The notes below the pieces were generated by a model. It worked only from the letters and a program-made list of their open reading frames with translations, was not told the DNA's origin and made no database searches. Below, in pieces: positions 1 to 64,000 of a stretch of DNA of 64,000 nt (positions are counted from its first letter, which is position 1; the number at the start of each line of letters is the position of its first letter). This DNA comes from Qipengyuania sp. JC766 (GTDB lineage: Bacteria; Pseudomonadota; Alphaproteobacteria; Sphingomonadales; Sphingomonadaceae). The stretch spans positions 868,001 through 932,000 of the forward strand of contig NZ_JBFEFL010000001.1 of NCBI RefSeq assembly GCF_040717445.1, written 5' to 3'. Made by a program: the position numbers and the translations under genes.

Positions 1-11
1 TAAGAACGGTG

Positions 12-37
12 GAGGGGCGCGTGCAAGCGCGCCCCTC
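12..37. terminator. GC-rich hairpin upstream of the first gene
   Basis: GAGGGGCGCG and CGCGCCCCTC form a perfect 10-bp stem around a six-base loop. No T-run follows, so it may be the terminator of a gene lying before the window or a structure in the leader of the next gene. A second small hairpin (GCCAC/GTGGC, 45-58) sits just before the start codon at 68. Confidence 0.4.
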
Positions 38-67
38 GCCTACCGCCACTCCGGTGGCAGCAGGACC

Positions 68-3000
68 ATGACATTCACGAATCGCCTTTTTCGCGCCGGT
101 ATGGCGGCCCTTGCCGGGCTGGCCACGCTGAGCGCATCGGGACTGGCCCAGGCCCAGACGGTCGAGAACGTCGCCACTGCCACATGGCAGGACGGCGACC
201 GGACGATTACCGTCGAATCCAACAGGGTCAGCTTCGATATCGCGCCCGCATCGCAGGCGCGGCTGACGACGTTCGTCCCCCTTCCGGGCGCGGGACAGCC
301 GGTCGGCCTGGAAGCAAGTTACTGCACGAATTCGCAAGGCTCGGCCGTTCCGAGCATCGTCGGGCCCGGTAGCGGCCCCGACACGAACATCGCGCCCACC
401 GAAACGCTGCGCGTGGGCCAGACGCTGGTCGTGCGTATCGATGCCGCCGCCGCGAACACCAATTCCGCCGCCAAGGACCGCCTCTCGCTTCGCGTGACCG
501 CGCCCCATGGCGATGTCGAGCGCCTGACGGCGGTCGAGAGCGACGTCGATAGCGGCATTTTCTATGCCACCGTCGCCACCATACCTTTCCCCCCGCCCTT
601 CAGCGCCGGCGATTGTCGCCTGAGCCTGCAGAATGGCGATACGGTGGACATCTCGGCTTTCGTCGCCGGGCGCGACACGCCGTTCCTCATCGGGGCGGTG
701 GACGTGCTGGCCGATCCGTTCGGCCTGGTGTTCGACAGCCTCGACGGCCGCCCTGTCGACGGTGCGCGCGTCACCATTGTCGATGCGGTCACCGGCCAAC
801 CGGCGCAGGTTTTCTCCTTCGACGGAGTGACGCCGTGGCCTTCGACCGTCATCACGGGCACCAGTGTGACCGACGGCAGCGGCCTGACCTTCGACCTGCT
901 GCCGGGCGAATACCGCTTCCCGCTCGTCGCATTCGGCAATTACCGCCTGCGCGTCGAGCCGCCCTCCCCCTACACCGCGCCCTCGGACGCGCCGCCGGGC
1001 CAGATTGCGAACCTGACGGATCCGCAGGGCCAGCCCTTCGACATCAGCGACGCGTCCTATGGCGGCGTGTTCGCGGTCGACAGCCCGATACCCGTCCGGG
1101 TCGACATTCCCGTCGATTCTCCCGGCGGCGACGTGACGATCATCAAGACCGCTTCGCGCGACATTGCGGAGCCGGGCGATGCGATTTTCTACACCGTCAA
1201 CGTGCGCAACAACGACCGGAGCCGCCCGACGAGCGAGCTGACGCTTACCGACGACGCGTCATTCGGCCTGCGCCTGCGTGCCGAATCCGTTCGGATCGAC
1301 GGCGAACCGAGCCCCGAGGGTGCTCTGACGCCGGCTGCCGACGGTCGTGGTTTCTCGCTCTTCCTGGGCCGTCTGGGCGCCGGCGAGACCCGCCGCGTGA
1401 CCTACGCCATGGGCGTGCGTGACGACGCACCTGTCGGTGAAGCGCTCAATCGGGCGGTCGTAACCTCCCCAGGTGCCGATCCGGTCGAAACCGAGGCGAA
1501 TGTCCGCATCCAGCGCCGCAGCATTGCGGAACGCATGACCATCATCGGCCGCGTGGTCGACGGTGCCTGCGGTCGCCCCGAGGATGCCCGCGGCATTCCG
1601 GGCGTGCGGGTCATGCTGGAAGACGGCAGCTTCGCGATCACCGATTACGAGGGCCGCTATCACTTCGAAGGCGTCGTCCCGGGCAACCATGTCGTCCAGG
1701 TATCGCGCTACACCCTGCCGGAAGGCGGAGAGTTCGTGGAATGCGTGCAGTCGAGCCGCAGTCAGGGCAGCGCCATTTCGCGCCTCGTCACCGGTCAGGG
1801 TGGCAGCCTCGTCCGCGCGGACTTCCATGCCATGCTGCCGGAAGGCACGCAGCTCGCCGAAGCCCCTGCCGACCCGCTCGAATCGCTCGGCAATGTCGAG
1901 GCATCGGGCGCCGATATCGACTTCGTTGCCGAGGGTGACGGACCCGACGGGTTCCTCTTCCCGGCCGAAGAATACAATCCGCGTGCGCCGTCCGTGCGCG
2001 TGGCGATCCGTCACCGTGCGGGCCAGAAGGTTCGCCTGACGGCCAACGGTCAGGAAGTCGATCCGCTGTCGTTCGACGGTGTGAAGACCAGCGGCGACAA
2101 GACCTATGCCGTCAGCGTGTGGCGTTCGATCATCCTCGAAGGTCCCGACACCATGCTGCGCGCCGAAATCCAAGACAAGGACGGCACCGTCGCCGGCCAG
2201 TTCCAGCGCAATGTGCACTACGCCAAGATCCCGATGCGCGCAGAAGTCGTGCTGGAAGAATCGCGCCTGATCGCCGACGGCTCCACCCCGCCGGTCCTCG
2301 CGCTGCGCATGACCGACCGCTTCGGCAAGCCGGTCCACGCAGGCGTCGCCGGCCGTCTCGAGCTTGCCAGCCCCTACCAGGCGAAAAGCGCCATTGCCGC
2401 GCAGCAGAACGCCGAACTGACCGGCTTCGGGGATACCTCCGCCAGCTGGCTGGTCGAGGGCGACCAGGGCATCGCCTATATCGAACTCGCCCCGACCATG
2501 ATCAGCGGCGCGCTTCGTGCGACCTTCGAATTCAGCGACGGCGAGACCGTGCGCGAGCAGGAAATCGAAACTTGGATCGAGCCGGGCGATGCGCCCTGGA
2601 CGCTCATCGGCCTCGCCGAAGGTTCGATCGGTGCGCGCACGGTCGCCGACAACATGGAACGCGACGGCAATTTCGACAGCCATCTGGGCGACAATGCCCG
2701 CGTCGCCTTCTACGCGAAGGGCCGCGTCCTCGGGAAATACCTGCTCACGCTGGCTTATGACAGCGCCAAGCAGGAAGAGGACCAGCGCCTGCTCGGCACG
2801 ATCGATCCTTCAGCCTACTACACCGTGTTCGGCGACAATTCGCAGCGCTTCTTCGACGCCGCGAGCCGCGACAAGATCTATGTCCGCGTCGAGAGCAGCA
2901 CGTTCTACGCCCTCTACGGCGATTTCGAGACCGGCTTCGACCAGACTTACCTCGCCCGCTACCAGCGCATTGCCACTGGCGTGAAGGCCGAGGCGCGCAT

Positions 3001-5119
3001 CGGGCAGGTCCAGGTCGAAGGCTTTGCCGCCAATATCGGTTCGCGCCATCGCCGCATCGAACTGCAGGGCGCCGGTATCTCCGGACCCTACCAGCTCGGC
3101 ACCCGCGGCATCATCCCGAACAGCGAGACCGTGATCCTCGAGACCCGCGACCGCCTGCGCAGCGAGATCATCGTCGAGCAGCGCGAGCTGGTCCGCTTCG
3201 TGGACTACAACATCGACATCCTGTCGGGCACCATCACCTTTGCCCAGCCCGTTCTCAGCCGCGACGCTTCACTGAACCCGCAGTTCATCGTCGTCGATTA
3301 CGATGTGGACCGCCTGGGCGAGCAGGAGTGGAACGCCGGCGCGCGCGCCACCTGGACCAGCAATGACGGCCGCATCCGCATCGGCGCGACCGGCATCACG
3401 GACAAGGGCGACGAAGAGCGCACGACGCTGGGCGCAATCGATGCCCGCATCCGGGTCGGCAATGCCACCGAAATCCGCGCCGAAGCCGCGCTGAGCGAAG
3501 GCACGAACGGTTCCGCCAAGGCCCTGATGGCTGAGGTCGAGCACCATTCCGGTAACCTCGATCTGCTCGCCTATGCGCGACAGGTCGACGAGGACTACGG
3601 CGTCGGCCAGCAGAACGTCGCCGAGCGTGGCCGTCGCAAGCTGGGTGCCGATGCGCGCCTGCGCATCAGTGATGCCCTGTCGGTGGTCGCGAGCGCCTGG
3701 CACGACGAAAGCCTGATCGACGATTCCGCACGTGACGCGCTCGAAGTGCGTGCCGCCTGGCAGACCGACGACACCGACGCCTTCGTCGGCATCGCGCACC
3801 TGTCCGATACGCTTTCCGACGGGACCAAGGGCGATTCCACGGTCCTGCAGGCCGGTGCCACCCAGCGTCTGCTGGACAAGCGCCTCGAACTGACGGGCGC
3901 CACAAGCGTCGCGCTCGGCGGCACCGACAGCATCGACCTGCCGACCCAGCACAGCCTCGGCGTGCGCTACGCGATCACGCCCGACATCAAGGCGTTGGCC
4001 ACCTACGAAATCGCCCGCGGCGATGCGATCGACGCGAACACGCTGAAGTTCGGTGCCGAGGTCACTCCGTGGGAAGGCGGACGCCTGATCGGTGCCCTGG
4101 GCCGCGATACGATCGGTCGCGATACGCTTGAAACGGATTCCGACCGTACCTTCGCCGCCCTGTCCCTCGGCCACTCTTTCAAGATCGGCGAGCGCCTGAT
4201 CCTCGACGCGACGATCGACACGAACCAGACGCTCTCGGGCAGCATTTCTCCGCTCGGGGTCGTCAATCCCGCCCAGCCCGTCAGCAGCGGTGGCCAGTTC
4301 GGCCCGGGCGGCACCATCGGCGAAGATTTCGCCGCCATCACGCTGGGCGCTGCATGGGGTGTCGGACCCTGGAACGCCCGCATGCGCGGCGAATACCGCG
4401 ACGGCGAATTCGCCGACCGGATGGGTGCGACTCTCGCGATCATCCGCAAGCTCGGCGAAGGCAGTGTCGTCGGGACCGGCGTCAACTGGACGAAGGCCGA
4501 CGCGGTCCTAGGCGGTTCCGCGCAGATCCTCGACGCCGCCGTTTCGATCGCGCACCGGCCCGAGGACTCGGCGTTCGCCTTCATCGGCAAGCTCGAATAC
4601 CGCAGCGACTCGATCGAGAACGCCTTCGAAGGCGGGGATGTCGGCGCGGCGGGCCAGACCGCACTGATCACTGCCGGGGATGCAAGCGCGCGTCGCCTGC
4701 TTGCCAGCGTGTCCGCCAACTGGAGGCCGCAGGACGACGAAAACAGCAACAGCACGACGGAAGTCGGCGTGTTCCTGGGCGTGCGCCACAATTTCGACCG
4801 CCTCGACGGCTTCGACCTGACGGGAACCTCGCTCCTCGGCGGTCTCGACGCGCGCCTTGGCCTGACCGACATGTTCGAGGTCGGCGGCCGTGCGAATGTC
4901 CGTCACGACCTCGAAACGGGTACGACGCTCTTCTCGATCGGTCCGGAAGTCGGCGTGGTCCCGACGAAGAACGTCCTCGTCAGCGTCGGTTACAACGTCG
5001 TCGGCTTCCGCGATCCGGACTATTCGGCCTCGCGCTTCACCGATGAAGGTGTCTTCGCCAGCATCCGGATCAAGTTCGACGACGACTTCCTGGGGGGTCT
5101 CTTGGGGAACCGCCGATGA
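68..5119 (+). CDS. giant DUF11 / carboxypeptidase-regulatory-like outer-membrane surface protein
   Basis: 1683-residue exported protein. The N-terminus is a classical signal peptide ending near residue 29 (LAQA-Q). A DUF11-type repeat begins near residue 356 (TIIKTASRDIAEPGD), followed near 488-570 by a carboxypeptidase-regulatory/SdrD-B-like domain (GRVVDG, then DYEGRYHFEGV). An Ig/invasin-like stretch lies near 726-830. From about 841 to the end the sequence alternates in the manner of a large beta-barrel and finishes with IRIKFDDDFLGG. The start at 68 has a good ribosome site (GCAGGA). The stop overlaps the start of the next gene (ATGA), so the two are probably co-translated. Role inferred: surface-exposed outer-membrane protein; substrate or partner unknown. 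Confidence 0.75.
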   Translation: MTFTNRLFRAGMAALAGLATLSASGLAQAQTVENVATATWQDGDRTITVESNRVSFDIAPASQARLTTFVPLPGAGQPVGLEASYCTNSQGSAVPSIVGPGSGPDTNIAPTETLRVGQTLVVRIDAAAANTNSAAKDRLSLRVTAPHGDVERLTAVESDVDSGIFYATVATIPFPPPFSAGDCRLSLQNGDTVDISAFVAGRDTPFLIGAVDVLADPFGLVFDSLDGRPVDGARVTIVDAVTGQPAQVFSFDGVTPWPSTVITGTSVTDGSGLTFDLLPGEYRFPLVAFGNYRLRVEPPSPYTAPSDAPPGQIANLTDPQGQPFDISDASYGGVFAVDSPIPVRVDIPVDSPGGDVTIIKTASRDIAEPGDAIFYTVNVRNNDRSRPTSELTLTDDASFGLRLRAESVRIDGEPSPEGALTPAADGRGFSLFLGRLGAGETRRVTYAMGVRDDAPVGEALNRAVVTSPGADPVETEANVRIQRRSIAERMTIIGRVVDGACGRPEDARGIPGVRVMLEDGSFAITDYEGRYHFEGVVPGNHVVQVSRYTLPEGGEFVECVQSSRSQGSAISRLVTGQGGSLVRADFHAMLPEGTQLAEAPADPLESLGNVEASGADIDFVAEGDGPDGFLFPAEEYNPRAPSVRVAIRHRAGQKVRLTANGQEVDPLSFDGVKTSGDKTYAVSVWRSIILEGPDTMLRAEIQDKDGTVAGQFQRNVHYAKIPMRAEVVLEESRLIADGSTPPVLALRMTDRFGKPVHAGVAGRLELASPYQAKSAIAAQQNAELTGFGDTSASWLVEGDQGIAYIELAPTMISGALRATFEFSDGETVREQEIETWIEPGDAPWTLIGLAEGSIGARTVADNMERDGNFDSHLGDNARVAFYAKGRVLGKYLLTLAYDSAKQEEDQRLLGTIDPSAYYTVFGDNSQRFFDAASRDKIYVRVESSTFYALYGDFETGFDQTYLARYQRIATGVKAEARIGQVQVEGFAANIGSRHRRIELQGAGISGPYQLGTRGIIPNSETVILETRDRLRSEIIVEQRELVRFVDYNIDILSGTITFAQPVLSRDASLNPQFIVVDYDVDRLGEQEWNAGARATWTSNDGRIRIGATGITDKGDEERTTLGAIDARIRVGNATEIRAEAALSEGTNGSAKALMAEVEHHSGNLDLLAYARQVDEDYGVGQQNVAERGRRKLGADARLRISDALSVVASAWHDESLIDDSARDALEVRAAWQTDDTDAFVGIAHLSDTLSDGTKGDSTVLQAGATQRLLDKRLELTGATSVALGGTDSIDLPTQHSLGVRYAITPDIKALATYEIARGDAIDANTLKFGAEVTPWEGGRLIGALGRDTIGRDTLETDSDRTFAALSLGHSFKIGERLILDATIDTNQTLSGSISPLGVVNPAQPVSSGGQFGPGGTIGEDFAAITLGAAWGVGPWNARMRGEYRDGEFADRMGATLAIIRKLGEGSVVGTGVNWTKADAVLGGSAQILDAAVSIAHRPEDSAFAFIGKLEYRSDSIENAFEGGDVGAAGQTALITAGDASARRLLASVSANWRPQDDENSNSTTEVGVFLGVRHNFDRLDGFDLTGTSLLGGLDARLGLTDMFEVGGRANVRHDLETGTTLFSIGPEVGVVPTKNVLVSVGYNVVGFRDPDYSASRFTDEGVFASIRIKFDDDFLGGLLGNRR

Positions 5120-7206
5120 GCGGGCCCAGGAATATTCTGGCAAGGCTGACGCTCGCCTTCTTGGCGCTTTTGGCGATGCCGTCGGTCGTCCATGCGCAGG
5201 CGACTGCCACGGTCGACTGGACGACGCTTGGTGCCCCCAGCTCTGCCGCGCTGCCCAGCCCGTCCACCGCGACGGCGAGCGACGGCACGACTACCGCGAC
5301 AGTCACCTATGCGATGGCAGCGTCGGGCACATCGCCTACGCCAATCCTGCCGACCTTCGTCACCTATTACGATCCGGTCTTCGGCAACATCACCGGCTCG
5401 CTGCTGATGAATTTCGACAACCCGGCCTACGATCCGAACGACAAGCTGACGACGCAGATCTCGCTGAACCGGGCGGTCACCGGCTTCCAGTTTACCGTGA
5501 CGGATATCGACGCGCAAAACTGGGTTGATGCTCTCGAGGTGCAGTATGACACTGGTGACGGCGTCTGGCGCAATGCCGCGGATACCGCCGCTTTCTACAC
5601 TGCGGGGAGCGCTCTGACGCGGACCAACAACACGGTCATGAACGGCTGGCGCGGCAACGCAAACGTGGCGCCCGAGCAGACGACCGGGAACATCGCCTTC
5701 AATTTCGGGAACACCCTCGTCCAGCGTGTTCGCGTGATCTATTTCAGCTACACCGGGACCGGCGATCCCGGTGGTCAGGCCGCCGGCATCAGCGACCTGA
5801 CCTTCAATCGCGCATTTGCCGACCTTTCGCTGGCCAAGACGCTGCTGACCACCAATCCGACCAGCGGCAGCACGGCGACCTTCCGGCTTACGCTGACGAA
5901 TTCCGCCGCTTCGACACTGACCGCCACGGGTGTTGCCGTCCGCGATACCCTGCCCGCAGGGTTTGTCTATACGGCCGCCACGGGCACGGGGACGTTCAAC
6001 CCGGCGACAGGCATCTGGAGCCCGGGCAATCTGGCGCGAAACCAGAGTGTTAGCATCGATATCTCAGGAACCGTGGCAGCCACGAGCGGTGCCGTTCTCA
6101 CGAATATCGCCGAGGTATCGGCGAGCGGCCAGTTCGATCCCGATTCCACACCGAACAATGGCGCGACGGGCGAAGACGATTACGCGACCGCCACGCTGAC
6201 CGTTGGCGGAACCCGCACCGCGGGCACCCCGCCCGTACTGACCTGTCCGAACAGCACCATCGTCTTCGACTGGGACGCGGTTGCCTGGACGGCTGGTAGC
6301 ACCAACAATTCCTATCCGCTCGGCACGCTCGGAACCATCGTCTTCAACCTGACGAACGATGGTGCCTGGCTCAACAACGCGGCCTTCGGCGGCCAGCAGC
6401 CTGCGCGGCAGAACATCTTCACGGGTGGCTTCCTGCCGGCCCAGTTCTCGCTGGGTCAGGTCGTCGATCACACAAGCTTGGCCGGACGCACCACGACGAC
6501 GATCGCCCTGCCCGAGCTCATGCAGGGGGCACAGTTCCGCATCTTCGATGTGGACAGCAATCCCGGTCAGTTCGCGGACCTGGTGACCGTCGAGGGCCGT
6601 CGGGCCGGAGCGACCGTGACGCCGGTGCTGACCAACGGGGTCGCGAACTACGTCATCGGCAATTCCGCCTACGGCGACGGAGCGTCTGACAACACGGCCA
6701 ATGCCGGCAATGTCGTCGTCACCTTCTCGCAGCCGATCGACACCATCATCATCCGCTACGGCAACCATGCCGCGGCGCCTGCCGACCCGGGGCAGCAGGG
6801 CATTGCGCTGCACGACATCACTTTCTGCCGGCCCGACACGACGATCGTCCCCAGCAAGACGAGCCGGGTAATCTCCGACAACATCCCCGGATCTTCCACG
6901 ACATTCGCGGTCCCGGGGGCGACGATCGAATACTGCCTGCTCGCCACGAACACCGGTGCATCGGCTGCCTCGAATATCGCGATGAGCGATATACTTCCGC
7001 CCGAAGTGACCTTCGTGTCGGGAAGTATCCGGTCCGGCGCGACCTGTGCGAACGCGACGACGGTCGAGGATGACAACGCGATCGGGGCCGACGAAACGGA
7101 TCCCGCCGGCGCGCAATACCTGACGTCCGGCGAAGTCCGCGCAACGCGCACCACCCTCGCCGCCGGAGCGACCGCCGCGTTCACCTTTCGCGCCACCGTC
7201 GACTGA
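5116..7206 (+). CDS. secreted DUF11-repeat protein
   Basis: 696-residue exported protein; signal peptide of about 28 residues (ends VHAQA). It carries two DUF11-like beta-sandwich modules, one near residues 235-335 (ADLSLAKTLL, then VRDTLPAGFVY) and one from about 575 to the C-terminus (PSKTSRVISDN, then MSDILPPEVTFVSG). Between them lie two related segments that look like carbohydrate-binding or PEP-CTERM-type beta domains. No barrel, LPXTG or PEP-CTERM anchor is visible. ATG overlaps the stop of the upstream giant protein by four bases, so the pair probably forms one surface system. Function unknown. Confidence 0.72.
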   Translation: MSGPRNILARLTLAFLALLAMPSVVHAQATATVDWTTLGAPSSAALPSPSTATASDGTTTATVTYAMAASGTSPTPILPTFVTYYDPVFGNITGSLLMNFDNPAYDPNDKLTTQISLNRAVTGFQFTVTDIDAQNWVDALEVQYDTGDGVWRNAADTAAFYTAGSALTRTNNTVMNGWRGNANVAPEQTTGNIAFNFGNTLVQRVRVIYFSYTGTGDPGGQAAGISDLTFNRAFADLSLAKTLLTTNPTSGSTATFRLTLTNSAASTLTATGVAVRDTLPAGFVYTAATGTGTFNPATGIWSPGNLARNQSVSIDISGTVAATSGAVLTNIAEVSASGQFDPDSTPNNGATGEDDYATATLTVGGTRTAGTPPVLTCPNSTIVFDWDAVAWTAGSTNNSYPLGTLGTIVFNLTNDGAWLNNAAFGGQQPARQNIFTGGFLPAQFSLGQVVDHTSLAGRTTTTIALPELMQGAQFRIFDVDSNPGQFADLVTVEGRRAGATVTPVLTNGVANYVIGNSAYGDGASDNTANAGNVVVTFSQPIDTIIIRYGNHAAAPADPGQQGIALHDITFCRPDTTIVPSKTSRVISDNIPGSSTTFAVPGATIEYCLLATNTGASAASNIAMSDILPPEVTFVSGSIRSGATCANATTVEDDNAIGADETDPAGAQYLTSGEVRATRTTLAAGATAAFTFRATVD

Positions 7207-7282
7207 CGGAGCGGGCCGGTCGCCGCTTGCATCGCGGCGCCCGTCTACCAGATGGGACATCCAGCAGTTTTCCGGGAGCCCC

Positions 7283-7756
7283 ATGTCGAAACCATCAGTT
7301 CTGTTCGTATGCCTCGGCAATATCTGCCGGTCTCCGATGGCCGAAGGCGCTTTCCGGTCCGCTGCCGAAAAGGCGGCCCTCGATGTCGAGACGGACAGCG
7401 CGGGAACGGCGGATTATCATGTGGGCCAACCGCCGGATGCGCGCGCCATTCGCACTGCGGCCGATAACGGGGTGGAAATTCCCGGTCTGCGCGGCCGGCA
7501 GTTGCGGCCCGACGATTTTGCGCGCTTCACGCATATCTTCGCCATGGACCGCCAGAACCTGAGGAACATCGAGAGCATCCGGTCGGACGACAGCGGCGCG
7601 AAAGTCGCGCTTCTGATGGACACGGTGCGCGGGCGCGAAGGCGAAGAAGTCGCCGATCCCTATCACGATGGCGACGAGCAGTTCGCCCTGACCTGGGCGG
7701 ATGTCGATGCGGCTGCCAAGTCGATCGTCGCTGCCCTGAAAAGCGAGAAGGCCTAG
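7283..7756 (+). CDS. low-molecular-weight protein-tyrosine phosphatase
   Basis: 157 residues, normal length for the family. The P-loop C-x5-R-S is at Cys10-Arg16-Ser17 (VCLGNICRSP) and the general-acid DPY motif is at Asp125. It should dephosphorylate phosphotyrosine or small arsenate-like substrates in the cytoplasm; family members also control capsule kinases. Ribosome site GGGAG precedes the ATG. The stop TAG shares the palindrome CTAG (7753-7756) with the convergent recG stop. No tyrosine kinase or arsenic gene lies next to it, so its partner is unknown. Confidence 0.9.
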   Translation: MSKPSVLFVCLGNICRSPMAEGAFRSAAEKAALDVETDSAGTADYHVGQPPDARAIRTAADNGVEIPGLRGRQLRPDDFARFTHIFAMDRQNLRNIESIRSDDSGAKVALLMDTVRGREGEEVADPYHDGDEQFALTWADVDAAAKSIVAALKSEKA

Positions 7757-9813
7757 CCCCCGCGCAAGGTCTTCACGCCCCAGTCGCGTTCGAAGAGGTA
7801 GAGCAGAATCCGCGCCGCTTCGCCGCGCTTGCCCTCGAGGCCGCCGTCCCGCTCCATCAAGAGCCGCGCGTCGTCGTGCGCCAGCGGCAGCAAGCGGTTG
7901 ATCTGGTCCAGCGTCGCGATGCCGAAGGCCTGGTCCCCGGACTGACGGGTTCCCAGCAATTCGCCGCCACCTCTCAGCCGCAAGTCCTCTTCCGCGAGCC
8001 GGAAACCGTCCTGCGATTCCCGCATGAGGGCCAGTCGCTCGCGCCCCGTTTCCGACAGGGCTTCGCCGCGCAGCAGCAGGCAGGTGGACTTGTCCGCCCC
8101 CCTGCCGACCCGGCCGCGCAACTGGTGCAACTGCGCCAGCCCGAACCGCTCGGCCTGCTCGATCACCATCAGCGAGGCCTTGGGCACATCGACACCGACC
8201 TCGATCACTGTCGTCGCGACCAGCAGGGATGCGTCCCCGGACGCGAAACGCTGCATCGCGGCGTCTTTCATTTCCGGGGTGAGCTGGCCGTGGACCATGA
8301 CGACATCGTCGCCGAACCGCTCCTTCAAGGCTGCAAAACGCGCCTCCGCCGCCGCGATATCGTCGCTCTCGTTGTCGCGTACCATGGGGCAGACCCAGAA
8401 GGCCTGCTTGCCCTCGGCGATGTGCCGCGCGACACCGTCAACGACTTCGGGTAGCCGTTCGAGAGCAACCACGCGCGTATCGATCGGCTTGCGACCGGGC
8501 GGCATCTCGTCGAGGCGACTGACGTCCATTTCACCGTATTGCGCCAGCGTGAGCGAGCGGGGGATCGGCGTCGCCGTCATGGCGAGCGTGTGCGGCTGCC
8601 TGCGACCCTTGCTGGCGAGTTGCAGCCGTTGGGCGACCCCGAACCGGTGCTGTTCATCGATCACGATCAGGCCGAGATTGCGATAGGCGACAGTGTCCTG
8701 GAAGATCGCGTGCGTGCCCACGACGATGTCGATACTTCCGTCGAGCAGGCCCATGAGGATGCTCTCACGCGCACGGCCCTTGTCCCGGCCGGTGAGCCGC
8801 GCGATTTCCACCCCGGTCGGGCGAGCCATCGCCTGCAGAGTTTCGAAATGCTGGCGAGCGAGGATTTCCGTCGGTGCCAGCAAGGCGGCCTGTGCCCCGG
8901 ATTCGACCGCAACCAGCATCGCTTCCAGAGCGACAACCGTCTTGCCGGCGCCCACATCCCCCTGGAGGAGCCTCAGCATCGGAGTCGTCTGCGCCAGATC
9001 GGCCGCGATTTCCGCGTTCGACCGCGCCTGCGCCCCGGTGAGCGGGAACGGCAGGTCCAGCTTCGCGCGAAGCGAGCCAACCCCTTCCAGCGCCTGTCCC
9101 TGCCTCTGCCGGTTGGCCGCCCGGACGAGCATCAGCGCGAGCGCGTTCGCCAGCAGTTCGTCATAGGCTAGCCGGTCCCGCGCAATCGCGTCCTCGCCGC
9201 GATGCGCGCGTCCGATCGCCTCCGACCAGGTCGGCCAGTCGGCCCGTCCGACCTGCGTCGGCTCGATCCATTCGGGCAGGTCCGGCAGCTTCGCCAGTAC
9301 CTGCGCCACCAGCGACATGACTTTCGGCTGTGTCAGCCCTTCCGAAAGCGCATAGACCGGCTCGCTCAGCCGTTGCAGCGAGGCACCGTCCTCTTCCAGC
9401 ACGTGGTCCGGATGGACGATCTGCAACATCTGGTCGTACTGATCGAGCCGTCCCACGACCCAGCGCCTTTCACCGACAGGCAGCTGCTTCTTCGCATTGT
9501 AGGATGCGCGTCCGAAATAGGTCAGCGCGCAGACATTCCCCGCGTCGTCCTGCGCCATGACGCGGTAGGGTCCGCGCGGGCTGCGGCTGGACCGGTGCTC
9601 TGTGGGTGTCAGCGCGACGATGATATTCTCGCCCGGATGCGCGTCGTCCAGATCGCGCACCGCCCGTCGGGTTACGAAACGCTCCGGCAAATGGAATGCG
9701 ATGTCGCGCAGGCGTTCGAGCCCCAGCCGGCCGAGCGGCTTTTTGAGCTTGGGCCCTACGCCATCCAGAATTTCGACCTCGGCAAAAAGCGGATTGAGAA
9801 TATCGGGGCGCAT
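7753..9813 (-). CDS. recG: ATP-dependent DNA helicase RecG
   Basis: 686 residues, full length. An N-terminal wedge/OB domain (VGPKLKKPLGRLGLERLRDI and following) precedes the helicase core: Walker A GDVGAGKT, motif II DEQHRFG, and motif VI in the LRGRVGRG segment. RecG reverses stalled forks and processes recombination intermediates. ATG start at 9813; 122 bases separate it from the divergent sdhE start. Confidence 0.96.
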   Translation of the reverse strand: MRPDILNPLFAEVEILDGVGPKLKKPLGRLGLERLRDIAFHLPERFVTRRAVRDLDDAHPGENIIVALTPTEHRSSRSPRGPYRVMAQDDAGNVCALTYFGRASYNAKKQLPVGERRWVVGRLDQYDQMLQIVHPDHVLEEDGASLQRLSEPVYALSEGLTQPKVMSLVAQVLAKLPDLPEWIEPTQVGRADWPTWSEAIGRAHRGEDAIARDRLAYDELLANALALMLVRAANRQRQGQALEGVGSLRAKLDLPFPLTGAQARSNAEIAADLAQTTPMLRLLQGDVGAGKTVVALEAMLVAVESGAQAALLAPTEILARQHFETLQAMARPTGVEIARLTGRDKGRARESILMGLLDGSIDIVVGTHAIFQDTVAYRNLGLIVIDEQHRFGVAQRLQLASKGRRQPHTLAMTATPIPRSLTLAQYGEMDVSRLDEMPPGRKPIDTRVVALERLPEVVDGVARHIAEGKQAFWVCPMVRDNESDDIAAAEARFAALKERFGDDVVMVHGQLTPEMKDAAMQRFASGDASLLVATTVIEVGVDVPKASLMVIEQAERFGLAQLHQLRGRVGRGADKSTCLLLRGEALSETGRERLALMRESQDGFRLAEEDLRLRGGGELLGTRQSGDQAFGIATLDQINRLLPLAHDDARLLMERDGGLEGKRGEAARILLYLFERDWGVKTLRGG

Positions 9814-9935
9814 GGCCCTGTCCGCTTACACGCCTTCCGCGGCGGCGCGATAGATGCATGGCCATGTTTTCCCGATGAGGCGTTCCCCCCAGAGCGCCCT
9901 TGCGCCGCGCGGCGCCGCTCTCTAGCTCGGGCCCC

Positions 9936-10211
9936 ATGTCCGATCCGACCTTCGCCACCCGCCTCTCCCGCTGCAAGTTCCGCTCCTGGCATCGCGGCAC
10001 GCGCGAGGCGGACTACATGATCGGTGGTTTCTTCGATCGCTACAGCGCCGACTGGGCCGAAGACGAACTCGCCTGGTTCGAGATGCTGCTCGACGAAGAC
10101 GACGTCGACATCATGGCATGGGCGCTGGGGACGCAGCCGATCCCGGAGCATGTGGCAGGGGAACAGATGGAAGCCATGAGGCGGCTGGATTACGTGTCGA
10201 TTGCACGCTAG
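9936..10211 (+). CDS. sdhE: succinate dehydrogenase FAD assembly factor SdhE (DUF339)
   Basis: 91 residues. The family's RGxxE signature is present as Arg20-Gly21-x-x-Glu24 (HRGTREAD), followed by the acidic helical bundle (DELAWFEMLLDEDD). SdhE helps covalent attachment of FAD to SdhA. The ATG at 9936 is chosen over an upstream in-frame start because family members begin about 20 residues before RGxxE. Divergent from recG; 37 bases before mfd, with which it may share transcription, as is common in alphaproteobacteria. Confidence 0.93.
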   Translation: MSDPTFATRLSRCKFRSWHRGTREADYMIGGFFDRYSADWAEDELAWFEMLLDEDDVDIMAWALGTQPIPEHVAGEQMEAMRRLDYVSIAR

Positions 10212-10248
10212 CGGGAACGGCCCCGCCACAAGTCTCTTTTAAAACACG

Positions 10249-13200
10249 ATGCCCGACCTCAACCGCATTCTCGCGGCCGACACACCCTTGAGTCTCACAT
10301 CCATCGCCCGCGGCGCACAGCCGCTGGTGATGAGCGACCTTGCGCGCGCCGCCAAGGGACGGGCCGTCTTCATCACGGCGGACGATGCCGCCATGCGCGC
10401 GGTGTCCGATGCGGCACGATATTTCGCGCCGGAACTGGAAGTGCTGGAATTTCCGGCGTGGGACTGCCTGCCGTTCGACAGGGCCAGCCCCGCGCTTTCG
10501 GTAAGCGCGCGTCGCCTGTCCGCCTTGCATCGCTTGCAGGCCGGGCGAACGAAGGACCAGCTTCTCGTCACCACGGTCAATGCCGTCCTCCAGCGCGTCC
10601 TGACGCCTTTCCGCATTCGCGAAAGCATCCGCGAGTTCAAGCCGGGGACGGAAATCGGGCGCGACAGCCTCGCCGCCCTGCTCCAGCGCCAGGGCTACAG
10701 CCGTGCCGACACGGTCATCGACAAGGGCGAATACGCCGTACGCGGATCGATCGTCGACATCTTCCCCTCGGGTCTCGACCAGGGTCTGCGGCTGGACTTC
10801 TTCGGGGACGAACTGGAATCGCTGCGCAGCTTCGATCCCAACACGCAGATGAGCACCGGACGGCTGGATTCTCATTTGCTGCTGCCGGCGAGCGAGGCGC
10901 TGCTCGACGAGGACAGCATCAAGCGGTTCCGCACCCGTTACCGGGAGATGTTCGGCGCGGATGCGACTCAGGACCCGCTCTACGAATCCGTCAGCGAGGG
11001 ACGGCGGCTCGCCGGAATGGAGCACTGGCTGCCCCTGTTCGAAGAGCGGATGGCGACGCTGTTCGACTATCTCGATGCCAAGGACGATGTCGTCGTCATC
11101 GATGCGGCGGCACTGCCTGCGGCCGAAGAGCGCCTGTCGGACATCGCGGATTACCAGGACCAGCGCACGAGTGCATCGGGACAAGCGAAGGGCAGCTATC
11201 GTCCCCTTCCCGCTGATGCCCTTTACCTCAAGCAGGACGAGTTCGCCGCGGAGCTGGACAAGGCGCCCGCGCACCGGACGAAGATTTTCGCCGAACCCGA
11301 CACCGAGGGCACGATCGATTTCGGCTTCGGCTCCGCGCGCGATTTCGCGCCGGAGAGAGCACGCGGGGACAATGTCTATGAAGCGGCGGCGGACCATCTC
11401 AAGGCTCTTGCCAAGGCCGGCAAGAAGACGCTTTTCGCCGCCTATTCCAACGGCAGCCGGGCACGTATCGCGTCGATCCTGACGGAAGCGGGCGCGGCAA
11501 CCCAGACGGCGGAAACCTGGCAGGAGGCGCTCGGCCTGGCAGCCAAGGGCAAGTCTGTCGCACTGGTCCTGCCGCTCGATACCGGGTTCTCGAACGACGA
11601 GATCGAACTCGTCACCGAGCAGGACGTGCTGGGCGACCGGCTTGTCCGCAGGCGCAAGCGCCGCAAGGATTCGGATGCGTTTCTCGCCGAACTGCAGGCG
11701 CTCAACCGCGGCGACCTCGTGGTCCATGTCGAGCACGGGATCGGCAAGTATCTCGGGCTCGAGCCGATCGCCGTGGGCAAGAGCCAGCACGACTGCGTGA
11801 TGCTGGAATATGCCGGAGGCGACAAACTCTACATCCCGGTCGAAAACATCGACGTCCTCAGTCGGTACGGCAGCAGCGAGGAAGCCGTCACGCTGGACAA
11901 GCTGGGCGGGGAAGCCTGGCAGAGGCGCCGGTCCAGACTGCGCGAGCGCATCCGCGAGATCGCGAACGAACTGATGAAGACCGCTGCATCGCGGTCGCTG
12001 AAGAAGGCGCCCGTCCTCGAAGCGGACGGCTCCTCCTACAACCAGTTCGTCGATCGATTCCCTTGGGAAGAAACCGACGACCAGGAACGCGCCATCGAGG
12101 ACGTGCTGCGCGATCTGGAGAGCGGCAGACCGATGGACCGGCTGGTGTGCGGCGATGTCGGCTTCGGCAAGACCGAGGTCGCCCTGCGCGCAGCCTTCGT
12201 GGCGGCCATGAACGGGCAGCAGGTGGCCGTCGTTGCGCCTACGACCTTGCTCGCCCGCCAGCACTACCAGAATTTCGCCGATCGCTTCGCCCCCTTCCCG
12301 TTGAAGGTCGGCCGCCTCAGCCGCCTCGTTCCGTCCAAGGAGATGAGCGCGACGCGCGACGGTCTCGAAAAGGGCGATATCGACATCGTGATCGGCACCC
12401 ACGCCATCCTTTCGAAATCCACCAGCTTCAAGAACCTGGGCCTGGTCATCGTGGACGAAGAGCAGCGCTTCGGGGTCACGCACAAGGAAAAGCTCAAGCA
12501 ACTGCGGTCGGATGTCCACATGCTGACGCTGACCGCGACGCCGATCCCGCGTACCCTGCAAATGGCCATGAGCGGCTTGCGCGAACTCAGCACCATCCAG
12601 ACCCCGCCGGTCGATCGCCTGGCGGTCCGCACCTACGTGATGGAATGGGACGACATGGTGATGCGCGAGGCCCTGCTGCGCGAACACCATCGCGGCGGCC
12701 AGAGCTTCATCGTCGTCCCGCGCATTTCCGACATGGAAGGCATCGAAGGCTGGCTGCGCGAAACCGTGCCGGAAGTGAAGGTCGTGACCGCGCACGGCCA
12801 GATGGGTGCCGGCGAGATCGAAGAACGGATGAGCGCGTTCTACGAGAACAAGTACGATGTGCTGCTCAGCACGACGATCGTCGAAAGCGGCCTCGACCTG
12901 CCGAGCGCGAACACCATCATCATCCATCGCGCCGATATCTTCGGCCTTGCCCAGCTCTACCAGCTGCGGGGCCGTGTCGGCCGGTCCAAGCTGCGCGCAT
13001 ATGCCTACCTGACGCACGAGAAGGATGTCGCCCTTTCCGAGGTCGCTGAAAAGCGCCTCAAGGTGCTGGGCGACCTCGACAGCCTCGGTGCCGGTTTCCA
13101 GCTCGCCAGCCACGATCTCGACATCCGCGGCGCGGGCAACCTGCTGGGCGACGAGCAGTCGGGCCATATCCGCGAAGTCGGTTTCGAACTCTACCAGTCG

Positions 13201-13773
13201 ATGCTGGAAGACGCGATCCTGGCCGCAAAGGCCGGCGAGATGGGCCTCGACCCTGCCGAGCGCGACACGGTCAGTCCGCAGATTACCGTCGATGCGCCGA
13301 TCATGATTCCGGAAGACTACGTGCCCGATCTCGCCGTGCGCATGGCGCTGTATCGCCGCCTGAACGATGCGCGCGACAAGGCCGAGATCGAGGCGCTGGC
13401 CGCCGAGATGATCGACCGGTTCGGCGAACTGCCGGCCGGAACAGCCAATCTGGTCCGCCTCATAGAGATCAAGCATCAGGCGATCGCAGCCAACATCGCC
13501 AAGATCGATGTCGGCGCCCGCGGAACGCTGGTGACGTTCCACAAGGACGACTTCCCCGATCCCGCCGGCCTGATCGCCTATGTCGACAAGCGGAAGGATT
13601 CGGTCCGTCTGCGTCCGGACATGAAGCTGGTGGTGGACCGGGCCTGGGGCGATCCGCAGAGCCGACTGAACGGCCTGTTCCAGCTCACCAAGGGCCTCAG
13701 CACGATCGCCTCGCGCGCGAAGGACGGGAAGAAGAACGTCCCATCGACGAAGGGCGAACCGCAGACGGCGTAA
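10249..13773 (+). CDS. mfd: transcription-repair coupling factor Mfd
   Basis: 1174 residues. In order: a UvrB-homology region (FPAWDCLPFDR), the RNA-polymerase-interacting CarD-like domain (GDLVVHVEHGIGKYLGLE), the RecG-like translocase with Walker A GDVGFGKT and DEEQRFGV, motif VI LRGRVGRS, and a C-terminal TRCF domain. Mfd displaces stalled RNA polymerase and recruits UvrA. Nothing unusual is seen. Confidence 0.97.
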   Translation: MPDLNRILAADTPLSLTSIARGAQPLVMSDLARAAKGRAVFITADDAAMRAVSDAARYFAPELEVLEFPAWDCLPFDRASPALSVSARRLSALHRLQAGRTKDQLLVTTVNAVLQRVLTPFRIRESIREFKPGTEIGRDSLAALLQRQGYSRADTVIDKGEYAVRGSIVDIFPSGLDQGLRLDFFGDELESLRSFDPNTQMSTGRLDSHLLLPASEALLDEDSIKRFRTRYREMFGADATQDPLYESVSEGRRLAGMEHWLPLFEERMATLFDYLDAKDDVVVIDAAALPAAEERLSDIADYQDQRTSASGQAKGSYRPLPADALYLKQDEFAAELDKAPAHRTKIFAEPDTEGTIDFGFGSARDFAPERARGDNVYEAAADHLKALAKAGKKTLFAAYSNGSRARIASILTEAGAATQTAETWQEALGLAAKGKSVALVLPLDTGFSNDEIELVTEQDVLGDRLVRRRKRRKDSDAFLAELQALNRGDLVVHVEHGIGKYLGLEPIAVGKSQHDCVMLEYAGGDKLYIPVENIDVLSRYGSSEEAVTLDKLGGEAWQRRRSRLRERIREIANELMKTAASRSLKKAPVLEADGSSYNQFVDRFPWEETDDQERAIEDVLRDLESGRPMDRLVCGDVGFGKTEVALRAAFVAAMNGQQVAVVAPTTLLARQHYQNFADRFAPFPLKVGRLSRLVPSKEMSATRDGLEKGDIDIVIGTHAILSKSTSFKNLGLVIVDEEQRFGVTHKEKLKQLRSDVHMLTLTATPIPRTLQMAMSGLRELSTIQTPPVDRLAVRTYVMEWDDMVMREALLREHHRGGQSFIVVPRISDMEGIEGWLRETVPEVKVVTAHGQMGAGEIEERMSAFYENKYDVLLSTTIVESGLDLPSANTIIIHRADIFGLAQLYQLRGRVGRSKLRAYAYLTHEKDVALSEVAEKRLKVLGDLDSLGAGFQLASHDLDIRGAGNLLGDEQSGHIREVGFELYQSMLEDAILAAKAGEMGLDPAERDTVSPQITVDAPIMIPEDYVPDLAVRMALYRRLNDARDKAEIEALAAEMIDRFGELPAGTANLVRLIEIKHQAIAANIAKIDVGARGTLVTFHKDDFPDPAGLIAYVDKRKDSVRLRPDMKLVVDRAWGDPQSRLNGLFQLTKGLSTIASRAKDGKKNVPSTKGEPQTA

Positions 13774-13827
13774 GGCGTTGCTCCGCGCGATCCTTTCCGA
13801 CTAGGCTGGCCGGGAGGGAGAAATACC

Positions 13828-16251
13828 ATGCATCGTGTTCTGACCAGATCCACCGCCGCGATCGCGCTTGCCATCGGGGCCGGCTTCGCCATGCCTGCCA
13901 TCGCGCAGGATGGATACCAGTTGCCACCGCAGGACGTAACCGACATCGTGACCCGCGCCCCCAGCCCCGGCGTGTCGGTTTCGCCGGATAACGACCAGAT
14001 GCTCCTTCTCGCGCGGGAAGCCCTTCCGCCGGTCGCCGAACTAGCGAAACCGATGGAGAAGCTGGCAGGCCTGCGGCTCGATGCGGCGACCAACGACCGG
14101 CACGGAACCCGCGCGACGGTCGGCCTGTCCCTGCAGGATATCGACAGCGGTACGGTCCGCCCGGTCGCACTGCCCGCCAATGCCGATATATCCGACGTGT
14201 CCTGGGCACCGGACGGTTCGCGGGTCGTCTTCACGAACACGCGCGCCGACGCGATTGACCTGCACGTGCTCGACACCGAAGCCGCGACCTCGCGCAAGGT
14301 GATGGACGGCGGCGTCAATCCGATCTTCCAGAATGCGCGATGGCTGCCCGACGAACGACTGCTGGTCCTGACGATTCCTGAAGGCCGCGGCGCGAAGCCG
14401 GTCGAATCGCTGACCCCGACCGGTCCCGCCATCCAGGACGCCGCGGGCGGGGAGGAAGCGCAGACCCGCACCTATCAGGACCTCCTCGAGAACCCGTATG
14501 ACGAGGCGCTGTTCGAATGGCTGGCCACCAGTCAGCCGGTCGTCATGGATGCTGATGGTGGCAATGTGCGGGAGATCGGCGAACCGCGCATCTACACCAG
14601 CGTCAGCCCGTCGCCCGACGGGCGTTACCTGCTGATGGAGTGGCTGGAAAAGCCGTTCTCATACCAGGTTCCCTATTACCGCTTCCCCACCACCAGCGCG
14701 GTCTACACGATGGAGGGCGAACTGGTCGAAACGATCGTTCGCCAACCGCTTGCGGACGCCTTGCCCGTCCAGGGCGTGGTGACTGGCCCGCGCAACATCC
14801 AGTGGCATCCGACGGAGGACTCTCTCCTGTTGTGGGTCGAGGCGCAGGACGGCGGCGACCCGCGGGTCGAGACGGACAATCGCGACAACATCGTGGCGGT
14901 CACCGCGCCGTTCTCCGGCGAGCCGCGCGTGCTGGCCCGACTGGAAGACCGCGCTTCGGGTGCCTTCGGGATCGACGGGTCCGACGATCTCATCGCCTAC
15001 GAATACGACCGGGACACGCGCGAAATCCGGCAGACGCTGATCGACGTGACGGGCGGAGACGCGCCGCGCGAGATCAACATCCGCAATGCGCAGGATGCCT
15101 ATGCCGATCCGGGCAGTCCGCTCTTCACCTACACCGATCGCGGCTTCTCGGTCGCGCGCAATGTCGACGGCAAGCTGTTGCTAACAGGGTCCGGCGCGAC
15201 GCCCGAAGGCTATCGCCCATTCCTGCGCCGCTTCGACCTCGACACACTCGAAACCGAGGAGGTCTGGCGCAATTCCGGGGAACAGCTGGAATCGGTGGTC
15301 GATGTAGTTTCGGACGACGGCAGCGAGTTCATCACCTACTTCGAAAGCCCGCTCAATCCGGGCAACTTCAAGCTCTACCGGGACGGCACCGACCGCTTCC
15401 TGACCGACTTTCCCGACCCGCATCCCGAACTGACCGGAATCAAGCGCGAACTGGTGACCTACAAGCGCGCCGACGGCGTCGACCTCACCGCCACTCTCTA
15501 CCTCCCGCCGGGATACAAGGAGGGCGACAAGCTGCCGGTCGTCGTGTGGGCCTACCCGATGGAATACAACGACGCGGCGACGGCGGGCCAGAACCGCGAT
15601 TCACCGTATCGCTTCACCCGCATCGGGGGATATTCGCACCTGTTCTTCCTGACGCAGGGCTATGCCGTTCTCGACCGCGCGGCCATGCCGGTGGTGGGAG
15701 CGGACCCGGAAACGGTCAACGACACCTTCATCGAACAGATCGTTGCGAGCGCGCAGGCGGCCATCGACTTCACGGTCGAGCGCGGCTTCGGTGACGGCGT
15801 GCGCGTGGGCGTCGGCGGGCACAGCTACGGCGCGTTCATGACGGCGCACCTGCTGGCGCAGAGCGACATCTTCAAGGCGGGCATCGCACGATCGGGCGCC
15901 TACAACCGTACGCTGACGCCGTTCGGGTTCCAGTCGGAACGGCGGATCTTCTGGGATACGCCGGAAACCTACTACAAGCTCAGCCCCTTCATGGCCGCCG
16001 ACCAGATCGACGAGCCGATCCTCTTCATCCACGGCGCCAACGATTCCAATTCCGGCACATTCCCGCAGCAATCCGAACGCATGTTCGCGGCGGTGAAGGG
16101 GACCGGAGGAACCGCGCGCTTGGTCATGCTGCCGCACGAGGATCACGGGTATCGCGGACGGGAATCGATCCTGCACACGCTGGACGAGATGTTCGACTGG
16201 TTCGACCAGCACGTGAAGAATGCCGAGGTCGAGGTGACCGCGGCGCCCTAG
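13828..16251 (+). CDS. secreted S9-family prolyl-oligopeptidase-like serine peptidase
   Basis: 807 residues with an N-terminal signal peptide (about 1-27, ends PAIAQD). A long beta-propeller region is followed by an alpha/beta-hydrolase domain. The catalytic triad is readable: Ser666 in GGHSYGAF, Asp739 in GANDSNSG and His773 in HEDHGY. It resembles the glutamyl-/prolyl-oligopeptidase branch that cleaves peptides in the periplasm. Strong ribosome site (GGGAGGGAG) before ATG 13828. Convergent with the EAL gene, with a GC-rich hairpin between. Confidence 0.92.
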   Translation: MHRVLTRSTAAIALAIGAGFAMPAIAQDGYQLPPQDVTDIVTRAPSPGVSVSPDNDQMLLLAREALPPVAELAKPMEKLAGLRLDAATNDRHGTRATVGLSLQDIDSGTVRPVALPANADISDVSWAPDGSRVVFTNTRADAIDLHVLDTEAATSRKVMDGGVNPIFQNARWLPDERLLVLTIPEGRGAKPVESLTPTGPAIQDAAGGEEAQTRTYQDLLENPYDEALFEWLATSQPVVMDADGGNVREIGEPRIYTSVSPSPDGRYLLMEWLEKPFSYQVPYYRFPTTSAVYTMEGELVETIVRQPLADALPVQGVVTGPRNIQWHPTEDSLLLWVEAQDGGDPRVETDNRDNIVAVTAPFSGEPRVLARLEDRASGAFGIDGSDDLIAYEYDRDTREIRQTLIDVTGGDAPREINIRNAQDAYADPGSPLFTYTDRGFSVARNVDGKLLLTGSGATPEGYRPFLRRFDLDTLETEEVWRNSGEQLESVVDVVSDDGSEFITYFESPLNPGNFKLYRDGTDRFLTDFPDPHPELTGIKRELVTYKRADGVDLTATLYLPPGYKEGDKLPVVVWAYPMEYNDAATAGQNRDSPYRFTRIGGYSHLFFLTQGYAVLDRAAMPVVGADPETVNDTFIEQIVASAQAAIDFTVERGFGDGVRVGVGGHSYGAFMTAHLLAQSDIFKAGIARSGAYNRTLTPFGFQSERRIFWDTPETYYKLSPFMAADQIDEPILFIHGANDSNSGTFPQQSERMFAAVKGTGGTARLVMLPHEDHGYRGRESILHTLDEMFDWFDQHVKNAEVEVTAAP

Positions 16252-16266
16252 CCCGCCATCCGGGAC

Positions 16267-16289
16267 GGGGCTGCGCCCGGCGCGGCCCC
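16267..16289. terminator. GC-rich hairpin between convergent genes
   Basis: GGGGCTGCG and CGCGGCCCC pair with one G-T wobble around a five-base loop, exactly between the stops of the S9 peptidase and the EAL gene. There is no T-run, so it is a possible bidirectional terminator only. Confidence 0.4.
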
Positions 16290-17110
16290 TAACCCTTCAG
16301 CAGGCTGTCGAACGCATCGGCGGACATGGGCTTCGCGCCGAGGAACCCCTGCCACCGGTCGCACCGTTCGCGGCGGACCGCATCGCGCTGCGCGTCGGTT
16401 TCCACGCCTTCCGCGATCACTTTCAGTTCGAGAGCCTCGGCCATCGCGACGATGCCCTGCAGCACTGCAAGGTCCGTCGGCTCGTCAACGATCCCCTGCA
16501 CCATCGACCGGTCGAGCTTCAGTGCGTCGAGCGGCAGGACCTTGAGATAGCGGAAATTGCAGAAGCCCGCCCCGAAATCATCAAGCGCCACCGCGATCCC
16601 CTCGTCCGCCAGGACGCGCAGCAGCACAGCCGCCCGGTCGAGCTCCGGCACCAGCGCCTGCTCGGTGATTTCCAGCGTCAGGCGGTCGGCGGGAAAACCG
16701 GTCGCTTCCAGATCCTCGAACAGCGCCTTGGCAAATGCAGTGTCCGCGAGGTCGTGCGCCGTGACGTTGAGCGAAAGCCGCAAGTCCTCCGGCCAATTCA
16801 GTGCGGCCGTCATCGCCTTGCGATAGACATACGATGCCAGCACCTCGGCAAGGTCGGTCTGGCGCGCAATTTCGAACAGCGTGTCGCCCGACACCGGGTG
16901 ATGCCCGCCGAACGGCCAGCGCACCAGCGCTTCCGCCCCCGCGATCGTATCGTCGGCGCATGCGAATTGCGCCTGGAAGAGTATGTCGATCGAATCGTTC
17001 TCGATCGCCCTGCGCAACGCGCTGCCAAGGCCCTGGACCGCGGGATTGCGCCGGTCCGTACGGGAGCGTCTGTCGATGATTGGATCGGCCATCAGGAGGG
17101 CATAGGACAT
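16289..17110 (-). CDS. EAL-domain cyclic-di-GMP phosphodiesterase
   Basis: A stand-alone EAL domain of about 273 residues after a short basic N-terminus, with no GGDEF, PAS or membrane segment. Catalytic signatures are present: EALVRW, the NVTAHDL region, EITEQAL, DDFGAG and KLDRSMV, with IAEGVE near the end. Activity hydrolysing c-di-GMP is therefore likely. The usual QGYLFSRP is altered to QGFLGAKP. ATG 17110 is preferred, but 17092 is a second in-frame choice and longer starts exist. Divergent from NAD kinase. A possible partner effector, a PilZ protein, is encoded at 44.3 kb. Confidence 0.88.
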   Translation of the reverse strand: MSYALLMADPIIDRRSRTDRRNPAVQGLGSALRRAIENDSIDILFQAQFACADDTIAGAEALVRWPFGGHHPVSGDTLFEIARQTDLAEVLASYVYRKAMTAALNWPEDLRLSLNVTAHDLADTAFAKALFEDLEATGFPADRLTLEITEQALVPELDRAAVLLRVLADEGIAVALDDFGAGFCNFRYLKVLPLDALKLDRSMVQGIVDEPTDLAVLQGIVAMAEALELKVIAEGVETDAQRDAVRRERCDRWQGFLGAKPMSADAFDSLLKG

Positions 17111-17175
17111 TCGCGACCCATACGCATCGCCAATCGTCGCGCGCGTGCGCTTTGCATCCACGTTGCCAAATGGGA

Positions 17176-17201
17176 CAGGCCCCAATAGGGACAGGGGCCT
17201 G
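17176..17201. promoter_or_regulatory. hairpin with direct repeat in the NAD kinase leader
   Basis: CAGGCCCC and GGGGCCTG form an 8-bp stem with a 10-base loop, ending 16 bases before the NAD kinase ATG. The octamer GGGACAGG also occurs twice, 17 bases apart (17172 and 17189). It may be an operator or a leader structure; no known regulator is matched. Confidence 0.3.
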
Positions 17202-17217
17202 GCGAGCGAGGGGATAC

Positions 17218-18006
17218 ATGAGCGACAGGCACGGTTTCACGCGGCTCGCACTGGCGATTTCCGATACGGCGCGGGCGCAGGAAACCGCGGCGGCCCTGCG
17301 CGAAGCGCATGACTGGGTGTCCGAGGACGAGGCCGAAGCCGTCGTGGCGCTGGGCGGCGACGGCTTCATGCTCCAGACGCTTCACCGGATGCTCGAAGGC
17401 GGCGCCGTAAAGCCGGTCTATGGCGTGAACCGGGGGACCATGGGGTTCCTGATGAACAAGCACCGGCCCTCCTCCAAGCTAATCGACCGGATCAACCGCA
17501 GTCGCAGGATCGCGATTTCGCCCCTCCAGATGAAAGCCACCACGCAAGACGGCACCAGCCACTCGGCCTGTGCGATCAACGAGGTGTCGCTGCTCAGGGA
17601 AACGCGCCAGACCGCCAAGATCGAAGTCCAGGTGGACGAGAAGGTGCGGATCAAGGAACTGGTCGCGGACGGCATCCTCGTCGCGACGCCCGCCGGTTCG
17701 ACCGCGTACAACCTGTCGGCCAACGGCCCCATACTGCCGCTCGAATCGCAGCTTCTCGCCCTGACGCCCATCAGCGCCTTCCGCCCACGCCGCTGGCGCG
17801 GGGCGATCCTGCCAGACCGGGCGCGGATCACGCTGCGGATCAATGAACATGACAAGCGCCCGGTGGCCGCCGTGGCCGACCAGCAGGAAATCAGGGACGT
17901 GGCCGAAGTCCAGATCGAGCGGCTGCGCGATACCGACCTGACGTTGCTGTTCGATCCCGGCCACTCGCTCGATGAGAGGATCGTGTCCGAACAGTTCATG
18001 TTCTGA
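17218..18006 (+). CDS. nadK: NAD kinase
   Basis: 262 residues. It phosphorylates NAD to NADP. The GGDG motif is at residues 46-49 (ALGGDGFML) and the second signature appears as NEVSLLRE followed by TPAGSTAYNLSANGP. ATG 17218 is chosen because the product then starts 25-30 residues before the first core strand as usual and a purine-rich ribosome site (GCGAGGGG) precedes it; the frame is open further upstream. The gene stands just before tRNA-Asn. Confidence 0.95.
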   Translation: MSDRHGFTRLALAISDTARAQETAAALREAHDWVSEDEAEAVVALGGDGFMLQTLHRMLEGGAVKPVYGVNRGTMGFLMNKHRPSSKLIDRINRSRRIAISPLQMKATTQDGTSHSACAINEVSLLRETRQTAKIEVQVDEKVRIKELVADGILVATPAGSTAYNLSANGPILPLESQLLALTPISAFRPRRWRGAILPDRARITLRINEHDKRPVAAVADQQEIRDVAEVQIERLRDTDLTLLFDPGHSLDERIVSEQFMF

Positions 18007-18035
18007 ATCGACGACCCGAAATGGCGTTTGGGGGC

Positions 18036-18064
18036 TTGCCATCGCGCCAGCCCCGCCATATAGG
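18036..18064 (+). promoter_or_regulatory. sigma70-type promoter of tRNA-Asn
   Basis: TTGCCA (18036-18041), a 17-base spacer and TATAGG (18059-18064) fit the housekeeping consensus. They place a transcription start about 40 bases before the mature tRNA-Asn 5' end. The same -35 hexamer and spacer length are found before tRNA-Arg. Confidence 0.65.
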
Positions 18065-18110
18065 CCCGCCCTCGCCCGGAACGAACGTTCAAACACGGGT
18101 TCTGGGCTGC

Positions 18111-18185
18111 TCCCCGATAGCTCAGCGGTAGAGTAGGTGACTGTTAATCACTTGGTCGTTGGTTCGAATCCAACTCGGGGAGCCA
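18111..18185 (+). tRNA. tRNA-Asn (anticodon GTT)
   Basis: Full cloverleaf: acceptor TCCCCGA/TCGGGGA, D-arm GCTC...GAGT, anticodon loop CTGTTAA (GTT at 18143-18145), T-arm GTTGG-TTCGAAT-CCAAC, discriminator G and encoded CCA to 18185. Confidence 0.98.
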
Positions 18186-18576
18186 CTTTTGCCTCGTAAC
18201 GCGCAGTTACGTCGAACAATCTGTGCCCCTGCCCTGGGGCATCCCCACACATGGTACTGCTTCGCTCGGTAGCACTGCTTCCGTGGGGTTCTTAAGCGCT
18301 TTTGGCTGCCGTAATTACTCGAGCACACCGCTAATCAAAGCGCCTCTTCGGACGCGGTCCTGCCAATCGTATAGACACCATGAGTCTCTCAACCCCCAAT
18401 GCAATCGCCAGAGTTCCTGCCTTCGGTTCAATCTGACGCATTTTCAATTCGGAAAGCTCTGTCACGTCGAGCGAGCTCAAGAAATAGGATTTCCTAAACG
18501 GTTCAAACGTAATCGGTACCGCAAGAGAGCAGATCAATCCGAAATGCTCATCAAACGAGAGACTTCGGATACGCCG
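18186..18576. other. AT-richer non-coding stretch after tRNA-Asn
   Basis: Composition drops sharply here (about 43% G+C in one 60-base line against about 65% nearby). No convincing gene is seen. It holds two GC hairpins, TGCCCC/GGGGCA (18224-18241) and CCCCAC/GTGGGG (18243-18288); the second is followed by TTCTTAAG and may end the tRNA transcript. The lipoprotein frame is open back to 18223, but the upstream part shows no protein character. Confidence 0.5.
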
Positions 18577-19239
18577 ATGACGCGCGATGTTCTTCTAGCC
18601 TGCTTGGCCTTTCTCACACTCACCGCTTGCGATAGCTCAGAAACTGTTCGGTATCGACTGACAGTCGAGGTCGATACGCCGCAAGGCGAACGTGAGGGCT
18701 CGAGCGTAATCGAGGTCGAGGTTCGCGAACAGCCGCCGGGCCCGACCTTGGGGAACAAGGTTCGTTTGCGTCACCATGGCGAGGCGGTGGCGGTCGACAT
18801 GCCCAATGGAAAGACGCTTTTTGCGTTGCTCTACAATGAGCGGGATCTTGTCGAAGCAGGCAACCTTTACCCTTGGCGTGCGCTGCTACCCGCCCCTGGC
18901 GGTGATCATGCCTGGGGTGTGCGGGCAGCCCGAAATTTAGAGAAACGCGAAGGGCCCTATCCGCTTCCGCCTGCGTTCTATCCAACTTTTGTCACGTTCG
19001 ACGATCCAACCAATCATGCTACCATCATTCTGTTGGACAAGGATGACATTGCTGCCGAATTCGGCTCCGGCACAAGAATTAGCAATGTCACAGTTGAAAT
19101 GACCGATGATCGGGTGACGAGGGGACTACCAGATCGTTTGCCGTGGCTAACAGATCCCACCCTCGAGTCCTCGCCCAACGATGTTTATCCGGAAGGCTTA
19201 CCATTGGGTAATTTTCGCGGACTCTTTCATAGGAAATGA
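18577..19239 (+). CDS. putative lipoprotein, function unknown
   Basis: About 220 residues from ATG 18577; an ATG at 18544 is in frame but would put a charged extension before the signal. The N-terminus is a lipoprotein signal (MTRDVLLACLAFLTLTAC) with lipobox LTAC. The mature part contains a beta-rich domain (RYRLTVEVDTPQGEREG, SSVIEVEV) and a proline-rich middle. No family recognised. Codon and base composition are AT-richer than all neighbours and it sits alone between tRNA-Asn and the secA terminator, which suggests acquisition by transfer. Confidence 0.72.
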   Translation: MTRDVLLACLAFLTLTACDSSETVRYRLTVEVDTPQGEREGSSVIEVEVREQPPGPTLGNKVRLRHHGEAVAVDMPNGKTLFALLYNERDLVEAGNLYPWRALLPAPGGDHAWGVRAARNLEKREGPYPLPPAFYPTFVTFDDPTNHATIILLDKDDIAAEFGSGTRISNVTVEMTDDRVTRGLPDRLPWLTDPTLESSPNDVYPEGLPLGNFRGLFHRK

Positions 19240-19340
19240 GTTCAGTTCATAGAAAACGAGGTCGGGTTTCCAAAGATTGGTTTCCACCCTTGGTAATGTA
19301 ATACAATCTCGAAGGAGCCCCTTTTTCCAGCATTGGAACT

Positions 19341-19378
19341 GAAAGGGGCCTGACCGCATTGGCGGTCAGGCCCCTTTC
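19341..19378 (-). terminator. secA terminator
   Basis: A perfect 17-bp stem, left arm 19341-19357 and right arm 19362-19378, around the loop ATTG, nine bases past the secA stop. Only CCCCTTTC follows in place of a long T-run. The symmetry also lets it stop transcription coming from the lipoprotein side. Confidence 0.75.
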
Positions 19379-19386
19379 GTTGTGGG

Positions 19387-22134
<2,748 letters not shown>

Positions 22135-22232
22135 GAGGTGCTGCTTCCCGGATAATGTCAGAATATGCGATTGCGCCGCCCGAGCGTGCGGCATCGGGAC
22201 GACAGGAACTTCGGATTATGAAGAACGACGCG

Positions 22233-22514
22233 CTATTCGAGCGCGCGGTCGGGACCGAGCTGGACCGTGGGGAGATAGATGACGATCGGCTTGCGGACCT
22301 TGCACGGTCCGCGCTCTCCCGGCTTGCGGTCGCCCGCTTCCTTCGCGCTGCGACAGCGGCAACGCTGTTCCTCGCTGCCGGGCGTGCATTCCTGCGCCGC
22401 CGCGGCCTGCGCGGTCGAACCGAGCGCCGCGGCATGCGCAGGCGCGTTCACGGCGGCGAGGCCGGTGAGAAGCACGAGGCAGGCGATCAGGCGACGGAAC
22501 ATCGCGGCTGACAT
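22233..22514 (-). CDS. small secreted cysteine-containing protein, unknown function
   Basis: 93 residues. Signal peptide about 1-28 (MFRRLIACLVLLTGLAA ... AHA). The mature part has four cysteines (43, 52, 54, 71) in a basic segment (QRCRCRSAKEAGDRK) and ends in a hydrophobic strand (KPIVIYLPTVQL). No family recognised. It lies 98 bases upstream of secA on the same strand and divergent from argJ. ATG 22514 or the in-frame ATG 22502 could be used. Confidence 0.65.
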   Translation of the reverse strand: MSAAMFRRLIACLVLLTGLAAVNAPAHAAALGSTAQAAAAQECTPGSEEQRCRCRSAKEAGDRKPGERGPCKVRKPIVIYLPTVQLGPDRALE

Positions 22515-22670
22515 AGGCCACAAGCTGCCATTCGTCCACCTTGCAGTGGATCCTGCGGCAATCATTCCACGACCACGAACTGCGTTGCCGAAGTAATGAT
22601 GGGGTAACGGCCGTGTCGAACGACCTGTTCTGCCTTGCCGGCATTTGCCGCTGATCTTACGGCGGCACGC

Positions 22671-23897
22671 ATGGAACTCAAACCCTCTCCCCTGGCCCTG
22701 CCCTTTCCCGACTTGCCCGGCATCGGCGGCGTGACCCTGCGCGTGGCCCGCGCACGCTACAAGGACTGGGACCGGGCGGACCTGACCTATGTCGAACTGG
22801 CGCCGGGAACGGCCGTTGCCGGCGTCCTCACGCGCAGCGCCTGCGCTTCCAGCGAGGTCGAGATGGGGCGTGAGCAGGTGCGCGACGGCAGCGCACGGGC
22901 ATTGGTGGTCAATGCGGGCAATTCCAACGCCTTTACCGGCTATCGCGGGCGCGAGGCGGTCGAGCAGATCATGGCGCAAGTGGCGGATCATCTCGGCTGC
23001 GCGCGGGGCGAGGTGTTTGTGTCCTCCACCGGTGTGATCGGAGTTCCCCTCCCGCGCGACCGGGCGAAGGCCGGCATCGATGCCGCGCTGACCGCCGATC
23101 CGTGCGACTGGGAAACGGCCGCCGCCACCATCGGCACGACCGACACGTTCCCCAAGGGGGCAGGCGCCGCGGCCATCGTGGGCGAAACGCGCGTAGAACT
23201 GGCCGGCATCGTCAAGGGCAGCGGAATGATCGCGCCCGACATGGCGACCATGCTGGGCTACGTGTTCACCGATGCGGCGGTCGCCCCCGCCTTCCTCCAG
23301 CAGTTGCTGACCGACATCAACCGGCGGACCTTCTCCTGCATCACGGTCGACGGGGATACCTCCACCAGCGACACAGTGCTGGTCTTCGCCACCGGCGCTG
23401 CTTGCAATCCGCCCATCGCCTCGTTCGACGATCCGGGCGCGGATGCCTTTGCCGGCGCGCTCGAGGATGTCTGCCGACGGCTCGCGCACCTGGTCGTGCG
23501 CGACGGCGAAGGGGCGAGCAAGTTTATCGAGGTCGCGGTGACGGGCGCCGTTTCGGACGAGAGCGCACATCGCATCGCGCTGTCGGTCGCCAATTCCCCG
23601 CTGGTGAAGACCGCCATCGCCGGAGAGGACGCGAACTGGGGCCGCGTGGTCATGGCCGTGGGCAAGGCCGGCGAACCCGCAGACCGCGACCGACTTTCCA
23701 TCGGTTTCGGCGGGCACTGGGCCGCGCGCGAGGGCCAGCCCGTCGATCCGCTGGACGAAGCACCGCTCGCCGAACACCTGCGCGGACAGGACATCCGCAT
23801 CGACGTGGACCTCGCGCTCGGCGACGGACGCGCGAGCGTCTGGACCTGCGATCTCACCCACGGCTACATCGCCATCAACGGCGACTACCGCTCGTGA
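22671..23897 (+). CDS. argJ: bifunctional ornithine acetyltransferase / N-acetylglutamate synthase ArgJ
   Basis: 408 residues. It transfers acetyl from N-acetylornithine to glutamate in arginine synthesis. The self-cleaving precursor signature KGSGMIAPDMATML is present, with the nucleophile threonine at its end, then DGDTSTSDTV and ANWGRVVMAVGKAG. ATG 22671 matches the usual N-terminus (LPGIGGVTLRVARA). The stop TGA overlaps the GTG of the next gene, so both are translated together. Confidence 0.95.
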   Translation: MELKPSPLALPFPDLPGIGGVTLRVARARYKDWDRADLTYVELAPGTAVAGVLTRSACASSEVEMGREQVRDGSARALVVNAGNSNAFTGYRGREAVEQIMAQVADHLGCARGEVFVSSTGVIGVPLPRDRAKAGIDAALTADPCDWETAAATIGTTDTFPKGAGAAAIVGETRVELAGIVKGSGMIAPDMATMLGYVFTDAAVAPAFLQQLLTDINRRTFSCITVDGDTSTSDTVLVFATGAACNPPIASFDDPGADAFAGALEDVCRRLAHLVVRDGEGASKFIEVAVTGAVSDESAHRIALSVANSPLVKTAIAGEDANWGRVVMAVGKAGEPADRDRLSIGFGGHWAAREGQPVDPLDEAPLAEHLRGQDIRIDVDLALGDGRASVWTCDLTHGYIAINGDYRS

Positions 23898-24697
23898 CGC
23901 CCGACGCGCTCCATGCCGAAATGGAACGCCTGCTGCGCCGGGTGAACGAGACCGCAATCTTGCCGCGCTACCAGGCGCTGGAGGCCGGGCAGATCGAGGA
24001 CAAGGGCGGCAACGATCCGGTGACCGTGGCGGATCGCGAAGCGGAAGCCATGCTGGCCGAAGGGCTGCGCGCCCTCGCGGACCTGCCCGTCGTCGGCGAG
24101 GAAGCCGCCCATGCCGATCCGGCGATACAGGATGCGCTGGGCAGCGATTGCTGGATCGTCGATCCGCTCGACGGGACGCGAAACTTCGCGAAGGGGAAGC
24201 CACCCTTCGGCATCCTGATCGCGATGGCATCGGGCGGCATCGCGCATACCGGCTGGATCTTCGATTGCCTGACGGGCCGGCTGTGCATTGCCCATCGCGG
24301 CAAGGGCGCGTTCGTGGACGGCGAGAAGATCGCGGCCCGTCCGACCGGACAGCCAAAGCCAGTCGCCGCCATATCGCTGGTGTTCCTGGACGATGCGAAG
24401 CGCGAGGCGATCAGGCAACATGTCGCGCCCGACTACACGCTGGTTGACATCCCCTACTGCGCCGCGGAACAATATCCACGCCTCGCGCTGGGCGAGAACG
24501 ACGTCTCTATCTTCGAACGCACGCTGGCATGGGACCATGCCGCGGGCGTGCTGTGGCTGAACGAGGCCGGCGGCATGGTCGCGCGGCCCGACGGATCCGC
24601 CTACCGGGTGGACGAATGGGACCGGCCGGGCCTCATCAGCGCAGCCAGTCCGGAACTATGGGAGGCGCTCGCAGCGAAGCTCGCGCGGCTCGCCTAA
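23894..24697 (+). CDS. inositol-monophosphatase-family phosphatase
   Basis: 267 residues if it starts at GTG 23894, which overlaps the argJ stop (GTGA); ATG 23921 is the alternative. Metal-binding motifs of the FIG/IMPase superfamily are visible: VVGEE, WIVDPLDGTRNF and WDHAAGVLW. Relatives act on inositol-1-phosphate, 3'-phosphoadenosine phosphate or histidinol phosphate; the substrate cannot be set from sequence alone. Coupling to argJ is common in alphaproteobacteria. Its stop overlaps that of the convergent trxA. Confidence 0.88.
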   Translation: MTPDALHAEMERLLRRVNETAILPRYQALEAGQIEDKGGNDPVTVADREAEAMLAEGLRALADLPVVGEEAAHADPAIQDALGSDCWIVDPLDGTRNFAKGKPPFGILIAMASGGIAHTGWIFDCLTGRLCIAHRGKGAFVDGEKIAARPTGQPKPVAAISLVFLDDAKREAIRQHVAPDYTLVDIPYCAAEQYPRLALGENDVSIFERTLAWDHAAGVLWLNEAGGMVARPDGSAYRVDEWDRPGLISAASPELWEALAAKLARLA

Positions 24698-25014
24698 AGC
24701 TCGCTTTCGATCCACTGCTTCAGCTGGCCCTTGGGCGCAGCGCCCAGCTTCTGCGCGACCGGCTTGCCGTCCTTGTACAGGACCATCAGCGGAATCGACT
24801 GCACGCCGATCTCGCCCGGCACGCCGGTATTCTCCATGATGTCCATTTTGGCGATGGTGATCTTGTCGGCCAGCTCGTCGCTGATTTCTTCCAGCGCCGG
24901 CGCGATCATCTTGCACGGCCCGCACCACTCGGCCCAGAAATCGACGAGCACCGGCTTGTCGGCTTCTAGGACATCCGACTGCCAGCTGTTGTCGGTTACG
25001 TTGATCGTGGCCAT
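24694..25014 (-). CDS. trxA: thioredoxin
   Basis: 106 residues, normal length. Active site WCGPC at Cys31/Cys34, cis-proline in GVQSIPLMVLY. Cytoplasmic disulfide reductant. ATG 25014 has a strong ribosome site (AGGAGA). It follows addA by about 50 bases on the same strand and may be the last gene of the divL-addA transcription unit. Confidence 0.96.
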   Translation of the reverse strand: MATINVTDNSWQSDVLEADKPVLVDFWAEWCGPCKMIAPALEEISDELADKITIAKMDIMENTGVPGEIGVQSIPLMVLYKDGKPVAQKLGAAPKGQLKQWIESEL

Positions 25015-25063
25015 GCAATGTCTCCTGGTAATGCGATGTGGTCCATGTGGCAGCTTACCTTGT

Positions 25064-28000
25064 TCACACAATGGCTGGCGCGCCAAAGCTTTCCTCGCGC
25101 TCCGCAAATCGCGGCTTGTGTTGCAACATCAGATCGGCCGGCAGCGCGATGAGGGACGGCGCGTGGGTGTAGATGATCGCGGCTCCCACGGTGTGATCGG
25201 GGTAGATCTTTGCCATCGCCGCGACATAGGCGGCCATCTGCCGCAGGGTGGAAATGGGCACGGCATCAAGGTCCGTCGGCGGGCGGCGCGTCGTCTTGAA
25301 ATCGACGATGCGGACCGTGTCTTCCGTCACCAGCAGGCGGTCCACCGTCCCTGCCACGACCTGCCCTTCGACCGTCGCCGCAAAGGGCGCTTCGGCAAGA
25401 GCGCGATCGGTGAACAGTTCGCTGAAGCGCGGATCGTCGATCACGGCCAGCGCGCTGTCGACGATCTCCTTCCGGGCCGCGTCGGCCAGTTGCGGTTCGC
25501 GCCGCGCGACCCAGGCCAGCGCCCCTTCGCGCCGGTCGTCGGACGGCACGGCGGGAAGCCGCTCGATCAGGGCATGGATCAGCGTGCCGCGAAGGGCGGC
25601 GGCTTCCAGAGCCTCGCTTTCGATGGGCGGCGACGGGCTTTCGTCCAATCCCGCCGATGACGGGGCGAGCGGAGCGGGCGGCTGCGGCTCGGGACCGATC
25701 GGCTGGGCGGTCCAAGCCGGTAGTTCGGTCTGCGTCGTGATTGCCTGCGCTGCCCCCGGCATCCCGCCGACCGGTTCGGGCGCCTCGCCATGCGTCAGGC
25801 GCCAGCCCCAGACCGGGTCGTCTTCCGGCAGGCCATCGACCAGCGGCGCGAGCTGCGCGAACCAGCTGTCTTCCTTGGGCTCGTCTTCCCGCTTGCCCAG
25901 CGCACCGCCGACAAACAGGGCTTCTTCCGCCCGGGTCATCGCCACGTAGAGCAGGCGCCAGTGTTCCTCGCGCTCCTCGCGTTTCGCCACCTCGTCCGCC
26001 GCCTCGATCCGGCCGACGCGCTCGGCGGTCCGCAGGCCCGGGATCGGCACTTCCGGCCCCTCCCCGCCCGGTAATTCTTCCCTCAGCGTCAGGTCCCGCG
26101 TCTTCGACGCGTCGGGATCGCCCGTCGCATCGGCAAGGATCACGATCGGGCGCTGCAGCCCCTTCGCGCCGTGGACGGTCAGGACCTGCACCATGCCGGC
26201 ATTGGCCCCCGCCTCGCGCTTCAGCTCGCCCTCGCCCGCGTCGAACCAGCGGATGAAACCGGCCAGGCTCGGTACGTGCGCGGAGCTGTAGGCGTGGGCC
26301 GCGTTCAGCAATTCGTCGATCGGATCGTTCGCCTCGCTGCCGAGCCGACCGGACAGCTTCGCCCGGCCGCGCCAGGGGCCCACCAGCATCCAGTGCAGGA
26401 GTGCTTGCGGCGGTTCGTAGTCCGCCAGCCTCAGCAGGTCGCGCAAACGGCCGACGGTTTCGACCACGTCCGGATGCTCGCCCCTGCGCAGATGGTCCCA
26501 CAGGGTCACGCCCTTTTCGCGGTAGCCGTGATCGAGCAGCTGTTGCTGGCTCCAACCGATGAGCGGCGAGACGAGGAGACAGGCGAGGCTGAGGTCGTCG
26601 CGCGGCTGCGCGGCGAAGCGGACCGCCGCCATCAGATCCTTGACCGCCAGCGGCGCGCCGAGCCGCAGGCGGTCGACCCCGGCAACCGGGACACCGGCGG
26701 CATGCAAGCGGGCGACAATCAGCCCGGCCAGTTCCCTGCGCTTGCGCACCAGGATCATGACGTCGCCCGGCCCGGCATTGCGCGGCGTGCCCTTGTGCAG
26801 CGGATAGGGGCGATGGTGCGGATGGTCCGCCTTGACCCAGCTCGCCACCTGCTGCGCGATGCGGTCGGCCATTCGCCGCTCGGGCTCCGAAATCCAGGTC
26901 TGTTCCTCTTCGCTGTCGCTCCCGTCCTGGTCCTCTTCCGGGCGGGCCGGCACCGGTTGCCACAGCACGACCTGCCCCGGCCGTGTCTCGCCCCGGTGGT
27001 CTTCGGGTGCGTCCGGCAGGCCGAACCGTTCCGGACCGATCGCACGGATGGCATCGTCCACGAAAGACAGGACCGGCTGCGACGTGCGATAGGACCGCCC
27101 GAGGCCGAGCTTCTGCAGCGGGCGAACCGTCGCCGGTAGCTTCAGTTCGACTGCACCGCGCGCCGCGTCCGCCATGCGGGCATCGAACTGGTCGCGCGCA
27201 CGCTGGAAATTGCGCGGACTCGTCCCCTGGAAGCGGAAGATCGCCTGCTTGTAATCGCCCACCACGAAGATCGTCCGCAGGCGGAAACCGCGCTGGCCCG
27301 CACCGGCGAAGAAATCCTCGGTCAGCGCATTGATGATGTCCCACTGCGCCTGGTTGGTGTCCTGCGCCTCGTCGATCAGGATGTGGTCGAACTGGCGGTC
27401 GAGCTTGTAGCGGACCCATTCGGCAAGGTCGGACCGGCCCAGCAGCGCCGCCGCGCGGCGGATCTGGTCGTCGAAATCGACGAAGCCTTCGCGCAGTTTC
27501 GCCTCGTCCCACCGCCTGGCGAAAGCTTGCCCGATCTGCAGGGCCGGGACGAGCCAGTCGACAAGGTCAAGCAAGGCGAGGAATTGCGAAACGCCGAGAT
27601 GGGCCTGCCGGATCTCGTCCTGCCATTGCGGGAGCGCCGGGTTGGCTTCGAACGGCTTCTTGAAGCTGCGCGGCTCGCCCTTGGCAGTGAGGACCGATTG
27701 CAGGAAGACGTCGAGATACGCCAGCCTTCCCGCCGGCTCGGCGGCCAGCCAGGCATTGAGCTTCTCTGCGAATTCGAGCCCCTGCTTGGTCCCCCATTCC
27801 GCCATCGCGGCGGCGAAGCGGCGGACCGTCTCGACCGGGAAAACATCGTCCGAACACAGCCTCTCGGCATCGGCATGCCCGGCATCCGCGGTCAGGCCGA
27901 GCAGCTGCTTCGTGCGCGCAGGAATATCCTCCGCCTGCCAGGCGCCGGTGCCGAACCAGAGCTCGCGCGCCTCGGCGCAACGCATCAGCCAGCGGCGCGC

Positions 28001-28588
28001 GCCGTCGGGGGCCATGCGCACGCTCAGCATGGCGAGCGCGTCCAAGAGGCCGTCGTCGCCCTGCGCTTTCGCATCGACCAGCATGTCCGCCAGCACCCGG
28101 TGGGCGAGCAGGTCGCGGTCGCGATCCTCCATCGCCTTCGTTCCCGGCAACAGTCCAGCCTCCTGCGGGAAGGCCGCGAGCAGCCACTGGGAAAAGGCGT
28201 GGATCGTGTCGATCCGCAGGCCTCCGCCGGGACAATCGAGGACGCTCGCAAAGCGAGTCCGCGCCCGCTCCAGCGTGGCCGGATCGACCGGTGCGCCGAT
28301 CGCGCGCAAATTGGCGGCGAGGACTTCCGGCTTCATCCGGACCCAGCTCGCCAGCTTCTCGTTCACCCGCACCGCCATTTCGGCAGCGCCCGCCTTGGTA
28401 AAGGTGAGGCACAGGATCTGCGAAGGCTCGACATCGGGCTGCAGCAGCAGCCGCAGCACGCGCGAACTCAGCACATGGGTCTTGCCCGTGCCGGCCGAGG
28501 CGGACAGCCACACGCTGTCGGCCGGATCGACCGCCTTCGCCTGGTTGTCGGCCAGTCCGTGGATCGTCTGTCCCGGCGAACTACTCAT
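25064..28588 (-). CDS. addA: double-strand break repair helicase-nuclease subunit AddA
   Basis: 1174 residues. UvrD-type helicase: Walker A SAGTGKTHVL at about residues 30-40, motif II DEAQDTNQ, motif V/VI region TVHGAKGLQRP and YVAMTRAEEALF. A C-terminal PD-(D/E)xK nuclease contains VAGTVDRLLV and IVDFKTT. With AddB it resects DNA ends for RecA, replacing RecBCD in alphaproteobacteria. The start overlaps the last eight bases of addB. Confidence 0.95.
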   Translation of the reverse strand: MSSSPGQTIHGLADNQAKAVDPADSVWLSASAGTGKTHVLSSRVLRLLLQPDVEPSQILCLTFTKAGAAEMAVRVNEKLASWVRMKPEVLAANLRAIGAPVDPATLERARTRFASVLDCPGGGLRIDTIHAFSQWLLAAFPQEAGLLPGTKAMEDRDRDLLAHRVLADMLVDAKAQGDDGLLDALAMLSVRMAPDGARRWLMRCAEARELWFGTGAWQAEDIPARTKQLLGLTADAGHADAERLCSDDVFPVETVRRFAAAMAEWGTKQGLEFAEKLNAWLAAEPAGRLAYLDVFLQSVLTAKGEPRSFKKPFEANPALPQWQDEIRQAHLGVSQFLALLDLVDWLVPALQIGQAFARRWDEAKLREGFVDFDDQIRRAAALLGRSDLAEWVRYKLDRQFDHILIDEAQDTNQAQWDIINALTEDFFAGAGQRGFRLRTIFVVGDYKQAIFRFQGTSPRNFQRARDQFDARMADAARGAVELKLPATVRPLQKLGLGRSYRTSQPVLSFVDDAIRAIGPERFGLPDAPEDHRGETRPGQVVLWQPVPARPEEDQDGSDSEEEQTWISEPERRMADRIAQQVASWVKADHPHHRPYPLHKGTPRNAGPGDVMILVRKRRELAGLIVARLHAAGVPVAGVDRLRLGAPLAVKDLMAAVRFAAQPRDDLSLACLLVSPLIGWSQQQLLDHGYREKGVTLWDHLRRGEHPDVVETVGRLRDLLRLADYEPPQALLHWMLVGPWRGRAKLSGRLGSEANDPIDELLNAAHAYSSAHVPSLAGFIRWFDAGEGELKREAGANAGMVQVLTVHGAKGLQRPIVILADATGDPDASKTRDLTLREELPGGEGPEVPIPGLRTAERVGRIEAADEVAKREEREEHWRLLYVAMTRAEEALFVGGALGKREDEPKEDSWFAQLAPLVDGLPEDDPVWGWRLTHGEAPEPVGGMPGAAQAITTQTELPAWTAQPIGPEPQPPAPLAPSSAGLDESPSPPIESEALEAAALRGTLIHALIERLPAVPSDDRREGALAWVARREPQLADAARKEIVDSALAVIDDPRFSELFTDRALAEAPFAATVEGQVVAGTVDRLLVTEDTVRIVDFKTTRRPPTDLDAVPISTLRQMAAYVAAMAKIYPDHTVGAAIIYTHAPSLIALPADLMLQHKPRFAEREESFGAPAIV

Positions 28589-31547
28589 CGCCCCGCCCCA
28601 TCCATTCCTCGAGCCGCATCAGCTGGTCGTAGGTATCGTAGACGCTCGCATCGGGGTTTAGACGGGCGGTGAACGGTTCGGCGCCCAGGATCCAGCGATC
28701 GAGCGCTTCTTCGACATGATCGTGTACCTGCGGCAGGAACTCCTCCGGCGGAATTCCGCCCCTCCTGCTGCCGGTCTTGATCGGGGTGGCGACATAGCCG
28801 AAACCCGTCTCGCTCTTCCCGCTGCTGGCGAGCGACCAGTATTCGAACGCCGCCGGCGTGCCGCTGACGCCCTCGAAAGCGCCCATTTCCGCGAGGATTC
28901 CGAGCGTCCCCAGCTGCAGGGCGTAACCGCCCTCGACTTGCGAATTCGACGGCGGTCCGCCCGTCTTGTAATCGACTATCGCGAGCGAGCCGTCCTCCAT
29001 CCGGTCGATCCGATCGACCTTGCCATGCACCGTAACCCCGCGGATTTCCGCCGATCCCCACTGCTCGAACGCAATCGGCTCCCGGCCTTCCTGGCCCTCG
29101 ATCTCCTGCTCCACCCACTGGAGCGCCCGCATCAGCCGCGGCTCCCACAAAGCGCGCATCAGGGGGTGTGCGTTCATCTGCTCGAGGGTCTCGTCGGCGA
29201 TCTCCATCATCGGTCGCGGCGCACCTTCCGCCCTCGCCTTGTGCCAGGTCTCCAGGATTTCGTGCGCCACCGTCCCGCGCCATGCCGGCGAGGGTTCTGC
29301 ATCCAGCCCGTCCTTCTGCACGAGCCGCAGGACCTGTCCCGCATAGAACTGGTAGGGATCGGAGCGCAGCCGATCGAGCGCGGTCACGCTTACCTTCACG
29401 CGCCGCTGATCCGACGACGGCATCGGTCGCGGCCGCTCGGCAGGAGACAGCCGCGCTTGCGCGTCGAGCGCCCTTGCCCATTCCACGGCGTCCCGCTCGC
29501 GATGCTCTTCGAGCAACCGGTCGCCCAGCAGGGCCTTTACCCGCAGGAGGAAGCGCGACGGGATCGTCGGCCCGTCGCTATCGCGGGCGGCGCGGCTGAG
29601 GATCACTTCCGGTGCTCCCATCGCGCCCGCGAGGTCGTGCGCGGCAAGGCCTATGCGGAAGTCCGCGCCGGGCACGCCGAGCGCCCGCAGGACTGCCGGG
29701 GCAAGCAGCGGATCGACCGACGGAGTGGCGGGCCAGCTGCCTTCGTTCAGGCCGGCGCAAATCGTCAGGTCCGCGCGGCTCATCCGTGCTTCCAGCAAAC
29801 CGTAGAGAGCGACGCGCGGATGCCCGCCATAAGGCCTGCGCACCGTGACGCCGTTCATCAGCTCGGAAATCACGGCGGGGAGGTCCGCCGCGGCGACCCA
29901 GAACGCCTTTGCCTCCTCCTGCATGCGGACCTCGTCCAGCAATGCGGACAGGCTGCGCCCGTCTTCCCGCGCCCAGAGATCTTCGCCGCATAACGCCTCT
30001 CCCGCCGTGACGATGGCGTCGAGCCAATCAGCCAGAATGCGGATGCCGTCGCCTTCCACCAGTGGCGAAAGGACCGCACCGACATCCTGCCACCAGTCGT
30101 CCACCCCGGCCTTGCGCGCATATTCCGCCAGGGGCGCGAGCCCGGGCGCCTGTCGCGGGCCTCGGATGGCATCGTCGAAGGCTCGCAACCGGTCCAGCCA
30201 GATGCCGCGTTCCAGTGATCCGCGGACAAGCGGATGATGTAGCAGGGCGACCAGTTCGACCGGGGCCGCCTGCTCCGCCACGGCTTCCGCCAGCAGGAGC
30301 GGCACCCTGCCCGCAACGGTTATGGCGAGCGGCGTACCCGCGCTGTCGTCCACCGCGATGTTCCAGCGGCGCAGGTGGTGGACGAGGCGCTGCGCCAGCC
30401 CGCGATCGGGTGTGACGACGGCGACGCGCCGTTCGTCTTCTAGCAGCGCTTGCCGCACCAGCAACGCGACGGCCTGCGCCTCCTCCTCCGAAGTCGCGCA
30501 TTCCATGATCCGCACGCCGGCAAGTCGTCTCTTGTCCGCAGGAAGCGCCACCCAGTCGCGGCTCGCCTCGGGCGGCAGGAACAGGGTCGAAACGGCGTGA
30601 CTGCGTTCCGGAGCGGCGGCGGTCATCCCCTTGCGGTGCCAGGGCTTCACTTCCTCGCGCGCGATCGCCATCCGGTTGAGGAGCAGCTTGAGGTGGTATT
30701 GCGGGTGCGTGACCGCATCTTCCGGCGCGAAGGGCGGAGTGCCCGCCCCCGCCCGGCCCAGTTCGTCCCACACTTCCGGTGAAAGTGTCAGGTCGAAATC
30801 GGGCAGGACGACGGCGCCCTGCGGCATCTCGGTCACGACCCGCAAGAGGCGAGCCAGCGCCGGCGCCGCGCTGGTCACGCCGGCGGCGATCACGGGATTT
30901 GCCGGCGGATTGGCCCGCCACCGCTCCGCTGCCTTGGAGAACAGCCGGTTGCGCCGGGCCGCGCCATCGATGCGGCCGTGCTCCTGCAGCCAGGCGAGCC
31001 AGCGCGCCTGCACGCGCGCGAACAGGTGAAGGTTGTCTTCCCAATGGGTCGCCAGGCTGCCGAGCCAGCCCAGCACATCCTCGCCGAGAAGATCATCGGG
31101 CGCGATATCCTCGACAAGCAGGCGATCCATCTTGGCGGCCACTTCGGCGGCGTAGCGCAGCAGGGCACCGCCCTCCGGGGCTGTCTCGCCCATTTCCTCC
31201 TTGAGGATGGCAGCGAGGCGGAAGCGGCGCACCATGGGGTCGACCGCGGGCGGAATGTCCGCATCGCCCAACGGGTCCAGCAGCGGTCCGAGCACCTCGT
31301 CCAAATCGAGATCGCCCACGGCCACCATGCGGGGCATCAGCAGCCCGTCGCGGCCCTCGGTCCCGTAGTGCCTGACGAACGCGTCCGATACGGTGCGGAT
31401 CGCGCGGCTGCTCGGCAGAAGCAGCGTGCAGTGTGGTAGATTGCCGCGCGCATCGCCGTATCGCGGCACCAGGCCCGCCACCAGGGCATCGGCAAAGCCC
31501 CGGTGCGCTGCGATCGAATAGATGGCGGGTCCGCGCCCCTCAGACAC
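28581..31547 (-). CDS. addB: double-strand break repair nuclease subunit AddB
   Basis: About 988 residues. Degenerate N-terminal helicase-like domain (TLLLPSSRAIRT) and C-terminal nuclease (VHGKVDRIDR, then IVDYKTGGPP). The last 270 or so residues contain no cysteine, so the iron-sulfur 'staple' known from Bacillus AddB is absent. GTG 31547, overlapping the murU stop by eight bases, is chosen; a TTG at 31553 is possible. Overlaps addA by eight bases. Confidence 0.93.
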   Translation of the reverse strand: MSEGRGPAIYSIAAHRGFADALVAGLVPRYGDARGNLPHCTLLLPSSRAIRTVSDAFVRHYGTEGRDGLLMPRMVAVGDLDLDEVLGPLLDPLGDADIPPAVDPMVRRFRLAAILKEEMGETAPEGGALLRYAAEVAAKMDRLLVEDIAPDDLLGEDVLGWLGSLATHWEDNLHLFARVQARWLAWLQEHGRIDGAARRNRLFSKAAERWRANPPANPVIAAGVTSAAPALARLLRVVTEMPQGAVVLPDFDLTLSPEVWDELGRAGAGTPPFAPEDAVTHPQYHLKLLLNRMAIAREEVKPWHRKGMTAAAPERSHAVSTLFLPPEASRDWVALPADKRRLAGVRIMECATSEEEAQAVALLVRQALLEDERRVAVVTPDRGLAQRLVHHLRRWNIAVDDSAGTPLAITVAGRVPLLLAEAVAEQAAPVELVALLHHPLVRGSLERGIWLDRLRAFDDAIRGPRQAPGLAPLAEYARKAGVDDWWQDVGAVLSPLVEGDGIRILADWLDAIVTAGEALCGEDLWAREDGRSLSALLDEVRMQEEAKAFWVAAADLPAVISELMNGVTVRRPYGGHPRVALYGLLEARMSRADLTICAGLNEGSWPATPSVDPLLAPAVLRALGVPGADFRIGLAAHDLAGAMGAPEVILSRAARDSDGPTIPSRFLLRVKALLGDRLLEEHRERDAVEWARALDAQARLSPAERPRPMPSSDQRRVKVSVTALDRLRSDPYQFYAGQVLRLVQKDGLDAEPSPAWRGTVAHEILETWHKARAEGAPRPMMEIADETLEQMNAHPLMRALWEPRLMRALQWVEQEIEGQEGREPIAFEQWGSAEIRGVTVHGKVDRIDRMEDGSLAIVDYKTGGPPSNSQVEGGYALQLGTLGILAEMGAFEGVSGTPAAFEYWSLASSGKSETGFGYVATPIKTGSRRGGIPPEEFLPQVHDHVEEALDRWILGAEPFTARLNPDASVYDTYDQLMRLEEWMGRGDE

Positions 31548-32256
31548 GTGCAAGAGCGTCTTCGGTCGGCGCGATCGCCTCCGGCGTCCCCACTTCGTAC
31601 CAGCTGCCGGTGAAGGGTACGCCGAACAGCCGTCCTTCCTCGATTGCCCGGTTCCACAGGACGTTGGTAGAGAACTTCTCGTCCGGCGGATCTCTCAGCA
31701 GATGATGCGAAACGAGCTGGATACCGGTGTAGATGAAGGGCGCGATCCGGCCGGACCGGCGGCGCGTGACGGCGCCCCTCGCATCGAGATGGAAGTCCCC
31801 CGGACCGCGAAAGTTCGCCGCCGCCTTGTGCGGGACGAGCAGGAGCAGCGCGTCCATCCGCTCGGGATCCCAGCGCGCCGACAGATCACGGAAACAGTCG
31901 CGCGGCCCCTCCAGCCAGATATTGTCCGAGTTCAGGCAGAAGAACGGATCGGGCAGCTCGGGCTGCGCCTTGATCATGCCCCCGCCCGTTTCGAGCAGCA
32001 TTTCGCGCTCGTCCGAAACGACGACCTTGGGCGCGGCGCGTTCCTTGAGGTGTGCCTGCAACGCATCGGCCATGTAGTGCACGTTGACCACTGCCTTCGC
32101 GATGCCGGCTTCGCGCAAGCGGTCGAGGGTGTGGTCGATCAGGGGCTTTCCGGACACCCGGACCAGCGGCTTGGGCTGCGATGCGGTCAGCGGCCGCATC
32201 CGCTTGCCCAGCCCCGCCGCCATGACCATCGCGGTATCGGATGCCAGGCCCGTCAC
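31540..32256 (-). CDS. murU: N-acetylmuramate alpha-1-phosphate uridylyltransferase MurU
   Basis: 238 residues, nucleotidyltransferase fold: AAGLGKRMRPLT with the metal/phosphate loop, KPLVRVSGKPLIDH, FFCLNSDNIW and a C-terminal FTGSWYEVGTPE. The neighbour encodes the anomeric sugar kinase AmgK; AmgK and MurU together convert recycled MurNAc to UDP-MurNAc and bypass fosfomycin-sensitive MurA. Starts with GTG 32256 overlapping the amgK stop (GTGA). Assigning MurU rather than another sugar nucleotidyltransferase rests on this pairing. Confidence 0.85.
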   Translation of the reverse strand: MTGLASDTAMVMAAGLGKRMRPLTASQPKPLVRVSGKPLIDHTLDRLREAGIAKAVVNVHYMADALQAHLKERAAPKVVVSDEREMLLETGGGMIKAQPELPDPFFCLNSDNIWLEGPRDCFRDLSARWDPERMDALLLLVPHKAAANFRGPGDFHLDARGAVTRRRSGRIAPFIYTGIQLVSHHLLRDPPDEKFSTNVLWNRAIEEGRLFGVPFTGSWYEVGTPEAIAPTEDALARV

Positions 32257-33242
32257 TGGATCTCCCCGCCGAAATCGTCGCGCAGAACCTGCGGGATATT
32301 GGCATCGAACCAGGCGCGGACCGGGGCCAGCGCATCGTGGGCGAGATCGCGCTCCATCGCTTCCCACACACGCGGGATCATCGCCAAGTAGCGCTGCTTG
32401 TGGTCGCGCTTGGCTAGGCGGGTGAAGATGCCCACGATCTTGGCATTCCGCTGCGCCCCCAACCGCGCATAATCGGCATCGAAATGAGCCTGCTCCCCGA
32501 TCCCCTCGAGATAGCGGGCGATCATCGCGCGTTCCAGATCGGGCGAGACGTCGCGGCGCGCATCCTGCAGCAGCGAGACGAGATCGTAGGCGCGATGGCC
32601 GACACGCGCGTCCTGGAAATCGATCAGTCCCTGTTCGCCCTGCCCGTCCGCGGCAGGCGCCAGCAGCATGATGTTTTCCGCGTGATAGTCCCGCAGCACC
32701 GTGACGCCCGGCTGCTGCCTGCCCATCAGCGGCGCCAGCGCTTCGCGCCAGGCGGCATCGTAAGCCTCAACATCGGCATCGACGCCCATCGCGGGGCAGT
32801 ACCATTCGGTCAGCAGGCGCGCTTCGCGAAGATAGGTGTCCATGTCGTAGGGGCTAAAAGGGCCGGCCGGTTCGCGGTGCAGGCGGACCAGCGCGTCGAT
32901 CGCCTCGGCATAGCAACGTTCTTCGGCCTGCGGATTATCGTCCAGCCAATCCCGCATCCGGGCATCGCCGAAGTCCTCGGTCAGCACCCATCCCGCGTCG
33001 GCATCCTCGGCGAAGATTTCGGGTGCTCGCTGTCCGTGATCCGAGAGCCACCGCGCGACGTCCAGGAACGGACGCGGGTCTTCCTCCGGCGGGGGCGCAT
33101 GCATCAGCATGGCGCCGCGTTCGGCGCCAGTGATGCGGAAATAGCGGCGGAAGGACGCATCGCCCGGGATCGGATCGATTTCGGCATCGTGCCAGCCCGC
33201 CACGCGCAGGAATTCGTTCAGGCCTTCGGGAAGTTCGCTCAT
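32253..33242 (-). CDS. amgK: N-acetylmuramate/N-acetylglucosamine anomeric kinase AmgK
   Basis: 329 residues, aminoglycoside-phosphotransferase fold. The catalytic segment reads VLRDYHAENIML and the metal-binding DFxD segment reads LIDFQDARVGHRAYDL. GDASFRRYFRI near residue 28 is the nucleotide loop. It phosphorylates MurNAc and GlcNAc at C1 in peptidoglycan recycling. ATG 33242 overlaps the tsaE stop (ATGA) and its own stop overlaps the murU GTG. Confidence 0.87.
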   Translation of the reverse strand: MSELPEGLNEFLRVAGWHDAEIDPIPGDASFRRYFRITGAERGAMLMHAPPPEEDPRPFLDVARWLSDHGQRAPEIFAEDADAGWVLTEDFGDARMRDWLDDNPQAEERCYAEAIDALVRLHREPAGPFSPYDMDTYLREARLLTEWYCPAMGVDADVEAYDAAWREALAPLMGRQQPGVTVLRDYHAENIMLLAPAADGQGEQGLIDFQDARVGHRAYDLVSLLQDARRDVSPDLERAMIARYLEGIGEQAHFDADYARLGAQRNAKIVGIFTRLAKRDHKQRYLAMIPRVWEAMERDLAHDALAPVRAWFDANIPQVLRDDFGGEIQ

Positions 33243-33682
33243 CGCCAGCGGCTTAGCCAATCCGCACCCGGGCGGGCAATCGCCATTCGGCCTGCATCCG
33301 CAGTTTCGAGCGCAATCGAAAGACAGCGCGGATCGTGGGAAAAGCCGCCCACCTGCTCCGGCCATTCGGCCAGCATGGCCGCGCCTTCGCGATATTCGTC
33401 GATGCCGAGTTCCTCCAGCTCGTCCGCGGAATTGAGCCGGTAGAAGTCCGCATGGACGACCGGCAGCCGGACCGACGGCGGATCGTATGTCTGGACGATC
33501 GTGAATGTGGGCGAAGGCACCTCGCCTCGATGCCCCAGCGCCGAGAGGATGGCCCGCGCCAGGGTGGTCTTGCCCGCGCCTAGCCCGCCGGAGAGCGCCA
33601 CGATGTCGCCTGGTTCGAGCAAGTCCGCGATGCGGCGTCCCAATGCCTCGGTCGCCGCGATATCCGGCAGCGCGATGGTCAC
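33239..33682 (-). CDS. tsaE: tRNA t6A-modification ATPase TsaE
   Basis: 147 residues. Walker A GGLGAGKTT, the SPTFTIV switch segment and HADFYRL identify the YjeE/TsaE family, which supports threonylcarbamoyl-adenosine formation at position 37 of ANN-decoding tRNAs. Starts with GTG 33682 overlapping the divL stop (GTGA). Confidence 0.95.
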   Translation of the reverse strand: MTIALPDIAATEALGRRIADLLEPGDIVALSGGLGAGKTTLARAILSALGHRGEVPSPTFTIVQTYDPPSVRLPVVHADFYRLNSADELEELGIDEYREGAAMLAEWPEQVGGFSHDPRCLSIALETADAGRMAIARPGADWLSRWR

Positions 33683-36018
33683 GGCAGCAGGATCTTGGCC
33701 GTGGTGCCGAGCCCGGACTGCGACATGATTTCCAGCGATCCGCCATGCGCTTCGATGAGCTGCCGGGCAAGCGGGATGCCCAGCCCCTTGCGGCCGTCCT
33801 CTCCGGTCCGGCTGCCGGGGTCGGCATTAAGGGCGCGCGCGAGTTCTTTCGCGCTCATGCCCCGCCCGTTGTCCGAAATGACGATCCTCGCCTTGCCCCG
33901 TTCGCGCGCCAGGTCGACGAGGATCTTCCCGCCGTCCGGCGTCCCGGCGATAGCATTGTCGAGAAGGTGTCCGACCGCGCGCGCCAGTTGCTGTCGGTCG
34001 CCCTCCACCCGGCCCACGGTACGATTGCCGCGCAGGTCCAGATCGAGGCAGGCGTGCGCGATGGCGGTTTCCCGTTCGCGGATGATCCCGGTCAGGAAGG
34101 GCATCAACTCGATCGGATCGCGCGCCAGGGGCATCAGCCCGGCCTCGCTCTGCGACAGGTCGAGGACGTTGCCGACCTGCTCCGTCAGCCGCGCGACCGA
34201 TTGCAGGATGGCGTCCACGTAATCCTCGCCCGAAGCGGACAATGCGCCGCCGGCACCGCCCTGCAGCAGCTCGGCATAGCCGCCGATCGACGTGAGCGGC
34301 GTGCGCAGTTCATAGGACATGTTGGCAAGGAAGCGCGTCTTTACCGCGTCCGCCTCTTCCAGCGCCTGGTTGCGATCGCGAAGGGCGGTTTCGACGCGCT
34401 CGTTGTCGGTGATGTCCAGCACGGTCAGCAGGCCATTCCCGTCGGGCAGCGGGACTCCTGTATATTCCAGCGTCCGTCCGTCCGCCATCACCGCCCTCCC
34501 CTCGCGCCGCTTGCGGTCGAGCGTGGCGGCGCGGATCGTGCGGCCGATCTCGTCCGCGCTTTCCGGGTCCGCGAGGTTCTTCCTCAGCCGCGACAGGATC
34601 GCTTCGGCTTCCGGATGCTCGTCGAGGATGTCGGCATCGAGGCCCCACATGCCGGCGAAGCTGCGGTTCCAGAGCTGCAAGTGGCTGTCGGGTGCGAACA
34701 CCGCAAGCGCTTCCTTCAGGCTGTCGAACGTCGCGGTCCGGGTGCGCAGCAGCGTGTCGCGCGTGGCGGCGAGCGCCAGCTGCTCCGTGCGGTCTTCCGC
34801 CACGAGGACGAGCCCGCCATCGGGCAGCGGCTGCGCCACGATCCGCAGATGCGTGCCGCCCGAAAGGGGCCATTCCTCGTCCCGCGTTTCCGCTCCGGCG
34901 AACCAGTCCACGCGTTCCGCCCGCCAAGCCGGGAAGTCGCGCAGTTCCGGCACTCGGCCATTGTCGCGCGCATCGCTAAGGAAGCGGGCGAAATCGATCC
35001 CCTGCGAGACGATGCCGGAATTGAGCCGGAAGACCCGCTGGAACGGCTGGTTGGCGAAGACCAGCTTCCGTTCGGAATCGAACTGCCCGACGCCGACCGA
35101 AAGCTGGTCCAGCATCGATCGCTGCGCTTCGCGAAAGGCGCGGAAAGCGCGGGCCTGTTCCTCCAGGTCCTCGATATCGACCGCATAGCCGGCCACGGTC
35201 CCGTCGCCCAGCGGCAGGTCGATAACGCGGAAGCTGCGGCGCATCTCGTCCACGGTCACGGGGACGATGCGCTCCACTCGCCGGTCGTGTTCCGCGACCT
35301 GGCGCGCGACGTCGGCGGCGCTGAGGCCGTCGACCGGCTCGACCAGTTCCGTTCCGGCCGCCACCACGGCTTCGGCGCTCTCGCCGTCAACCGCCTTCAC
35401 ATAGGCGCGGTTGACGAGGCGCAGGCGACCGTCGCTCTCACGCACCCACATCGGCAGGGGGGCGGCTTCGATCAGGCCGGCGAGCGCACCGAAATCCCGA
35501 CGCGCCTCGCTCGCTTCGGTTTCGAGCGCGGCCATGCGCCCGCGGCTTTCGCTGAGGTCGAAGATCCAGACCAGCGCCGCGCCGCCGGGCGAAACCTGGG
35601 GGTCGGCCAGCGCGCCGTGCAGCGCCAGGGTCATTTCAGACCCGACCGGCGTGACCGTCTGGCGGAAGGGCCGCGCGGTCTTCTGCGTCGCCTGCACCGC
35701 CTTTTCCAGCGCCTCCAGCTCGGCGCGCTCCAGTCCGCCCTCGCCCGTGGTGGCGACTTCGCTGAGGTAGCGCGGCAATGCCTTGAGGCCGAGCCAGCCC
35801 GCCAGCCTCTCGCTTCCCTCGATCCGGCCGTCGGCGCGGACCAGCAGCGGGATCGCCGGTGCCTCGTCGATCATGCGGGCCATCCGGCGCGCGGCCTTGC
35901 GGCTGCCTTCCGCCGCGCGCGACCGGCCGGCGGCGTGCAACATCAGCCACGCCGCGCCGCCCATCCAGGCGGCCATGAGAAGGCCGATGATCAGCAGCGC
36001 GGTGGGCGTGAATTCCAT
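33679..36018 (-). CDS. divL: DivL-like PAS-containing histidine-kinase-fold protein with tyrosine in the H-box
   Basis: 779 residues. One N-terminal membrane segment (about 5-30), then four PAS-like regions (near 48-150, 170-300, 310-430 and 430-560), a HisKA dimerisation helix and a HATPase domain (N-box LLDNAIAG, G1 SDNGRGM, G2 KGLGIPLARQ). The phospho-acceptor histidine is replaced by tyrosine: MSYELRTPL, Tyr569, codon 34312-34314. Caulobacter DivL has the same layout and substitution and works as a modulator of CckA rather than a kinase. The gene order with tsaE, amgK-murU and addBA also fits that lineage. First gene of a tightly overlapping operon. Confidence 0.88.
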   Translation of the reverse strand: MEFTPTALLIIGLLMAAWMGGAAWLMLHAAGRSRAAEGSRKAARRMARMIDEAPAIPLLVRADGRIEGSERLAGWLGLKALPRYLSEVATTGEGGLERAELEALEKAVQATQKTARPFRQTVTPVGSEMTLALHGALADPQVSPGGAALVWIFDLSESRGRMAALETEASEARRDFGALAGLIEAAPLPMWVRESDGRLRLVNRAYVKAVDGESAEAVVAAGTELVEPVDGLSAADVARQVAEHDRRVERIVPVTVDEMRRSFRVIDLPLGDGTVAGYAVDIEDLEEQARAFRAFREAQRSMLDQLSVGVGQFDSERKLVFANQPFQRVFRLNSGIVSQGIDFARFLSDARDNGRVPELRDFPAWRAERVDWFAGAETRDEEWPLSGGTHLRIVAQPLPDGGLVLVAEDRTEQLALAATRDTLLRTRTATFDSLKEALAVFAPDSHLQLWNRSFAGMWGLDADILDEHPEAEAILSRLRKNLADPESADEIGRTIRAATLDRKRREGRAVMADGRTLEYTGVPLPDGNGLLTVLDITDNERVETALRDRNQALEEADAVKTRFLANMSYELRTPLTSIGGYAELLQGGAGGALSASGEDYVDAILQSVARLTEQVGNVLDLSQSEAGLMPLARDPIELMPFLTGIIRERETAIAHACLDLDLRGNRTVGRVEGDRQQLARAVGHLLDNAIAGTPDGGKILVDLARERGKARIVISDNGRGMSAKELARALNADPGSRTGEDGRKGLGIPLARQLIEAHGGSLEIMSQSGLGTTAKILLP

Positions 36019-36119
36019 AACCGGACAGCTATGCGGCGCTTGCGTTCAATGCAATGGCGGCGCGCCGACCGGGGTCGACGCGCCGCCTGTTGTTCCCGGC
36101 TGATTTGCCGGACCGCGTT

Positions 36120-37532
36120 TTAGTAGCGGTAATGGTCCGGCTTGAACGGCCCTTCCTGCGGCACGCCGATATAGTCGGCCTGCTTCTTCGACAGCTGCGT
36201 GAGCATGACGCCCAGCTTGTCGAGGTGCAGCGCGGCGACCTTTTCGTCCAGGTGCTTTGGCAGGACGTAGACGTCGTTTTCGTAATTGTCGGTGTTCTTG
36301 AACAGCTCGATCTGCGCCAGCGTCTGGTTGGTGAAGCTGGAGGACATGACGAAGCTGGGGTGGCCGGTGGCGCAGCCCAGGTTCACCAGGCGGCCCTTGG
36401 CCAGAACCAGGATCGACTTGCCGTCCGGGAAGGTGACGAGGTCGGTGCCTTCCTTGATTTCCTTCCACTCGTAATTGTCGAGCGCGGAAATCTGGATCTC
36501 GGAATCGAAGTGGCCGATATTGCACACGATGGCCATGTTCTTCATCGCCTTCATGTGTTCGGCGGTGATCACGTCTTCGTTGCCGGTCGCGGTGCAGAAG
36601 ATGTCGGCGCGCTTCACCGCCTCTTCCATGGTGACGACCTCGAACCCGTCCATCGCGGCCTGCAGGGCGCAGATCGGATCGATTTCGGTCACCATCACGC
36701 GGGCGCCGCCGTCACGCAGCGAAGCAGCGGATCCCTTGCCGACATCGCCGTAACCCGCGACGCAGGCGACCTTGCCGGCCAGCATCACGTCGGTCGCGCG
36801 GCGGATAGCGTCGACCAGCGATTCCTTGCAGCCGTAGAGGTTGTCGAACTTCGACTTGGTGACACTGTCGTTCACGTTGATCGCGGGGAACGGCAGCTTG
36901 CCGGCCTTGGCGATCTGGTAGAGGCGCATGACGCCCGTGGTCGTTTCTTCCGACACGCCCTTGATGTTCTGCACGCTCTTGGTGAGGTAGCCGGGCTTCT
37001 TCGCGATGAAGGCCTTCAGCGCCTTCTGCATCTCGATTTCCTCGGCATTCTGCGGCGCGGGCATTTCCTCGCCCGCTTCCAAGCGCGCGCCCCACAGCGC
37101 GAACATGGTGGCATCGCCGCCATCGTCGAGGATCATGTTGGCGGTGAGATCCGCGTCGCTGTCCGTCGACCAGTCGAAGATGCGGCCGACATAGTCCCAG
37201 TAATCCGCCAGGCTCTCGCCCTTCACGGCGAACACCGGCACGCCCTGCTCCGCCATGGCGGCAGCGGCGTGGTCCTGCGTGGAATAGATGTTGCAGGTCG
37301 CCCAGCGCACATCCGCGCCCAGCGCCTTCAGCGTCTCGATCAGGACCGCGGTCTGGATCGTCATGTGGAGGCTGCCGGTGATGCGCGCGCCCTTCAGCGG
37401 ATGCTCCTCGCCATATTCCTCGCGCACCGCCATCAGGCCGGGCATCTCGGTTTCGGCGATCTCGATCTCGTCCCGCCCGTACTTGGCGAGGTTGATATCC
37501 TTGATGATGTAGTCGTTGTCGGCGCGGGCCAT
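36120..37532 (-). CDS. ahcY: S-adenosylhomocysteine hydrolase
   Basis: 470 residues. It splits SAH to adenosine and homocysteine. Visible: substrate-domain [12 protein letters not shown], the [13 protein letters not shown] segment, NAD-binding [12 protein letters not shown], and the C-terminal KPDHYRY that completes the active site in the partner subunit. ATG 37532. It is divergent from the peroxiredoxin; a perfect palindrome at 37595-37614 lies in its leader. Confidence 0.98.
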
Positions 37533-37594
37533 TTTCGTCTCCTGAAAGGCGTCTCGTTGGCCGCGGACCTAGCGATTGGCCCCTCCCTTCGCAA

Positions 37595-37614
37595 ATATAA
37601 AGTTTTCTTTATAT
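37595..37614. promoter_or_regulatory. perfect palindrome, candidate operator between ahcY and peroxiredoxin
   Basis: ATATAAAG-TTTT-CTTTATAT: two perfect 8-base arms in an otherwise GC-rich region. It lies 63 bases before the ahcY start and 77 before the peroxiredoxin start. A divergent pair of -10-like sequences overlaps at 37644-37651 (TATAAT on minus, TATATC on plus, the latter 16 bases after TTGCCC). An ArsR-type SAH-responsive repressor such as SahR is a plausible binder, but this is inference. Confidence 0.6.
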
Positions 37615-37690
37615 CCTTGTTTGTTGCCCGGGCGCGCCGACGCATTATATCGTGCGCCAACCCTCGCAAGGACGAAAGGAACGACCCCCC

Positions 37691-38173
37691 ATGACTATTT
37701 CCGTCGGTGACAAGATCCCTGAAGCCACAGTGGTGCGCGCGACCGATTCCGGTCCTGAGAAGACGACCACTTCCGATTTCTTCGCCCGCCGCACGGTCGC
37801 GCTGTTCGCGGTGCCCGGCGCCTACACCCCGACCTGTTCGGCCAAGCACCTTCCCGGCTTCGTCGAGAAGGCGGACGAGCTGAAGGCGAAGGGCGTGGAC
37901 GAGATCGCCTGCACCAGCGTGAACGACGCCTTCGTGCTCGGCGCGTGGAACAAGGCCACCGGCAGCGAGGACATCACCATGCTGGCGGACGGCAATGCCG
38001 ACTTCGCCGAAGCGATCGGCCTGACCGCCGACATGGGCGGATACGGCATGGGCAAACGCAGCCAGCGCTATTCCATGCTGGTCGAGGACGGCGTCGTGAA
38101 GCAGCTCAATGTCGAGCAGCCGGGCGACTTCTCGGTCAGCAGCGCGGAGCACATGCTCGGGCAGCTTTCATAA
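37691..38173 (+). CDS. Prx5-type peroxiredoxin
   Basis: 160 residues. The peroxidatic cysteine is Cys49 in PGAYTPTCS, with the downstream Arg in the AFVLGAWNKATG / RYSMLVEDG region typical of glutaredoxin- or thioredoxin-dependent Prx5 enzymes. ATG 37691 has an AAGGA ribosome site some ten bases upstream. A relic of a second, related gene is found 1 kb downstream (39112-39186). Confidence 0.94.
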   Translation: MTISVGDKIPEATVVRATDSGPEKTTTSDFFARRTVALFAVPGAYTPTCSAKHLPGFVEKADELKAKGVDEIACTSVNDAFVLGAWNKATGSEDITMLADGNADFAEAIGLTADMGGYGMGKRSQRYSMLVEDGVVKQLNVEQPGDFSVSSAEHMLGQLS

Positions 38174-38185
38174 TTCAACCAGGTC

Positions 38186-38219
38186 GAAAGGGGGCGGTCT
38201 TACCGGGCCGCCCCCTTTC
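38186..38219. terminator. bidirectional terminator of peroxiredoxin and aspartic protease
   Basis: GAAAGGGGGCGG (38186-38197) pairs perfectly with CCGCCCCCTTTC (38208-38219) around a 10-base loop. It follows the peroxiredoxin stop by 12 bases and overlaps the stop of the convergent protease gene. Confidence 0.75.
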
Positions 38220-39018
38220 ATACATTCCGCAAGGCTCCCGCTGGAAAGAAGGTCGCAATCCGATCATCCGGCGATAGCAGGATGTCGCATTCCTTCAGGA
38301 TTCCACCGCCGATCACGTAAGGCTGCGAAGCCGTCTTATCGGCGTGCAAATGGCGGAAGCGAATATTACGCTCCAACGTCCCGATACGCACATGCGCGAT
38401 GCGCCTGTGGAACCTTCGCAGGCCGAATTCGCCGAAGCCGTTGAATTCGATATCAAGCCCCTTCCTCGCAGAGCCGGACGGGACCGGGAGGGCTGCGGTG
38501 GCGGCCAAGGTCGACGTGCGACCGGTATCGAGGAAACAGGCTTGTTGCTCGCCGTCGATCTCCACCTTCAAGCTCAGCCCGGTGATGCGACTGCGGTATG
38601 CCGCATCGGCATGGACGGTATCGATTTCCACCGTGCCCAGTGCCTTCCCAGCGGGAGCCGTCCCACCGAACCTCACGCCCCAGGATCCGAGTGACAGCGA
38701 GCCGCGCGACAGCAGGAGGTCAAGACCAAGCAGGCAAGTTCGCCCTCGCATCGCCAAGAATCGGGCTTTCTCGAAGGAACTGCCCGCAACTTCCACCGGA
38801 CCAAGCGCAACCACCGGCTCCTTGCGCGTGGCGAGGCGCGTCTGGACATTGGCGTTTTCGAGAATGGGTTGACCGGCGGCGATCCGACGCGGAACGACGG
38901 AAACCGACGCGCCGGAATCCACAAGCGCCAAGCTTTCGTAGTTCGCATAGCGGAACGGCACCCAGAGCCGATTTACCTTGTAGCGTGGCTCCAGCAAGTC
39001 TTCGCTCAATTCTTCCAT
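38218..39018 (-). CDS. bilobed retropepsin-like aspartic protease
   Basis: 266 residues from ATG 39018, no signal peptide. Two full aspartic-protease half-sites are readable: lobe 1 has ALVDSGASVSVV (Asp34) with the partner LLGLDLL (about 96-102); lobe 2 has ACFLDTGRTSTLA (Asp164) with VIGGGIL (about 235-241). This is a pepsin-like internal duplication of a retropepsin unit, expected to be intracellular. The frame is open further upstream, but that part runs antisense through the peroxiredoxin relic and lacks protein character. Substrate unknown. Confidence 0.72.
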   Translation of the reverse strand: MEELSEDLLEPRYKVNRLWVPFRYANYESLALVDSGASVSVVPRRIAAGQPILENANVQTRLATRKEPVVALGPVEVAGSSFEKARFLAMRGRTCLLGLDLLLSRGSLSLGSWGVRFGGTAPAGKALGTVEIDTVHADAAYRSRITGLSLKVEIDGEQQACFLDTGRTSTLAATAALPVPSGSARKGLDIEFNGFGEFGLRRFHRRIAHVRIGTLERNIRFRHLHADKTASQPYVIGGGILKECDILLSPDDRIATFFPAGALRNV

Positions 39019-39111
39019 TGAACGTCGACGCCGAGCGCATCGATGGTGTCGCCGCGCTTTGGCCGTCCGTGTTCGGTCAGGGATGGCATAGCGGCTGCCG
39101 TAGGACTCTTC

Positions 39112-39186
39112 ACGCTTGAGCTCAACATCCCGGAGCCGGGCGATTTCCCGGTCGGCAGCGCGGAGCATATACTTGGTCAGATGTGA
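39112..39186 (+). pseudogene. 3' relic of a second peroxiredoxin gene
   Basis: In frame this stretch reads LELNIPEPGDFPVGSAEHIL then GQM and a TGA stop (39184-39186). The intact peroxiredoxin ends QLNVEQPGDFSVSSAEHMLG-QLS. Over 63 bases the two share about four-fifths of positions, and many differences fall at third codon positions, so this is an old, diverged copy and not a fresh repeat. Upstream of 39112 the similarity is lost. A strong, otherwise ownerless terminator follows at 39245-39275. Confidence 0.72.
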
Positions 39187-39244
39187 CGCAACGCCACTCC
39201 TATGAGTGTTGACACACACCGGGGGCTTTCGCGTAATTTTCGGA

Positions 39245-39275
39245 GGAGCGGATCTCAATGGTCCGCCCCTTTTTT
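39245..39275 (+). terminator. intrinsic terminator behind the peroxiredoxin relic
   Basis: A 10-bp stem (39245-39254 with 39260-39269, one A-C mismatch, one T-G wobble) and loop TCAAT are followed by six T residues (39270-39275). It points along the plus strand, where the only gene-like sequence is the relic. It overlaps the 3' end of the minus-strand HTH gene. Confidence 0.72.
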
Positions 39276-39710
39276 CTTCTGGACCGGCGCGATGCGCCTA
39301 ACCGCCCGCAGAAGCGCGGAATTGTCGGCTTTTCGGCGGATACCGGTCATCGTGCCGCGATGGATGACGGGCTGCACCATGCCGGTTTCGGCGCGCTGCA
39401 GGACCGCGTCCAGTGTCACCTTCCGCCAGTCTGTCTTCGGACGCGTCTGCCTGCCCGATCCGGGCGCGGTGAGCACACAGTCCCAAGCGAAGGCGAAGCC
39501 TGCCGCTCCGTCCCTTTCGCGCAGCCGATAGGCGCTCGCCCGCGACAAGCCCACGGACCGCGCCGCACCGGCAACCGAGCCGGTCACGTAGAGCGCGGCG
39601 AGAAACGCGCACTGGCGCGGCACCGTCCACCCGTCGCGCCGCGACCGCAGCGGGACCGGGTGGAAGAAAGGCGGCTTTCGCCGCAGGCGGTGCGCGGGGG
39701 TCTTCGGCAT
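39255..39710 (-). CDS. small helix-turn-helix protein, unknown function
   Basis: 151 residues from ATG 39710 (MPKTPAHRLRRKPPFF). A helix-turn-helix is visible in VAGAARSVGLSRASAYRLRE, preceded by WTVPRQCAFLAALY, an arrangement like terminase-small-subunit or transposase-type DNA-binding helices. The C-terminus is basic. Longer starts exist but the extension lacks protein character. It probably binds DNA; target unknown. Confidence 0.62.
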   Translation of the reverse strand: MPKTPAHRLRRKPPFFHPVPLRSRRDGWTVPRQCAFLAALYVTGSVAGAARSVGLSRASAYRLRERDGAAGFAFAWDCVLTAPGSGRQTRPKTDWRKVTLDAVLQRAETGMVQPVIHRGTMTGIRRKADNSALLRAVRRIAPVQKKKGADH

Positions 39711-39795
39711 CGGCGAGGATGGAGCAGGAATTGCCGATGTAGGACAGCGTTTTCGCCCCCCTCGCGTTGCCCTGCCCCGCATGCCCGGGATGCGC

Positions 39796-40374
39796 TCAGA
39801 AAAGGCGCAGCCCCGCCGCATCCGCCAGCACCCAGGCGCCGATCAGCAGGAACAGCAGGGCCGCCACGATCCGCACGAGCCGGAGCGACACCCGTTCGAT
39901 GATCGCATGGCCCAGATACACCGCCGGTACGTTCGCCAGCATCATGCCCAGCGTCGTGCCCAGGGTCACCAGTGCCACGCTCTGGAATTGGGCGCCCAGC
40001 GCGATGGTCGCGATCTGCGTCTTGTCGCCGATCTCGACCAGGAAGAAGGCGATCGTCGTGGTCAGGAAGGCGCCAAAGCGCGAGGGCTTCGGCTCTTCGT
40101 CCTCGTCCAGCCTGTCCGGCACCAGCGTCCACAGCGCCATGGCGATGAAGCTGGCCCCGACGGCATAGCGGAACCACGGACCGGCCAGGACATCCGCAAT
40201 GGACTGGCCGAGGAAGGCGGCGATGCCGTGATTGGCGAGCGTCGCCACGAAGATCCCGGCAACGATCGGGACCGGTTTGCGAAACCGGGTGGCCAGGACG
40301 ATGGCGAGCAGCATCGTCTTGTCGCCTATTTCGGCGAGTGCCACCACCAGTGCGGAGGTAATCAGGGCTTCCAT
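39796..40374 (-). CDS. TMEM165/GDT1-family (UPF0016) Mn2+/cation exporter
   Basis: 192 residues, six hydrophobic segments in two homologous halves. Each half carries the family signature E-x-G-D-K-T: ALAEIGDKTML near residue 15 and FLVEIGDKTQI in the second half. Characterised bacterial members export manganese. The leader contains a yybP-ykoY Mn2+ riboswitch (40447-40556), which strongly supports a manganese role. ATG 40374 is preceded by GGAAG. Confidence 0.92.
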   Translation of the reverse strand: MEALITSALVVALAEIGDKTMLLAIVLATRFRKPVPIVAGIFVATLANHGIAAFLGQSIADVLAGPWFRYAVGASFIAMALWTLVPDRLDEDEEPKPSRFGAFLTTTIAFFLVEIGDKTQIATIALGAQFQSVALVTLGTTLGMMLANVPAVYLGHAIIERVSLRLVRIVAALLFLLIGAWVLADAAGLRLF

Positions 40375-40387
40375 CGAAAAACTTCCG

Positions 40388-40432
40388 GGCCGGGCGACAA
40401 GACGACAACGACACCACGCCTTCCGCCCGGCC
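40388..40432 (-). promoter_or_regulatory. expression-platform hairpin of the Mn2+ riboswitch
   Basis: GGCCGGGCG (40424-40432 read on minus) and CGCCCGGCC (40388-40396) form a 9-bp stem between the aptamer and the start codon. On the transcript it is followed by CGGAAGTTTTTCG, so it could act as a terminator (T-run) or hide the GGAAG ribosome site. Which one applies is not decided by sequence. Confidence 0.55.
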
Positions 40433-40446
40433 GGACGAAAGCAGGT

Positions 40447-40556
40447 GTCATTGGTCTTGCCCGGACGGTGACCGTCCCGCCTGCGCCATGGCCTCTCGGC
40501 CAAGTATGTTGACGCAGGGAACCGCGCTGGACGCGGCGGGCTACTCCCCAGATGAC
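40447..40556 (-). promoter_or_regulatory. yybP-ykoY manganese riboswitch
   Basis: On the minus strand the RNA opens GTCATC-TGGGGAGTAG, contains GCGTCAACATACTTGG and closes GGCAAGACC-AATGAC. GGGGAGUAG, the GUCAACAUAC internal segment and CAAGACC are conserved parts of this Mn2+-sensing aptamer. The outer stem GTCAT/ATGAC plus TGG/CCA closes it, and CCCGCC/GGCGGG forms an inner stem. Binding of Mn2+ is expected to switch on the GDT1-family exporter downstream. Confidence 0.88.
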
Positions 40557-40677
40557 GGGCGCCCGGTATCAGGCGAACGTTGCGATGGCAACGGGGTGGT
40601 CAGTAGCCCATCAGTCCGACGCGTTCCCGGTATAATCGGGAACCCGCGCCTACCCGACGACCATCCTTCCCGCGCGA

Positions 40678-40998
40678 CTATGCCGGCGTGGAAATCTTCA
40701 TCAGGACCAAGCCGGATACGATGAGCACGGCTGCGCAGACCCTGGCGAACGTCAGGGCTTCCCCGAAATAGGCGATTCCGATGATGAAGGCACCAAGCGC
40801 CCCGATCCCGGTCCAGATCGTGTAGGCGGTACCAAGCGGCAGCAGCTTCATCGACCAGGCGAGCAGAGCGAAGCTCAGCATCATGGCGACCGCCATCGTC
40901 ACTGTCGGCCAGAACCGCGTGAATCCGTCCGACTGCTTCATGGCAGTCGCCCAGACAATTTCGAACAATCCCGCGAGAAGAAGGGCAATCCACGCCAT
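40678..40998 (-). CDS. gdx: SMR-family guanidinium exporter (Gdx/SugE type)
   Basis: 106 residues, four transmembrane helices. The essential Glu13 is present (LAGLFEIVWATAMK) and the Gdx-type segments GFTRFWPT and LPLGTAYTIWTGIGALG match E. coli SugE/Gdx more closely than EmrE. It should export guanidinium by proton exchange; some members also pass quaternary ammonium compounds. ATG 40998 has a perfect AGGAGG site. A structured leader precedes it. Confidence 0.87.
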   Translation of the reverse strand: MAWIALLLAGLFEIVWATAMKQSDGFTRFWPTVTMAVAMMLSFALLAWSMKLLPLGTAYTIWTGIGALGAFIIGIAYFGEALTFARVCAAVLIVSGLVLMKISTPA

Positions 40999-41016
40999 TA
41001 CGGCCTCCTGCAAACG

Positions 41017-41100
41017 CCGGGCCGTCCCGGTCTTGAATTCCAGAGGCGGGAACGTGGTCTCCGCGCCTATTTTCTAGCCGGAACGGCGCGAGAATTCAAG
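41017..41100 (-). promoter_or_regulatory. structured leader of gdx with an ACGG-capped hairpin
   Basis: On the transcript: CTTGAATTC (41092-41100) pairs with GAATTCAAG (41032-41040), enclosing an inner stem CGCGCC/GGCGCG. One base later comes CCGGG-ACGG-CCCGG (41017-41030). Hairpins with ACGR loops are the units of guanidine-II (mini-ykkC) riboswitches, which often control sugE/gdx, but those need two units and only one is seen here. Confidence 0.45.
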
Positions 41101-41130
41101 ATCGGCCGGTACTTTCGACGACCCGGTCTG

Positions 41131-41739
41131 TCAGTAGCCCATCAGGCTCATGACTTCCTTGCGGCTGCGCGGGTCGTCGCGGAACGCGCCCATCATGCGG
41201 CTGGTGACCATGCCGACGCCGGGCGTCCTGACGCCGCGCGCGGTCATGCAGGCGTGGCTCGCCTCGATCACCACCGCGACGCCTTCCGGGCGCAAATTGT
41301 CCCAGATGCATTGCGCGACTTCGGCGGTCAGCCGTTCCTGCACCTGGAGCCGGCGGGCGAAGCCGTGGAGGACGCGCGCCAGTTTCGAGATGCCGACCAC
41401 GAAATCGGTCGGGAGGTAGGCGATGTGCGCCTTGCCGATGATGGGCGCCATGTGGTGTTCGCAATGGCTCTGGAAGGGAATGTCCTTCAGCAGCACGATT
41501 TCGTCGTAGCCGCCTACTTCCTCGAACACGCGGGACAGATGCACGGCCGGGTCTTCCTCATAGCCCTGGCAGTATTCCTTCCACGCGCGTGCGACGCGCG
41601 ACGGCGTGTCCAGCAGCCCTTCGCGCGTCGGATCGTCGCCCGCCCATTCGATCAGGGTGCGCACGGCATCCTGCACGTGTTCGGGCACGGGCGGCTTGCC
41701 GCGGGAGACGTCTTCGTCGGGTCCGACCAGGCTGCTCAC
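41131..41739 (-). CDS. folE: GTP cyclohydrolase I
   Basis: 202 residues. It makes dihydroneopterin triphosphate, the first step to folate. Zinc ligands are visible in SHCEHHMAP and SHACMTARGV; LARVLHGFARRLQVQERLT is the conserved helix. It starts with GTG 41739, overlapping the PLD-gene stop (GTGA), and GGAGG sits eight bases upstream. Followed by the gdx leader. Confidence 0.95.
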   Translation of the reverse strand: MSSLVGPDEDVSRGKPPVPEHVQDAVRTLIEWAGDDPTREGLLDTPSRVARAWKEYCQGYEEDPAVHLSRVFEEVGGYDEIVLLKDIPFQSHCEHHMAPIIGKAHIAYLPTDFVVGISKLARVLHGFARRLQVQERLTAEVAQCIWDNLRPEGVAVVIEASHACMTARGVRTPGVGMVTSRMMGAFRDDPRSRKEVMSLMGY

Positions 41740-43289
41740 TTCTTGATCCTCCGGAACTTGTCGCGGGCACGCCGCAGGATGCTGCCCTTGCGGAAAAGCC
41801 CGCGCTTGGCAAACGGCTCGAACATCTCCTCCGGAGACTCCGGATCGAGCAGTTCGGTTTCGGACAAGGTCTGTTCGATTTCGTTCAGTTCCGGGATTTC
41901 GAACGGGCGCAATTGCCGGCTGTTGCTCTGGCCGAGGCGCGAGATGGTCTCGCACATCGAATCGGTCTCCTCCAGCAGGCGGCCGACCTCCTCCGGCTCC
42001 ACGCCGCAATGTTCGGCGAGCAGCGAACAGCGCAGGTCGCGGATGGTCTTTTCGAAGCCGCGACCGCGATTGTGCAGCCGGTCGCAATCGACGAACATGT
42101 CGCATTCGCTGTCGAGGCCCATCGACCTATTGTTCAGATTGGCCGATCCGATGCGCAGGATCCGGTCGTCCACGATCATCAGCTTTGCGTGGATGTAGAT
42201 CCAGGTGTCCCCGGTCCACGCGACATAGAGCGAGAATCGGTTCTTATGGTCGATCTCGCGCAGGGAACGCGCCAGGTCCGACCGCGCATAATCCATCGCC
42301 TGCTGTTCCAGCCAGCCTTCGGCATGCTTGGCGTGGACAATGACGATTTCGGGCGGGTCGGGCTCCTGCAGCCGTTTCGCGATCGCTTCAGCGATTCGGC
42401 GAGAGGTGAAATACTGGTTCTCGATATAGATGTACCGCTTGGCCGACGCGATCTGCGCCAGCATCAGAGTCTGCACCTCCTGGATACGCGACAGACCGCC
42501 ATATTCGGCGCGCGTGCGCGAGATGCCGACCTCGACATCGGTCATGTCCACGGCAAGGGAATCGGGCCACAGGCTGTGATCGGGCGGCCGCAGGTCTTCC
42601 AGTTCCGGCGCCCCGGCCGCTTTCCAGCGAGACCGGGCGAGATCGCCCAACGCATCGGCCACCTCGCCCTCCATCATCATGGTGATATCGTGCCAGGGAC
42701 GGTAGCTGCGCCCGCTGGGCCGCTTGCGCCGGCGGTCCTTTTCGAGATGCGCGCGCGTGTCCCACCGGTCCACCGTCAGGTCGATGCCGCCGCACACCGC
42801 CAGCTTTTCGTCGAAGACGCCCAGCTTCTGGTGATGGGTGCAGCCCACCGGGTGGCGCGTGTCGAACTTGAAGGTGATCCGGTCCTTGCGCCACATGCGC
42901 GCGACATCCATCGCCATGCTGCCGCGCAAGGCGAACTGGAAGACGGACAGGCCCCATTTGAGGAGGTTGATGTCCAGGTCGCTGCGATTGTTGGACAGCC
43001 AGAGCAGGAAGCTGCCGAGGCGCGAGGGGTATTCGCGCCGCTTGAACGGCCGCTGGTACCATCGCCTCCCCTGCGTCAGGTGGATGCGGGTGTCGAAATC
43101 CCACCCGACCAGCATGATCCGGCGCCGCGCGTTCAACATCGCCTGCTGGACGAGCTCGAAATAGCTCTCCGCGTCCACGATGACGGACAGCTTGTCCGCC
43201 CGTACGTAACGCCAGACGCCCGGCTCCACAGAGCCGTCGAACGGCTCGTCGCCCTTGCTCTCGTCCAGTTGCTGTCCCCCCTCGGCCAT
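41736..43289 (-). CDS. phospholipase D-family protein (cardiolipin-synthase-like)
   Basis: 517 residues. Two complete HKD motifs, HHQKLGVFD followed by GGIDLT, and IHAKLMIVDDRILRIGSANLNNRS, build one active site. The spacing and the RPWHDI segment resemble bacterial relatives of eukaryotic PLD and proteobacterial ClsA-like proteins. No transmembrane helix is visible. Its stop overlaps folE. Substrate (phosphatidylglycerol, phosphatidylcholine or other) not settled. Confidence 0.87.
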   Translation of the reverse strand: MAEGGQQLDESKGDEPFDGSVEPGVWRYVRADKLSVIVDAESYFELVQQAMLNARRRIMLVGWDFDTRIHLTQGRRWYQRPFKRREYPSRLGSFLLWLSNNRSDLDINLLKWGLSVFQFALRGSMAMDVARMWRKDRITFKFDTRHPVGCTHHQKLGVFDEKLAVCGGIDLTVDRWDTRAHLEKDRRRKRPSGRSYRPWHDITMMMEGEVADALGDLARSRWKAAGAPELEDLRPPDHSLWPDSLAVDMTDVEVGISRTRAEYGGLSRIQEVQTLMLAQIASAKRYIYIENQYFTSRRIAEAIAKRLQEPDPPEIVIVHAKHAEGWLEQQAMDYARSDLARSLREIDHKNRFSLYVAWTGDTWIYIHAKLMIVDDRILRIGSANLNNRSMGLDSECDMFVDCDRLHNRGRGFEKTIRDLRCSLLAEHCGVEPEEVGRLLEETDSMCETISRLGQSNSRQLRPFEIPELNEIEQTLSETELLDPESPEEMFEPFAKRGLFRKGSILRRARDKFRRIKK

Positions 43290-43300
43290 GACCGCTGCGA

Positions 43301-43792
43301 TTATTCCTTCGCTTCGGACTTCTTTTTGGGCGTCACTTCCGCGTCAGCCTTCTCTTCCTTCTTCCGGCGGTCGAAAACCTCGCGCATGTGCTCGACATCG
43401 TCCTTGTTCAGATGTTCGGCGAAATCGGGGAAGTGGTCTTCCTCTTCCTCGTTGATGTGGTGGCGATAGTCGTGGTCGAGCTGCTTGAACTTCTGCATCC
43501 ACGCGCTCGACGACATGTCCGTCGCAGCAAGATCGTTCAGCGCCTCGTTCAGTTCATGGTGTTCGGCCACGGAATGGCGAGTCTCGTCCGTGGTCGGCGG
43601 CTTGCGCAGCATGGTGGAATAGAGCGCCTGCTCTTCCGCGGCGGCGTGGCTTTTCACTTCGCGCGTGAACTGCTCGAGCAGGTCCTTGCGCTCCTCGCTC
43701 TCGCCATGCGTTTCGGCCAGCTTGTCCAGCAGCGCGCGGTGATCGTCGTGGTCCTGCTTCAGGCGTTCGAAAATGTCGGTGGAATCGGCCAT
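43301..43792 (-). CDS. hemerythrin-domain protein
   Basis: 163 residues. Iron ligands of a hemerythrin four-helix bundle are visible: HDDHRALLDKL, SHAAAEEQALY, AEHHELNEAL and HHINEEEEDHFPDF. The tail is lysine-rich. Such proteins bind O2, NO or store iron. It is 11 bases upstream of the PLD gene, probably one transcript. ATG 43792 with AGGAG upstream. Confidence 0.85.
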   Translation of the reverse strand: MADSTDIFERLKQDHDDHRALLDKLAETHGESEERKDLLEQFTREVKSHAAAEEQALYSTMLRKPPTTDETRHSVAEHHELNEALNDLAATDMSSSAWMQKFKQLDHDYRHHINEEEEDHFPDFAEHLNKDDVEHMREVFDRRKKEEKADAEVTPKKKSEAKE

Positions 43793-43900
43793 GGTTCGCT
43801 CCTCGGTCGCGCGTGGTGTCATTTCACAGGGTCAACATAAGGCAACCCGTCCGGTTCCGGCGGTACTGGTCCGGGGGCCGCGCATCGCTATATCCGGGCG

Positions 43901-44302
43901 ATGGAAAGCGAACCCCAGGCAGAGCCGAGCACGCAGACCTTCGAGAGGATCGCTCGCGAGGCGCTGGCCTCGATACCCGAGCCGATGGCGCAGCACCTGA
44001 CGGACGTGGTCCTGAAGGTGGAAGATTTCGCGACCGGGGAGCAGCTCAACTCGGTCGGCCTCTACGACAAATGGCAACTGACCGGCCTATACGAAGGGCG
44101 GCCCGTCAGCGAGCAGTCGATCTGGGACCCGTCCGACCTGCCGCCGGTCATCTCGCTGTTCCGCCGGCCCCTGCTGCGCGAATGGGAGCAGACCGGCGTG
44201 GAGCTCGACGCGCTGATTCGCCACGTGGTGATCCACGAGGCGGGCCATCATTTCGGCTTTTCGGACGACGACATGCACGCGCTGGAGGACAGCGCCGACT
44301 AG
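43901..44302 (+). CDS. minimal zinc metallopeptidase (MMP-like family)
   Basis: 133 residues. The short zincin motif is HEAGHHFGFSDDDM (His112, Glu113, His116), with the acidic residue after it as third ligand candidate, as in the small alphaproteobacterial 'metallopeptidase family protein' group. No signal peptide. Substrate unknown. Convergent with the PilZ gene. Confidence 0.82.
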   Translation: MESEPQAEPSTQTFERIAREALASIPEPMAQHLTDVVLKVEDFATGEQLNSVGLYDKWQLTGLYEGRPVSEQSIWDPSDLPPVISLFRRPLLREWEQTGVELDALIRHVVIHEAGHHFGFSDDDMHALEDSAD

Positions 44303-44324
44303 GATTGCGACTTGGGCTCGCGAC

Positions 44325-44624
44325 CTAGGCTTGGGACGCGGCGATCTGGTCCCTGATGTGTTCGAAGACGGGACCGTAGAGCGGCTGGTCGAACTCGACC
44401 CCGACCTTGCCTTCGTTGCGCCAGCGAACCGTGGCGAGCAGCGGACCGATCGGGCCGATGCGAAGGCTGATTTCCGTACCTTCGGGAAGACGACCGAACC
44501 GGTCGAAGAAGCGGCAGCCCTCTTCGGTGAGGTCGAGGATCTCGACGTCGCGTGCGGCTCCGGTGCCGCGCCGGTAACGGCCGGTGACGGAGATTTCGGT
44601 ACGTTCTGTTCTGCGGGTTCCCAT
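44325..44624 (-). CDS. PilZ-domain c-di-GMP-binding protein
   Basis: 99 residues, a bare PilZ domain. The RxxxR motif is Arg4-x3-Arg8 (GTRRTERTEI) and the second motif is DLTEEG (31-36, threonine in place of the usual serine). Binding of c-di-GMP is likely. No output domain, so it probably acts through a partner. ATG 44624. Confidence 0.82.
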   Translation of the reverse strand: MGTRRTERTEISVTGRYRRGTGAARDVEILDLTEEGCRFFDRFGRLPEGTEISLRIGPIGPLLATVRWRNEGKVGVEFDQPLYGPVFEHIRDQIAASQA

Positions 44625-44827
44625 GTTCGGAACAAACCATAATTGAGAGGACGGGGGAAGCCGGCTCATAGCGTGCCTGCGATATGCAGGGGTTAATTGC
44701 CGTGCTGAATCGCGCGTTACCGGAGACGGTTTTGCGTGCCTCGGCAAAAGAATTCGCCACCGCCCTCGCCATCGTTTCGCGATGGTCGGCAAGGCGCGAA
44801 TCCGGCGCGCGACCTTCCCCGGAAACC

Positions 44828-44864
44828 AAAAAAGCCCACCCCTGTCGCCAGGGATGGGCTTTTT
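44828..44864 (-). terminator. terminator of tRNA-Arg
   Basis: On the minus strand AAAAAGCCCA and CCCTG pair with CAGGG and TGGGCTTTTT with one mismatch and loop GCGA, ending in a T-run directly behind the tRNA CCA end. Confidence 0.85.
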
Positions 44865-44865
44865 A

Positions 44866-44942
44866 TGGCGCGCCCGGAAGGATTCGAACCTCCGACCGCC
44901 TGGTTCGTAGCCAGGTACTCTATCCAGCTGAGCTACGGGCGC
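44866..44942 (-). tRNA. tRNA-Arg (anticodon ACG)
   Basis: Full cloverleaf on the minus strand: acceptor GCGCCCG/CGGGCGC, D-arm GCTC...GAGT, anticodon loop CTACGAA, T-arm GGAGG-TTCGAAT-CCTTC with one G-T pair, discriminator G and encoded CCA (44866-44868). Confidence 0.98.
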
Positions 44943-44953
44943 GTTGAGCGGGC

Positions 44954-44982
44954 CAATTAGGAGGGCTGGACGACTATGGCAA
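44954..44982 (-). promoter_or_regulatory. promoter of tRNA-Arg
   Basis: On minus: TTGCCA (44977-44982), 17-base spacer, TAATTG (44954-44959), 11 bases before the mature tRNA. The -35 is identical to that of the tRNA-Asn promoter. It begins just past the mutT stop codon. Confidence 0.5.
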
Positions 44983-44986
44983 GCCT

Positions 44987-45409
44987 TCAGATGCCGAATT
45001 CTCGGCGCAGCTGCGACAGGAGCTTCACGTCGAGCGGCGGCATGGGCAATTCCTCTATCTCCGCCGGCCCGAACCAGTCCACCCGTCCCCCTTCCAGCGA
45101 GCGAGGCGTGCCTTCCCACCGGCGGGCGCTGTAAAGGAGTATGACAATCGGCACGCGCCCCGGTTGCCCGGCGTGATCGGCCATCCCCACCGGTTCCAGA
45201 TCATCTGGTCGGATCGCGATATCCAGCTCCTCAAGCACTTCCCGAATAAGAGCTTCCCGTGGTTTTTCAGTGACTTCCACCTTGCCGCCGGGAAATTCCC
45301 ACAGGCCTGCATGCGCCTTTCCGGGCGGCCTGCACTGCATGAGCCACCGCCCGTCACCGTTCCTGAGGGCGAGCGCGACCACCGGGATCCATGTCGGATT
45401 ATTTTCCAT
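44987..45409 (-). CDS. mutT: MutT-type NUDIX hydrolase (8-oxo-dGTP diphosphatase)
   Basis: 140 residues. The NUDIX box is GGKVEVTEKPREALIREVLE followed by ELDI (G-x5-E-x7-RE-x2-EE), with Asp where most members have Gly. LWEFPGGK and the late WFGPAEI segment fit MutT. It cleans oxidised GTP/dGTP pools. ATG 45409 gives the usual length. Confidence 0.9.
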   Translation of the reverse strand: MENNPTWIPVVALALRNGDGRWLMQCRPPGKAHAGLWEFPGGKVEVTEKPREALIREVLEELDIAIRPDDLEPVGMADHAGQPGRVPIVILLYSARRWEGTPRSLEGGRVDWFGPAEIEELPMPPLDVKLLSQLRREFGI

Positions 45410-45493
45410 CTCGATGCGCTCTTTCAACCTTTTCTTAATCGGTCGGCGCGAAATGGGGGGCAGATCAGCAACGGTCGGATGGGGAAAAACATA

Positions 45494-45694
45494 ATGAGCA
45501 ATCCGCTTACCCTGAGAAGGTTCTTGCGCGACGAAAGTGGCGCAACGGCCGTCGAATACGGGCTGATCGTGTCCTTGATCGTCATCGCGATGGTCGGTGC
45601 TCTCGAATCCGTAGCGAACGAGAATACCGGTCTGTGGGGCCGCGTGTCGAGCACGGTAGTGGATGTGATCGGCCACTCCGGTGACGAAGCCTAG
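45494..45694 (+). CDS. Flp-type pilin (divergent copy)
   Basis: 66 residues. The short positively charged leader (MSNPLTLRRFLRDESG) ends at the prepilin cleavage motif G-ATAVEYGL, followed by one hydrophobic helix. The C-terminal tail (VIGHSGDEA) differs from the second copy. Secretion needs a tad/cpa system, which is not in this window. Confidence 0.88.
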   Translation: MSNPLTLRRFLRDESGATAVEYGLIVSLIVIAMVGALESVANENTGLWGRVSSTVVDVIGHSGDEA

Positions 45695-45807
45695 GCCGTT
45701 CGCGCTTAGGAAATTGTCAAGGGTTCCGATCTAAATACGCAAACGCTCTTTCCGCTGATTTGACCTTGGAAAGGGTCGGGTACCGAAGACCAAACCAGGA
45801 GACTACA

Positions 45808-45981
45808 ATGACCTTCTTCAACAAGCTTGCCCGCGACGAGCAGGGCGCCACCGCCATCGAATACGGCCTGATCGCCGCTCTGATCGCCGTCGCCGCCATC
45901 ACCGCCATGCAGGGCCTGGGCAACCAGCTTTCCGGCACCTTCGGCGAAGTGTCGACCAAGATGGCGAACGAAGGCGAATAA
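45808..45981 (+). CDS. Flp-type pilin
   Basis: 57 residues: leader MTFFNKLARDEQG, cleavage before ATAIEYGLIAALIAVAAITA, short acidic tail. ATG 45808 has AGGAGA ten bases upstream. The major-pilin-like tail and the strong terminator behind it suggest this copy is the highly expressed one. 113 bases separate the two pilin genes. Confidence 0.92.
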   Translation: MTFFNKLARDEQGATAIEYGLIAALIAVAAITAMQGLGNQLSGTFGEVSTKMANEGE

Positions 45982-46006
45982 GCCTCGCTATCAAGCCAAA
46001 AAGAAG

Positions 46007-46036
46007 GGCGGCGGGAGAAATCCCGCCGCCTTTTTT
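46007..46036. terminator. bidirectional terminator between flp and the M48 gene
   Basis: GGCGGCGGGA / TCCCGCCGCC with a GAAA tetraloop, then six T on the plus strand (46031-46036). On the minus strand CTTCTTTTT follows, so it also serves the M48 protease gene. Confidence 0.92.
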
Positions 46037-46040
46037 GTGC

Positions 46041-47513
46041 CTAGCGCGCGCGTACCACGACCTTGACCCGCTGCCCGACCTGCAGCGCGTCGCTCGAGCC
46101 CAGGCCGTTCAGGACCCTGAACCGGGCGACCTGGTTATCCGCATAGGCCATCTGACGTGCCACCGATGCCACGGTGTCGCCGCTGCGCACGGTATAGATG
46201 TCGATCCGGCGCGGGACGATCGCCTGCGCTTCGGCGGCACTGATCCGCCGCATCGAATTGAACATCGGGGTAAACACGTCCGCCCTGCCCGCCTGCGTTA
46301 TCGCGGCGAAGTGATAGGCCTGACTGTTCGAGAATTCGTAGGCGAAGACGACCACGTCGACCTGGCTGCTGCCATTGTTCACCCGGGCCGTTCCGTAGGC
46401 GGCGGGAATGCCGTTGACCGTGGTGCGCTGGATGCTCTGCGGGGCGAGGCGCTGCTGCTGCCCGCCCAGTTCGGTGAAGACCCCACGGATGTAGCTGTCG
46501 ATATTGCCGTTATAGGGCCGCAGCGCCAGTTGCGCCTTGCCGCTCTGGCCGTTGATGGAAACAGCGCTGGTGCCGTTCACCATGTAGAAGCCCTGCGGCG
46601 CGGTGAAGGCGAGGCGCAGGTCGGGATGGAGGAACTGCCGCCCCTCGATGACCCCCTGCGCCGGATCGTCGCCGTACAGCAGGCCGTCGATGCTGGTCAT
46701 GAAGGTATCGCGATTGGTCACGCCCGTCGCCGTGCCGGCCAGCGCCAGCGCCTCGCGCACGCGCGATGCGGGGTCCGGGTGGGTCGACGCCCATTCGGGA
46801 ATCGTCGCATTGTCGCGGCCCTGCAGCTGCGCATCGAGCTGCGTCTGCGCGGCGAGGCTGGCGAGCACCGTACCCATGGCCTTGGGATCGTAACCCGCGC
46901 GCGTCAGGTACTGCACGCCGAGCGCATCGGCCTCGCTTTCCTGGCTGCGCGAATAGCTGAGCGTCAGCAGCTGCGAACCTTGCAGGAAGCCGCGCGACAG
47001 CGTGTTGCCCAGACCGCTGTCGCCCAGCACCACGCCCGAAAGGATGGCACCGAGGGCGCCGAAAATCTGGTTCTGCTGCGCATTGGCCTGCCGCCGCTGG
47101 GCGTGGCGCGCTGCGACGTGCCCGACCTCGTGCCCCATCACAGCGGCCAGTTCCGCCTCGTTGTTCATCAGGCCGACCAGCTGGCGCGTCGTGTAGACGT
47201 AGCCGCCCGGAATGGCGAAGGCGTTGTTGACCGGGCTGTTGAGCACGGAAACAGTGAAATCGGACCGCGCGTTCGCGAGGCCCGACTGGACAGCGATGTT
47301 CTGTCCCACGCTCTGGATATAGCTGGAGCCGGGGCCCTGATAGGTGCCGCCGAATTCGGACAGCAGCTGCGGATGGTATTCCGCCCCCTGCGCCGCTTCC
47401 TGCTGGGTGATCGGGGTGTTGGCACTGGGAATGTTGCCCACGCCCATGCAGCCCGAAAGGGCCAGTGGCAGAGTGGCGGCGGCGGCCAGGATGGCGGATC
47501 GGATGCGCGGCAT
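46041..47513 (-). CDS. M48-family lipoprotein metalloprotease with C-terminal LysM-like domain
   Basis: 490 residues. Lipoprotein signal with lipobox LSGC. Zinc motif HEVGH in AAVMGHEVGHVAARH and the third ligand in ESEADALG define M48 (BepA/LoiP-like). The C-terminus (YTVRSGDTVASVARQM ... VLNGL) looks like a LysM peptidoglycan-binding unit. Likely an outer-membrane-anchored periplasmic quality-control protease. ATG 47513. Confidence 0.93.
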   Translation of the reverse strand: MPRIRSAILAAAATLPLALSGCMGVGNIPSANTPITQQEAAQGAEYHPQLLSEFGGTYQGPGSSYIQSVGQNIAVQSGLANARSDFTVSVLNSPVNNAFAIPGGYVYTTRQLVGLMNNEAELAAVMGHEVGHVAARHAQRRQANAQQNQIFGALGAILSGVVLGDSGLGNTLSRGFLQGSQLLTLSYSRSQESEADALGVQYLTRAGYDPKAMGTVLASLAAQTQLDAQLQGRDNATIPEWASTHPDPASRVREALALAGTATGVTNRDTFMTSIDGLLYGDDPAQGVIEGRQFLHPDLRLAFTAPQGFYMVNGTSAVSINGQSGKAQLALRPYNGNIDSYIRGVFTELGGQQQRLAPQSIQRTTVNGIPAAYGTARVNNGSSQVDVVVFAYEFSNSQAYHFAAITQAGRADVFTPMFNSMRRISAAEAQAIVPRRIDIYTVRSGDTVASVARQMAYADNQVARFRVLNGLGSSDALQVGQRVKVVVRAR

Positions 47514-47676
47514 GGAAGTCTCCCCTAGACGGATTCGAATACGGGCGACCCACCACCGCCCGACAGGGCAGGCGAATTGTTTCCGCCCGCCGATGATGGT
47601 CTGACAACCGCGCTTTTTGTGGAATGTTCCCCGTAAGGGGAGCTTCGCCCGTGGCGGACTTTCGAAGCGAGCCGCC

Positions 47677-48621
47677 TCAGCCCGCCATCTGGAGGAAACG
47701 GTCTTCGCGCATCTTGCGGATCGTATCGGCATCCTTCGCCCTGAGCGCGTCGATCTCCTCGACCAGCGCCGCTTTAAGCGATGCGATCGCGGCCGGCTTG
47801 TCCCGGTGTGCGCCGCCCATCGGTTCGGGCACGATCCGGTCGATCACACCGAGGCGCTTCAGGTCCTGCGCCGTGACTTTCATCGCCGCCGCGGCGTCCG
47901 ACGCATTATCGGCCGTGCGCCACAGGATCGAGGCGCAGCCTTCGGGCGAAATGACCGAATAGACGGCATGTTCGAACATCAGCACGCGTTCGGCGCTGGC
48001 GAGTGCGACCGCGCCGCCCGATCCGCCTTCGCCCACGATCGCCGCCACCATGGGCACCGGCAGGCCCAGGCAGGCCTCCGTCGCGCGGGCGATCGCTTCG
48101 GCCTGACCGCGTTCCTCCGCTTCGATACCCGGAAACGCGCCCGAGGTATCGACCAGCGTGACGACCGGCAGGCCGAACCGGCCGGCCAGTTCCATCAGGC
48201 GGATCGCCTTGCGGTAGCCTTCCGGCTTGCCCATGCCGAAATTGTGCCGGATGCGGCTTTGCGTGTCGTTGCCCTTCTCGTGACCGATCGCCATGACCCG
48301 GCGGCCATCCAGCATCGCGAAACCGCCGATGATCGCCTGGTCGTCGGCAAAGGCACGGTCCCCGCCCAGCGGCAGGAACTCGTCGAACATGTGTTCCACG
48401 AAGTCCGCGAAATGCGGCCGTTCGGGATGGCGGGCGACCTGCGTCTTCTGCCACGGCGTCAGCGACCCGTAGAGCGAGGCAAGCATGTCCGCGCTCTTGG
48501 CTTCGAGCCGTTCGAGCTCGTCCGAAATATCGACTTCGTCGTCACCCGCGGCATCGCGCAGTTCGGCGATGCGGGTTTCGAGCTGCGCGACGGGTTTCTC
48601 GAATTCGAGGAATGATCTCAT
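47677..48621 (-). CDS. accA: acetyl-CoA carboxylase carboxyltransferase subunit alpha
   Basis: 314 residues. First step of fatty-acid synthesis. Family segments: [11 protein letters not shown], the HPERPH region, [28 protein letters not shown] and [12 protein letters not shown]. Lies ten bases after xerD on the same strand, as in many sphingomonads. Confidence 0.97.
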
Positions 48622-48630
48622 CGCGTCCAG

Positions 48631-49518
48631 CTAGTCGGACGCGGCGCGCGCGGCAAGAGGATGGCGTTCATTGACCAGCCTGACGAGCCGCGCGCTGTCG
48701 ACATGGGTGTAGATCTGCGTGGTCGCGATATCGGCATGGCCGAGGAGCGCCTGCAGCACGCGAAGGTCCGCCCCGCCCTCCAGCAAATGGGTCGCGAACG
48801 CATGGCGCAGGACATGCGGGCTGACCTTTTCCGGCGCAATCCCCGCTTTCGCGGCAAGGCCTTTCACGATCTGGTAGAGGCGGATGCGGGTCAGGTGGCT
48901 GCTGCGCGAGGGAAAGACGAACGACGATCGCTCGCCATCGCGGACCGCCATCCAGCGCGACAGTGCCTGCGACGCCTTGGTCCCGACGGGCACCATGCGC
49001 GCCTGCCCGCCCTTCCCCGTGACGGTCAGGAAAGGCGCGTCGCGCGGGACCGCCGAAACGGGGAGCGAAACCAGTTCGGTGGCGCGCAGGCCGGAGCCGT
49101 AAAGCATTTCGATCAGCGCCAGCGTACGCACCGCCAGCGGCCTGTCGCCCTGCGCATCCTCCTGCGCGCAGGCGAACAGCGCCTCCACTTCGGAATGGTC
49201 GAGGACCTTGGGCAGGTTGCGGCGGCGCGACGTGCTCGGCAGCGCTTCCGATGGATCGTCGTCGCGATAGCCCTCGTCCACCGCGAAGCCGAAGAATTGC
49301 CGCAGGGCCGACGCCTTGCGCGCGACGCTTGCCGGGGCGAGGTCGCGCCAGGCTTCGCCCAACGTCGATATCCGGTCCCGGTCCGCCGTCGCCAGGTCGC
49401 CGATCGCGTCCGCGGCCCCGTCCAGGTCGCGCCGGTAGGCGGCGATGGTGTTGGCCGCGGCGCCCCGCTCGACCGCGAGCATGGAGAGGAATTCCTCGAC
49501 CGGGTCGACGGGCGTCAT
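48631..49518 (-). CDS. xerD: tyrosine recombinase XerD
   Basis: 295 residues. Catalytic R-H-R-H-Y set visible: SGLRATELVSL, then HVLRHAFATHLLEGGADL, LLGHADIATTQIYTHV. It resolves chromosome dimers at dif with XerC. The genomic place before accA supports XerD over a mobile integrase. ATG 49518, four bases behind the upstream gene. Confidence 0.93.
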   Translation of the reverse strand: MTPVDPVEEFLSMLAVERGAAANTIAAYRRDLDGAADAIGDLATADRDRISTLGEAWRDLAPASVARKASALRQFFGFAVDEGYRDDDPSEALPSTSRRRNLPKVLDHSEVEALFACAQEDAQGDRPLAVRTLALIEMLYGSGLRATELVSLPVSAVPRDAPFLTVTGKGGQARMVPVGTKASQALSRWMAVRDGERSSFVFPSRSSHLTRIRLYQIVKGLAAKAGIAPEKVSPHVLRHAFATHLLEGGADLRVLQALLGHADIATTQIYTHVDSARLVRLVNERHPLAARAASD

Positions 49519-49522
49519 CGTG

Positions 49523-51373
49523 TCAGCCCCGCGCCACGGCCTCCGCCGCGATCATCCGCGCCTCGGCGGACAGACCAACCCGGTTGAGCGCGGAAACGAT
49601 GTGGTAGAGGTGACGCGGCGTCATTTCCGACCAGTCGCCCCCCTGCATGCCGAGCGCCGCAAGGTAGGCGACGAGCGCCGGATTGTTGACCTCTGCGGAA
49701 CGGGAAATCAGCTGGCTCCAGCGTGTTTCGCGGCCCAGCCCCGCGCCCAGATCTTCCGACAGGGAATTGGCCAGTCCCTGATCGATGCGCCCGAGGCCGG
49801 CGAGACCGGCAAGCAGGAACTTCGACTTGCGCGCGCCTTCGCTCTGGTCCGCGTCACGGAAAGTGGAGAACTGCGACGACGTCACCGGATTTTCGCGCAC
49901 CGGCTGCGCGAACACGAGCTGGCCCCAGGCGAGCGAACCCTGCGGTACGAAATCGGCCCAGCGCATGGCGTCGCGCTCCAGCCCTGCCGTCAGCATTGAG
50001 GCGATGAGATCCGGCGCGGCTTCGAGCAGTTCCTCGCTCGGCTCGACGCGGGCCGCGGCGTAGGCGGTCAGCACCATCCGGCCGTAATCGCGATCGGTCC
50101 CGTCCCAGACCTCGCGAATGGCCTCGACCCGGGCAGCCGAACTGTCGGCGGTGTAGGCATCGCGCAATCGCGAGGCGGTCCTGCGCAGCGCGCCGTCGCC
50201 GCCTTCTTCGGCATAGATACGGCTGTAGAGGTCCACCATGGCATCGGCGGAGAGGATGCCTTCGCGCGCGGCGCGATCGGCGGCCCCGGCCCGGCGGTCC
50301 AGATCGAGCAGCGCGTTGGTGGCAGCGACCCGCTCGAAATAGGGATCGTCGCTCGATCGCAGGTCTTCGGGCACGTCAACCCCGACCGCGCTCGCCAGTG
50401 CGAAGCGCAGCGGCGTGATCTCTTCCACGCCGTCCCATTCGATCTGCGCGGTCCGGCGCGACTGTCCGGCAGCGCCGGCGAAGCGTTGCGCCAGCAGCAC
50501 GTCGATGTCGGCAATCTCGTCGCCACGAAGCGCGCGATCCAGATTGGCGAAGGCGCGCGAGCCCTGCCCCGAATAGGCCTGGCAGATGGCGCGCAGCAGC
50601 GTGCCCTGTTCGCCGTCGCGTGCGCTGCCCTGCAGCTCGAGCGCGGGGCAGATACCGGTGATGTCGGCTGTCGCGATATAGGCCTGCGCCGCCGCATTGG
50701 TCAGGCCCGCATTCCAGTTCGCTGTATCGACGTCCTGCGCCAGCGCGCGGGCGACGCCGAACTCGCCGATGCGGTTCAGCGCCTGCACCCGCAGCGCGGC
50801 GAATTCGGCCGGATCCATACCCTCGGGTGCGGCCATGCGACTGGCATAGGCGCGCCGGGCGAGGATATGCCCCCAGCGCGACACGAGCGGCTCGTCCACG
50901 CCGGACAGGGCCGCACGCACGATTGAGGCCGGTTGCCGCACGAGCGATCCAGGTGGCAGGCCGCCCTCCGTCGTCGCGATGACCCCCGCCCGGGCGAGCG
51001 AGCGGCGCGCGGCAGGCGGAATATCGTATTGCGGCCGGATGCCGAGCAGCTCGTCCAGTTCCTCGTCGCTCAGCCGGTTCAGCCGCTCCAGCGCGGGCAG
51101 GCTTCCCGAACCGCCCGCCGAAGGTGCAGGCGCCGACGGTGCCGGCGTGGACGGTGCCGGAGCGGAAGACGGTCCCGATGGCGAAGGCGCCTGCGTCGTC
51201 GAAGGCGCCGGGCTGGCCGGCGGCGTGGTCGCCGTCGGACGCGGGGTGGGTGTCGGCGACGGGCGCGGCGAGCTGTAGACGTCGGGCAGCAGCGATTCCG
51301 GGTTCTCCCCGGCAACCACCAGCGAAGAGGTAAGCGCGATCGCGCCCGCGGATACCAGCAGCGCGCGTATCAT
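49523..51373 (-). CDS. secreted protein with proline-rich linker and alpha-helical repeats, unknown function
   Basis: 616 residues. Signal peptide about 1-21 (MIRALLVSAGAIALTSS-LVV). A Pro/Ser/Thr/Ala linker spans about 35-92. The rest is helical, rich in alanine and acidic residues, with repeat-like stretches (AALRVQALNRIGEFGVARAL) resembling TPR/SEL1-type solenoids. No family recognised. Its ATG overlaps the stop of the tiny membrane protein upstream (ATGA). Probably periplasmic; its helical repeats suggest a scaffold. Confidence 0.75.
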   Translation of the reverse strand: MIRALLVSAGAIALTSSLVVAGENPESLLPDVYSSPRPSPTPTPRPTATTPPASPAPSTTQAPSPSGPSSAPAPSTPAPSAPAPSAGGSGSLPALERLNRLSDEELDELLGIRPQYDIPPAARRSLARAGVIATTEGGLPPGSLVRQPASIVRAALSGVDEPLVSRWGHILARRAYASRMAAPEGMDPAEFAALRVQALNRIGEFGVARALAQDVDTANWNAGLTNAAAQAYIATADITGICPALELQGSARDGEQGTLLRAICQAYSGQGSRAFANLDRALRGDEIADIDVLLAQRFAGAAGQSRRTAQIEWDGVEEITPLRFALASAVGVDVPEDLRSSDDPYFERVAATNALLDLDRRAGAADRAAREGILSADAMVDLYSRIYAEEGGDGALRRTASRLRDAYTADSSAARVEAIREVWDGTDRDYGRMVLTAYAAARVEPSEELLEAAPDLIASMLTAGLERDAMRWADFVPQGSLAWGQLVFAQPVRENPVTSSQFSTFRDADQSEGARKSKFLLAGLAGLGRIDQGLANSLSEDLGAGLGRETRWSQLISRSAEVNNPALVAYLAALGMQGGDWSEMTPRHLYHIVSALNRVGLSAEARMIAAEAVARG

Positions 51374-51549
51374 CGGGCGTCTCCCGGCAGATCGATCGGC
51401 TGTTCGATCGTATGCAGCGGTTCCTCCCCGCCATCGATCCAGGCGACGACGAGCAGGACGACGATTGCGGCCGCGGCGACGAGCCCCCAGCGTCGGGCGG
51501 AAATCTGCACGGTGGGATTTTTCCTCAAAGCAAGCACGTTGCGCGGCAT
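51370..51549 (-). CDS. 59-residue single-pass membrane protein
   Basis: Basic N-terminus (MPRNVLALRKNPTVQISARR), one transmembrane helix (about 21-38, WGLVAAAAIVVLLVVAWI) and an acidic periplasmic tail of 21 residues ending LPGDAR. The stop overlaps the start of the 616-residue secreted gene by four bases, so the two are likely a functional pair. Start codon only 26 bases from the divergent aroK start. Confidence 0.68.
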   Translation of the reverse strand: MPRNVLALRKNPTVQISARRWGLVAAAAIVVLLVVAWIDGGEEPLHTIEQPIDLPGDAR

Positions 51550-51575
51550 GTAGCCGATCTATAGGCAAAGCGGCA

Positions 51576-52157
51576 ATGGATGTTGCGCCCCAGCCCACCG
51601 CCACTGCCCTTTCCAGGGGAGAGATCGCGGCGATCGCCCGGCGGATCGACCGGCCGATCGTGCTCGTCGGCCTGATGGGCGCGGGCAAGTCCACCGTGGG
51701 TCGCAAGCTTGCCCGGCTGCTCTCGTTCGATTTCGTCGACGCGGACGAGGAGATCGAGGATGCAGCGCAGCTGAGCATTTCGGAAATCTTCGCCCAGTTC
51801 GGGGAAGACTATTTCCGCGACGGGGAGCGGCGCGTAATCGCACGGCTGCTGGACGAAGATGCAGGCGTGATCGCCACGGGCGGCGGCGCCTTCGTCAACG
51901 ACGAGACGCGCGCGCTCGTACTGGAACGGGCCATCTGCGTATGGATCGACTGCGATCTCGATACGCTGGTGGAGCGCACGGCGCGCAAGAAGACCCGGCC
52001 GCTGCTGCGCCAGGGCGACCCGCGCGAGACGCTGGCCCGCCTCCAGCAGGAGCGCGAGCCGTTCTACAGCCAGGCGCAGATCAGGGTGGCGAGCCAGCAC
52101 GCGCCGCACGAGGCGACCGCGCTGGCCATCATCGAAAGGATCGACAGGTGGCTGTGA
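51576..52157 (+). CDS. aroK: shikimate kinase
   Basis: 193 residues. Walker A GLMGAGKST at residues 32-40, DADEEIE, GGGAFV and the lid arginine in KKTRPLL. Phosphorylates shikimate in aromatic amino-acid synthesis. ATG 51576. A -10-like TATAGG at 51560-51565 lies only 10 bases before the ATG, so the mRNA may be nearly leaderless. Confidence 0.95.
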   Translation: MDVAPQPTATALSRGEIAAIARRIDRPIVLVGLMGAGKSTVGRKLARLLSFDFVDADEEIEDAAQLSISEIFAQFGEDYFRDGERRVIARLLDEDAGVIATGGGAFVNDETRALVLERAICVWIDCDLDTLVERTARKKTRPLLRQGDPRETLARLQQEREPFYSQAQIRVASQHAPHEATALAIIERIDRWL

Positions 52158-53269
52158 TCGACGTCGACCTCGCCGGCCGCGCCTATAAGGTGCAGGTCGG
52201 CGGCGGCCTTCTCGCCAATATGGCGCAGGAAGCCGCGCCTTTCCTCGAAAGCTACGGCAGCCGGCGCCCGGTCCCGATCGTCGCCGATGCGAATGCGCGC
52301 CGCCATTGGGGCGGGACGGTCGAGGATGCGCTCTCCTCCGCCGGACATCGGACGGACTGGTACGATGTGCCTGCGGGCGAAGCATCCAAGTCCTGGGCCC
52401 GGCTCGAGGACCTGACCGACTGGTTGCTCGCCCTCGGCATCACGCGCAGCGATCATGTCTTCGCCCTCGGCGGCGGAGTCGTCGGCGATCTCGTCGGCTT
52501 CGCCTGTGCGATCCTGAAACGCGGCTGCGGCTTCGTGCAGCTTCCGACCACGCTCCTCGCGCAAGTGGACAGTTCGGTCGGCGGGAAGACCGCCATCAAC
52601 ACCGCCACTGGCAAGAATCTCGTCGGGGCATTCCACCAGCCATCGCTGGTCCTCGCCGATACCGACACGCTGGCGACCCTGCCGGAGCGCGAGCTGCGGT
52701 CGGGCTATGCCGAAGTGCTGAAATACGGTGTCCTTGGCAATATCGAATTCTTCGACTGGCTTTCGGAAAACCGCGCTGCGGTGCTCTCGCTCGAGCAGGA
52801 CGCTCTCATCCACGCGGTCGCGCACAGCGTGGCGGCCAAGGCGCGGATCGTGGCGGCGGACGAACGGGAGACTCAGGACCTGCGCGCGCTGCTCAATCTC
52901 GGACATACGTTCGGGCACGCGCTGGAAGCGCAGACGGGCTTTTCCGACCGGCTGCTGCATGGCGAGAGCGTCGCACTCGGCATGGTGCTGGCCGCCCGCT
53001 ATTCGGCGCGGCGCGGCGATCTTTCGCTGGAGGATGCGGAGCGGGTGGACGAGCAGGTGGCGCTGGCCGGCCTGCCCGCCTCCCTCGCCGCGCTGGATCT
53101 CGATTGCGACGGGTCCGCGCTAGTCGATCACATGCGGCACGACAAGAAGATGGAAGGCAGCACCCTGCCCTTCATCCTGCTGCGCGACATCGGCGATGCC
53201 TACCTGGCGCGCGACGTTGCGCTGGACGATGTGGCGGCGTTCCTGGACGAGCAGCTGCGCAGCCACTGA
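52148..53269 (+). CDS. aroB: 3-dehydroquinate synthase
   Basis: 373 residues. NAD/Zn enzyme of the shikimate pathway; signatures GGGVVGDLVGFACAILKRG, LPTTLLAQVDSSVGGKTAIN and GHTFGHALE. GTG 52148 overlaps aroK by ten bases and has GAAAGGA upstream; GTG 52154, overlapping the stop as GTGA, is the alternative. Translationally coupled aroKB pair. Confidence 0.95.
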   Translation: MAVIDVDLAGRAYKVQVGGGLLANMAQEAAPFLESYGSRRPVPIVADANARRHWGGTVEDALSSAGHRTDWYDVPAGEASKSWARLEDLTDWLLALGITRSDHVFALGGGVVGDLVGFACAILKRGCGFVQLPTTLLAQVDSSVGGKTAINTATGKNLVGAFHQPSLVLADTDTLATLPERELRSGYAEVLKYGVLGNIEFFDWLSENRAAVLSLEQDALIHAVAHSVAAKARIVAADERETQDLRALLNLGHTFGHALEAQTGFSDRLLHGESVALGMVLAARYSARRGDLSLEDAERVDEQVALAGLPASLAALDLDCDGSALVDHMRHDKKMEGSTLPFILLRDIGDAYLARDVALDDVAAFLDEQLRSH

Positions 53270-53293
53270 CGCGGGCGCGCATCCGCGCGGGAC

Positions 53294-53668
53294 CTAGAAC
53301 AGGCGCGATCCGTTCGGCACCGGCTTGTCAGGCGCGAAGAGCACCACTTCCCCGTCCTCGTCCGCGAAGCCCAGCGTCAGGACCTCGCTCATCGCCGGAC
53401 CGATCTGGCGCGGCGGGAAGTTGACGACGGCGGCCACCTGCCGCCCGACCAGATCGGCCAGCGCGTAGTTCGCGACGATCTGCGCGCAGCTCTTTCGTTC
53501 ACCGATGCCGGGTCCGAAATCGATCCGCAGCCTTGCCGAAGGCTTGCGCGCTTCGGGAAAGGGTTCGGCCGCGATCACCGTGCCGACGCGGATGTCGGCT
53601 TTCAGGAAATCGTCGAAGGATATTTCCGCCGCGGGTCCGGCGGCAGGATCGTGATGGAGGTGCGCCAA
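53294..53668 (-). CDS. csaA: CsaA-type tRNA-binding protein / chaperone
   Basis: 124 residues, one EMAP/Trbp111-like OB fold: FDDFLKADIRVGTV, ARLRIDFGPGIGERKSCAQI, VVNFPPRQIGPAMSEVLTLG. Known as an export chaperone and tRNA-binding dimer. The start is TTG at 53668 and its ribosome site is poor; no ATG or GTG lies in frame before the domain. Three bases after the upstream gene. Confidence 0.88.
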   Translation of the reverse strand: MAHLHHDPAAGPAAEISFDDFLKADIRVGTVIAAEPFPEARKPSARLRIDFGPGIGERKSCAQIVANYALADLVGRQVAAVVNFPPRQIGPAMSEVLTLGFADEDGEVVLFAPDKPVPNGSRLF

Positions 53669-53671
53669 GCC

Positions 53672-53935
53672 TTACTCGACGACTTTCAGGCCGGCCTTGC
53701 CCAGTTCGGTAACGCGCGGGTGATCCTCGCCCTCGTCCTGCATGGCGTCGTATTCGCGGAAGATTTCCTCGATCTCGGTCCGGCGCGCCATGATCGTCAG
53801 CGCGATTCCTTCCGCCAGGCTTTCCCCGTCGCCACCATGGCCGAACACGGCGGCGAGATCGCTGATCGTCGCCTCCTTCGCGGTGCGGAAATACCGCCCG
53901 CGTCTGTCGAAATATCCAAAGCCCCTGCGCGCCAC
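53672..53935 (-). CDS. small conserved-looking protein, unknown function
   Basis: 87 residues starting with GTG 53935 (GGGA upstream). Begins RRGFGYFDRRGRYF, then two amphipathic helices (DLAAVFGHG..., IMARRTEIEEIFREYDAMQD). No domain recognised and no membrane segment. Probably co-transcribed with csaA. Confidence 0.6.
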   Translation of the reverse strand: MARRGFGYFDRRGRYFRTAKEATISDLAAVFGHGGDGESLAEGIALTIMARRTEIEEIFREYDAMQDEGEDHPRVTELGKAGLKVVE

Positions 53936-54089
53936 GAAGAATTCCCGAGTCGTCCCTTGTGCAAGCCACTATAGTGCCACCAAACGGTACGTTTCTCTAC
54001 CGGATTGGGTGAAAGGCCTATTAAACAGGGCACAAGTTGCCATTTCGTCGCACCCGTGCGCTGCCGGCACGACGAATTCTAACAAAAGG
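53936..54089. other. intergenic region upstream of the csaA pair and downstream of pccA
   Basis: 154 bases, AT-richer than its surroundings. CACTATAGTG (53967-53976) is a perfect 10-base palindrome on the minus-strand approach to the GTG at 53935 and includes a possible -10 (TATAGT). No terminator hairpin for pccA was found. Confidence 0.35.
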
Positions 54090-56129
54090 CTATTCCAGTT
54101 CGAGAATCACTTCGTCAACCGCGAGGCTGTCGCCTTCGCCGGCGTTGATCGTGGCGATGGTGCCTTCCTTTTCGGCGCGCAGGATGTTCTCCATCTTCAT
54201 CGCCTCGACCGTGGCGAGGGGCTGGCCCGGCTGGACCTCGTCCCCTTCCGCGACGTGCAGCTTCACCAGCAGGCCGGGCATCGGGCAGATCAGCATCTTG
54301 GAAAGATCGGGCGGGACTTTCTCGATCATGTGATCGGCCAGATGCGCGATCCGGGTCTGCAGGATGCGCAGCGAATGCGTCGCCCCACGGGCGGTGACGT
54401 CGTAACCGGTGCGGGTCGAGGACAGTTGCAGCGTCAGGGCCTCGCCCGGCTGCTCGTCCGTGCCGCCATGTTCGACGTCCACCATGGTCTCGCCGGGGGT
54501 GTAGGACATTTCGAGCATGACCGGTTCGCCGTCCACCGTGATCGCGTTTTCGTCCAGGCGCACGTCGTAGTCGGTGTCGCCGATCCGGATCGTCCAGTCG
54601 CCCGGCGCGTAGAAATCGTTGTCCAGCTTCTGGTCGATGCGCCGCGCGCGATCGGCATCGGCGGTCGCGATCACGCCGCCGACGGCCGCGAGGACGCGGT
54701 TCAGTTCCGGCGAGGCGGGCGCGCCCTGGAAGCCTTCGGGATATTCCTCGGCGATGAAACCGGTGGTGAGATTGCCCGAGCGGAAGCGCGGATGCTGCAT
54801 GATGGCGCTCAGAAAATCGATATTGTGGCCGAGGCCTTCGATCCGGAATGCGTCGAGCGCCTGGATCTGCAGGTCCGCTGCCTCGTCGCGCGTTTCGCCC
54901 CACGTCACCAGCTTGGCGATCATGGGATCGTAGAACATGCTGACCTCGCCGCCTTCGAAGACGCCATCGTCCACGCGTACGCCATCGACCCCGCGGCGGC
55001 CATTGACGGCGCCTTCGTCTGTCCAGCCTTCCACGGGCGGCTGGTAATGCACCAGCCTGCCGATGCTGGGCAGGAAGCCGCGATAGGGATCTTCCGCATA
55101 GACGCGGTTCTCGATCGCCCACCCGTCGATGCCAATATCGTCCTGCGCGAAAGTGAGTTCTTCGCCCGCGGCGACGCGGATCATCTGCTCCACCAGGTCA
55201 ATGCCGGTAATGGCCTCGGTGACGGGATGCTCCACCTGCAGCCGGGTGTTCATTTCGAGGAAGTAAAAACTCTCACCGGTCTCGTCCGCACCGCTCACGA
55301 TGAGCTCGACCGTGCCGGCCGAATGATACTCGACCGCCCGGGCCAGCGCGACCGACTGTTCGCCCATCGCCTTCCGCATCGCGGGCGTGACGAACGGGCT
55401 CGGCGCTTCCTCGACCACCTTCTGGTGGCGTCGCTGGATGCTGCATTCGCGCTCGTTCAAATAGAGGATGTTGCCGTGCTTGTCGCCGAGGATCTGGATC
55501 TCGATGTGGCGCGGGTCCTCGATGAACTTCTCGATGAATACGCGCTCGTCTCCGAAGCTGTTCTTGCCTTCGCGCTGGGTGGCTTGGAAACCGTCCTTCA
55601 CGTCCTGGTCGTTCCAGGCCAGCCGCATGCCCTTGCCGCCGCCGCCAGCGCTGGCCTTCATCATGACCGGATAACCGATCCTGTTGGCCCACTCGAGCGC
55701 TTCGGCAGTGTCGGCAATCGCCCCGCCGGACCCGGGCACGGTATTCACTCCGGCCTCCGCGGCGAGCTTCTTCGATTCGATCTTGTCGCCCATCGCGGCG
55801 ATCGCGCCGGCCGGCGGGCCGATGAAGACGATGTTCTCCTTCTCCAGCGCTTCCACGAAGCTCGCCCGCTCGGACAGGAAGCCGTAGCCGGGATGGACCG
55901 CCTCGGCGCCGGTCTGCTTGCACGCGTCGATGATCTTGTCTGCCAGCAGGTAGCTTTCGGCGGCGGGGGCGGCGCCGATATGGACCGCCTCGTCGGCCAT
56001 TTTCACGAACGGCGCGCGCGCGTCGGCATCGGAATAGACCGCGACCGTCGCGATACCCATGCGCTTTGCGGTCTTGATGACCCGGCAGGCGATTTCGCCG
56101 CGATTGGCGATCAGGATTTTCTTGAACAT
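54090..56129 (-). CDS. pccA: propionyl-CoA (acetyl/propionyl) carboxylase alpha subunit
   Basis: 679 residues. Biotin carboxylase N-terminal part (MFKKILIANRGEIACRVI, GGGGKGMRL, EMNTRLQVEHPVTE), a linker domain, and the C-terminal biotinyl domain with the biotin lysine in VEAMKMENIL. Carboxylates biotin for propionyl-CoA carboxylation by PccB. ATG 56129 shares one base with the upstream stop (TGATG). In the cluster with mcm, epimerase and pccB the propionyl-CoA role is strongly supported. Confidence 0.94.
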   Translation of the reverse strand: MFKKILIANRGEIACRVIKTAKRMGIATVAVYSDADARAPFVKMADEAVHIGAAPAAESYLLADKIIDACKQTGAEAVHPGYGFLSERASFVEALEKENIVFIGPPAGAIAAMGDKIESKKLAAEAGVNTVPGSGGAIADTAEALEWANRIGYPVMMKASAGGGGKGMRLAWNDQDVKDGFQATQREGKNSFGDERVFIEKFIEDPRHIEIQILGDKHGNILYLNERECSIQRRHQKVVEEAPSPFVTPAMRKAMGEQSVALARAVEYHSAGTVELIVSGADETGESFYFLEMNTRLQVEHPVTEAITGIDLVEQMIRVAAGEELTFAQDDIGIDGWAIENRVYAEDPYRGFLPSIGRLVHYQPPVEGWTDEGAVNGRRGVDGVRVDDGVFEGGEVSMFYDPMIAKLVTWGETRDEAADLQIQALDAFRIEGLGHNIDFLSAIMQHPRFRSGNLTTGFIAEEYPEGFQGAPASPELNRVLAAVGGVIATADADRARRIDQKLDNDFYAPGDWTIRIGDTDYDVRLDENAITVDGEPVMLEMSYTPGETMVDVEHGGTDEQPGEALTLQLSSTRTGYDVTARGATHSLRILQTRIAHLADHMIEKVPPDLSKMLICPMPGLLVKLHVAEGDEVQPGQPLATVEAMKMENILRAEKEGTIATINAGEGDSLAVDEVILELE

Positions 56130-56929
56130 CAGGCGTCTGACTCCGTCTCTTGCCGAGCCGCATAGCCGATTAAGGCGTTTGCGTAAGCCCCCGCGCCCCT
56201 CCGGTCCCCCTCCCCCTTCAGAAGCGACTCCATCGCCGTGGCGAGACGGCGGACATTGGCCGTGGAAAGCTTGCCAAGCGGCGAGACATAAACACCGATG
56301 GTGAACAGGATCGCGCCCGTTTCGGGCAAGCGGCGCAGCGTCTGGCGTTCGGAGCGCACGAACAGCGTTTCGCCCGCGTTCTGCGCGGTGACATGGGCGA
56401 AGGCGCGCTCCGGCGGCTGCGCGACCCAGCGCATCGCATCCGTCGCGGCGATGAACCAGTTGCAGCGCCCGTAGATCGCACCGGGCCGCAGCTTCGCCAT
56501 GAAGTGATCGACCCCGCTGGCCAGCTGTTCCTCGTAACCCTGAATCGGTGCGTGGAGCGCGCGGAGCGGCAGGCCCAGCTTCTCGGCGGGCGTCCAGTCG
56601 GACGGCCAGGCGACCGCCGCCCCGACCAGGCGATACTGGTCCTCGCCCGGTGCGAGCGTCAGCAGGCACATGTCCTCGTGATACGCCCGCGCCGCTCCGG
56701 GAAGGCCGCCGGGCGCGCCGAGCATGCCGGCAAGTTCGGCGCCGGGTGCCTCGCCTTCTGGCGAAAGCTGGATGCCGTCGGGATAGGCCGCGAAGGCCTC
56801 GGCCCGCGCGGCAATATCCGGGCCGGGCTGGAGCCACCCGCCCTCGTCCAGCTTTGCGAGGCCCATCTTGAGCACCCCGCCGCCACGCGCCTTCGGCAGC
56901 AATTCGTCGACCGAGAAGCCGAGCGTCAC
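56129..56929 (-). CDS. DUF3445 protein (heme-dependent oxidative N-demethylase-like)
   Basis: 266 residues from GTG 56929, which overlaps the upstream stop (GTGA). The DUF3445 core is recognised: PGGLPGAARAYHEDMCLL, VAWPSDWTPAEKLGLPL, IHAPI-like ALHAPIQGYEEQL and NWFIAATDAMRW. Studied relatives (HODM) use heme b with a PAS-like fold to oxidatively demethylate secondary amines. No reductase subunits are next to it. Confidence 0.8.
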   Translation of the reverse strand: MTLGFSVDELLPKARGGGVLKMGLAKLDEGGWLQPGPDIAARAEAFAAYPDGIQLSPEGEAPGAELAGMLGAPGGLPGAARAYHEDMCLLTLAPGEDQYRLVGAAVAWPSDWTPAEKLGLPLRALHAPIQGYEEQLASGVDHFMAKLRPGAIYGRCNWFIAATDAMRWVAQPPERAFAHVTAQNAGETLFVRSERQTLRRLPETGAILFTIGVYVSPLGKLSTANVRRLATAMESLLKGEGDRRGAGAYANALIGYAARQETESDA

Positions 56930-57354
56930 GGCACTATCACGGCGCCCAGGGCGAACCAGCACACCGGTATGATCGCACCCAGCATCGCAAGCGAACTCCC
57001 CACGACCAGCACCGAGACGAGCCGTTCCTGCATACGCGTTCCGCGATGTCCCTTACCGGCGATCGGCAAAGCCTCGCTCGCCCCCGTCGCCGCTGCTAAC
57101 CCAATCCCGCACACGAGGATGTAGGAGGATCCCGCCAGGACCACCGCTAGCGGCCAATCCCATGCCGGCGGCACCGAGCAATAGCGCCAGAACAGGCCGA
57201 TCGCGACAAGAGCCGGACCCGTCTGCACTGCCGTCAGGTGCGCCGAGAGACCCATGCGCGAATTGCGCAGGAGGGGGATCGCAAAGCCGAGAACAAGTCC
57301 GATTGCGAACAGCAACAGTCCGCTCGTCCCGAGGAAGAGCGGAGCCGGGTTCAC
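56926..57354 (-). CDS. hydroxylaminobenzene mutase / styrene oxide isomerase-like membrane protein
   Basis: 142 residues, four transmembrane helices. The segment [21 protein letters not shown] matches the signature of HabA and StyC proteins, whose histidine in SAHL ligates heme b. GTG 57354 overlaps the bioB stop (GTGA) and its own stop overlaps DUF3445. Substrate unknown; it could isomerise epoxides or be a structural relative only. Confidence 0.55.
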
Positions 57355-58361
57355 TCGGCCGGCTCCGCGACCTTGCAGGCGCGGGCGGGTTCTTCCTGCT
57401 GCAAGGGCGTCAGGCCCAGCTTGGCGAACAGCGCGCCGTCGCTGTCGTCGCCCGCATTGGGCGCGGTCAGCAGCTTGTCGCCGGTGAAGATCGAATTCGC
57501 GCCGGCGAGGAAGCACAGCGCCTGCGTTGCTTCGGACATCGACTCGCGACCCGCACTCAGCCGCACCATGCTCATCGGCATGCAGATACGCGCCACCGCC
57601 ACCGTCCGGACGAACTCGATATCGTCGATCTTGGCGAGCGGCGTGTCCGCCAGCATGTCGCCCAGCACCGTACCCTTGACCGGGACCAGCGCGTTGACCG
57701 GCACGCTTTCGGGATGGCGTTCGAGCGTGGCGAGCGTGTGGACGAAGCCGACGCGGTCCTCGCGCGTCTCGCCCATGCCCACGATGCCGCCGCTGCAGAC
57801 GTTGATCCCGGCATCGCGCACGTTCTGAAGCGTATCGAGCCGGTCCTGGTAATTGCGGGTAGAGATCACGCGCTCGTAATATTCCGGCCCGGTGTCGACA
57901 TTGTGGTTGTAGTAATCGAGGCCTGCTTCCTTCAGCATGTCCGCCTGCTTCGGCGTCAACATGCCCAGCGTCATGCAGGTCTCGAGACCCATTTCGCGCA
58001 CGCCCTTCACGATCTCGACGATCGCGGGCATGTCGCGGTCCTTGGGATTGCGCCAGGCGGCGCCCATGCAGAAACGCTGGCTGCCCGCATCCTTCGCCTG
58101 CGCGGCGGATTGCAGCACGGCGCGCACGTCCATAAGCTTGGTCGCCTCGACCCCGCTATCCGCCTTCACCGACTGCGAGCAGTAGCCGCAATCCTCCGGA
58201 CACCCGCCAGTCTTGATCGAGAGCAGCGTGCAAAGCTGGACCTGCTCGGGCGGATGGTTCTCGCGGTGGACCGTGGCGGCACGGAACAGCAACTCGGTAA
58301 AGGGAAGCTCGAACAGCTCCGCGATTTCCTCGCGGGTCCAGTCGGTGCGGATTTGGGTCAA
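57351..58361 (-). CDS. bioB: biotin synthase
   Basis: 336 residues. Radical-SAM motif [11 protein letters not shown] for the 4Fe-4S cluster, [12 protein letters not shown] and later SAGRESM for the second cluster. Makes biotin from dethiobiotin, the cofactor of PccA in the same operon. The start is an unusual TTG (58361) overlapping the upstream stop as TTGA. Confidence 0.95.
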
Positions 58362-58621
58362 GTCTTAATTCCTCGAATATTTGATCGCTTCGCACGTCGG
58401 ATCAAGAACCACGACCAGACCACGAAGGGGAGAGTGATTGCCAGCCAGAACCAAAACGGTGGCGCACCACATTCGCCCTTGGTCTGCTCTAATTCCAGTG
58501 CGTTTCGACACCAACCAATCTGCGACATCGTAAGTACGTAAACGACAAAAATCGCGCCGAACCAGATAGCAGCGCTCACAAAAACCCTCGCAACGAGTTG
58601 GAGGATAGCGCCAAATCTCAC
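58358..58621 (-). CDS. small two-helix membrane protein, unknown function
   Basis: 87 residues. Two transmembrane helices (about 8-32 and 54-71), a cysteine-containing loop ([17 protein letters not shown]) and a basic tail ([10 protein letters not shown]). GTG 58621 overlaps the mcm stop (GTGA). Base composition is AT-richer (about 48% G+C in one line) than mcm and bioB on either side, suggesting later insertion. No family recognised. Confidence 0.68.
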
Positions 58622-60774
58622 TCCGCCGCCTCGTCTAGATCCTCACCCGCGGGCGGCATGTTGTGACCTAACAGGCGCAGCACGTCCGCGGCGCATTCGA
58701 CCACATTGCTCCCCGGGCCGTAGATCCCCTGCACCCCTGCATCGCGCAGGAAGTCGTAGTCCTTCTGCGGGATCACGCCGCCGGCGATAACCTTGATGTC
58801 GCTGCGTCCCGCTTCCTTCAGCAGGCCGATCAGTTCGGGGATCAGCGTCTTGTGGCCTGCCGCAAGGCTGCTCGCGCCGATGGCGTCCACGTCGTTCTCC
58901 AGTGCCATGTCGCGCGTTTCGGCGGGCGTCTGGAACAGCGGGCCGCTCAGCACTTCGAAGCCCATGTCGGCAAAGGCGGACGCGATGACATTTGCGCCGC
59001 GGTCGTGGCCGTCCTGGCCCATCTTGGCGACCATCAGCTTCGGCGCGCGGCCCAAGCGGCGTTCGACCGCCTTCACGCCTTCCACCACCTGCGCGTAGCG
59101 ATCGTCCTCGGCATAGGCGCTGGAATACACGCCGCGCACCGGCGTCGGCATCGTGTCGTAGCGGCCGAACACGTCCTCCATCGCGGCGGAAATTTCGCCC
59201 AGCGTCGCGTCGTGCCGGGCCGCTTCCACGGCGAGGCCGAGAAGGTTGCCTTCCTTCTGCGCGGCACCGCGCGCCAGCGCGTCGAGCGCGGACTGGCAGG
59301 CGATCTCGTCGCGCGCCGAACGCACCTTCTCGAGCCGCGCGATCTGGCTCTGGCGCACCGCGTGGTTGTCGATATCGAGCGTGTCGATCTCGTCTTCCTT
59401 GTCGCGGCGGTACTTGTTGACGCCGACGATCACGGTCTCGCCCCGGTCGACGCTGGCCTGCTTGGCGGCCGCGGCTTCCTCGATCTGCGCCTTGGGTTTC
59501 CCGCTGGCGACGTATTCGGTCATGCCACCGGCCGCCTCGACTTCGTCCAGCATCGCCTTCGCCTTTTCGACCAGCGCGTCGGTAAGGCTCTCGATGTAGA
59601 ACGACCCGCCCAGCGGATCGGCGACATTTGTGATGCCGGTTTCCTCCTGGATCACCAGCTGCGTGTTGCGCGCGATGCGGGCGCTGAAATCCGTCGGCAG
59701 CGCGATCGCCTCGTCCAGCGCATTGGTGTGGAGCGACTGCGTGCCGCCCAGCACCGCGGCCATCGCCTCGATCGTGGTGCGGATGACGTTGTTGTAGGGA
59801 TCCTGCTCCTGCAAGCTCACGCCGCTGGTCTGGCAATGCGTGCGCAGCATCTTGGACTTGGGGTTCTGCGCGCCGAGATCGGTCATGACATCGTGCCAGA
59901 GCGCGCGCGCCGCGCGCATCTTGGCGATTTCCATGAAGAAGTTCATGCCGATGCCCCAGAAGAAGGACAGGCGCGGCGCGAAATCGTCGATAGCGAGGCC
60001 CGCTTCCATCGCGCGCTTGGCGTATTCCTTGCCGTCCGCGATGGTGAAGGCGAGTTCCTGCACTGCCGTCGCCCCGGCTTCGTGCATGTGATAGCCGCTG
60101 ATGGAGATCGAGTTGAACCGCGGCATGTGCTGCGACGTGTAGGCGATGATGTCCGACACGATCCGCATGCTGGGCGCGGGCGGATAGATGTAGGTGTTGC
60201 GGACCATGAACTCCTTCAGGATGTCGTTCTGGATGGTCCCCGACAGGTCCTTCTGCGCAACGCCCGCGCGTTCCGCCGCCACGATGTAGAACGCCATGAC
60301 CGGGATCACCGCCCCGTTCATGGTCATGCTGACGCTCATCTCGTTCAGCGGGATCTGGTCGAACAGGATTTCCATGTCGCGCACGGTGTCGATCGCGACG
60401 CCGGCCTTGCCCACGTCGCCCACCACGCGCGGATGGTCGCTGTCGTAACCGCGGTGCGTAGCAAGATCGAAGGCGACGCTGAGGCCCTTCTGGCCGGCCG
60501 CCAGATTGCGGCGATAGAAGGCGTTCGATTCCTCGGCAGTGGAAAAGCCCGCATATTGCCGGATGGTCCACGGGCGGCCGGTATACATGCTGGCATAGGG
60601 GCCGCGCGTGAACGGCTCCATGCCCGGCACGCCGGGGTCGAGGTCCCGCGTATCCTCGCTGGTATAGAGCGGCTTCACCTCGATCCCTTCCGGCGTGTGC
60701 CAGGTAAGATCGCGGCCCTTCGTTTCCTTGTCGGCCCGGGCCTTCCAGTCTTCGTATGTCGGTGTGTCGGTCAT
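58618..60774 (-). CDS. scpA: methylmalonyl-CoA mutase (single-chain, B12-dependent)
   Basis: 718 residues. TIM-barrel substrate domain ([29 protein letters not shown]) and C-terminal cobalamin domain with DxHxxG in [18 protein letters not shown]. Converts (R)-methylmalonyl-CoA to succinyl-CoA. AGGAG before ATG 60774. Full length for the catalytic subunit; no separate small subunit or MeaB chaperone is seen in the window. Confidence 0.97.
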
Positions 60775-60782
60775 GTGTCTCC

Positions 60783-61394
60783 TCAGGCGCGCGCGCTCGG
60801 CCGGGCCGATACGCGTTCATGCCATTGGTAAAGGTTCGTGCAGCCATCGTCCGCCGGGCAGCCGACGAATTTGGCGAAATCCATGCTGGTCAGGAGGGCG
60901 ATATCGGCCACGGAATAGGCATCGGTGGCGAGAAATTCGCGGTCGGCGAGCGCGGCGTCGAACCGCTCGAACGCCCTTGCCACGCGCGGGCGGTTGGCTT
61001 CGCCCCACTCGCCGTTCCGGCCCGGCAGTGCGGCCGTGAAATCGTGCGTGTGGACCCAGACCTGCGCGATGGCATTCATCAGTTCCAGTTCCACCTGCCG
61101 GCTCGCCATCTCGATCCGCGCCATCTCCAGCGGGGTGGAGCCGAACAGCGCGGGTTCGGGATGCAGCCCCTCCAGATAGCGCATGATCGCCACGCTTTCC
61201 GTGATGACATCGCCATCGTCGGTTTCCAGCGCGGGTGTCTGGCCGCGCGGGTTTACCGCGAGATACTCGGCCGATTTCTGCTCGCGCTTCGGAATCGCAA
61301 TGTCGCGCGTCGGAAGCTCGATCCCCTTTTCGGCGGCGAAAATGCGGACGCGGCGCGGATTGGGCGCGGGATAGGCGCTGTCGTAATACAGCAT
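60783..61394 (-). CDS. glutathione S-transferase family protein
   Basis: 203 residues. N-terminal thioredoxin fold ([19 protein letters not shown] ... [20 protein letters not shown]) and a helical C-terminal domain with YSVADIALL. The usual N-terminal catalytic Ser/Tyr is not obvious; PNPRR is in its place. Lies eight bases before mcm. Substrate unknown. Confidence 0.88.
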
Positions 61395-61395
61395 C

Positions 61396-62181
61396 TCAGC
61401 GGCCCTTGAATTGCGGCTGGCGCTTCTGGAGGAAGGCCATGCCGCCTTCCATCGCGTCCTCGCTGGCAGCGGCCACGCGCTGCCCCTCCGCCTCGGCCAG
61501 CATCACTTCGGGCAATGCTCCGTCGAGCGCGGTGGCGATGTTCGCCTTGATCGTTTCGTAAGCCAGCGTGGGCCCTGCGGCGAGGCGCTGCGCCAGCGCG
61601 CCTGCCTCGGCCAGCAGCGCATCGTCGTCCACGGCGCGGTAGATGAGTCCCCATTCCTCCGCCTGTTCGGCGCCGATCTTCTCGCCCAGCATCATCATGC
61701 GCGTGGCGCGTGCGCGCCCGATGCTGCGCGCCAGCAACCAGGTGGAGCCGCCATCGGGCACCAGCCCGATATTGACGAAGGCCTGCAGGAAATAGGCGCT
61801 CCGGCCCGCCAGCACGAAATCGCCCGCCAGCGCCATCGAACAGCCGACGCCCGCCGCCGGGCCGTTGACCGCGCACACCACCGGCACGGGGCAACGGGTG
61901 ATCTGGCTGACCAGCGGGTTGTAATGGTTCTGCAGCGCCTGGTGGCTGCCGCCTTTCGACTGGAGCGGTCCGCCCTCGGCCCGCGCGGAAAGGTCCGCCC
62001 CGGAACAGAAGCCCTTGCCCGCACCGGTCAGCAGGACCGCGCGCGCATCGCCTAGGTCGTAGAACGCAGCCGACAGTTCCTGCGCCAGCTGGATCGATGC
62101 GGCGTTGAGGCGATCCGGGCGGTTCAGCGTGATCTTCGCGACATCGCCTTCGCGTTCGACAAGGATCGTTTCATGGCTCAC
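61396..62181 (-). CDS. enoyl-CoA hydratase/isomerase family protein (PaaG-like)
   Basis: 261 residues from GTG 62181. Crotonase oxyanion-hole segments FCSGADLSARA and NGPAAGVGCSMALAGD are present. The catalytic loop reads GLVPDGGSTWLLARSIG, where an aspartate stands as in PaaG 1,2-epoxyphenylacetyl-CoA isomerase in place of the two glutamates of classical hydratases. The exact reaction is uncertain. One base separates its stop from the GST start. Confidence 0.88.
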   Translation of the reverse strand: MSHETILVEREGDVAKITLNRPDRLNAASIQLAQELSAAFYDLGDARAVLLTGAGKGFCSGADLSARAEGGPLQSKGGSHQALQNHYNPLVSQITRCPVPVVCAVNGPAAGVGCSMALAGDFVLAGRSAYFLQAFVNIGLVPDGGSTWLLARSIGRARATRMMMLGEKIGAEQAEEWGLIYRAVDDDALLAEAGALAQRLAAGPTLAYETIKANIATALDGALPEVMLAEAEGQRVAAASEDAMEGGMAFLQKRQPQFKGR

Positions 62182-62272
62182 GCGTGCACTCTCCCGGTGA
62201 TGGTTCGGATTTCCGCCGTCTGTGGCCCTTAAGCCGGGTCAGGGCAAGGGTGGCGGAGCGGCTTCCGCCCGA

Positions 62273-62731
62273 TCAGTGTGCGCCGTCCCCGTGGCCCTTC
62301 GGGGGCGTTTCCATGATCTCGGTCAGCTGGCCCATCATGTCCTTGGGGTGGAGGAAGAAGATCGGCGTGCCATGCGCGCCGATGCGCGTCGGACCGAGGA
62401 TGCGCTTGCCCTTCCCCTCGAACCACGCGCGCGCAGCCTCGATGTCCTCGACCTCGTAGCAGACATGGTGCTGGCCGCCGGCCGGGTTCTTGGCGAGAAA
62501 GCCGTTTATGGGGGAGCTTTCGTCGAACGGCTCGATCAGCTCGATCTGCGTGCCCTTGCCCACTTCCCCCGCGCTATCGGGCGTATCGACGAAGCAGACC
62601 TTCACGCCCTGCTCGGGCAGGTCGAAAGGCTCGGTGATCCGTACCGCGCCCATGGTGTCGCGGTAATATGCGATGGATTCCGCGATCGAGGACGTCGCGA
62701 CGCCGATGTGGTTGAGACGGCCGAGTTTCAT
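62273..62731 (-). CDS. mce: methylmalonyl-CoA epimerase
   Basis: 152 residues, two VOC/glyoxalase betaalphabetabetabeta units. KLGRLNHIGVATSS, GKGTQIELIEP, GGQHHVCYEVEDIE and IGAHGTPIFFLHP carry the His/Glu metal ligands. Converts (S)- to (R)-methylmalonyl-CoA, linking Pcc and Mcm. ATG 62731 overlaps the lipoprotein stop (ATGA); a start four codons earlier is possible. Confidence 0.94.
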   Translation of the reverse strand: MKLGRLNHIGVATSSIAESIAYYRDTMGAVRITEPFDLPEQGVKVCFVDTPDSAGEVGKGTQIELIEPFDESSPINGFLAKNPAGGQHHVCYEVEDIEAARAWFEGKGKRILGPTRIGAHGTPIFFLHPKDMMGQLTEIMETPPKGHGDGAH

Positions 62732-63462
62732 TCGAAACCGCAATGCGAAAGCACCGCCTCGTCGTCTGTGGTAAATTCGGAGCCATTCCAGCGATATTGC
62801 AAAACACCGGTCTCCGATCCCGAATAAGCCACCTCGAAGCCTTTACCTTTGAATATAGATCTAATCTTGCCTTCGATAGCGAAATCCTCACCGTCGAAGG
62901 ATGTACCGCCATAATAGTCAGGTATGGTCGCAATAGTGCGTGGACCATTCGCAGTAAGCTCAGTCAGGACGGTACATCCCTCGGTTATCCCCTGGCCAGT
63001 GAAGCCGCCGGAAGCGTAGATCGTAGGGTTTTCGGTAAATTTATCGGAGAGTGCCCATTCAGCTAATGCTCCCAAACTTCCCAATCGAACTGCCTCCGGA
63101 TACCGCTCTTTCACAAACAACCCTTCGCGAGGATCGCTGAAATAGAATACATCGAGACGGCCAGCTGTCGAATGCGAACCAGTCGGTTCTACCAAGGTTC
63201 CTTCGCTAACCAGAGCAAGTCCTTCAGCGATCGAAACCATCTCGTGATTCCGAAAAATCCATTCTGCTCCATCTGCATCGCGAAGTGGTTCTTGAGATGG
63301 AAAAGCAATCTGCGCCAGCTCGGATTCATCCAGTTGAGAAACTGGAATTACCGGCTCAGCGCCTTCAGATCTCGCCGCTTCAAACTCGCGCTCGGCAATT
63401 GCTGCATCGCCACTCTCAGAACAACTGGTTAGCATCAAACCAGCTACGACGAGGTACTTCAT
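62728..63462 (-). CDS. AT-rich putative lipoprotein, unknown function
   Basis: 244 residues. Short lipoprotein signal MKYLVVAGLMLTSC with lipobox LTSC. The mature part has no recognised domain (segments WIFRNHEMVSIAEGLALVS, YFSDPREGLFVKERYPEAV). G+C is visibly low (about 42-52% in sampled lines against about 65% around). It is inserted between pccB and the epimerase gene, with a 7-base gap before and an ATGA overlap after, so the operon continues through it. GAGG ribosome site. Confidence 0.78.
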   Translation of the reverse strand: MKYLVVAGLMLTSCSESGDAAIAEREFEAARSEGAEPVIPVSQLDESELAQIAFPSQEPLRDADGAEWIFRNHEMVSIAEGLALVSEGTLVEPTGSHSTAGRLDVFYFSDPREGLFVKERYPEAVRLGSLGALAEWALSDKFTENPTIYASGGFTGQGITEGCTVLTELTANGPRTIATIPDYYGGTSFDGEDFAIEGKIRSIFKGKGFEVAYSGSETGVLQYRWNGSEFTTDDEAVLSHCGFE

Positions 63463-63469
63463 TTCGGCC

Positions 63470-64000
63470 TCACAACGGAATATTATCGTGCTTCTTCCAC
63501 GGGTTCTCGAGCTGCTTACCGCGCAGCTTGCGCAGTCCCAGCGCGATCCGCCGACGGGTCGAGTGCGGATAGATCACCTCGTCGATATAGCCGCGTGAAG
63601 CGGCGACGAAGGGGTTGGCGAAGCGGTCTTCGTATTCCTTCGTCTTCTCGGCGATCTTTTCGGGATCGTCGCGGTCCTGGCGGAAGATGATCTCCACCGC
63701 GCCCTTCGCGCCCATCACGGCGATCTCGGCGGTGGGCCAGGCGTAGTTCAAGTCGCCGCGCAGGTGCTTGGACGCCATCACGTCGTACGCGCCGCCATAG
63801 GCCTTGCGGGTGATCACGGTGATCTTGGGCACGGTCGCCTCGGCATAGGCGAACAGCAGCTTCGCGCCGTGCTTGATGATGCCGTTATGCTCCTGCGCCG
63901 TGCCGGGCAGGAAGCCGGGCACGTCCACGAAGGTCAGGATCGGGATGTCGAACGCGTCGCAGAAGCGCACGAAGCGCGCGGCCTTCTTGGAACTGGCGAT
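63470..64000 (-). CDS. pccB: propionyl-CoA carboxylase beta subunit, C-terminal part (cut by window edge)
   Basis: The visible 176 or so residues are the C-terminal half of a carboxyltransferase: [58 protein letters not shown] and [19 protein letters not shown]. It accepts CO2 from biotin-PccA to form methylmalonyl-CoA. The N-terminus lies beyond position 64000; the frame is open to the last base. Confidence 0.96.

Follow-up and report, generated by a model that had tools for sequence, protein, structure and literature searches.

Introduction

Among the yybP-ykoY Mn2+ riboswitches, that of Escherichia coli mntP is described as translational, with a ribosome-binding site that is masked without Mn and freed with Mn (PMC11647493). 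In Vibrio cholerae and V. parahaemolyticus, the exporter gene mneA is reported to be induced by Mn (PMC7380456; PMC13274385), with an increase of about 39-fold at 1 mM Mn; the account of the V. parahaemolyticus RNA-seq describes no drop-off at the riboswitch and leaves the mechanism open, and it also places yrbG of V. vulnificus under a yybP-ykoY riboswitch (PMC13274385). The yybP-ykoY riboswitch of Lactococcus lactis is presented as a transcriptional ON switch, in which a helix termed P1.1 competes with a terminator (PMC11087558).

Here we describe a leader from Qipengyuania sp. JC766, located in a 64,000-nt stretch of contig NZ_JBFEFL010000001.1 (positions 868,001 to 932,000 of the forward strand; hereafter the window, in whose numbering all coordinates are given unless another locus is named). 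The leader has the same aptamer class as E. coli mntP. As with Vibrio mneA, which belongs to another branch of the phylum, a GDT1/UPF0016 exporter gene stands behind the yybP-ykoY element, whereas the E. coli switch controls MntP, for which the window's genome gave no match. Our overall reading, to which we assign a probability of roughly 0.78, is that of a Mn2+ riboswitch that precedes a GDT1-family Mn2+ exporter gene and controls it mainly at the level of translation.

Results

An intact aptamer upstream of a GDT1 gene

The Rfam covariance model for the yybP-ykoY Mn2+ riboswitch (RF00080; gathering score 45 bits) matched window positions 40562-40378 on the minus strand with 56.9 bits (E 2.3e-12), and the match, which is the single one in this genome of 2.70 Mb, spans the whole model (1-177). 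A search of this kind had been proposed in the earlier note, which described a readable aptamer core with closing stems; the score lies above the curated cut-off, and all of the named parts are in place on the minus strand. The aptamer (40447..40562, -) consists of P1, the L1 core GGGGAGUAG (40549-40541, -), the hairpins P2-P4, the L3 core GUCAACAUAC in the P3 arm (-) and the CAAGACC segment (40459-40453, -). The conserved L1 (GGGGAGUAG) and L3 (CAACAUAC) cores are intact, with 0 mismatches to the motif. The closing helix P1 is formed by the 5' strand GUCAUCUGG (40548..40556, -) and the 3' strand CCAAUGAC (40447..40454, -), with GUCAU-C-UGG giving 8 pairs. When P1 partners were swapped at random among 60 representative leaders (see below), 0 of 2000 swaps were as good as the strands' own partners, while the comparison with the nearest relative's partner gave no edge (15 better, 17 worse and 23 ties; 55 representatives).

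Between the end of the P1 3' strand at 40447 and the ATG at 40374 lie 72 nt, close to the 73 bases given previously. This ATG opens a gene of 192 aa (39796..40374, -) for a GDT1/UPF0016 (MneA/TMEM165-like) cation transporter, as the earlier note had recognised: the translation matches PF01169 (E 3e-42, 143.3 bits, cut-off 27) and holds two EIGDKT motifs. Taken together, these data identify the element, almost certainly, as a Mn2+-sensing yybP-ykoY riboswitch linked to a GDT1 gene. We infer Mn2+ export by the predicted transporter from its family and its riboswitch, a more cautious statement than the "direct sequence evidence" of manganese handling that had been claimed.

Elsewhere in the window's genome, Nramp, like MntP, gave no match, and TerC gave three matches above the cut-off, without a second RF00080 match anywhere in the genome. 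A second, weak GDT1 match was also seen (G000:C1:1869683-1869895, L115; 26.9 bits, or 27.3 with its neighbours), which, given the lack of a second RF00080 match, is not accompanied by one. Directly upstream of the riboswitch, on the same strand, lies a gene for an SMR-family (small multidrug resistance) transporter (40678-41013, -; PF00893), which we take to be SugE/Gdx-like. Between this gene and the riboswitch, an inverted repeat, GTTCCCG-GTATAAT-CGGGAAC (40623-40643), was noticed by eye and might be an operator or what is left of a terminator. A search of 40300-41100 for promoter consensus sites, uninformative for this bacterial group, found 0, and a search by sequence for a solved structure of a relative returned none.

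Distribution of the riboswitch among GDT1 genes

Relatives were taken as the best 80 GDT1 proteins among the matches listed. The aptamer core motif was found upstream in 55 of these 80, and 24 of the 80 had no RF00080 match at E 0.1; one leader (L072) had an RF00080 match, though it was among the 25 without the core motif. The closest GDT1 by protein among the matches listed (L002, 81% identity) had no RF00080 match at E 0.1. At E 0.001, and with strict filters by which weak matches are lost, RF00080 was found in 56 of 149 genomes of the same bacterial family, with 33 reaching the cut-off, and was not found in 93. A GDT1 gene lies downstream in 25 of the 29 RF00080 loci besides the window's own, and the order of riboswitch then GDT1 recurs in 80 further leaders. 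Since a review places the UPF0016/GDT1 gene under a yybP-ykoY riboswitch in 328 of the 333 screened strains described as having such a gene (PMC7380456), the pairing is a known rule, and the 24 of 80 relatives without a match represent its less usual side.

Other arrangements were also seen. At L085, RF00080 precedes a sodium/calcium exchanger gene (PF01699); at L096 and L101 it precedes exchangers that resemble, by eye, that of L085, and all three loci carry, close to the start, a pair resembling GGCCGGGC/GCCCGGCC. In another genome of the same bacterial family (L104), RF00080 stands before an MntP gene (PF02659, 8.2e-45). At L073, a sub-threshold match to the SAM_alpha riboswitch (29.3 bits, cut-off 36) follows the GDT1 gene at positions 1737-1813 of that locus.

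A predicted two-state platform between aptamer and start codon

The 81 leaders with a GDT1 gene were reduced to 77 distinct ones by dropping L071, which has a long insert, and merging 3 identical copies; 60 representatives at <80% identity were taken from these, and the 54 alphaproteobacterial ones that were kept form alignment A1. Left out of A1 were L058, L060, L068, L070 and L076, which are not alphaproteobacterial or have another platform type, together with L100. Among the 77 leaders, the stretch from CAAGACC to the start codon is strongly conserved.

In the window, this stretch can form an anti-P1 hairpin, H1 (40407..40452, -), which was absent from the earlier note. H1 captures the 3' strand of P1, common to both helices, plus the bases that follow it, and pairs AAUGACACC (40452-40444) with GGUGUCGUU (40415-40407); atop it sits an inner stem, I1, of CUUUCGUCC (40441-40433, -) with GGGCGGAAG (40428-40420, -). 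A second hairpin of 9 bp, H2 (40388..40432, -), pairs GGCCGGGCG (40432-40424) with CGCCCGGCC (40396-40388), at the position where a 9-bp hairpin had already been noted. H1/I1 and H2 are mutually exclusive, I1 using part of the 5' arm of H2. The 3' arm of H2 abuts the ribosome site (SD) CGGAAG (40382..40387, -), which follows H2 directly and stands 7 nt before the ATG; GGAA or GGAG occupies the same position in most of the aligned alphaproteobacterial relatives.

The unconstrained minimum-energy fold of the window's leader holds H1 and not H2 (z -3.0 versus shuffles). In A1, whose omissions flatter the pairing counts for H1, H2, I1 and the I1a:SD pairing considered below, as well as the RNAalifold result, 96.1% of cells were paired for H1, with double changes in 7 of its 9 pairs, and RNAalifold found H1. 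Each measure of H1 covariation lay above all 500 shuffles (0/500), and slid controls had 27-48% of cells paired (maximum 48.1%). For H2, 93.6% of cells were paired (slid controls 31-49%), 4 of 9 pairs had double changes and 16 cells were doubly changed; the number of pairs with double changes was reached by 32 of 500 shuffles, the other measures by 0 of 500. I1, with 82.4% of cells paired, had weaker support than H1 and H2. When strands were swapped between species among the 60 representatives, 0 of 2000 swaps were as good as the own partners for H1, I1 or H2. Compared with the nearest relative's partner in 55 representatives, the own partner was better in 37 and worse in 15 for H1, better in 36 and worse in 17 for I1, and better in 25 and worse in 14 for H2. 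The window's sequence keeps all 27 pairs of the three helices.

Folding under constraints gave a corresponding picture. With P1 forced, the probability of H2 exceeded 0.5 in 55 of the 77 leaders; with P1 forbidden, that of H1 exceeded 0.5 in 69, and both were true in 48. Without ligand, the H1 state was the more stable in 76 of the 77 (median difference 12.7 kcal/mol), so the choice between P1 and H1 would be expected to fall during transcription. In the growing transcript of the window RNA, P1 had the advantage or lay within 1 kcal/mol until a length of 150 nt; from 154 nt on, H1 was ahead by 3.0-14.0 kcal/mol. These comparisons of sequences and predicted folds argue strongly for a two-state platform, in which P1 together with H2 would alternate with H1.

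We found no earlier description of an H1/H2 platform in the literature searched, which was mostly outside subscription papers. The RF00080 consensus extends as far as a 3' element, ccccggccc, in alignment with the 3' arm of H2, whereas its structure line holds none of P1, H1 and H2. In folds of E. coli mntP without P1, the 3' strand of P1 is likewise caught in a long downstream (anti-P1) hairpin, and both leaders have CCCCGG near the SD. In the description of the L. lactis riboswitch, P1.1 is the switch helix, for whose 3' strand a downstream hairpin competes, as for the window's P1 (PMC11087558); the rival hairpin described there is an intrinsic terminator, whereas H1 and H2 of the window both lack a following U-tract.

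Proposed mechanism and direction of the switch

We propose that the 3' strand of P1 would pair either with the 5' strand of P1, an arrangement compatible with H2, or with the downstream strand in H1, which is incompatible with H2. Mn2+ would stabilise P1 during RNA synthesis, before the partner strand of H1 emerges from the polymerase; H2 would then form and block the growth of H1, and the 5' strand of P1 would stay within the aptamer. Without Mn2+, H1 would win, and the 5' strand of P1 and the core (UCUGGGG) would be freed for pairing with CCCGGA at the ribosome site, leading to low translation and perhaps to low Rho-dependent elongation. The outcome would be an exporter gene that is ON with Mn2+. 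We retain this direction because the published switches of the class are described as turning ON with Mn2+, and by this analogy it is likely that Mn2+ turns exporter expression on.

Masking of the ribosome site by the 5' strand of P1 is a more tentative part of the scheme, and we regard it as possible but doubtful. For the P1 5' strand against the SD, 27 of 2000 swaps did as well as the own partners among the 60 representatives; two alphaproteobacterial sets, with 55 and 21 members, gave counts of 82 of 2000 and 687 of 2000, respectively. The pairing was in the top 5% of windows for 24 of 55.

The switch direction was also sought from the accessibility of the ribosome site, in three ways, and this approach was abandoned when the E. 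coli mntP control, a known ON switch, read in the wrong direction (opening 6.6 with P1 versus 4.8 without). Since this control fails, the accessibility folding is no evidence on direction either way. With that limit, opening of the SD plus start in the window came to 8.7 kcal/mol with P1 versus 6.4 without, while the SD alone (2.5 versus 2.7) and the start alone (3.1 versus 4.1) leaned in the opposite direction. Opening of SD plus start was cheaper with P1 in 30 of the 77 leaders (21 of 60 representatives), by a calculation that likewise reads the wrong way on mntP. The mean probability that the SD is unpaired, from folding that fails on the same control, was 0.22 with P1 and 0.30 without over 62 of the 77 leaders, the other 15, in which no SD was recognised or no constraint was usable, having been dropped. 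For E. coli alx, the opening calculation gave 4.8 with P1 and 4.6 without.

The same aptamer and platform could act in the inverse sense, with Mn2+ holding P1, H2 extending through a pairing of I1a with the SD (CUUUCG with CGGAAG), and the gene OFF. With P1 forced, the SD indeed pairs with I1a with a mean probability of 0.51 over the 62 leaders, and the window's SD is unpaired with a probability of 0.08 with P1 versus 0.37 without; however, the folding behind these values has the sign wrong for E. coli mntP. The I1a:SD pairing, moreover, has no sign of co-evolution: 204 of 2000 swaps were as good among the 60 representatives, as were 580 and 290 of 2000 in the alphaproteobacterial sets. Its cells were 66.3% paired, and its 3 pairs with double changes were fewer than in every shuffle. 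Cover of the SD by I1a was rejected on this lack of co-evolution. An inverted switch would, in addition, make a Mn2+ exporter fall as Mn2+ rises, contrary to the published examples as they are described, and we consider it unlikely. A wider idea, which we hold to be similarly improbable, is that alphaproteobacterial GDT1 leaders share a bistable, purely kinetic switch in which the SD-abutting H2 would lock the Mn2+-bound P1 state against the far more stable H1; in the boldest form of this idea, Mn2+ would shut the gene.

H2 could also be read as an intrinsic terminator, making the leader a transcriptional switch like that of L. lactis. Terminator-type switches of the class are on record (PMC11087558), and H2 is a strong, GC-rich hairpin. 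The window has a UUUUU run, but the tail after H2 reads CGGAAG and then UUUUU, so the run starts 6 nt past the stem, inside the spacer between SD and start. Across the family, 0 of the 77 leaders had four U that began 5 nt or less from the H2 stem; a stretch of four or more U no further than 12 nt from H2 was present in 12 and absent from the other 65. With the SD standing 0-3 nt after H2, the hairpin cannot have a U-tract next to it and keep the SD. A pattern scan for terminators found no site at H2. Furthermore, H2 belongs to the P1 state, so that termination there would mean OFF with Mn2+. An intrinsic terminator was rejected as a feature of the family (no near U-tract in any leader, and no scan site), and for the window itself we consider it very improbable; of what the earlier note had proposed for this hairpin, a real, conserved and covarying structure stands, the intrinsic terminator does not, and a cover of the ribosome site is a possibility. 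A decayed or chance RF00080 match without regulation, to which the patchy occurrence of the riboswitch (24 of the best 80 GDT1 relatives listed and 93 of 149 family genomes without a match) might point, is scarcely credible against 56.9 bits (E 2.3e-12), intact L1, L3 and P1, and the full set of 27 platform pairs in the window.

Discussion

Read as a Mn2+ riboswitch that acts mainly on translation of a GDT1-family exporter gene, the leader is one more switch of a kind already known, and knowledge of the class is unchanged by it. If the boldest, inverted form were true, some yybP-ykoY members would be OFF switches. The covarying platform gives exact predictions, in terms of P1, H1 and H2, for a translational Mn2+ switch outside E. 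coli. The locus also adds one more protein of the GDT1/TMEM165 family that is tied to manganese via its regulator and, in a genome without a match to MntP or Nramp, this GDT1 protein may be a main safety valve for Mn2+.
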